From a virus: a stretch of 22,611 nt of DNA. Every line of letters begins with the position of its first letter. Position 1 is the stretch's first letter. This document shows positions 1 to 22,611 of the stretch, one piece after another. The stretch is from positions 1-22,611 of IMG/VR virus record IMGVR_UViG_3300030380_004024. One strand, written 5' to 3'. The translations under genes and the position numbers were made by a program. The notes below the pieces were generated by a model that searched no databases, was not told the DNA's origin, and saw nothing but the letters and a program-made list of their open reading frames with translations.

Positions 1-658
1 ACGCTCCGAGATGCGGAGTTATGTCATTTGATATTTCTATAGTTGCCCTTATGCCAATCGGAACATTGGTGCCATCCCAAATACCAAACTCGGCATCTTG
101 AAGCAATTGATTGGCTGAACATATTTTTGCTGTCTCGGCAAGAAGAGAAAAGTCTCTTTCGTAATAGAAGAATTTAGAGACAGTAAGAGTCTCTTCGGTT
201 TCAAAAATAGGACCACCGCCTGGGAAGTCAGTGTTTGGATCGAAAATAGTAACCTCTTCGTCCTGAAGCTTTCTTTTGATCCTAACCAAATCACCTTTCA
301 CAAAACCGTTTTCTTCAAAGTTCAAAATAGAACCCTTGAAAATCAGTCTATGTGTGTTCGTCTTTGTGCTGTAAGCATATATGCCGTGATTTCCCGCATC
401 ATTGTGCACGAAAAAGAATATAACGCCTAAGTTTTCATCAGAAACCGTACCAATAACGGTATTCTTACCTTCGGAGTATTGAGTAATATCTTCACTAAGA
501 GCGACAATAGAGTTGCCCTTAGAGTGCTTTACGATGCCAGCGTCAGATTCGTCTTTCCCGCTGAGATGGATGTTTATAGCATCCATCATCTCAGTTGGTT
601 TCAATAACGTTTTTGCCGAATCTGAGTTTAAGACTTTTGGTGTGAGTCTAGTTATCAT
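1..658 (-). CDS. Large tail protein, N-terminal part only (stabilization / tail-hub type)
   Basis: The frame opens with ATG at 658 and stays open to the window edge for 219 codons, so the C-terminus is missing. Its start overlaps the stop of the connector gene upstream as ATGA, which fixes the start. The N-terminus (MITRLTPKVLNSDSAKTLLK) is followed by D26-A-I-N-I30, G41 and K47-G-N-S50. This layout, a 'DA.NI' strand followed by an acidic stretch and 'KGN', is one I know from tail 'stabilization' or hub proteins of crAss-like and related Bacteroidota podoviruses, usually very long proteins. The rest looks beta-rich (IYAYSTKTNTHRLIF). Position directly after the head-tail connectors fits a tail protein. 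Coding is secure; the tail role is an inference from N-terminal pattern and gene order. Confidence 0.75.
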   Translation of the reverse strand, partial: MITRLTPKVLNSDSAKTLLKPTEMMDAINIHLSGKDESDAGIVKHSKGNSIVALSEDITQYSEGKNTVIGTVSDENLGVIFFFVHNDAGNHGIYAYSTKTNTHRLIFKGSILNFEENGFVKGDLVRIKRKLQDEEVTIFDPNTDFPGGGPIFETEETLTVSKFFYYERDFSLLAETAKICSANQLLQDAEFGIWDGTNVPIGIRATIEISNDITPHLGA

Positions 659-1491
659 ACCTTCGTAGACAGCTTAAAGTTCTTTCTAGTGACCTGCAAA
701 GCTTCCTCTTTAGTGAAGGTGTTCAACCTAGCGCTTGCCTTGCGTCTTTCATTGTAGTATTCCGCTCTTGCTCTTTGTTTCTCTGACAGAGGTACGTTAG
801 ACTTTCTCTCGATGAGCCTGTAGTAGATGTATGCCATCAGAGCTTCCTCTTGGAAGACATGCACACTAGGATTAGTGGCTCTGGCCTCGTCAGCAACATA
901 CTCTATGACAAACTCCGTATATGAGCTTTTGGTGTCAATCTCAATCCTGTTTTGATCAAGGTTCAACCTGTACTGACCAAGCTTGTGTCCACCGCCAATA
1001 CCATAAAGCTGCCCCTGATTGTCGCCGTAGATGTAGTTCGAGAACACATACGTAGCGTAGTCTGAATCAGATGAGATCTCTGTTCCTGATGTAGTAGTCT
1101 TGGAATCCACTCTATCAGCAACACCATCGCTGTCAGAGTCCACTGCAGAACTTCGATTCGTGGTAGAATTACCAGTGCTGTCAGCATACGTCATAGAGTA
1201 GTTGATGTTGTTGTTCTCAGTGAACACGTACACCTTTCCGTCAGATCCAACGATTCCAATCTTGTTGAGTCCGACAAAATCGTCTGGCAAATCTACAGTA
1301 TTGTTATCTGGGTTCAGAGGCAACTTGATAGACTTGATTCTTCTAGAGAAATCAAACCCCATATCCCGAATCCCCCGAAGAGCAAAGTTTCTGATAGACA
1401 CATCACTGGCGTGAGTAGTGTAATCGTTCTCCTCATTCAGAATGATAAAATCATTCACAATCCTGTTTATGCTTACTGTATTCCTAGCCAT
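655..1491 (-). CDS. Head-tail connector / tail-collar type structural protein
   Basis: A 278-residue protein whose start overlaps the upstream stop as TAATG, implying translational coupling. Residues 1-90 hold a helical start followed by IRNFALRGIRDMGFDFSRRI and TVDLPDDFVGLNKIGIVG, a pattern I recognise from small connector proteins of Bacteroidota and marine podoviruses ('..VDLP.DFV...KIG'). The C-terminal quarter is helical and basic (EEALMAYIYYRLIERKSNVP). Between them, residues 105-150 are Ser/Asp/Thr-rich and include VDSDSDGVADRVD (D118, D120, D122, G123, D126, D129), which looks like a thrombospondin type-3 calcium-binding loop. It probably forms a ring between portal and tail. The structural role follows from context and family resemblance; I cannot say which ring it forms. 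Confidence 0.8.
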   Translation of the reverse strand: MARNTVSINRIVNDFIILNEENDYTTHASDVSIRNFALRGIRDMGFDFSRRIKSIKLPLNPDNNTVDLPDDFVGLNKIGIVGSDGKVYVFTENNNINYSMTYADSTGNSTTNRSSAVDSDSDGVADRVDSKTTTSGTEISSDSDYATYVFSNYIYGDNQGQLYGIGGGHKLGQYRLNLDQNRIEIDTKSSYTEFVIEYVADEARATNPSVHVFQEEALMAYIYYRLIERKSNVPLSEKQRARAEYYNERRKASARLNTFTKEEALQVTRKNFKLSTKV

Positions 1492-2201
1492 TATGATTGA
1501 TTGTCTTCATTTCTACCAAACACCTCTACTTGCTGATCTCTTATGTTCACGCCAATCATTTTCGCAATCTCATAGACCAAGTCTTGCTCATAGTGATACG
1601 GCAACTCAAAGTCTTGAGAAGTAGATGGATTGAACAGCTCGACTTTTGAATTTGAACCAGACAAAAAGACTTGGTACGAAGGTGTTATCGGTGATCTATA
1701 GTACGACAACTGAATCTTTTTTATAGATTCCTTGGGAAAAACCTCGATATCGCTAGATATCAGAGCTACAGGAAATTCAGTCGATGGAGCACTAAGGGTG
1801 CTGTTGAGGATGTGTTGGATTTTGTCCTCGTCATACAGCAAGTGGCATATCGTACCGTTAGATGCTTTAGTAACAGTAGTTATATCTACTATTGAGATAG
1901 CGCTGTGGAAGTCATTAGGCTTTGCGAAAAAGTTTGTTACTTCATCATTGACAACAGTCGCTCTTTCAATAAAAGTTGAAAGGTCTCCCTTAGCCCTATT
2001 AACAATAGAAAGATTTCTAGACGGGTCAACATTCATCCGTCTCGCCTTGTTGCCCTCAGGCAAGTCACTAAACATCTCATAGTATATGTTCAGCTGAGCG
2101 ATTTTAGCAAACGAGTTGAAAATCTCTGGCGTTACAAACCCTTTCTGATCCTTGTTCGCTAAGTCCTTGACAGATTCATATACTGACTGTATACTTATCA
2201 T
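1491..2201 (-). CDS. Head-tail connector protein
   Basis: A 236-residue protein and the first gene after a TATATTTG promoter (box 2219-2226, 17 nt before the ATG). Residues 1-45 (YESVKDLANKDQKGFVTPEI, then FNSFAKIAQLNIYYEMF) form an N-terminal helical domain typical of a connector family found next to the collar protein in Bacteroidota podoviruses. Mixed beta segments follow, then a C-terminal helix (YHYEQDLVYEIAKMIGVNI). The next gene begins at its stop codon (TAATG), so the two are probably made in fixed ratio. No enzyme motif is visible. The function is inferred from position and family resemblance. Confidence 0.78.
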   Translation of the reverse strand: MISIQSVYESVKDLANKDQKGFVTPEIFNSFAKIAQLNIYYEMFSDLPEGNKARRMNVDPSRNLSIVNRAKGDLSTFIERATVVNDEVTNFFAKPNDFHSAISIVDITTVTKASNGTICHLLYDEDKIQHILNSTLSAPSTEFPVALISSDIEVFPKESIKKIQLSYYRSPITPSYQVFLSGSNSKVELFNPSTSQDFELPYHYEQDLVYEIAKMIGVNIRDQQVEVFGRNEDNQS

Positions 2202-2218
2202 TTCTTATTGTTTGAAAA

Positions 2219-2226
2219 CAAATATA
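2219..2226 (-). promoter_or_regulatory. Bacteroidota-type -7 promoter box
   Basis: Reads TATATTTG on the minus strand, a perfect match to the Bacteroidota -7 consensus TAnnTTTG. It lies immediately after a terminator hairpin and 17 nt before the ATG at 2201. No clear -33 TTG element is visible. It would start a new transcript for the two connectors and the tail gene. Confidence 0.75.
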
Positions 2227-2227
2227 C

Positions 2228-2253
2228 GAAAAAGGCCAGCACTGGGCTGGCCT
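2228..2253 (-). terminator. Rho-independent terminator after the 287-residue gene
   Basis: On the minus strand an 8-bp perfect stem AGGCCAGC / GCTGGCCT (2246-2253 with 2233-2240) with a 5-nt loop is followed by TTTTT (2232-2228). It sits 24 nt past the stop of the gene ending at 2278 and only a few bases before the next promoter box. Confidence 0.85.
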
Positions 2254-2277
2254 CTCTCTTTGCGGTGAAACGTGGTG

Positions 2278-3141
2278 TTATGCCAGCTTGTCAAGCTTTT
2301 CTTCAAGCGTAGACAAAACGCTTGCTCCCTTCTCTGTCAAACAGAAACGAGTCATCACGTCGTCTGGTTTGGCCCCAACAGGAACAGACACAATCAATCC
2401 GTTAGAGTCGAACCAGTAGACACCATCTGCTTTGACTTTGATGATCTGATAATCAGCAGCCTGTCTTACGACGCTTCTTGCCATAACCTGAGGTGAGTCA
2501 AAGGATTCGATAAAGCCTTTAGGATTCTTTTTTGCCAGATTCAACAGCTCATATCTGATGTCTGCTGTAGGTCTGTTTATATTGATCCCATGGTAGATAG
2601 CGACAGGGAGCAGATCATTGATGTCCTTATCTCTAACCATGCCAATGGCTTCTGACTGCTTGAACTCCCTTTCAAGCCTTTTCTGAGCATCCGTGGTTGG
2701 ATCAAGCAACTTAAAAATTTGACCCCCGTTGGCAAAGTTGTCTGGATGCTTTTCAAGGAAGCGCCGCAAGTTGGGCTTCTCTTTGGGTACGGTGAGCGTC
2801 CCATCTCTGAAGACCACCGCTTCTCTCTTGGCGTTCTCTCCCTGCTCATCAACCCAGATAGAAGGCTCATTCGGGCAGTATCGCATGGATCTAACACTAT
2901 CTGTCTCTTTATCGTAGACAGTGACTCCTTTCTGCTTGAGCATGTACACGACACCACCGAGCTTTGGGATAGTATAGACAACGTCTCTATCTACGTTAGT
3001 CTTTCTCAAGATGGGCTTTCGAGAGGGCTTAGGGGCCTGTGGTTTGACCTCTGCCTTTACTACTGGAGCTTCTGCAACAGCAGTTTCTTGCACGACTTTT
3101 TTAGGGCGGCCTGCACGCCTCTTGGTTGTCTGTTCAGACAT
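2278..3141 (-). CDS. Virion-associated protein of unknown function with AT-hook-like N-terminus
   Basis: A 287-residue protein forming its own transcription unit: promoter box 28 nt before the ATG and a terminator after the stop. Residues 5-17 (TTKRRAGRPKKVV) contain the RGRP-like core of an AT-hook, followed by a Pro/Ala/Val-rich linker to about residue 40. The body (residues 45-287) has mixed alpha/beta character, with charged helices in the middle and ADGVYWFDSNGLIVSVPVG near residue 240. No catalytic motif is visible. Genes of this shape between capsid and connectors occur in related phages and are annotated only as structural or hypothetical. A virion or DNA-binding role is an inference from the basic tail and the position. 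Confidence 0.72.
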   Translation of the reverse strand: MSEQTTKRRAGRPKKVVQETAVAEAPVVKAEVKPQAPKPSRKPILRKTNVDRDVVYTIPKLGGVVYMLKQKGVTVYDKETDSVRSMRYCPNEPSIWVDEQGENAKREAVVFRDGTLTVPKEKPNLRRFLEKHPDNFANGGQIFKLLDPTTDAQKRLEREFKQSEAIGMVRDKDINDLLPVAIYHGININRPTADIRYELLNLAKKNPKGFIESFDSPQVMARSVVRQAADYQIIKVKADGVYWFDSNGLIVSVPVGAKPDDVMTRFCLTEKGASVLSTLEEKLDKLA

Positions 3142-3169
3142 ATCTATTGAATTAAAGATTTAACTGTTA

Positions 3170-3177
3170 CAAATATA
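3170..3177 (-). promoter_or_regulatory. Bacteroidota-type -7 promoter box
   Basis: TATATTTG on the minus strand, directly after the terminator at 3181-3210 and 28 nt before the ATG at 3141, the longest promoter-to-start spacing in the window. It would serve the 287-residue gene as a separate unit. Confidence 0.75.
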
Positions 3178-3180
3178 GTA

Positions 3181-3210
3181 AAAAAGAAAAAGGGGACCGA
3201 AGCCCCCTTT
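3181..3210 (-). terminator. Strong rho-independent terminator closing the capsid operon
   Basis: On the minus strand AAAGGGGGC-TTCG-GTCCCCTTT forms a 9-bp stem (one G-U pair) capped by a C(UUCG)G tetraloop (3189-3210), followed by an almost pure T run to 3181. It lies 21 nt beyond the stop of the 110-residue gene and would end the transcript carrying scaffold, capsid and small capsid genes. Confidence 0.92.
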
Positions 3211-3230
3211 CCCAAATAGTCAGTTAGCTA

Positions 3231-3563
3231 TTAAGCAGCGTATGTAATAGCGCAGTCGCTTACGTCACCAATAGCAAATTCTTCATTGTCTTTGTCCAAA
3301 ACAATAAATGGATTTTTGCCAAAGTTGATCTCTTCGACAAGCGCCTTGAGAACCTCTTTGATTTTTCCAGAAGTAATCGTCAAAGCGACAACATCGACAT
3401 CGTCCGAAGCGGCGACAGTAGTGATGTCTTGAGGGTTGAAGTGCAGTGCGATTGCAGTCGCAGACGTTGGATCAACACCTCTCAAAGCATCAACTGGATA
3501 AAGCGCTGCTTCACCAGTGGCATCAGCAGCGTCCCCAGTAGAGAAATAAAAATACTTTTTCAT
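3231..3563 (-). CDS. Small capsid-associated protein (hypothetical)
   Basis: A 110-residue protein, the last gene before the terminator, 27 nt after the capsid gene. It begins MKKYFYFSTGDAADATGEAA, is acidic and beta-rich, and ends EEFAIGDVSDCAITYAA. The centre (GKIKEVLKALVEEI) is one amphipathic helix. Short proteins of this kind follow the capsid gene in several marine phages and may be head decoration or completion proteins. No domain is certain. The upstream region has no promoter box, so it is probably co-transcribed with the capsid gene. Confidence 0.7.
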   Translation of the reverse strand: MKKYFYFSTGDAADATGEAALYPVDALRGVDPTSATAIALHFNPQDITTVAASDDVDVVALTITSGKIKEVLKALVEEINFGKNPFIVLDKDNEEFAIGDVSDCAITYAA

Positions 3564-3590
3564 GTGTTCTAAGTTTTTTCAGTTTAACAA

Positions 3591-5030
3591 TTATCCCTTG
3601 AGTGCAACGTGCTGGTTTGGAGCACGAGTAATCAAGTTAATCTCAGAACGGTAGTGGAACTCTGCAACGTCCTCAGTGATGTTAGTGTGTCCGAGAACAC
3701 CACCACCGCGAACCCAGTGCTCAAGCTCACGAGAGTATCCGTTTGACTCTTTGTAGTTCATCTCCAAAGCAGGAGCCTTAGTTCCTGTACGTGGATCAGT
3801 AACCTGAGTCATTGGGACCATAGCGCCCATGTATTGAGTAGAAGCTCCGAGCAACGTAGGATCGTTCAACAACTTCCAGTCGTGCTTGTGGAACGTGTAA
3901 CCACCTCTGGTGAAGCTCTTAAAGCCAAGCTGAACAGCGAGGTCTGGAGAGTTTTGGAATGCACCAAACTGACCAGCCAAACCAGCTGTAACGCCAGTAG
4001 AGATACCAGAAGCCAACATGTCGTCAAACGCCAAGTCTTGCTTTCTGTTCAAGTAGCAAGCATATTCCGCAGGAGCTCCCTGCTTATCGAGTTCGATGAT
4101 GATGTCATCAAGCTCAGCAAAAGAGTCAATTGGGTTTGCGTTACCACCGCTAGAAACGATACCTCTGCTCTCAACAGCCTCGAAGTAACCTTCAGAGCCA
4201 GCAACACCAGTGATGTTAGAGGCAATAACGTTACTTATTCCTGTGTCTCCGTCAGACTTGTTGGCGAAGAGCATCATCATCTCACGCTTGTCCATGAAGC
4301 GAGCACGAGTCTCCTGCTCACCGTGCATGAACCATCTGTAGTCACCTCCAAGGTTGACCCAGCCAATGTTCGTTGCCTGAGAACCATTTACCTTGTAGAC
4401 ATCCTTGATGATCATGTAAGGGTTGGTACGCAAGGTTGGAGAGGTCTCAACAAAACGTGAGGGCTGCTCAGTACCTTGATCGTAGATGTTACCAACGACG
4501 ATAAACGTACCAGTTGCTGCCAAAGCAACTCCAGAGGTAGCGCCATCAAGACGAGCCAACTCAAACGTACCAGTGCCTGAAGTTGCCGCATCTTTAGGAG
4601 CGACAAAGTCGGAAGCGTTAGCACTTGTAGCCAAGATTCTCCAGCGAGTGCCAGTAGAAGCGTCCATTACGACGTCACCAGCACGGACGAAGATATCAGC
4701 CGCACCGCCAGCGTCAAGAGTTGCAGTACCATCATCATCACCGTCATCAGATGAAACGATAGAACTCCAAGTCTGCAACTTGTGTCTACGCTCTTCTTCC
4801 CAGTACTGAACTTGGTCGGCAGTACCGCCATTTTTAACAGCTCCAGTGAGCTTCAGAAAACCAGTGATACCTTGATCACCGAAAGTTTTGATCAACAGAT
4901 CTCTGTTGTCGGGAGCGTTGTGCTCCAAGAGGGTCCCAATAGTAGTGTACTTCTCAGGAGAAGCAACCATACTGTTTCCAGTTGCCCCAGTAGCATCTCC
5001 ACTAGGACCTGACTGTGAAATAGTAGCCAT
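3591..5030 (-). CDS. Major capsid protein (HK97-fold type)
   Basis: A 479-residue protein that builds the icosahedral head shell. It follows the scaffold gene by 13 nt, the usual scaffold-capsid order. Features consistent with an HK97-type capsid protein are an N-terminal arm, a long helical region around residues 240-260 (ETRARFMDKREMMMLFANKS), a central helix DSFAELDDIIIELDKQG, and a beta-rich C-terminus (EFHYRSEINLITRAPNQHV). Residues 95-185 form an Ala/Gly/Thr/Asp-rich insert starting SSDDGDDDG, probably a surface domain. The sequence resembles crAss-like and other Bacteroidota podovirus capsid proteins. The start is upstream of MATISQ in an AT-rich context without a Shine-Dalgarno sequence. 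Identity rests on length, composition and gene order rather than a short motif. Confidence 0.88.
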   Translation of the reverse strand: MATISQSGPSGDATGATGNSMVASPEKYTTIGTLLEHNAPDNRDLLIKTFGDQGITGFLKLTGAVKNGGTADQVQYWEEERRHKLQTWSSIVSSDDGDDDGTATLDAGGAADIFVRAGDVVMDASTGTRWRILATSANASDFVAPKDAATSGTGTFELARLDGATSGVALAATGTFIVVGNIYDQGTEQPSRFVETSPTLRTNPYMIIKDVYKVNGSQATNIGWVNLGGDYRWFMHGEQETRARFMDKREMMMLFANKSDGDTGISNVIASNITGVAGSEGYFEAVESRGIVSSGGNANPIDSFAELDDIIIELDKQGAPAEYACYLNRKQDLAFDDMLASGISTGVTAGLAGQFGAFQNSPDLAVQLGFKSFTRGGYTFHKHDWKLLNDPTLLGASTQYMGAMVPMTQVTDPRTGTKAPALEMNYKESNGYSRELEHWVRGGGVLGHTNITEDVAEFHYRSEINLITRAPNQHVALKG

Positions 5031-5043
5031 AATTCTTTAGTTT

Positions 5044-6165
5044 TTAGATTTTGAAAGTCATTGTATTCCCTGTGCCGATAATATTTTTAAGTTGTTCGAC
5101 AACAGGAGAAACATTGGGTTGTCCTGTGTTAGGATTGGGTTCTGACACACCAACGTTCGCAGCTTTCTCTACAAGACCTTTTTGACCATCACCGAGCCCC
5201 TGCTTGTAAGCGTTGGCGACGATGTTGTCAATGTTGTCGAGTACAGCCAGGTGAGAGTTGAATGTATCATAATCCCAGCTTCCGTCATCACGGACGTAAT
5301 TGGATAGATAAGAATCGAGGTTGACATTTTGTCTAACCATCTGCTCTCTGTAGTTATCATCGACCCCGTATGTGAATGTTTTTCCATTCCCAAGGTCAAA
5401 CTCCAAACCCTCAAAAGCAGCGGTTTCGTCAATCATGTTATTGACCCAACCCTCATCAAAATAATCTGCCTCCTCCTCCATCTGTTCTTGAATCTCAGGA
5501 GCTGCGTATTCTGATCGAATTTTCTCGATCTCTTGTTTTGCAGCCTGGCCATCAATCTTCATCTGAAGCTGAGACAACCTAATCTCTTCTTCCGTATGGA
5601 TGTCGGGATTAAGCTTGTATTTGCTCTGAAGAAGCACACCGATTTCTTCTGGGGCTAGGTTCTCATACTGAGCGGCCATGTTGACTCTGATAGCAGTCAA
5701 GTCATCCATTTCGGATGGGTTCAAAGACTGATATGCAAACCAATCAGAAGGGTCTCTGCCAGTATCGCTAACGAAATTGGCAATAGCCTCGATACGCTCA
5801 TCAAGAGCATTTTGTTCTACTTGTAAATCTTCAATGCTTTCTATATCCCTACCCAGCTTGTCGCTGATGAAAGAATATACAGCACGCTCAATGTCTTGCT
5901 CAGTATACTGACCATAAGGTTCTTGGTCTTGAGGCGAAGCCTCAGGGTCCACATATGGGGTTTCCTCTGGCTGTGATTCAGCCTGTGAGAAAGACTCTTG
6001 TTGTACCTCAGTCTGCGGTTCAGGTTGAGCTTCAGGTTGAGCTTCAACTTGAGGTTCCGACTGTGTTTCTTGTTGTGGCGTTTCCGCCTGATTCATAGAT
6101 GCAGCAAGGTCCTCAGGATTACTGAAGACCTTCATACCGCCAATCTCTTCGATTGTATTTTCCAT
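5044..6165 (-). CDS. Head scaffolding protein
   Basis: A 373-residue, strongly acidic protein placed just upstream of the capsid gene, as scaffolds usually are. Residues 27-85 are a low-complexity Gln/Glu/Pro tract with the repeat EAQPEAQPEPQ. Residues 86-240 are predicted helical and charged (EEEIRLSQLQMKIDGQ, then AAKQEIEKIRSEY), suiting a coiled coil. Residues 300-340 continue with helices, and the C-terminus (VSPVVEQLKNIIG) is a short helix of the kind that binds capsid protein. Scaffolds co-assemble with capsid protein in the procapsid and leave before or during packaging. No protease domain is seen. The assignment rests on composition and position. Confidence 0.75.
   Translation of the reverse strand: MENTIEEIGGMKVFSNPEDLAASMNQAETPQQETQSEPQVEAQPEAQPEPQTEVQQESFSQAESQPEETPYVDPEASPQDQEPYGQYTEQDIERAVYSFISDKLGRDIESIEDLQVEQNALDERIEAIANFVSDTGRDPSDWFAYQSLNPSEMDDLTAIRVNMAAQYENLAPEEIGVLLQSKYKLNPDIHTEEEIRLSQLQMKIDGQAAKQEIEKIRSEYAAPEIQEQMEEEADYFDEGWVNNMIDETAAFEGLEFDLGNGKTFTYGVDDNYREQMVRQNVNLDSYLSNYVRDDGSWDYDTFNSHLAVLDNIDNIVANAYKQGLGDGQKGLVEKAANVGVSEPNPNTGQPNVSPVVEQLKNIIGTGNTMTFKI
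6019..6054. repeat. Three tandem 12-nt units inside the scaffold gene
   Basis: Two identical copies of TTCAGGTTGAGC and a third diverged copy (TTCAACTTGAGG) lie head to tail. On the minus strand they encode the EAQP-type repeat of the scaffold's disordered N-terminal tract, so copy number can change in frame. Confidence 0.85.
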
Positions 6166-6186
6166 TATAATGTATTATTTGATTTG

Positions 6187-6579
6187 TTATCCTTTTTGTC
6201 TGGGAGCAAAATAGCAGATGCAAGTTCCGCTATGAAGCTCCACATAGTCCCACCTACCGTAGATAATGAGACCCGCTGGGAACGTAACCCCAGATGCTCC
6301 AACAGTCAGATCCACCGCATTTGCAGCCGCTCCAAAACCGCTGGTAGCATTATCATGATCGTTCTCAGCGGTCACTGTGCTCACCGATCCAACCTCCCCA
6401 TTCATATTCTCTAGAGCTTGAAATTGAGTACCTGCAAGAAACTGAATAGCAGCGATGTATCGCGTAGCGCTACCACCATTCAAGTCAACATTAGCCCCGT
6501 CACCAGTAATGAATGAAGATCCAAACTGGCCAAAGGCCATCATATTCGCTGTTGAAGGTTGTGAAGTATTATCAGCCAT
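6187..6579 (-). CDS. Small virion structural protein (hypothetical)
   Basis: A 130-residue protein between the tandem beta proteins and the scaffold. It starts MADNTSQPSTANMMAFGQFG, has YIAAIQFLAGTQFQALEN in the middle, and ends VTFPAGLIIYGRWDYVELHS then GTCICYF. The 'G.FGS.F.TG', 'AIQFL...F..L' and 'FP.G..IYGRW..V.L.SG' pattern recurs in small head-region proteins of marine phages. It is beta-rich, with no signal peptide or enzyme motif. A head decoration or fibre-like role is an inference from this pattern and from position in the capsid operon. Confidence 0.7.
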   Translation of the reverse strand: MADNTSQPSTANMMAFGQFGSSFITGDGANVDLNGGSATRYIAAIQFLAGTQFQALENMNGEVGSVSTVTAENDHDNATSGFGAAANAVDLTVGASGVTFPAGLIIYGRWDYVELHSGTCICYFAPRQKG

Positions 6580-6589
6580 GTCTTAATTA

Positions 6590-7009
6590 TTACGTTCCTG
6601 AACCTCCGAAGATTACTGAAGAGTTGTCGTTTCCAAACACACCGTACTCAATCAAGGTGTCAACCCTTGTGGCATATACTGCGACAGTCTTGTCTACAGC
6701 AACGGGGATGAATGCAAACTCACCACCCCCAATCTTTGCAGAGAGAGCGGAATCGCTTTCGGTTTCGTTTCTAAGATAAATGTAGTCCTCAAGCTCTCGC
6801 GCAAGGTTTTTAATATACAGATATGCCCTCTCGCTCTTGTCGTTAGCGAGATAGACAATCATATCATTCGTGTCTGCAGCCGTGCCTTTTACTTTGGCTC
6901 TAATCAAAGACCCAGAGTCTACGTCCAAATCTACACTAGCCCGAAGGCTGAGATTTGAGCTAAGGACATCGTCGCTTGCCAGTGTTAAACTTGCTGAAAG
7001 AGTAGCCAT
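6590..7009 (-). CDS. Small beta-rich virion protein, most diverged of four tandem paralogs
   Basis: A 139-residue protein whose start overlaps the previous stop (TAATG). It shares the MATLSASLTLASDD start with its three upstream neighbours and keeps the core YLYIKNLARE...YIYL and the GGGEFAFIPVAVDK segment, equivalent to the 'GDWAF.PY' segment in the others. The C-terminal extension NDNSSVIFGGSGT is unique. The fold is probably a small beta sandwich. It is likely a capsid decoration or minor head protein, inferred from location and lack of enzyme motifs. Confidence 0.72.
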   Translation of the reverse strand: MATLSASLTLASDDVLSSNLSLRASVDLDVDSGSLIRAKVKGTAADTNDMIVYLANDKSERAYLYIKNLARELEDYIYLRNETESDSALSAKIGGGEFAFIPVAVDKTVAVYATRVDTLIEYGVFGNDNSSVIFGGSGT

Positions 7010-7410
7010 TATTCGTGCATTAGCATGTATTCGACAGTAAGAGCAGAGCTTACACTTGGAGTGTATTTGAAATCATTTGTATCAGCATCAGCGCCGTAAG
7101 GCAAAAAAGCCCAGTCACCTGCGTAAAGCCTTCCAATAGCCTCTGAGTTCATAATAATTGTAATAAACTCTGAAGCTGTGGTGCTGAGGTTTTTGATGTA
7201 AATCTTCCCAGCCATATTGTCCGTATACTCAGATCCGTCAAATAGAGTCACAGTAGCTGTGGAAGAAGTAGTCTTTCTCGCAAGACCAGTGGTTTCAGTC
7301 AATCCAGTTGACGTACCTGCCTTTGTAAGAACCGCTGTGGTGGCCAAAGCAAGCTCGTCAGACGTAAGATCAGAGCTGCTGAGATTCAATGATGCTGTTA
7401 TTGTAGCCAT
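7009..7410 (-). CDS. Small beta-rich virion protein, tandem paralog 3
   Basis: A 133-residue member of the tandem family. Shared landmarks are MATITASLNLSSSDL at the start, TKAGTSTGLTETTGLARKT, DNMAGKIYIKNLSTTASEF, and GRLYAGDWAFLPYGADAD, ending TVEYMLMHE. It is closest to the next gene upstream (7421-7819). It sits 10 nt downstream of that gene and overlaps the next one by one base, so the array is probably a single translation-coupled block. Confidence 0.75.
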   Translation of the reverse strand: MATITASLNLSSSDLTSDELALATTAVLTKAGTSTGLTETTGLARKTTSSTATVTLFDGSEYTDNMAGKIYIKNLSTTASEFITIIMNSEAIGRLYAGDWAFLPYGADADTNDFKYTPSVSSALTVEYMLMHE

Positions 7411-7420
7411 GTCTTAAATC

Positions 7421-7819
7421 TTAGCCTTCGTGAAAAATTCCAAACTCGTAAGACATGCCATTGTCTGAAGTAGTAGCCTTGATATCTTCGGTGCCGTCAA
7501 ATGGGATGAGCATCCAATCATCAGGAAAAAGTCTTCCAATGATTACATTAGATCCAACCTCCATTAAGATGAAAGTATCAGCACCAGTGGTAGACGTATT
7601 CTTGAAATACAGCTTACCAGCCTGATTGTCAGCATAATCACCAGCCGCAACGATTGAAATGTCAGCCGTAGCTGAATCTTTCTCAACTCTCGAAATGCCA
7701 GTGAACTGCGTCAAGCCCACACTTGATCCTGCCTTCAAGAATGTAGTAGAAGCAGAAAAGGTAGCACCTCCAGTAAAGTCTGGAGCGCTTAGAGTAAGTG
7801 TTGCTCTTGTTGTTGCCAT
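7421..7819 (-). CDS. Small beta-rich virion protein, tandem paralog 2
   Basis: A 132-residue protein, MATTRATLTLSAPDF at the start, with KAGSSVGLTQFTGISRV, DYADNQAGKLYFKNTSTTGA and IIGRLFPDDWMLIPFDGTED. These segments align without long gaps with both neighbours, pointing to gene duplication. The C-terminus (SYEFGIFHEG) matches the VEYMLMHE end of paralog 3. No cysteine or catalytic residue set is present. The probable role is capsid decoration or a minor head protein. Confidence 0.76.
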   Translation of the reverse strand: MATTRATLTLSAPDFTGGATFSASTTFLKAGSSVGLTQFTGISRVEKDSATADISIVAAGDYADNQAGKLYFKNTSTTGADTFILMEVGSNVIIGRLFPDDWMLIPFDGTEDIKATTSDNGMSYEFGIFHEG

Positions 7820-7831
7820 TTTGGTTCTTTA

Positions 7832-8245
7832 TTACGATGCGGCTGATTGAGAAATTACAGCAAACTCTACAGTGACGCCTGCATCACTAGTGTCAATGTC
7901 AATATCCAACGTCCCGTCATATGGGAAGAAGCACCAATCCCCAGGATAAAGTCTACCCAAAGGCTCGTTTGCACTAGAATCAATATCGACTGTCACAAAC
8001 TTGGTCCCAGAAGTGTTTGCATTTCTGATGTAAACCTTGTGAGCAACAGTAGTATCTGCGTAGTCAGCGGCAGCGATGATGTTTTTATCACTTTGAGCTG
8101 CAGAAAAAACAAGAGTGGTTACTCCTGTAAACTGATCCAAACCAGTGACATTCGAGTCTGCCTTTGTCAAGATTGCAGTACTGTTGAGGTTTGTTGCATC
8201 CCCAGTAATATCACTAGTAAGTGTTATGCTTGCTGTTGTTGCCAT
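7832..8245 (-). CDS. Small beta-rich virion protein, tandem paralog 1 (first of the array)
   Basis: A 137-residue protein with its own promoter box 18 nt before the ATG. It has the family landmarks: MATTASITLTSD, TKADSNVTGLDQFTGVTTL, DYADTTVAHKVYIRNANTSG and GRLYPGDWCFFPYDGTLDI, ending VTVEFAVISQSAAS. As the first gene after the promoter it heads the unit that continues through the tandem copies, the scaffold and the capsid gene to the terminator at 3181-3210. High expression would be expected of capsid-associated proteins. Confidence 0.77.
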   Translation of the reverse strand: MATTASITLTSDITGDATNLNSTAILTKADSNVTGLDQFTGVTTLVFSAAQSDKNIIAAADYADTTVAHKVYIRNANTSGTKFVTVDIDSSANEPLGRLYPGDWCFFPYDGTLDIDIDTSDAGVTVEFAVISQSAAS

Positions 8246-8263
8246 TGCATTTTATGTTTGACA

Positions 8264-8271
8264 CAAATATA
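8264..8271 (-). promoter_or_regulatory. Bacteroidota-type -7 promoter box for the capsid operon
   Basis: TATATTTG on the minus strand, 18 nt upstream of the ATG at 8245 and 4 nt past the stop codon of the preceding basic protein gene. It would drive the paralog array, scaffold and capsid genes. Confidence 0.78.
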
Positions 8272-8275
8272 GTGA

Positions 8276-8494
8276 TTATTTCTTTTTGCCCTTGCCACTC
8301 TTGCCTGCTCTGATTTTAGCAGCTTCTTTTCTTCCAAAATCAGATTTTACTCTTGCCATAGCCCAGGCATGCTGAGACACTTTGGGTCTATTACCAGAGC
8401 TCATATAAGCAGCTAGACCTCTTCGATACACTTGTTTTTGTGCAGCGTCAAGGCCAGACATCCCCCCACCTTTCTTAAACTTCTTGACTTTCAT
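8276..8494 (-). CDS. Very basic mini-protein (72 aa)
   Basis: Begins MKVKKFKKGGGMSGLDAAQK and ends KIRAGKSGKGKKK, with a central NRPKVSQHAWAMARVKSDF. Similar 'HAWAM.RV..F' small proteins occur in marine phages, without known function. It is the last of five basic genes in a row and its start overlaps the previous stop (TAATG). Charge and position suggest a packaged, DNA-contacting or capsid-lumen protein, but this is only an inference. Confidence 0.65.
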   Translation of the reverse strand: MKVKKFKKGGGMSGLDAAQKQVYRRGLAAYMSSGNRPKVSQHAWAMARVKSDFGRKEAAKIRAGKSGKGKKK

Positions 8495-8682
8495 TACATA
8501 CCCATAATTTTCTTGGCTCTAGCTCTTTGCTTTGGGTCTTTCAAAAGGGCCTGCATAAGGCTACCACCATCTTTGTAAACTTTGCCGCCAGCCATATACA
8601 TTGGCATCTTACCGCCTCCTGGCATTTTTTTAGCCATTCGCATGCCTTTCATTCCAAGGCCCTCCTTTTTTTTGTGATACAT
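8494..8682 (-). CDS. Very basic Met/Gly/Lys-rich mini-protein (62 aa)
   Basis: The sequence is low complexity: MYHKKKEGLGMKGMRMAKKM, followed by PGGGKMPMYMAGGKVYKDGG and a helical end LMQALLKDPKQRARAKKIMG. About a quarter of the residues are Lys or Arg, and Met is unusually frequent. The 'GGKVYKDGG' element is a hallmark of small basic phage proteins of unknown role. The start context is AT-rich, 4 nt after the upstream stop. Coding is supported by its tight packing between two similar genes and the TAATG link to the next. Confidence 0.62.
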   Translation of the reverse strand: MYHKKKEGLGMKGMRMAKKMPGGGKMPMYMAGGKVYKDGGSLMQALLKDPKQRARAKKIMGM

Positions 8683-8686
8683 ATTG

Positions 8687-8956
8687 TTAGATTTTATCGC
8701 GTTGTTTCATAAGTCTTTTGAGTCGAGCTTCTACAGCAGGTGGAAACCCTTTCTTTTGTCTTTGTGATTTGGTTCCTCTGTGCTTTTTGTATATGTCAGC
8801 AATCTGCTGCATAAGCCTTTTTCTCTTAGCTACATCGGCACTACCCCGTGTATACTTCGGATTGAACTTCATGCCTTTCTTAGCAGACTTGGGTTTCTTG
8901 CCAGCCTTCTTCATGGCAATGGCAATAGCCGCTTGTTGTGCTAAATTTTTAGACAT
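8687..8956 (-). CDS. Very basic mini-protein (89 aa)
   Basis: Starts MSKNLAQQAAIAIAMKKAGK, followed by a Lys-rich stretch (KKPKSAKKGMKFNPKYTRG) and a long basic helix (AKRKRLMQQIADIYKKHRGT, then VEARLKRLMKQRDKI). Its start overlaps the previous stop as TAATG. The Lys/Arg content and helical C-terminal half resemble small internal virion or nucleoid-like proteins, but I recognise no family. It belongs to the basic block between portal and capsid modules. Confidence 0.64.
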   Translation of the reverse strand: MSKNLAQQAAIAIAMKKAGKKPKSAKKGMKFNPKYTRGSADVAKRKRLMQQIADIYKKHRGTKSQRQKKGFPPAVEARLKRLMKQRDKI

Positions 8957-9213
8957 TACTTCTTTGGGTGATTTACCAATTTGAAGTCTGCCTTAGGCAC
9001 GGCACCTGGATGTGGCTTGTATTCTCCTTTCATGAGATAATATCTCCCATCCTCAAGCATCCAATGGTGTCCTTTTGGCGGGTCAATAGCTACCTTTTTG
9101 TTTGAGATAGAAAGCTTTGGAGCCTTTTCTCCTTTCTTAAGAACCTTCATGCCTTTTTGAGCCTTGGGTGGTCTTCCTACTTGATCTCCATATGTACCTT
9201 TTCCTTGTGGCAT
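8956..9213 (-). CDS. Basic small phage protein with KGTYG...GRPPK motif (85 aa)
   Basis: Starts MPQGKGTYGDQVGRPPKAQK, a leader known in small marine-phage proteins of unknown function. The middle is Lys-rich, and residues 49-70 (HHWMLEDGRYYLMKGEYKPH) form the most conserved-looking part. The GRPPK stretch is AT-hook-like. The start is in an A-rich context (TTAAAATAAAAAAT before ATG) 10 nt after the 102-residue gene. No enzyme motif is seen. Confidence 0.66.
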   Translation of the reverse strand: MPQGKGTYGDQVGRPPKAQKGMKVLKKGEKAPKLSISNKKVAIDPPKGHHWMLEDGRYYLMKGEYKPHPGAVPKADFKLVNHPKK

Positions 9214-9223
9214 ATTTTTTATT

Positions 9224-9532
9224 TTAACAGTTCCACTTTCTTAGAGCTTTGTTGATACGAGAGTTTGGATCTCTCGCAGTCTTTGCACTGGTTAATCTTT
9301 TCTTCATCCCCTTCATTCGAGCGCAGAAAGACTTACGTCTCTTTGCAGCTTTGCTGCCAGCCTTGAGCTTAGAAGGTTTAGTCGTAACGGCAGTCTTTAG
9401 CTTGCTGCCAGGATTGGCTGCGCGATATCTCCTGACACCTTTTGCCGTCAAGCCACCAGAAGCGGACTTATCTCCGCTCTTTACAGAAAACTTTTTGGGC
9501 ATTCTGCCCTTTCTTTTCTTTACTCGTGGCAT
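9224..9532 (-). CDS. Conserved basic phage protein with KSFCARM...KALRKWNC ending (102 aa)
   Basis: About one residue in three is Lys or Arg. The C-terminal half, KRRKSFCARMKGMKKRLTSA and then DPNSRINKALRKWNC, matches a small conserved protein I know from many phages (a DUF6321-like family) with two conserved cysteines near 'SFCARM' and at the 'WNC' end. Function is unknown. It is the first gene of the basic block. The promoter box lies only 4 nt before this ATG, so the mRNA is probably leaderless if this start is right. A second Met at residue 11 would give a leader of about 30 nt. Confidence 0.8.
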   Translation of the reverse strand: MPRVKKRKGRMPKKFSVKSGDKSASGGLTAKGVRRYRAANPGSKLKTAVTTKPSKLKAGSKAAKRRKSFCARMKGMKKRLTSAKTARDPNSRINKALRKWNC

Positions 9533-9536
9533 ATGA

Positions 9537-9544
9537 CAAATATA
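9537..9544 (-). promoter_or_regulatory. Bacteroidota-type -7 promoter box, 4 nt before an ATG
   Basis: TATATTTG on the minus strand with 4 nt (TCAT) between the box and the ATG at 9532. In Bacteroidota the start site falls a few nucleotides after the box, so the transcript would begin at or next to the start codon. Confidence 0.72.
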
Positions 9545-9555
9545 AACACAACAAT

Positions 9556-9693
9556 TTATACAGTGATCTGAACCGACACCTCAGATGAAGCATCGAGAAC
9601 AGGCATTGTAACTGTCGAAGAAGCTTCAGAAGCAACAGAAATATCAGCTCCAATTCTTTGTATCTGCGGAAGATTTATTGTTACTTCAGACAT
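9556..9693 (-). CDS. 45-residue hypothetical protein of the portal operon
   Basis: A short frame, ATG at 9693 to TAA at 9556-9558, translating MSEVTINLPQIQRIGADISV followed by ASEASSTVTMPVLDASSEVS and VQITV. It starts 2 nt after the stop of the 148-residue gene and fills the gap to the next promoter. Alternating hydrophobic/Ser/Thr residues suggest two or three beta strands. It is acidic, unlike the basic block that follows. Coding is supported by spacing, lack of other content and the beta-strand periodicity. It may be a small virion protein. Function is unknown. Confidence 0.6.
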   Translation of the reverse strand: MSEVTINLPQIQRIGADISVASEASSTVTMPVLDASSEVSVQITV

Positions 9694-9695
9694 CG

Positions 9696-10142
9696 TTATG
9701 CAAATCTTGTTGTCACGTCTTCATTAACGATAAACGAACCTCTAACCCATGTTTGCACATTATCTATTGCGCCACCAATAATGGTGTTTGCCTGCAAGTC
9801 GTATACATAGACACCACTTGCAATTTTAGACATTTCCTCAGCAGTGATAACTATTCTAATCTTTCCGTCAGAACCGTCTGATGTCACGTTTTCAATAGTT
9901 ACGTTGCTAACCCTGTCCCTGCGTGCATTGCTATTGGTTGAAAGTCTTGAGTTATCTCCGTCATCGGTTGCAAAGTCTCTCACTTCAAAGCTAAAAGTAT
10001 AAACAGGAACAGCACCGTCTATATCACCAACATTGATCACGGTGCCAGTGGAGTCCTTAAAAGTTAGGAGCAAACGAAAAGTATCACCCCTACGACAAGT
10101 TATGTCGAGCTTTTGAGCTACGTCTAAATTTACTGAAGACAT
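9696..10142 (-). CDS. BppU-N-like small virion protein (148 aa)
   Basis: The start overlaps the portal stop by one base (TAATG). The protein opens MSSVNLDVAQKLDITCRRGD, followed by TFRLLLTFKDSTGTVINVGD, then TFSFEVRDF and GVYVYDLQAN, and ends VQTWVRGSFIVNEDVTTRFA. The 'D.T.RRGDTF...LTFKD..G...' start and the 'YVYDLQ......W..G.F.V..DVT' end resemble the N-terminal domain of BppU-type baseplate/virion proteins, a beta barrel used for attachment. Placement right after the portal suggests a head-tail or minor head protein. The domain call is from pattern memory. Confidence 0.68.
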   Translation of the reverse strand: MSSVNLDVAQKLDITCRRGDTFRLLLTFKDSTGTVINVGDIDGAVPVYTFSFEVRDFATDDGDNSRLSTNSNARRDRVSNVTIENVTSDGSDGKIRIVITAEEMSKIASGVYVYDLQANTIIGGAIDNVQTWVRGSFIVNEDVTTRFA

Positions 10143-12577
10143 TATCTGTTTATCATTAGGTTGGGTTGAATATCATCCTGTACAGGACCTCTCTCTCCTT
10201 TTCTCTGAGACATAAGTTTGCTTTGCTCTACCGCTTGCTTTGTCACTCTCTTGTCCTTGCGATCCTCTTTGAACGTTTCAAGCTTTTCTCTAAACTGCTG
10301 ATCGTCCTCCTTGAATCCTAGAGTAGCCTGTGCCTTGATGATCTCAATCTCTTTTCTCATCTCGTGCAAAGCTTGAGCAACTTGTATCTCACTTTGCGCC
10401 TTGAGTTGAATCTTCTGAGCCTCTAGCTGAGCTTCTGCTTGCATCTTTTGAGCTTCAACTTGAGCTGCAGCTTGCTGTTGTTGCATCGCCATCTGTTGCT
10501 GCTGCTGAGCCATCTGCTGTTGCTGCTGCATAACCTCGGCCTTTCTCTTCTTTCTCCTTACAATAAGAAGTCTCTCTGCTTGATTAACATCTTTCAAATC
10601 TCTTATGGCCATAGCATCCTCTAGATCTATTTCTTTCTGGCCCAGAGAAATTTGAATCATCTGCTCTATCTCAGCCTTCTCTCTTTGCTCCATCTCTTTC
10701 ACCACGGTAACACCGAAGTTGTACATCTTGAGATCGCTGAAAGATGAAAGCACTTTCATGTTTGCCTCTCCAACGGCATTTTGGTAAACCTTGAAAAGAA
10801 CCGACTCCATTGGCAGTATCTGAAGACACTTTACAACATCCTGACACACCTGCTTAAACAGAGTCATAGAGGCATCAGTGATGTCGTATGTAGCGTTGTT
10901 GCTTGCCTGGATAGCTTGCTCTCTAACTCCCACCAACGCATCAGACTTTGGTGTAGACCCGTCAGTAACCTCATTGATACCCGTGGTATCTCTGATAAGT
11001 CGTAAGTAGTGGTTGTACAAGCCAATAAGCTCGTTGATGTTTCTGATGCTGTTTCCGATCTCTCGGATAGGTGGGTTCTGAAAACCACCATCTGGATTTT
11101 TGCTTCTATAGTAGAAGACACCAGTCTGCTCGTAAATATCATGGAGATCGAGAGGCTGAAGCTCACCAGCTTTACCAAGCTGTACGTTCTCCAATCCTTC
11201 AATATCAATGATCAAGCCATCAGGCTTTGCCTTGGCTATGGCCTGTTGAAGCTTCAGGTGAGTAATCTGAAGCATATCAGCAAAGCCGATGCAGCTGTCA
11301 ACCATTGACTTGGGAACCATGTCCCTCAAGTTCGCCGCCGAAACCGAGTATGAAAGCTTGGCTTTCGATATGTCATGAGCATTTTTGGGAATGTTCATAT
11401 TCTTCCCGTACCCATACAGATGCTTCGTGTTCAGGACATAGCTGCCTCCGTAGATGCATTCAACCTCCATCTTGTATGGAGTGCGCTTAAATACACTGCC
11501 TTGCTTTTCCCTGTATTCAAACCCCTTGAAATAGAATCCGCTGTTGCCGAATCTATTCTCCTTTTCCTCGAAGTAAATGCACTCAACTGACTTGTACTCA
11601 AAGTCTAAGACTTCAACCAGATACTCATCGTAGTCATAAGTGTTTCTCTTAGACATCTCATCGTATCTTCTCTTGTGAAGATTCGCGCTGTTGTTTCCGT
11701 ATTTGCCAGACACAGACTTGGCGATCATTGCAAAGTCCTCTTCAGTAAGATCGTCACCCGCAAGCCTCTTCAGCTCTTGTATAGTAATCTTCTTGATATG
11801 ACCAGCATAAGACAAATCCTTGAATGAAGGATCATCTGTAAAGCTGTGAACAAAGTTGGATGGATCTACATACTCGGTAGCAATACCATAGTTTGGATCG
11901 TTGTGTCTTTTGACTACGGCCATACCGCAGATAGCCACATCGTTTACGCATCTTCTAAACGTAGAATCAAAAAAGTCTGACCAATTAAGAGTCAGATTTA
12001 TACCAAGCTGAGCAGCAATCTCTGCATCGGTCTTGATGTTTGTCCCCATAAAAATCTCAGCCTCTTCCAGAGTATCAGGAATCTCAGAAGGATCTTTCTT
12101 GATGATAAGACCAGACTCTTCTTTGAGGATTTCAAGCTGCTTTTTTGCTTTGACCTCTGCCTCCATCCTCCTCTTCTTCTTGTCCTTCTCCGAGGAAGAC
12201 AGGGGGTCTATCGCTTCAACGTTTGGATAGGGGCTTTTAGAAAGCACGTTGTTTGCTACAATCCGAACAAACTTGGGAAGTATTGGAACTGGAGTAAAGT
12301 CCAGGTTCAACAAAGTTCCATCAGAAGCATTGTTGTCAAGACCCGTAAGAAGTTTTTTGTAGATCGTCGTGTCTTGTGTACCATTGGCATACTTGCGATT
12401 CTTATCAAAAATCTCATGCCTTCTTCTAAATACAGAATGTCTGTCGGCAACACTACCCCACTGGGCCTCTATAGCTTTTGCATACTGCAACCCATAACCC
12501 TTTGACGCTTTTTCTTCGGGCGAAGCCAAGGGATTGGGAAAGCTCGTTCCAGTCCTGGTTCCGCTTTCGTTATACAT
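10142..12577 (-). CDS. Portal protein
   Basis: An 811-residue protein forming the dodecameric DNA channel at one head vertex. Residues 40-120 hold the N-terminal part (FRRRHEIFDKNRKYANGTQD), 195-260 the clip-side beta region, and 505-565 the conserved segment IRNINELIGLYNHYLRLIRD, TGINEVTDGSTP (532-543) and ALVGVREQAIQASNNAT, very like portals of crAss-like podoviruses. Residues 677-811 are a Gln-rich, coiled-coil tail (run of Q from about 684 to 706). It is longer than the usual 500-600 residues, as in that group. The box at 12598-12605 supplies its promoter and terminase lies just upstream. Gene order and length agree. Confidence 0.93.
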   Translation of the reverse strand: MYNESGTRTGTSFPNPLASPEEKASKGYGLQYAKAIEAQWGSVADRHSVFRRRHEIFDKNRKYANGTQDTTIYKKLLTGLDNNASDGTLLNLDFTPVPILPKFVRIVANNVLSKSPYPNVEAIDPLSSSEKDKKKRRMEAEVKAKKQLEILKEESGLIIKKDPSEIPDTLEEAEIFMGTNIKTDAEIAAQLGINLTLNWSDFFDSTFRRCVNDVAICGMAVVKRHNDPNYGIATEYVDPSNFVHSFTDDPSFKDLSYAGHIKKITIQELKRLAGDDLTEEDFAMIAKSVSGKYGNNSANLHKRRYDEMSKRNTYDYDEYLVEVLDFEYKSVECIYFEEKENRFGNSGFYFKGFEYREKQGSVFKRTPYKMEVECIYGGSYVLNTKHLYGYGKNMNIPKNAHDISKAKLSYSVSAANLRDMVPKSMVDSCIGFADMLQITHLKLQQAIAKAKPDGLIIDIEGLENVQLGKAGELQPLDLHDIYEQTGVFYYRSKNPDGGFQNPPIREIGNSIRNINELIGLYNHYLRLIRDTTGINEVTDGSTPKSDALVGVREQAIQASNNATYDITDASMTLFKQVCQDVVKCLQILPMESVLFKVYQNAVGEANMKVLSSFSDLKMYNFGVTVVKEMEQREKAEIEQMIQISLGQKEIDLEDAMAIRDLKDVNQAERLLIVRRKKRKAEVMQQQQQMAQQQQQMAMQQQQAAAQVEAQKMQAEAQLEAQKIQLKAQSEIQVAQALHEMRKEIEIIKAQATLGFKEDDQQFREKLETFKEDRKDKRVTKQAVEQSKLMSQRKGERGPVQDDIQPNLMINR
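10463..10528. repeat. CAG/CAA triplet-rich tract in the portal gene
   Basis: On the minus strand a run of mixed CAG and CAA codons interrupted by ATG and GCC encodes three Gln clusters (QQQQQMAQQQQQMAMQQQQ). Mixed codons suggest selection for glutamine rather than simple slippage. Confidence 0.85.
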
Positions 12578-12597
12578 GTTGGGTATTATGCTTTTTG

Positions 12598-12605
12598 CAA
12601 ATATA
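12598..12605 (-). promoter_or_regulatory. Bacteroidota-type -7 promoter box for the portal
   Basis: TATATTTG on the minus strand, 20 nt before the portal ATG at 12577 and about 22 nt past the terminase stop. It separates portal from terminase transcription. No terminator hairpin is visible between the two. Confidence 0.76.
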
Positions 12606-12627
12606 GTAAATCAACAGTTTTTACATA

Positions 12628-14745
12628 TCACATCTTATAACGCCTAAAAAACTTCTTATCTATAAAGTTTGACTGCACTTTTTTTGCCTTAACCTTTTGA
12701 GCACCAAGCAGTGCCAAACCCGAACTAATCGTAAGGTCAAACTTAGTTCTATCGGTTATCTTGAATCCTATCCAGTCCTCAAGGGTTCTATTGAAATACA
12801 TCTTCCCCATCATGCCAGTTTCGTAATGCAAGCCAACATGATCGTGTATGTAGGCTTCAATTGCCTGAGCATGAGACTGAATGACATCCTGAGAGTTTGA
12901 CGGGATTCCTTTGGTCTTTGTTTTTATGGTAGAATTTGTAGACATCAAATGCTTAGGTCTATCCATTAAGTATCCATCGTAACCTCTTGTCTCAAAGTAT
13001 CTTGCGATGCCGTACTTATTGTTTTCGATTAAGATAGGGTACCCGTAAAACACCGCAGCCATCAAGACGTCTTCGTAGAAGATCTTAGCCAAAGGTGGAC
13101 GGGACGCATACTCCAGCACAAACATGTTTGATGGGTGCTCCATATGAAACTTGTTGTACAGGTGTAGCGCTCCCTTAGACCCCCGCCCATCGACGGTGGC
13201 ATCAAGGTCGTAAGAGTCAACCCCGCCTACCCCCAGCTCTGCATTTGGGGCAATACGCTTGTTACGCTCGTAAAGCTTTTTGTTTCTGAGATCATCAGGG
13301 GGCATCCATGCCACACGGAATCTACCGTTTGGATCAGGCTTGAAAAAAACCTCTGTATCTTTTTGTCCGTCTTTCCAGTGAAAGTTACCTACCACTACTG
13401 GGTTAGGGAAAAGCTCTTCGTTGTACTGAATTTGCTCGTATATCTTACCTATGTTAAATAGGCTACTGTCAATACTATCCCTAAAAGCCTCATCTTCAGT
13501 AAAGGGGAACTGCCTAGTTATCTCATTCAGCTCAGATGCATCATGCTTATAACTGTTTCTTTCATTCTTCAGGTACGTCTTTGATCCCTGATGAATGCTA
13601 TCACCATCAATACCAGGCAGAACTTCACTAGGATCTTCAATGACTGCAAATCCATGTTTATCAAAGAAACCTTCCAAAGCGTCATAAGCAGGTATGAATA
13701 AGCGATAGAGACCGCTTCTAGTTCTTCCATTTGCGTTTCTATCAGTGGGGTTTGAATCAGCCCAAAGGTCTTTGTATTCCTTACCGCCCTTATCCATGGG
13801 GTTCACAGTAGAACCCACCATAGCTTTTCCCACAATCTTGCGCCCCACAATAAGGCACGTGCGCTGAATCCTCCAAGCATCACGAATATCCGTCGGCCTC
13901 TCCCACTTACCCGCCTCATCGAGATACAATATGTGAAGCTTTTCTCCGTCATACGCGTTGTTGGTAGTATTCTTCCAGTTAATTACCGTATTAAGAGCCT
14001 CTCCCGTCTGCGTAGTCTTATTTTTCTTCGTGATTCTCTTACTCGGCTCGCGAAAAGCCAACTCCATGCGTGGGTTAGTGGTACCATCTTGAATGGGTTT
14101 GAAGAAGAAGGGGTAGTGGCGGAACATGTATACCACCTTCTTCATGAATATATTCTCTTGCGCGTCCTTACCAGTCTTTGACTGGATGCCAAGGAGTTTG
14201 TCCTTGACTTGGGTCGCCTCGTCTAGCAGCACAGACGAGCAGATATTCGTGTATCCGCTACGTCTGCACTTGGTATAGAGCTGCCCGATACATCGGGGAT
14301 CCGCCTCACACGCTGCTAAATGTAAGAAAATATTTCTTTGGAACTCAAGAAAGTCTGGATAGCCTATATCCATTCGAGTCCACTGGAGCATCATATAGTG
14401 CCTACCCGTAATATATGTAGGGACACCGTTATTATAAAACCAAAAGCCTTCACGCCTACGGCGAAACTCCTCTTCGATATACGGAGAAAACTTTTCTCGA
14501 AATTCCCTAGGCATCTCCCCCCACTCATCCATAGACTTAATCCGAGACAACTCCTTTGGCATAGGAATCCTCTCCCACAACTGCATGTAGTCTGGATTTC
14601 CATGTCCGACAATTTCTTCTTCGGAAGGCTGAGCGGGAAGTAAAATGACCAACCCACCAAGTTCAATACTTTCACCCTTCGTACCCTTGGGGCAAATTGA
14701 GATAGCAGGCTCATCATATTCTTCTATCTGTACTAGCGTAGACAT
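12628..14745 (-). CDS. terL: Terminase large subunit (packaging ATPase and nuclease)
   Basis: A 705-residue packaging motor that drives DNA through the portal and cuts it. The N-terminal ATPase domain has a Walker-A-like CRRSGYTN (160-167), which lacks the usual lysine of GKT/S, Walker B ILYLDEA (272-278) and the coupling motif GSTVN (311-315). The C-terminal RNase-H-like nuclease has D510 in GVGGVDSYDLD, E574 in ILIENN and probably D670 in KFDLTISSG. It starts 10 nt after the tRNA-Arg gene in an AT-rich context without a Shine-Dalgarno sequence. Length suits Bacteroidota podoviruses. Portal and capsid genes follow. Confidence 0.95.
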   Translation of the reverse strand: MSTLVQIEEYDEPAISICPKGTKGESIELGGLVILLPAQPSEEEIVGHGNPDYMQLWERIPMPKELSRIKSMDEWGEMPREFREKFSPYIEEEFRRRREGFWFYNNGVPTYITGRHYMMLQWTRMDIGYPDFLEFQRNIFLHLAACEADPRCIGQLYTKCRRSGYTNICSSVLLDEATQVKDKLLGIQSKTGKDAQENIFMKKVVYMFRHYPFFFKPIQDGTTNPRMELAFREPSKRITKKNKTTQTGEALNTVINWKNTTNNAYDGEKLHILYLDEAGKWERPTDIRDAWRIQRTCLIVGRKIVGKAMVGSTVNPMDKGGKEYKDLWADSNPTDRNANGRTRSGLYRLFIPAYDALEGFFDKHGFAVIEDPSEVLPGIDGDSIHQGSKTYLKNERNSYKHDASELNEITRQFPFTEDEAFRDSIDSSLFNIGKIYEQIQYNEELFPNPVVVGNFHWKDGQKDTEVFFKPDPNGRFRVAWMPPDDLRNKKLYERNKRIAPNAELGVGGVDSYDLDATVDGRGSKGALHLYNKFHMEHPSNMFVLEYASRPPLAKIFYEDVLMAAVFYGYPILIENNKYGIARYFETRGYDGYLMDRPKHLMSTNSTIKTKTKGIPSNSQDVIQSHAQAIEAYIHDHVGLHYETGMMGKMYFNRTLEDWIGFKITDRTKFDLTISSGLALLGAQKVKAKKVQSNFIDKKFFRRYKM

Positions 14746-14755
14746 TATTTAATTG

Positions 14756-14829
14756 TACACCTGTCAGGACTCGAACCTGAAACCTACGCATTAGAAGTGC
14801 GTTGCTCTATCCTGTTGAGCTACAGATGC
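14756..14829 (-). tRNA. tRNA-Arg(UCU)
   Basis: A 74-nt cloverleaf on the minus strand: acceptor GCATCTG/CAGGTGT (with two wobbles), D-arm GCTC/GAGC, anticodon stem ACGCA/TGCGT with loop CTTCTAA (anticodon UCU, reading AGA), T-arm TCAGG-TTCGAGT-CCTGA, discriminator A. No CCA is encoded. It sits between the lipoprotein gene and terL, 9 nt from the former and 10 nt from the latter. Phage tRNAs often supply codons rare in the host; AGA is common in this window. Confidence 0.95.
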
Positions 14830-14838
14830 AGCGAAGGA

Positions 14839-15003
14839 TTAGACGCAGTCAGGACATTGTGGCTCACCTAGGTTTCCAATGTCTGGAAATGATGGGCCCT
14901 GCTGCTTCCAATCGTGGTAGCGGTGGTGCTTTCTCACGGTAGAGTGAGGGGCGCAGCTAGAGAACAAAAAGGCAATTGAGAGTAGAGTAAAAATAAATTT
15001 CAT
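14839..15003 (-). CDS. Small lipoprotein (54 aa)
   Basis: ATG at 15003 overlaps the stop of the metallopeptidase-like gene (ATGA) and the frame ends with TAA at 14839-14841. It reads MKFIFTLLSIAFLFSSCAPH, a short basic n-region, a hydrophobic core and a lipobox L-F-S-S-C17, so it should be lipidated at Cys17 in the inner or outer membrane. The mature part is only 38 residues with a His/Arg cluster (VRKHHRYHDW) and a C-terminal CPDCV. Small phage lipoproteins can be Rz1-like spanin subunits or block superinfection; neither is shown here. A chance ORF with such a signal peptide is unlikely. Confidence 0.8.
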   Translation of the reverse strand: MKFIFTLLSIAFLFSSCAPHSTVRKHHRYHDWKQQGPSFPDIGNLGEPQCPDCV

Positions 15004-15629
15004 GAACGCAAATTAGATTGAATCGCCCTCAAAAACAACTTTTTCTGTTTGTCGGTAAGATTTCCTTCTCTCATTGCAGACCTCAAAAGCCTAAGATTTG
15101 TGTTGGTATCCTCTGCGCCTATAGCATCAAGCATTCTTGATACATCATCAAAACCCCCAGAGAAATCAAGACCCTCAGCTTCCTTTGACGACAGAGCAGA
15201 TCTAAGAATTGCTTCAAACTCAATCGGGTCATCAATCATATACTTTAAAGGACTAAAATTTTTCTGAGGAGCGTAGAATACAGCATTTGGATCGGAGTCT
15301 CTCATGCGATCATCCAAGGCTTCATAGTCTGAAGGATCCATGGTGAGAGCAAGTCGCCTAGCGGCTCTTCTTATACTTCTGTCTTGAACTCTGCCATCGG
15401 CATTCAAAAGGGCAGCTAGTGGTCCAAACTGTTCAGCATGAATCATCTCATGCTCTATTACAGAGTCATCTACACCAGGATTAGCAACAATTTCTCTTGT
15501 ATCAGGATTGTAAAAAGCAGAGACACCCTCTAGCATCTCTCTCTCTTGATCGTTCATCGGTCCTCTAGCGCCTTTAACTCGACCCCTCCTTCTGCGGGCT
15601 CTTGCTTCTTTTCCAATAATCGGTCTCAT
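15000..15629 (-). CDS. Putative HExxH zinc metallopeptidase
   Basis: A 209-residue protein starting in an ATGA overlap. Residues 1-22 are very basic (EARARRRRGRVKG). A zincin motif HEMIH (H60, E61, H64) lies in VIEHEMIHAEQFG, and DPIEFEA (residues 134-140) offers a plausible third zinc ligand at E137 or E139, a spacing seen in small phage and toxin-type metallopeptidases. The rest is helical. Possible roles are maturation of virion proteins or action on a host target. Motif presence is seen directly; the catalytic role is an inference, and no signal peptide is visible. The lipoprotein gene starts at its stop codon. Confidence 0.72.
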   Translation of the reverse strand: MRPIIGKEARARRRRGRVKGARGPMNDQEREMLEGVSAFYNPDTREIVANPGVDDSVIEHEMIHAEQFGPLAALLNADGRVQDRSIRRAARRLALTMDPSDYEALDDRMRDSDPNAVFYAPQKNFSPLKYMIDDPIEFEAILRSALSSKEAEGLDFSGGFDDVSRMLDAIGAEDTNTNLRLLRSAMREGNLTDKQKKLFLRAIQSNLRS

Positions 15630-15853
15630 CGGCTTCTTCTTCTTCTGGGCCTATTGTTAGCCCTGTTTATTGATTGAGGCTGCTGCTGAGTGGCATCAGA
15701 CATCCCCATGTGAGCTTCATCAAGACCATCGCCATTGCCGTATGTTCCCTTGCGCCGATTGATGCGATTCAGATTTGCTCTATACCTTCGAGCCTTGAGC
15801 CTTGAGCCATATTTGGCATATTCTTTTTTGTAGTCTCTTTTCTTGACTCTCAT
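15626..15853 (-). CDS. Arg/Lys-rich small protein (75 aa)
   Basis: The frame can be read from 15988, but that start would lie in the tRNA-like element. The Met at 15853 fits better, being 4 nt after a promoter box. From there it reads MRVKKRDYKKEYAKYGSRLK and ends NNRPRRRRSR. The central part has RKGTYGNGDGLDEAHMG, recalling the KGTYG leader of the 85-residue basic protein. About a third of residues are basic. Its stop overlaps the next start (ATGA). No function is known; a nucleic-acid-binding or virion role is possible. Confidence 0.7.
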   Translation of the reverse strand: MRVKKRDYKKEYAKYGSRLKARRYRANLNRINRRKGTYGNGDGLDEAHMGMSDATQQQPQSINRANNRPRRRRSR

Positions 15854-15857
15854 ACTA

Positions 15858-15865
15858 CAAATATA
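15858..15865 (-). promoter_or_regulatory. Bacteroidota-type -7 promoter box, 4 nt before an ATG
   Basis: TATATTTG on the minus strand with 4 nt (TAGT) between the box and the ATG at 15853. The upstream promoter half would overlap the 3' part of the tRNA-like element. Confidence 0.72.
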
Positions 15866-15871
15866 AGAAAG

Positions 15872-15948
15872 TCCGCGAGGTGGGACTTGAACCCACATGT
15901 AACCAGTTACCCTTTCTACAAGGTATAAGCTTGAGGGGATACTCGCGG
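15872..15948 (-). tRNA. tRNA-like element with perfect acceptor and T arms, no normal D-arm
   Basis: On the minus strand a perfect 7-bp acceptor stem (CCGCGAG/CTCGCGG), a perfect T-arm (GTGGG-TTCAAGT-CCCAC) and discriminator A enclose 77 nt. The middle does not fold as a normal cloverleaf. The best anticodon-like hairpin is CAAG-CTTATAC-CTTG, whose loop has U33 and would give anticodon UAU (AUA, Ile), with only 7 nt before it instead of a D-arm, and a long 'variable' part containing GTAAC-TG-GTTAC. It may be a noncanonical tRNA, a decayed tRNA or a tRNA mimic. Confidence 0.55.
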
Positions 15949-16293
15949 TTATGAATTTCTTCGCTCGTGTGTCCTCTTGCGGTGGCAATTAGCACATCGT
16001 ATTTCGCATTTGCGAATCTCTTCTTTAATCGTATCTATGCCATAACATTGATTTACCATGTCAGCGATGTTCTTAATCTTCTCCCCGCACACATGGTCAA
16101 ACTCCAAGACGATAGGATTAGACTCTCCGCAATCGACGCAGCTTAAAATTGTCTTAACCCTTCTGATAAACTCTCTAGCCCATTTGCGTTGATTCCTATT
16201 TCTACGCTTGGCTCTTTTCTTGTACTGCTCTTTATACTTTTGGTAGTGAGCAGCCGAAGCTTTCTTTTGATCTTCAGGGTCTTTGTAAGCCAT
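15949..16293 (-). CDS. HNH endonuclease
   Basis: A 114-residue protein with a basic N-terminus (YKKRAKRRNRNQRKWARE) and a C-terminal HNH domain: CVDC (52-55), FDHV with D66/H67, and CANCHRKRTHER with C100, C103 and H104. The four cysteines would bind structural zinc and D66/H67/H104 the metal for DNA cleavage. Free-standing HNH genes in phages are usually homing endonucleases; some assist terminase. Its stop codon (15949-15951) directly abuts the tRNA-like element, and its start overlaps the 47-residue gene as TGATG. Location upstream of terL permits either role. Confidence 0.88.
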   Translation of the reverse strand: MAYKDPEDQKKASAAHYQKYKEQYKKRAKRRNRNQRKWAREFIRRVKTILSCVDCGESNPIVLEFDHVCGEKIKNIADMVNQCYGIDTIKEEIRKCEIRCANCHRKRTHERRNS

Positions 16294-16436
16294 CAGTCCT
16301 CAAACTCATCGTTCCAGGACTCCTCCCAAAACTTAAAATCTGTTCTGTTGTACTGCCATACTATTTCTTTCCAGTTATTTAGAGAATCTTTCAGCGAAAC
16401 CTCCGCTGTAGTCTTTTGCTTCTTCGATTGATCCAT
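16293..16436 (-). CDS. Trp-rich 47-residue protein partly nested in the upstream gene
   Basis: ATG at 16436 lies within the 3' end of the 96-residue gene, in another frame, and the frame runs to a TGA overlapping the HNH start. It begins MDQSKKQKTTAEVSLKDSLN and ends with a Trp/Glu-rich part (NWKEIVWQYN, then KFWEESWNDEFED). Four tryptophans in the last 26 residues are unlikely for noncoding sequence, and the frame fills the otherwise empty stretch 16296-16374. Function is unknown. Confidence 0.68.
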   Translation of the reverse strand: MDQSKKQKTTAEVSLKDSLNNWKEIVWQYNRTDFKFWEESWNDEFED

Positions 16437-16665
16437 TGTTCGTAAGGTCTTTGATCATCTGTTCTAATCGCTGTCTTTCAACGATAAGTTCTTTGCAATC
16501 CGTAGCAGTCTGTTTGATAGACTGAAGTTCTGCTTTTCTCGCGCTCCCGTTGATCTCTGGATCAACAGGTTTTTTGATCTCGTCAATCATGTTATTGATG
16601 GCAGCCTCCATAGACGACATCAAGCGCTTCGCAGCTTCAATCGTTGTAAACTTCTTAGACGACAA
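16375..16665 (-). CDS. Conserved coiled-coil phage protein (96 aa)
   Basis: Reads MSSKKFTTIEAAKRLMSSME, followed by a helix with INGSARKAELQSIKQTATDC and ELIVERQRLEQMIKDL, and ends YSGGFAERFSK. It is almost entirely helical with heptad-like hydrophobics. I know the pattern 'GSARKAELQ..KQ...D....VERQ.LE' and 'GGFAE.FS' from small genes ahead of terminase in flavobacterial phages. A small-terminase role is possible because of position and helical build, but no helix-turn-helix is clear. It overlaps the upstream gene by 11 nt and its 3' end contains the start of the 47-residue gene. Confidence 0.72.
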   Translation of the reverse strand: MSSKKFTTIEAAKRLMSSMEAAINNMIDEIKKPVDPEINGSARKAELQSIKQTATDCKELIVERQRLEQMIKDLTNNGSIEEAKDYSGGFAERFSK

Positions 16666-16906
16666 AACTCATAAAAATAGGTGTTTTCTCTCCGACATAA
16701 GATCCAACAATATTGAAGTCTGCATGCTCTACAGCGTCGTTATAGTCCATACCTTCTTCTACAAGTATCTCTATTACTCTATCTATATCGTACACAGCAA
16801 CCACATTGGCACCATACGTGCATCCAACAAGGGCGTCGTCAAATCCATCAGCAGTAAGGCATTCTTCCTCTGCGAGGATCTCCATCAAGTCTTCTTTATC
16901 AATCAT
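16655..16906 (-). CDS. Conserved acidic phage protein (83 aa)
   Basis: Begins MIDKEDLMEILAEEECLTAD, followed by GFDDALVGCTYGANVVAVYD and DRVIEILVEEGMDYNDAVEH, and ends IVGSYVGEKTPIFMSFVV. The pattern 'FDDA..G......VVAYD.D..IEILV.EGM...DAVE...N..G.YVG..TPIF' recurs in many marine and cyanophage genomes as a protein without known function. It overlaps both neighbours (4 nt with GroES, 11 nt with the coiled-coil gene), showing a tightly coupled operon. Confidence 0.78.
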   Translation of the reverse strand: MIDKEDLMEILAEEECLTADGFDDALVGCTYGANVVAVYDIDRVIEILVEEGMDYNDAVEHADFNIVGSYVGEKTPIFMSFVV

Positions 16907-17490
16907 TCTTCCACGTATAAGAGATCTTCCTTTCGTGTTCTATAGTACTCCTTATCGTCTATCTTGATGCGATAGTCTCGGTTCTGCTTGAAGCCAACCA
17001 CGTCCCCCTGCTTCAATCCAAGCTCCTCAAGCCAAGGAGCCTCAAAAGCGACACGACCCTTTGTTGGTAAAGCCTTTTTAAGTTCGACAACTTCGATAAC
17101 ATCTGAATTTGTTTTGAGTTCCTCCTGCTGTACAGGCTCAAGGAGGGCCCATCCAGCAAGGGGATGTATGTGTCCACTTTTTGAACTCTTATATCCAATC
17201 GCCTGATTGTTTATTGTGTGGTCTGGATCGTACCTAACCAGGTAATGGTTTTCATGACCAGTCAGTGCTTGACCCTCATTAAGCACGACAAGATGATGAA
17301 AGTACAAAGTATCTCCAGGTTTAACTCCTGTGTTGTGTTTGACAGGAGGGGATACCACTGGTCCCTCAGTCACTCTATGCTCAAACTCATTGAAACGAGT
17401 ATCCACATAAAGCTCAAGACCACCCTCGGTGGTCATGGTGTCGTTAAGCTGCTTTTCTAGCTCTACGACAAATAGATCAAGTGTCTTCAT
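16903..17490 (-). CDS. GroES-like co-chaperonin with two Cpn10-type halves
   Basis: A 195-residue protein. The C-terminal half (110-195) has GWALLEPV, a linker that may act as mobile loop (121-145), then GRVAFEAPWLEELGLKQGDV and EYYRTRKEDLLYVEE, the layout of Cpn10. The N-terminal half (45-100) has GVKPGDTLYFHHLVVLNEG, resembling a second Cpn10 barrel without an obvious mobile loop. Phages such as T4 (Gp31) encode GroES substitutes so that host GroEL folds their capsid protein; the same use is likely here. Bacterial GroES is about 95 residues, so this is double length. It overlaps the 50-residue gene by 14 nt and the next gene by 4 nt. Confidence 0.78.
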   Translation of the reverse strand: MKTLDLFVVELEKQLNDTMTTEGGLELYVDTRFNEFEHRVTEGPVVSPPVKHNTGVKPGDTLYFHHLVVLNEGQALTGHENHYLVRYDPDHTINNQAIGYKSSKSGHIHPLAGWALLEPVQQEELKTNSDVIEVVELKKALPTKGRVAFEAPWLEELGLKQGDVVGFKQNRDYRIKIDDKEYYRTRKEDLLYVEE

Positions 17491-17629
17491 TTTTGTACGG
17501 GAACATTTTATTTAATTTCTCTTTTCGTTTTTTGCACCCGCAATCTTTTGATACGGATTCTACCACCTGCTTGAGCCCCGTAGCCCTGGTGATTTTTTCA
17601 ATTGTGTCGCCCAGTCCCTTGCTTTTCAT
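17477..17629 (-). CDS. Conserved 50-residue phage protein with CGC motif
   Basis: ATG at 17629 overlaps the upstream stop (ATGA). It reads MKSKGLGDTIEKITRATGLK, then QVVESVSKDCGCKKRKEKLN and KMFPYKNEDT. Its 'GLGDTIEKIT.ATG.K..V......DCGC.KR...LN..FPY' pattern is one I know from small genes of many marine phages, often near helicase, lysis or GroES genes. Two cysteines (C30, C32) flank a glycine. It runs 14 nt into the GroES gene in a different frame. Function is unknown. Confidence 0.78.
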   Translation of the reverse strand: MKSKGLGDTIEKITRATGLKQVVESVSKDCGCKKRKEKLNKMFPYKNEDT

Positions 17630-17865
17630 CAGAAGTCAAGATCAAATTCTAGTATACAAGGCATGTTTTCTACACTCTTCCAGAGAACCTGACCCTCTGA
17701 GTTCTGCATGTAAACCAAGTATCTGGTTTTGCCATGATGGTGAAGGTGACGATCATCCAAAACTATAGCTGATACCTTTCCGTCTCCTGCACGCATGCCA
17801 ACGTAGTAAGCCATGGCGTCCTTGGGATCACGCCCAATAATGATTTTGCGGATAAGCCCTTCCAT
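17629..17865 (-). CDS. Conserved small phage protein (78 aa)
   Basis: Begins MEGLIRKIIIGRDPKDAMAY, followed by YVGMRAGDGKVSAIVLDDRH and LHHHGKTRYLVYMQNSEG, and ends VLWKSVENMPCILEFDLDF. The start 'GLIRK.IIG.DPKDAMAY.VG' and end 'VLWKS...MPC..E.DL.F' are a conserved signature in small marine-phage proteins of unknown role. The protein looks beta-rich with one conserved cysteine. Upstream of the ATG is CTTAATTAAATCAA, similar to the leader of the divergent plus-strand gene at 18196. Confidence 0.76.
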   Translation of the reverse strand: MEGLIRKIIIGRDPKDAMAYYVGMRAGDGKVSAIVLDDRHLHHHGKTRYLVYMQNSEGQVLWKSVENMPCILEFDLDF

Positions 17866-17870
17866 TTGAT

Positions 17871-18182
17871 TTAATTAAGGGAGATACCGAGGCCGTCTAA
17901 AAGACCATCAATATCAAAGTCGTCATCTGATTCTGGCTCAATATACGACTCTTTCATGAAATCCACGATGATTTCAAGTTCTGTGGTTGTCCTGAGATCA
18001 TACTGAAAAAAAGCCTTCATGGTGCTGTTCTCTTCATCGAGGGGCTTCAAGACACCCATGACAAAGGCAGACATCACCTTGTCTTGCATATCATACCTCT
18101 TGACTATCTCTGTTACAGCCAATGCAATTTCTTGCATTTCAAACCAAAACCCCTCTTCTGCTATATCTTCGTATTCACTCAT
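17871..18182 (-). CDS. Acidic small phage protein (103 aa)
   Basis: Begins MSEYEDIAEEGFWFEMQEIA and continues with two helices (VTEIVKRYDMQDKVMSAFVM and TELEIIVDFMKESY), then an Asp/Glu-rich tail (DDDFDIDGLLDGLGISLN). It has no catalytic motif. It is the first minus-strand gene after the divergent point, only 13 nt from the plus-strand start at 18196. It appears to head the operon that continues through GroES to terminase. Function is unknown. Confidence 0.72.
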   Translation of the reverse strand: MSEYEDIAEEGFWFEMQEIALAVTEIVKRYDMQDKVMSAFVMGVLKPLDEENSTMKAFFQYDLRTTTELEIIVDFMKESYIEPESDDDFDIDGLLDGLGISLN

Positions 18183-18195
18183 ATCCCCTAATTAA

Positions 18196-18624
18196 ATGCC
18201 CAAAAGCTCAGTATCTAAGAAAAAACTCTTTAGAGACTTCTCGAAGCTTAATCAAAGGTACGTAAAAAACAACTACCTTAAAGACCTAAGAAACAACACC
18301 TTACGTTTCTGCGAAAGCAATGACATTTTTGAGAAAGAACTGATGTTTATGCTCTGGGCATACGACTTAGAGTTCTGGACTCTAGACTATGCAGCAAAAG
18401 AATACGGATATCAATCAGCCAAGAAGATAGGCGAACGTATTGTATATGAGCTAGTTAAGCAAGATTACATATACAAACACTTTGACAAAATGACCCCCTC
18501 AAACACAAGAGAGGATCACCTGTTCAGAGAGGAAACAAAATACAACTACAGAGTAAGGTACGCGCTTACTCAGAAGGCTCGGCTTCTAGTGCAGAGGTTT
18601 TACGCGCTTTTTCAGCGGCCTTGA
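18196..18624 (+). CDS. Probable winged-helix DNA-binding protein, only plus-strand gene
   Basis: A 142-residue protein on the strand opposite to all other genes. It begins MPKSSVSKKKLFRDFSKLNQ and has DIFEKELMFMLWAYDLEFWT then LDYAAKEYGYQSAKKIGERI, consistent with helices of a MarR-type winged helix-turn-helix, and ends YRVRYALTQKARLLVQRFYA. I have met this pattern in marine Bacteroidota phages, where it is likewise followed by the MPKQVNTYAPSS-type gene. Basic residues dominate the N-terminus. It is a candidate late-gene regulator because it faces the operon start at 18182. The wing and recognition helix cannot be confirmed by eye. Confidence 0.75.
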   Translation: MPKSSVSKKKLFRDFSKLNQRYVKNNYLKDLRNNTLRFCESNDIFEKELMFMLWAYDLEFWTLDYAAKEYGYQSAKKIGERIVYELVKQDYIYKHFDKMTPSNTREDHLFREETKYNYRVRYALTQKARLLVQRFYALFQRP

Positions 18625-18743
18625 CCTTTGTAAGACTTTTTGTACTTCTTGGAAGCTTTGTGGTTGGAAGTCTTTGATTTAGAATGGACTCCAGGGCGCT
18701 TCGTGTTAGAGGAGGGTGCATAGGTGTTTACCTGTTTAGGCAT
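18612..18743 (-). CDS. Conserved 43-residue basic phage protein
   Basis: ATG at 18743 to TGA at 18612-18614, translating MPKQVNTYAPSSNTKRPGVH, then SKSKTSNHKASKKYKKSYKG and QGR. This 'NTYAPSSNTKRPGVH.K.K.S....SK.YKK.YKGQG' pattern is one I know as a short gene in marine Bacteroidota phages. It is basic, Ser/Lys-rich and probably disordered. Its last 13 nt overlap, tail to tail, with the end of the plus-strand gene. An AT-rich leader (TTAATTTAATATA) precedes the ATG. Function is unknown. Confidence 0.78.
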   Translation of the reverse strand: MPKQVNTYAPSSNTKRPGVHSKSKTSNHKASKKYKKSYKGQGR

Positions 18744-18765
18744 TATATTAAATTAAGATGTTTTA

Positions 18766-19170
18766 TTATGGAGTTTCAGACGAGAACCATCCATCTGACT
18801 GCATTGATTCTTTTGTTGTATAGGCAAAAGAGGTGGGAAGAATTTCCCCAACATTTATTTCAACGCCATGATTGTTTGATAGCTTAGTTGTAACAGCAGT
18901 CTTTTTTTGAGTAGTGTACTCTGGCATAGAATCAAAAAGCTCTTGAGTAACAAGGCTGGAGCTAGGGATTATTTTGTCATCATGGCTAACCATGATTGCG
19001 GCTCTAGAATCCGAAGGGTGCTTTACAAAAGAACAAAACTTGCAAGATACGTCAGACAAGTTTCTTATAGACCTGGGCCTTGCGATCGTCCACAATGCTT
19101 CTGAAATTTCAGAGCATCTCTCATCGGCCGTCTTATCTGCAGTAGCATCAATGATAATGTAGTTATCCAT
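18766..19170 (-). CDS. Hypothetical protein (134 aa) after the spike gene
   Basis: Begins MDNYIIIDATADKTADERCS, followed by EISEALWTIARPRSIRNLSD, VSCKFCSFVKHPSDSRAAIM and GVEINVGEILPTSFAYTTKE near the end. It looks like an alpha/beta protein with three cysteines (one CKFC pair). No enzyme motif is evident. It sits 16 nt after the spike gene. It may be a spike- or tail-related accessory protein. I do not recognise the family. Confidence 0.65.
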   Translation of the reverse strand: MDNYIIIDATADKTADERCSEISEALWTIARPRSIRNLSDVSCKFCSFVKHPSDSRAAIMVSHDDKIIPSSSLVTQELFDSMPEYTTQKKTAVTTKLSNNHGVEINVGEILPTSFAYTTKESMQSDGWFSSETP

Positions 19171-19186
19171 CTATATTGCCTTGTTG

Positions 19187-20125
19187 TTATGTGATAGAAT
19201 AGAATCTTTTGGCATTGTTGTGCATATCTAAAGCATCATCAGATCTATCATTTGTATATACAACTACCTCCTGCCACTTAGCGTCACCGCTCTGGCCATC
19301 ATTACCACCACTGTGACCATTTATAATGTTGCCTGAAGACAGTGTACCAAAGCCAGCGGTTCCAAAGGCTTGAGTCTGAGCAGATCCGTTTAGGAAGAGT
19401 TTGACTGAGTCTACACTTGTTCCAGCATCTTGAGTAGACCCGTCCCATGTAATCAAGACCGACTGCTGGTCATGGTTGCCCGTCTGACCACTCAAGAATC
19501 TTACGAACTTAGAAGCAACATTGTTTGTTCCAATAGAGTACTTAGTGTAATTATCTGGGCTAAGTCCAGAAGGAGGTAAAACCATTCTGAACAGGTTTCG
19601 GAAGTTTATCATCGAAATAAAGTTTCCGCTACCAGACTTTTGGGTAGTCTGCGCTATAAAGAACACAGAGCTTGCCGCAGGGGTAGAATAATTTGAAGAG
19701 TTTTCAAGGTGTTGCTGAGCCGAAGCGGTAAACTCTATACATGGTTTGCCATTCAAAGAAATAACAGCATCGCCTGACCCATCATATATAGTTGGTTGGT
19801 TTCCTGCAGTAGCCTGCACAAAGTCGTTAGATCCAATCTGATCATACCACTTGGCCACTGTGCAGCTAGTAAAAGTATCAGGGTCAGTACCAGTTTTAGC
19901 AAACGTCCGAAGGGCTGCTACATCTAACTCACCATCGCCGTTGAAGCCGATATCGCTTTCTGAGCTATCGTTTCTTCTTCTGACCCTAACACAGGGCCCT
20001 AAATAAGATTCCGATAGCTTTCTAATAGAATATGCAGCCACGGGTGCTGCCCCAAAGTCATCCGCAAAGAGAGTCTCAATAAAAGATGAGTAATGAGTCG
20101 ATGTACCTAGACCGAGACCAATCAT
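19187..20125 (-). CDS. Tail spike/fibre-type protein with arabinofuranosidase-B-like and lectin-like domains
   Basis: A 312-residue protein whose start overlaps the endolysin stop (ATGA). Residues 30-115 hold AAYSIRKLSESYLGPCVRVR, then DIGFNGDGELDVAALRTFA and AKWYDQIGSNDFVQAT, a clear match in pattern to the alpha-L-arabinofuranosidase B domain (PF09206) found in many phage and bacterial surface proteins. The remainder (120-312) reads as a concanavalin-A-like/LamG beta sandwich: PCIEFTASAQQHLENSS, SVLITWDGSTQDAG, KLFLNGSAQ and KWQEVVVYTNDRSDD. It likely binds or trims cell-surface polysaccharide as receptor-binding protein. No signal peptide; catalytic residues cannot be confirmed. Confidence 0.78.
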   Translation of the reverse strand: MIGLGLGTSTHYSSFIETLFADDFGAAPVAAYSIRKLSESYLGPCVRVRRRNDSSESDIGFNGDGELDVAALRTFAKTGTDPDTFTSCTVAKWYDQIGSNDFVQATAGNQPTIYDGSGDAVISLNGKPCIEFTASAQQHLENSSNYSTPAASSVFFIAQTTQKSGSGNFISMINFRNLFRMVLPPSGLSPDNYTKYSIGTNNVASKFVRFLSGQTGNHDQQSVLITWDGSTQDAGTSVDSVKLFLNGSAQTQAFGTAGFGTLSSGNIINGHSGGNDGQSGDAKWQEVVVYTNDRSDDALDMHNNAKRFYSIT

Positions 20126-20601
20126 AGCTTATTATACATTACTTCGTAATAAACTTTTCCCTCGTCGTCTCTACAAGCGCGCAGGCACCTTTTACGATTA
20201 TTGCCATCGTGAACATAAGAGACGTGAACCCAATCAGGATTGTCTTGATCACCAAACTCCCACACCATTTGATCAAACTCCAGGTTCTCTTTAATGTAGT
20301 CGAAGAGCTCAGCGTTTGTAACAACTCCGTATACGTCACAATCAAGGTCGAGTGCTCTTCCCTCCATATGCTGACTGCGCTTTGAACCACCGATCGCACG
20401 GTTGAGATCAGGCGACCTATAGCCGCTCGACACGAATATAGGAACTCCGAAATGGTTGCGACAAGGCTGAAATATATTTTCTGCAATCGCTTGTAAATTT
20501 TCGACAACCCAGTCATCATGAGGCTCGTTGTTTATTCCAAGCCTTGTAGCTGTCTTGCTTTTCAAGCACTCGGAAAGTGAAAGATTCTTAGATAGTTTCA
20601 T
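20122..20601 (-). CDS. M15-family peptidase, probable endolysin
   Basis: A DD- or LD-carboxypeptidase type enzyme that cuts peptidoglycan stem peptides. The frame is open to 20667, but the Met at 20601 directly follows the upstream stop (one base between) and gives MKLSKNLSLSECLKSKTATR, the usual M15_3 start, at 159 residues. Zinc ligands are visible: H78 and D85 in SQHMEGRALDLD and H126 in DWVHVSY. FVSSGYRSPDLNRAIGGSKR (57-76) is the family's hallmark loop. No signal peptide, so it needs a holin or a virion route. It could also be a virion-associated lysin because tail genes flank it. Confidence 0.9.
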   Translation of the reverse strand: MKLSKNLSLSECLKSKTATRLGINNEPHDDWVVENLQAIAENIFQPCRNHFGVPIFVSSGYRSPDLNRAIGGSKRSQHMEGRALDLDCDVYGVVTNAELFDYIKENLEFDQMVWEFGDQDNPDWVHVSYVHDGNNRKRCLRACRDDEGKVYYEVMYNKL

Positions 20602-20602
20602 T

Positions 20603-21172
20603 TTAATTTGGTAGTCTTGATCTGCGGGAGTCAATGACTTCGCTTCTTCTGTCAAAATATCTCGCAAGAGCCTGCATCAATGGCATATTTGCTCTAAAGT
20701 TGCCATACCGACTTCCAATGGTAGATCTTTTCTCAAAGAATCTAGCTATGTCTTCTCTTGAGTCTGATCGGTCTTTCTTTCGTTTATCTGAAGCATCAGC
20801 CATAGCAATCAGAGCATCGCCAAGACTTTTAGACTTTTTTCCTTTCTCAGCATTCTTCCCCCCTCCCCCGCTAACATCAACCCCCTCTTTTACGTCTCCG
20901 TGACAATCTACTTGCCCCGTCTCTTCATTGAATACGCATGATTCACCAAAACCAGACCCGTCATCAAAATCAGCACCCCCAACGGTAACATCCTTATCCT
21001 CCTCTTCTGCTTGACGCTCAAGGCGCTTTTGATTCAAAGATTGACCAAGGTTTCTAAGGATTCTTGGTGTGCTTATGTCTGAAGTGGCGATGCCTCTCTC
21101 TTTAGCTCTAGGGCTTATTAAACCCTTCATGCCAAGATAACCTTTCTTCTTGGGATTCTTTGGTTTTGACAT
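20603..21172 (-). CDS. Hypothetical charged protein (189 aa)
   Basis: Starts MSKPKNPKKKGYLGMKGLIS, followed by acidic residues 55-75 (EEEDKDVTVGGADFDDG), a short part with two cysteines (ESCVFNEETGQVDC), a Gly/Lys-rich linker (DVSGGGGKNAEKGKKSKSLG) and a helical, Arg-rich C-terminus (EDIARFFEKRSTIGSRYGNF). The C-terminal YFDRRSEVIDSRRSRLPN is strongly basic. Mixed low-complexity segments suggest a disordered virion-associated or scaffold-like protein. I recognise no family. It lies between the small beta protein and the endolysin. Confidence 0.68.
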   Translation of the reverse strand: MSKPKNPKKKGYLGMKGLISPRAKERGIATSDISTPRILRNLGQSLNQKRLERQAEEEDKDVTVGGADFDDGSGFGESCVFNEETGQVDCHGDVKEGVDVSGGGGKNAEKGKKSKSLGDALIAMADASDKRKKDRSDSREDIARFFEKRSTIGSRYGNFRANMPLMQALARYFDRRSEVIDSRRSRLPN

Positions 21173-21184
21173 TTAGCTGTTTAT

Positions 21185-21610
21185 TTAAGCAGCAGCGAAT
21201 ACCTCTACATCACAGGTAGCTGTATCTGCTTGGATAGCAACTGAGTCAATATTTGCAAGTGACACTGAGGCCCCACCTGCGGCATTTGCATCCATAGACT
21301 GATTATTCAAGATAAAGCTGTCACCAGCTTCAAGCTTTACAAAATACTCTTCGTTGTTTCCTCTAACACGTACAGTAACGAAGTTGCTGCTGTCAAGATT
21401 GGTGAGTCTCAAGTAGTCGAGAGTACCGTCTTTGATGGTACCAGCTGCTACAGCAGAATCGAAAAGCAACACGGTCTGTTCTGCAGAGTGAAGGCAGCTC
21501 ACAATCCTGTGATCAATCTGAGTTACCGTCTCTGTATGTGTGTTTGTAGACCCACGAGAAGCACCATTGAGTGACACTGCTTCTGTTATAGTTACCGTAA
21601 GTGTTGCCAT
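21185..21610 (-). CDS. Small beta-rich virion protein related in layout to the tandem array
   Basis: A 141-residue protein that starts MATLTVTITEAVSLNGASRG and contains LDYLRLTNLDSSNFVTVRVR, EYFVKLEAGDSFIL and a C-terminal strand CDVEVFAAA. The sequence 'MAT..' start, a '.YLRLTNLDSSNFVTV' strand in place of 'KIYIKN.S...F', a '..L.AGDSF.L' segment in place of 'GRLY.GDW.F.P' and similar length suggest a distant relation to the array at 6590-8245. It has a promoter box 4 nt upstream of the ATG, predicting a leaderless transcript. The virion role is an inference. Confidence 0.72.
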   Translation of the reverse strand: MATLTVTITEAVSLNGASRGSTNTHTETVTQIDHRIVSCLHSAEQTVLLFDSAVAAGTIKDGTLDYLRLTNLDSSNFVTVRVRGNNEEYFVKLEAGDSFILNNQSMDANAAGGASVSLANIDSVAIQADTATCDVEVFAAA

Positions 21611-21614
21611 AAGG

Positions 21615-21622
21615 CAAATATA
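21615..21622 (-). promoter_or_regulatory. Bacteroidota-type -7 promoter box, 4 nt before an ATG
   Basis: TATATTTG, then CCTT, then the ATG at 21610 on the minus strand. The same TATATTTG-CCTT-ATG string occurs before the gene starting at 22100. Confidence 0.76.
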
Positions 21623-21623
21623 C

Positions 21624-22100
21624 TTACTTATTTTTAATCACCCTGACTCTGCCGCCTCTTCTATAAAGCCCAGCTGTCTTCGCTGCACCCCTCAGCAGTC
21701 CCGCTTTGACAAACCCAAGGTCTTTTGCTGTTATGATGCTATCCAAAAGTTGCTTTGTGTCTAGGTCGTAATTCTCTCTGAGTCCAGAAATGACATCCTT
21801 GATCTCCCCAAGATTGCCCATGACGTTACCTATTCCCCCTGACACGTCCCCTTTCTCTTCTGGTGCCACTGATTTAACTAGGTTTAAAAGACTCTGCATC
21901 TCATCATCACTCATCCCCTGAAGCTTTTCATAGTCAAGCCCTTCAAGCTGAGGAAGTATGGATAGCGGCCTACCTGTAATTTCTTGAGCTCGCTTGATAA
22001 AATCTTCTTTTGGATTGGGGCTGGTAGGATCACCCATAGAGCCACCCTCTTCGAACTTTCTTACCCTAAATCCAGGTGCTACTTTTCTCATGTTACGCAT
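21624..22100 (-). CDS. Hypothetical protein (158 aa) with basic termini
   Basis: Starts MRNMRKVAPGFRVRKFEEGG, whose 'KFEEGGSMGD' recalls the 'GGK..K.GG' element of small basic phage proteins. The middle is helical and acidic (EDFIKRAQEITGRPLSILPQ, DDEMQSLLNLVKSVAP, LDTKQLLDSIITAKDLGFVK). It ends LYRRGGRVRVIKNK. An acidic helical core between basic ends suggests a structural or scaffold-like role, but no family is recognised. The box 4 nt before the ATG suggests a leaderless transcript. Confidence 0.68.
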   Translation of the reverse strand: MRNMRKVAPGFRVRKFEEGGSMGDPTSPNPKEDFIKRAQEITGRPLSILPQLEGLDYEKLQGMSDDEMQSLLNLVKSVAPEEKGDVSGGIGNVMGNLGEIKDVISGLRENYDLDTKQLLDSIITAKDLGFVKAGLLRGAAKTAGLYRRGGRVRVIKNK

Positions 22101-22104
22101 AAGG

Positions 22105-22112
22105 CAAATATA
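22105..22112 (-). promoter_or_regulatory. Bacteroidota-type -7 promoter box, 4 nt before an ATG
   Basis: TATATTTG, then CCTT, then the ATG at 22100 on the minus strand; the first promoter of the structural region in this window. Confidence 0.76.
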
Positions 22113-22611
22113 AAAGATTAAGATTTACCAGGATCTCGCTTCTTTACCTTCATGGTACAACTATCCTTGCGTTATAAACAGAAAAGATTCACTGTGTAAA
22201 CACAAAAACAAGCTGTTTCTGTCTTAACAAAGTGTCAATCGCTTCGATATCGTAAAGGTATAAACAAATTTCTGAAAAGTCAACCCTAAAGAGTCACTTT
22301 AAACAAAGCATGGTAACTCATTGCAAGCCAGTATGTTGCATGTTGTTGCCTGAAGAGCAGTTTTTTGATCTGTGATCAAGAAAAGCTCGAAAAAAGTGGT
22401 GAGTAATACATAGGGTGGGGATTATATGTACCGCTAAGCGGTGCCTTCGGCGACCCTAAATGACTATCACACCGCAAATTTGCTATGCACGCACAGCATT
22501 GCGCCAAACTTTCAGCTTTTTGTAACTGACTGACGCACAGACACTTGTAGCTATTTTGTGAATCGTTGGTTGAGGTAACGTTGTGCAACGTGTTGTAAGT
22601 CAAGGAGGAAC
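22113..22611. other. Stretch of about 500 bases without a convincing gene
   Basis: No frame here has phage-like protein content. The right part (from about 22400) has a denser set of inverted repeats than the coding part. Perfect palindromes are TTGATC-TGT-GATCAA (22365-22379), GCAAATTTGC (22474-22483) and ACGTTG-TG-CAACGT (22578-22591). It may be a regulatory or replication region, a terminal region, or the edge of a different sequence block. Its role is not determined by the sequence. Confidence 0.6.
22411..22458. repeat. Branched inverted repeat (two hairpins closed by an outer stem)
   Basis: TAGGGT (22411-22416) pairs with ACCCTA (22453-22458), and inside lie two side-by-side hairpins, ACCGC-TAA-GCGGT (22430-22442) and GCC-TTC-GGC (22443-22451). 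The layout resembles a three-way junction that could form in RNA or single-stranded DNA. No known family is recognised. Confidence 0.6.

Follow-up and report, generated by a model that had tools for sequence, protein, structure and literature searches.

Four adjacent genes (A–D) on the minus strand of a 22,611-base IMG/VR virus record, which derives from an uncultured marine phage and which we call the window, encode real, anciently rooted, separately conserved paralogs of one protein family. We think it somewhat probable that these are small virion-surface proteins with a jelly-roll fold, most likely decorating the capsid as cement or outer-surface proteins. Neither this family nor that of a remote relative, E, encoded elsewhere in the window, has a PHROG or Pfam assignment. 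The analysis gives this conserved, putatively virion-borne two-component family a predicted fold, an account of how its copy number changed, and a role open to testing.

Four tandem paralogs and a remote relative

The initial annotation listed five related open reading frames, and all are present on the minus strand: A (7832..8245, 137 aa), B (7421..7819, 132 aa), C (7009..7410, 133 aa), D (6590..7009, 139 aa), and E (21185..21610). It described four or five in a row; four are adjacent, whereas the fifth lies ~13 kb away and has its own family. The start codon of D, the last gene of the array, overlaps the C stop by one base, and the A–B and B–C gaps measure 10–12 bases, a spacing that resembles one transcription unit. 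Searching the window with B returned A (47% identity, E = 3.5e-26) and C (43%, E = 8.2e-23), in keeping with their description as paralogs; D was too diverged for a direct match. Profiles nevertheless placed D in the same family, as had been claimed. A model built from A/B/C-type relatives alone recovered D (E = 2.8e-7), a D-only model recovered C (1.1e-9), A (1.9e-6), and B (0.0023), and profiles of the two types aligned with a probability of 97.6% (E = 2.7e-12). Among 14,858 shuffled ORFs used as a control, none matched any of the three family models. These two-way matches, together with the control, rule out D as an unrelated lookalike. We refer to A, B, and C as lineage U and to D, the second ancient lineage of the family, as lineage D. 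The segment 'GRLY.GDW.F.P', annotated as common to all four genes, occurs in A–C (in B as GRLFPDDWMLIP) but not in D, which has 'AKIGGGEFAFIP'. The neighboring gene F (6187..6579, minus strand) was considered as a sixth copy and rejected, its profile being unrelated (hhalign probability ≤0.35% against A–D).

Sequence databases offered little beyond the family itself. None of A–E reached a Pfam cut-off (best E = 0.04), known decoration families included, and for no PHROG did matches exceed 2 of 80 or 1 of 26 alignment members (best E = 0.001). A tblastn search of 50,697 phage records gave no match for B or E and one match at E = 1 for D, and a sequence search of the PDB gave nothing better than E = 0.3.

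The annotation of A–E as small beta proteins agrees with their lengths (132–141 aa) and with structure prediction. B (80 aligned sequences, pLDDT 90.0, pTM 0.82) and E (26 aligned sequences, pLDDT 83.8, pTM 0.76) are both modeled as ten-strand jelly rolls with the same strand order, a fold assigned to A, C, and D by homology. A Foldseek search of the PDB with the B model gave nothing below E = 0.001. The closest solved structures to the two models are Ena subunits, followed by cupins and other jelly rolls at Z 7–9. The closest viral model to E is A0A516LPY4 (52% identity), which the B model also matches (E = 2.7e-4). Four proteins of Virus NIOZ-UU157 are matched by B and E alike; a literature search traced this virus to two papers that give its name and no more. 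These structure matches support a jelly roll for the modeled proteins, without showing function.

E had been proposed as a distant fifth copy, and it is indeed a remote relative of A–D. Its profile aligned to that of A–D with a score of 35.4 (probability 68%). Among the controls, 100 column-shuffled alignments reached 19.3 at best, the reversed alignment scored 10.3, and 11 families of the same loci, all unrelated, scored at most 18.3; an unrelated lookalike is thus ruled out. The A–D profile also picks up the E genes of two further sequences (G017 and G018). E belongs to the same superfamily as A–D, and its own family has 79 members in our locus pool. The E profile found a match in none of seven contigs of distant relatives, in a search run without a positive control.

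Copy number and history of the two lineages

Iterative searches of 5,449 ORFs yielded 202 members of the A–D family, all at E ~1e-35 or below, and the next match was E of the window (E = 0.0028). Our capsid-seeded sample, which comprises the nearest 80 of 258 matches and leans toward the window's own group, contains 35 non-redundant loci in which both the portal gene and the capsid gene are present. Of these, 26 have two copies, six have four, two have three, and one has a single copy. No copy was detected within the stretches of sequence of loci L062 and L077. Enlarging the pool with loci obtained from U-type and D queries brought the family to 532 members. Each was classed as U or D by whichever of two models gave it the higher score (narrowest margin, 3.5 bits), and we compared arrays in 132 distinct loci with at least 1.3 kb on both sides, after dropping shorter flanks and repeated identical protein sets. 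The arrangement U,D accounts for 105 of them, U,U,U,D for 15, the window included, and U for six; U,U,D and U,U were each found twice, and D,U,U and U,U,U once each. Given the predominance of U,D and the 15 loci with U,U,U,D, we regard the array of the window as an expanded version of a conserved two-component (U+D) module.

A tree that includes the window separates 67 D rows from 92 U rows by one branch with support 100, at a split where long branches meet and from an alignment (159 rows, 142 columns) with few columns for that many rows. The branch between the two lineages measures 2.29 changes per column, a length that bears on whether the paralogs might be largely redundant duplicates kept for dosage and sharing one common binding site. 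A and B, adjacent, of similar length, and 47% identical, would suit such an account, but both U and D have been kept in 105 of 132 loci despite the long branch between them, and A, B, and C are each separately conserved under the strong purifying selection seen throughout A–D (dN/dS 0.02–0.08). We accord this explanation only the slightest chance.

A tree built without the rows of the window gathered the second copies of four-copy loci into a single group, and likewise the third copies (supports 89 and 91). The D copies of these loci did not group in this way, and the branches starred in that tree force at least three changes; the U triplet therefore moved between lineages, or A/B copies were repeatedly lost. 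In the 159-row tree, the window's C groups with long C orthologs (support 80). The C orthologs of most other four-copy loci bear a ~100-residue domain inserted toward the C terminus, between the strands at B model positions 102–106 and 113–117, for which searches of Pfam and PHROGs with the long orthologs gave nothing at cut-off or credible. A loop that accommodates an added domain of this size is expected of an outward face.

Gene neighborhood and selection

The minus strand of the window carries genes for a terminase large subunit (12628..14745, phrog_6681), a portal protein (10142..12577, phrog_6547), a probable scaffold or prohead protein (5044..6165, assigned by its position beside the capsid gene), and a major capsid protein candidate (3591..5030; phrog_13704, 4e-110), along with two further matches to virion structural proteins. 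In the window and in its group, the array has a head-module position, flanked by the portal gene on one side and the scaffold/capsid genes on the other (portal, small basic proteins, U(,U,U), D, F, scaffold, capsid); in this group the placement between portal and scaffold was seen in loci where both genes could be examined. Compared with the capsid proteins of cultured phages of Flavobacterium, Cellulophaga, and Maribacter and of an uncultured spring podovirus (85 records), that of the window shows 27–31% identity, a kinship from which we infer a host among marine Bacteroidota.

Several other genes in this region merit description. Between the portal gene and the array, five consecutive genes (8276–9532) encode small, very basic proteins, possibly DNA-binding head proteins; one of them (9224–9532) matches several PHROGs of unknown function. 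A tRNA-Arg gene (anticodon tct, 14755–14829) lies ~10 bases upstream of the terminase gene on the same strand, and the run upstream of the terminase includes a GroES-like protein (16903–17490; phrog_13932, Pfam Cpn10), as in cultured kin. The protein encoded at 15000–15629 has no Pfam match at cut-off and contains an HEMIH stretch, which we take to resemble the zinc-peptidase HExxH motif.

The proximity of the scaffold gene would also suit proteins that act in assembly only, as chaperones or scaffold partners absent from the finished virion, and our literature searches yielded neither virion proteomics nor cryo-EM on any family member. Against this, the jelly-roll fold came without a chaperone match, a ~100-residue loop domain is tolerated, and tandem copies recur; we consider an assembly-only role highly improbable.

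Gene context in more distant relatives raises a different alternative, namely that A–D are tail- or neck-associated accessory proteins, either jelly-roll fiber or whisker subunits or carbohydrate-binding adhesins, that are encoded in the head module by chance here. In three distant relatives with capsid proteins 36–38% identical to that of the window (G023, G025, and G026), the A–D family lies outside the head module, about 30 kb along the contig from the capsid gene, with three genes each in G025 and G026 and one in G023. The G025 copies, ~31 kb from the capsid gene, are flanked by an ORF of 747 aa and by another that weakly matches tail fibers, near an M15 endolysin. This is the kind of place that E occupies in the window, where it is found upstream of M15 endolysin and terminase genes; most E loci likewise have the gene in one run with M15 endolysin, GroES-like, and terminase-side genes. 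One E relative (L163) has a tail protein gene on one side and, on the other, a gene for a 1093-aa protein that matches tail fibers in part. Other E relatives point to the head: those of L164 and L165 follow shortly after a major head protein, that of L148 lies three genes after a portal, and the E profile matches gp062 of the cultured Flavobacterium phage immuto_2-6A (YP_010114621.1, hypothetical; 4.5e-21), which is flanked by capsid and PhoH genes on one side and a putative head completion gene on the other, within a T4-like head cluster. The head context of the immuto_2-6A, L164, and L165 relatives, together with the portal and scaffold genes on either side of the array in the window's own group, leads us to consider a tail or neck role unlikely, though it retains some weight. 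Also beside the M15 endolysin of the window, a gene (19187–20125) encodes a protein of 312 aa that partially matches the arabinofuranosidase B catalytic family, with a score (29.4 bits) above the Pfam cut-off.

The paralogs had further been suggested to reflect diversification of surface-exposed proteins, an idea that substitution patterns do not support. Between the window and its relative L007, dN/dS is 0.027 for A, 0.059 for B, 0.046 for C, 0.059 for D, and 0.063 for E, as compared with 0.140 for F, 0.116 for the scaffold, and 0.376 for the major capsid protein; portal dS is near saturation in this comparison, and the capsid gene has a low dS (0.20) that suggests mosaicism, which calls for caution with its high ratio. 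Relative to L009, identity is 75% for A, 76% for B and D, and 54% for C, versus 59% for the capsid, 63% for the portal, and 44% for both the scaffold and F, which puts A, B, and D among the better-kept head-module proteins and C less so. On the basis of these values, we reject the view of A–D as diversifying surface proteins. 

Variability is found elsewhere in the module. Directly after the capsid gene, a small protein (3231–3563) is 40% identical to its L007 counterpart and belongs to a separate family, of which relatives carry between one and four copies, in tandem or fused (up to 805 aa); it suits the term diversifying far better than A–D. Differences between the window and L007 capsid proteins fall mainly in residues 81–160 and 241–280 (52–69% identity per 40-residue block, 82–100% elsewhere), a variable and perhaps exposed insertion. 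F, beside the scaffold gene, varies among relatives in sequence and in length (~82–206 aa).

A probable role at the virion surface

Gene order, conservation of the U+D pair, jelly-roll models, purifying selection, the head context of E relatives, and the loop insertion in C orthologs all support capsid decoration by A–D. A capsid-only reading has against it the G025 genes beside a weak tail-fiber match, the L163 E relative beside a tail protein, the lack of A–D family genes in the stretches of cultured kin that were examined, and the absence of sequence matches to known decoration families. On balance, putative capsid binding appears likely. The conserved pair leads us to infer that A–D form two or more specialized subunit types, by heteromery or by site specialization; heteromeric decoration and distinct sites on one capsid had both been put forward, and the pair, present in 105 of 132 loci, fits either. 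If A–D decorate the capsid, U and D subunits would bind an HK97-type shell, either together in mixed oligomers or separately at two distinct sites of the lattice, with edge strands pairing between subunits. The extra U copies may have taken over further shell positions, and E, as a remote cousin, could occupy the head or tail of the same virion. More speculatively, non-interchangeable paralogs might build one heteromeric outer layer or a short capsid appendage by Ena-like beta-sheet augmentation, with U+D as a near-obligatory pair and A, B, and C adding positions, so that one family would be specialized to several lattice sites of one HK97-type capsid; we regard this elaboration as quite doubtful. 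Were A–D capsid-bound, tandem duplication would have raised the number of surface subunit types in one phage lineage from two to four, and U, UD, UUD, and UUUD would offer a natural series for studying the specialization of decoration proteins to lattice sites.

The accessible parts of PMC7150772, PMC12796354, and PMC11821841 describe no case in which a single jelly-roll family has two to four paralogs in tandem, and a partial survey of the literature on tandem or duplicated decoration proteins found no description of the A–D family. Phages of Flavobacteriaceae assigned to Elemovirus and Callevirus (Pervagoviridae) and Baltivirus (Pachyviridae) share the terminase–portal–scaffold–capsid order, with capsid proteins 27–31% identical over the matched part, and a profile search detected no A–D family gene in the stretches examined. 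The phage immuto_2-6A is an unrelated myophage in which, unlike the window, one copy is seen (gp062), and it gave no match to the A–D profile.

The best solved fold for both B and E is that of the Ena subunits of Bacillus endospore appendages (PDB 7a02, 9i0y, 8pdz); 7a02 aligns to B with Z 10.0 (rmsd 3.1 over 94) and to E with Z 10.5 (rmsd 4.7 over 92). Ena subunits join by beta-sheet augmentation, according to the part of PMC8619143 that we consulted. Identity to B and E is 10–13%, there is no sign of a pilus here, and A–E have no Pfam match to the Ena sequence family to E = 1. Ena1A/B carry an N-terminal connector with disulfide-forming cysteines, whereas A–D lack cysteine in their first 30 residues, and B, C, and D have none at all. 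A comparable beta sandwich is found in the trimeric cement protein of KHP40 (PDB 7dou), which aligns to B with Z 7.2 (rmsd 2.8 over 96) and to E with Z 7.0 (rmsd 3.8 over 96) at 8–10% identity, and a Z below 8 can mean a common arrangement only.

T4 Soc is a capsid decoration protein, and like it and T4 Hoc, gp33 and gp20 of Sf14, and the decoration and linker proteins of phage 7-7-1, A–D are small, beta-rich, and encoded among head genes. The premise that phages usually need one decoration protein proves too strong: within the portions of the sources available to us, Sf14 (PMC11821841) and phage 7-7-1 (PMC12796354) each have more than one kind of head accessory protein, two or three in number.

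Follow-up and report, generated by a model that had tools for sequence, protein, structure and literature searches.

The structural elements of canonical tRNAs follow one another in the order acceptor, 5' strand of the D-stem, D-loop, 3' strand of the D-stem, anticodon arm, variable loop and T-arm. A 2024 paper states that every known bacterial tRNA is a cloverleaf, and phages are not mentioned in a review of non-canonical tRNAs. The D-armless tRNA-Ser of metazoan mitochondria and the armless mt-tRNAs of nematodes are shortened molecules that function in mitochondria and have a connector where the D-arm would be (PMC7609411), and an engineered E. coli tRNA-His without a D-arm, 'mini HisT', has been found to be accepted by the bacterial translation machinery (PMC11551756).

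The stretch of DNA analysed here (22,611 nt, hereafter the window) is an IMG/VR viral contig. Its large terminase has 49% identity to the counterpart in an uncultivated Caudoviricetes phage, and identity to Flavobacterium phage terminases is about 41%. An initial annotation, made from the letters of the window alone, had placed a tRNA-like element in it at coordinates that proved exact (Table 1), and had left three explanations open: a tRNA mimic, an unusual Ile(AUA) tRNA or a processing signal. Our comparative analysis supports the second and makes the other two less favoured. With a probability of roughly 0.8, the element appears to be a working isoleucine tRNA (anticodon UAU, reading AUA) from a phage-borne class in which the order of the strands is unlike that of every canonical tRNA. 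The enclosing helix, the relocated D-loop motif, the arginine branch and the wide spread of this family had all been overlooked in the initial annotation.

Layout and covariation of the element

Read on the minus strand from 15948 to 15872, the element is CCGCGAG-UA-U-CCC-CU-CAAG-CUUAUAC-CUUG-UAGAAA-GGG-UAACUGGUUACAU-GUGGG-UUCAAGU-CCCAC-CUCGCGG-A. The layout comprises the acceptor stem, UAU, a 3-bp helix (helix 2) around a 4-bp anticodon arm, a single-stranded segment of the form UAAnnGGN..ACAU and the T-arm.

Table 1. Features of the element and of its neighbourhood in the window.
Feature	Position	Strand	Basis or remark
Whole element, predicted tRNA-Ile(UAU) without D-hairpin, 77 nt, complete	15872-15948	-	RF00005 30.5 bits; family model R2; covariation
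Acceptor stem, 5' strand CCGCGAG	15942-15948	-	Partner 15873-15879; 7/7 pairs
UAU linker, positions 8-10, conserved	15939-15941	-	Conservation
Helix 2 (D-stem-like), 5' strand CCC	15936-15938	-	Partner 15910-15912
Anticodon stem, 5' strand CAAG, 4 bp	15930-15933	-	Partner 15919-15922
Anticodon loop CUUAUAC	15923-15929	-	Anticodon UAU at 15925-15927; U33 and A37 in all
Internal-loop strand UAGAAA, conserved	15913-15918	-	GAAA invariant in A1
Helix 2, 3' strand GGG	15910-15912	-	Same basis as 5' strand
Single-stranded UAACUGGUUACAU, putative relocated D-loop-like segment	15897-15909	-	UAA, GG and ACAU invariant; N20/anticodon rule
GG of UAACUGGUUACAU	15903-15904	-	
U equivalent to position 20	15902	-	
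T-arm GUGGG UUCAAGU CCCAC	15880-15896	-	5/5 pairs; covariation
Acceptor stem, 3' strand CUCGCGG	15873-15879	-	Same basis as 5' strand
Discriminator A73	15872	-	Followed by encoded C at 15871
HNH-like endonuclease ORF, neighbour outside the RNA	15949-16293	-	Ends immediately 5' of element
Canonical tRNA-Arg(UCU) of the same phage, neighbour	14755-14829	-	ARAGORN; Rfam tRNA model

The covariation check proposed in the initial annotation was carried out on 42 aligned relatives; RNAalifold independently arrived at this same layout, with compensatory changes at 17 of the 19 pairs. The consensus helices encompass, in alignment columns, the acceptor stem (1-7/71-77), helix 2 (11-13/37-39), the anticodon stem (16-19/27-30) and the T-stem (54-58/66-70), with 97.2% of the cells paired and a covariation of 0.804, as opposed to 0.204 in shuffled and at most 0.145 in slid alignments. 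A broader set of 42 Arg and Ile relatives, pre-selected for pairing, returned the same structure with 18 of 19 pairs, and the consensus of both sets lacks a D-hairpin. Both-sided changes are present at all seven acceptor pairs; helix 2 is 100% paired with compensatory changes at all three of its pairs, and the anticodon stem is 98% paired, also with compensatory changes. Helix 2 (bases 11-13 with 37-39) is paired in 236/236 elements, the selection of which could have let an unpaired helix 2 through, and an unpaired connector of the mitochondrial D-armless type is hence not what these positions form. The single-stranded parts UA, GAAA, UAA, GG and ACAU are invariant, in part as a result of the search patterns used; in the linker, UA is invariant and the third base near-invariant in A1, and UAU is invariant in A2.

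These results bear out much of the initial description, which had noted perfect acceptor and T-stems with a canonical T-loop, the register with loop CUUAUAC and anticodon UAU about 7 nt past the acceptor stem, and the lack of a 5-bp anticodon arm. The anticodon stem defined by covariation has 4 bp, and in the window it presents a further U.U and a 7-nt loop, short of the 5 bp of the canonical cloverleaf. The reported absence of a D-arm holds for the D-hairpin, but the 3-bp helix around the anticodon arm had been missed; likewise, the long variable part exists as a segment, but it is single-stranded, carries a D-loop-like GG and forms no variable-arm hairpin. Two outcomes had been named as counting against the element, a canonical cloverleaf found by a tool and a middle that is random in homologs. 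Neither ARAGORN nor the Rfam tRNA model yields such a cloverleaf, and the middle is highly conserved in relatives.

The conservation of the middle is central to assessing whether the element could be a tRNA gene in decay that has kept its ends by chance. ARAGORN gives no call for the element, as might be expected of a decayed gene, and locus L206 (912-987, -) presents a degenerate copy beside an intact one, with the acceptor stem kept and the core and T-stem broken. The middle of the element is nonetheless its best-conserved part among relatives, above the ends, and compensatory changes occur in every helix across unrelated phages. Covariation and the 97.2% pairing rule out a tRNA pseudogene, and decay thus has a probability close to nil. 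Covariation similarly rules out a type II tRNA of canonical form or a cloverleaf read in some other register, which we deem scarcely credible: the window copy does allow a variable-arm hairpin GUAA/UUAC to be drawn, but this hairpin shows no covariation, with one pair broken in 16/42 relatives and another in 8/42, and the consensus structure is devoid of a D-hairpin.

The element is non-random far beyond chance, being kept across unrelated phages, scoring 92.3 bits with family model R2 (of which the window copy is itself part) and folding 3 sd below shuffles as a single sequence. The minimum-energy fold of the window copy (-26.4 kcal/mol, as opposed to -21.8 kcal/mol for the consensus structure) was considered as a candidate structure and rejected, since with 72.6% pairing and a covariation of 0.107 it has little support and is not conserved. 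Minimum-energy folds of single sequences mostly differ from the consensus structure (median gap 3.3 kcal/mol), which would therefore need tertiary contacts or modification.

The arrangement can be rationalized as a swap of D-loop and anticodon arm across the 3' strand of the D-stem, which would give the order acceptor, UAU, D-stem-like 5' strand (3 nt), anticodon arm, D-stem-like 3' strand (3 nt), GG-bearing loop and T-arm. Helix 2 (3 bp) is probably stacked on the anticodon stem (4 bp), forming a single rod of about normal length, and the relocated GG probably docks on the T-loop in the manner of G18-G19, which would generate an L shape with the next base shown as position 20. Computation establishes the secondary structure and its conservation and, as described below, the restricted anticodons, the position-20 rule, the complementarity with canonical tRNAs and the scarcity in sampled host genomes; we infer that the RNA would be transcribed, processed and charged, adopt an L-shaped fold and be used by the ribosome.

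Anticodons, position 20 and probable use by the phage

The pattern scans of viral contigs left the anticodon free (one matched 117 contigs, the other matches being lower bounds), and only Arg or NAU anticodons appear among the matches listed. The 236 elements comprise 103 with Arg anticodons (ACG 47, UCU 38, CCU 13, UCG 3, GCG 1, CCG 1) and 133 with NAU anticodons (UAU 85, GAU 29, CAU 19). GG is followed by A in 103/103 Arg members, and by T or C in 132/133 of those with NAU; shared ancestry inflates these and other statistics of the family, and clustering at 86% identity leaves 72 Arg clusters with A, 56 NAU clusters without A and one NAU cluster with A. In the canonical tRNAs encoded at these loci, A follows the D-loop GG in 154/162 Arg, 4/69 Ile and 113/1326 other tRNAs. 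The discriminator N73 is A in 133/133 NAU members and G (56), A (35), T (11) or C (1) in Arg members. CCA is encoded in 70/103 Arg members and C74 is nearly universal, as it is in the canonical tRNAs of the same loci (1686/1753).

A20 is the main determinant for E. coli ArgRS, together with A/G73, and Ile identity depends on A73, the anticodon and D20/D21 of the D-loop (PMC9976931). The simplest reading would be that the GGN segment is a relocated D-loop and that these RNAs are charged, with Arg members keeping A20 for ArgRS and Ile members keeping A73, A37 and mostly U20. Members with a CAU anticodon may be Ile tRNAs, after lysidine modification, or Met tRNAs. The window copy combines the UAU anticodon with GGU and A73, as in the proposed swapped-loop class, and is expected to decode AUA as Ile.

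A stratified analysis of contig pieces from phages of differing hosts covered loci with five or more canonical tRNAs; a canonical tRNA with the same anticodon was present in 4/114 cases with a swapped tRNA versus 146/475 without one (CMH z -6.0). An exception is Streptomyces phage Mildred21, which carries swapped and canonical Ile(GAU) together. This distribution suggests that the phage uses the swapped tRNA in the slot of the canonical isoacceptor. Swapped GAU and UAU copies occur together in L113, L158 and L241, and elements often sit in tRNA arrays. The codon usage of the window phage agrees with its Ile(UAU) and Arg(UCU) genes, though it is not a test of their use: 22% of the Ile codons are AUA, and AGA accounts for 49% of those for Arg.

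These data also bear on the possibility that the element is a mimic or decoy, a tRNA-shaped RNA binding a synthetase, an anticodon nuclease or another tRNA-binding protein outside translation. The unusual core would be compatible with such a role, the Ile/Arg restriction could mirror particular host targets, and a decoy for a synthetase or nuclease would keep identity bases too; moreover, phage tRNAs are known to act against tRNA-cutting defences (PMC10264068, PMC11555353). The presence of all six Arg anticodons and of three NAU anticodons is, however, what decoding would lead one to expect, swapped tRNAs replace the canonical isoacceptor of the same anticodon, and the 3' end is encoded as CCA or C74 at the frequencies given above, all of which renders a mimic unlikely. 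Regarding the element as a decoding tRNA, it is tempting to propose that these topologically different phage tRNAs attain the same L shape, use ordinary ArgRS/IleRS and ribosomes, and are kept because defence nucleases recognizing the D-arm, the 5-bp anticodon stem or the variable loop cannot cut them. We advance this complete scenario tentatively, as one that is less likely than not, and its evasion component is speculative.

Distribution, genomic context and detection

At least 236 distinct relatives with the same geometry were identified in unrelated phages, including crAss-like, Streptomyces and huge phages. BLAST searches with the element returned matches in Streptomyces phages, Bacteroides and macaque crAss-like phages and a rodent-gut phage, and the matched viral contigs include sizes of 200-548 kb. 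A scan of the genomes of 84,980 species with the family pattern detected 26 stretches, the majority of which scored as members with model R1, and ten bacterial genomes that were checked harbor one or two copies each. In two phyla that were sampled, only the already known genome was positive (1/395 and 1/398, with few candidates scored per genome). E. coli genomes presented no match to one made-up Arg-type query, and plasmids yielded nothing beyond short partial matches. The family is hence essentially phage-borne, and its near absence from the sampled host genomes led us to reject a housekeeping host tRNA.

Several additional observations were made on these contigs. A 61-kb contig of Mesorhizobium sp. 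Root552 carries an Arg(UCU) member with T at N73 and an encoded CCA (L207, 2737-2811, +). A second sequence type, type B, was found in L216 (4553-4629, +), L232 (4973-5049, -), L137, L170, L413, L414 and others; it has the same enclosing helix, a 5-bp anticodon stem and a GGNUG core, and follows the position-20 rule (A in 4/4 Arg, T in 15/15 Ile), and one of its members is called by ARAGORN as an 88-nt tRNA-Ile. Divergent members with longer or altered internal loops occur in Alishewanella and Vibrio phages and viral contigs (L089, 263-338, +; L411, 1500-1583, +; L105, 2864-2942, +; L115, 872-950, -; L259, 4235-4314, +), and some that misfit the fixed parse may be further variants. Group I introns (Rfam RF00028) lie inside phage tRNA arrays with swapped tRNAs (L113, 176-404, -; L295, 6439-6638, +). 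A tmRNA gene (L214, 3346-3719, +) and ARAGORN-called tRNA-Pyl(CUA) genes (L214, 4755-4826, +; L232, 8039-8115, -) were also detected on contigs with the swapped tRNA, the latter genes being possible amber-reading tRNAs.

In the window, the element lies between co-directional genes, the HNH-like ORF (16293-15949) and a small ORF with a likely start near 15853. The former displays a CxxC..DH..CxxCH motif, read by eye, and had no Pfam match at 1e-3. In several phages, HNH-like genes (Mildred21, 90931-91365; A3Wally, 93240-93602) stop just short of the element, at a distance of one to a few nucleotides, an arrangement that suggests homing near tRNA genes. As a general partner, HNH-like genes were discarded: by a rough motif, they are upstream of 10/229 elements versus 29/1966 canonical tRNAs. 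The cases next to elements come mainly from the window's own clade, so the HNH-like gene is not essential.

The position directly after the HNH-like stop codon, between co-directional genes, would also agree with a cis-acting signal for processing or regulation within the operon transcript, with tRNA ends borrowed for RNase P or RNase Z, as would the distance of 246-1469 nt that separates the element from the downstream terminase gene in 24/57 relatives with enough sequence. Other copies, in contrast, are found inside tRNA arrays and beside unrelated genes, and a cis signal would have no need for an anticodon that covaries with position 20, which makes this explanation very improbable.

Standard tools detect the family poorly. 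The only ARAGORN call in the window is the neighbouring tRNA-Arg(UCU), and the Rfam tRNA model recovers the element at 30.5 bits (cut-off 29), aligned without a D-arm; across the family, scores lie close to the cut-off, at 29-32 bits, or fall below it. With R2, main-type members reach 72-92 bits, canonical tRNAs from these loci do not exceed 27, and the divergent types fall in between. On a Proteobacteria MAG contig (L203, 1109-1185, + and 1190-1266, +), two swapped-type tRNAs stand in tandem, with the Arg anticodons ACG and UCU, at a locus where ARAGORN reports no tRNA. In isolated phages, the swapped tRNA is usually miscalled or left without annotation: the copy in Streptomyces phage EGole is annotated as tRNA-Leu, the Arg(UCG) element of Mildred21 as tRNA-Phe(gaa) and the related but divergent Arg(UCU) element of Alishewanella phage Slickus01 as tRNA-Ser, and the Arg(ACG) copy of Microbacterium phage A3Wally has no annotation. 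Phage tRNA counts and codon-compensation studies are therefore incomplete, because standard finders miss or misname swapped tRNAs.

Comparison with known tRNA architectures

Searches of open PubMed Central papers returned no description of a swapped phage tRNA class, and the swapped Ile/Arg family is apparently undescribed. Its existence suggests that the standard cloverleaf may not be the sole tRNA layout used with ordinary cellular ribosomes. A natural swap in which position 20 still carries the ArgRS determinant would show that the cloverleaf order counts for less than the L shape and the identity points, and swapped tRNAs could readily be used to test how synthetases recognize tRNA, what ribosomes tolerate and whether tRNA-cutting defences can be evaded.

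The swapped tRNAs share with canonical bacterial tRNA-Ile and tRNA-Arg (RF00005) a 7-bp acceptor stem, a 5-bp T-arm with a TTCRA loop, a 7-nt anticodon loop with U33 and A37, A73 (Ile) or mostly G/A73 (Arg), GG with the N20 identity base, C74 or CCA and a length of about 77 nt. They differ from them in lacking a D-hairpin, in carrying the anticodon arm inside the 3-bp helix, in the placement of GG(N20) between this helix and the T-arm and, in the main type, in the 4-bp anticodon stem. The absence of a D-hairpin is shared with the mitochondrial D-armless tRNA-Ser and armless nematode mt-tRNAs, but the swapped tRNA is of normal length, has an extra enclosing helix and keeps the D-loop motif elsewhere. 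The E. coli 'mini HisT' likewise has no D-arm, but it is an engineered deletion of 62 nt that needs a pnp mutation in vivo, and its layout is not swapped (PMC11551756). Lastly, 8/4 and 9/3 tRNAs, allo-tRNAs and tRNA-Sec (see also PMC7609411) resemble the swapped tRNA in having deviant arm lengths and in being found beyond standard finders; all of them keep the cloverleaf arm order, whereas the swapped tRNA changes it.
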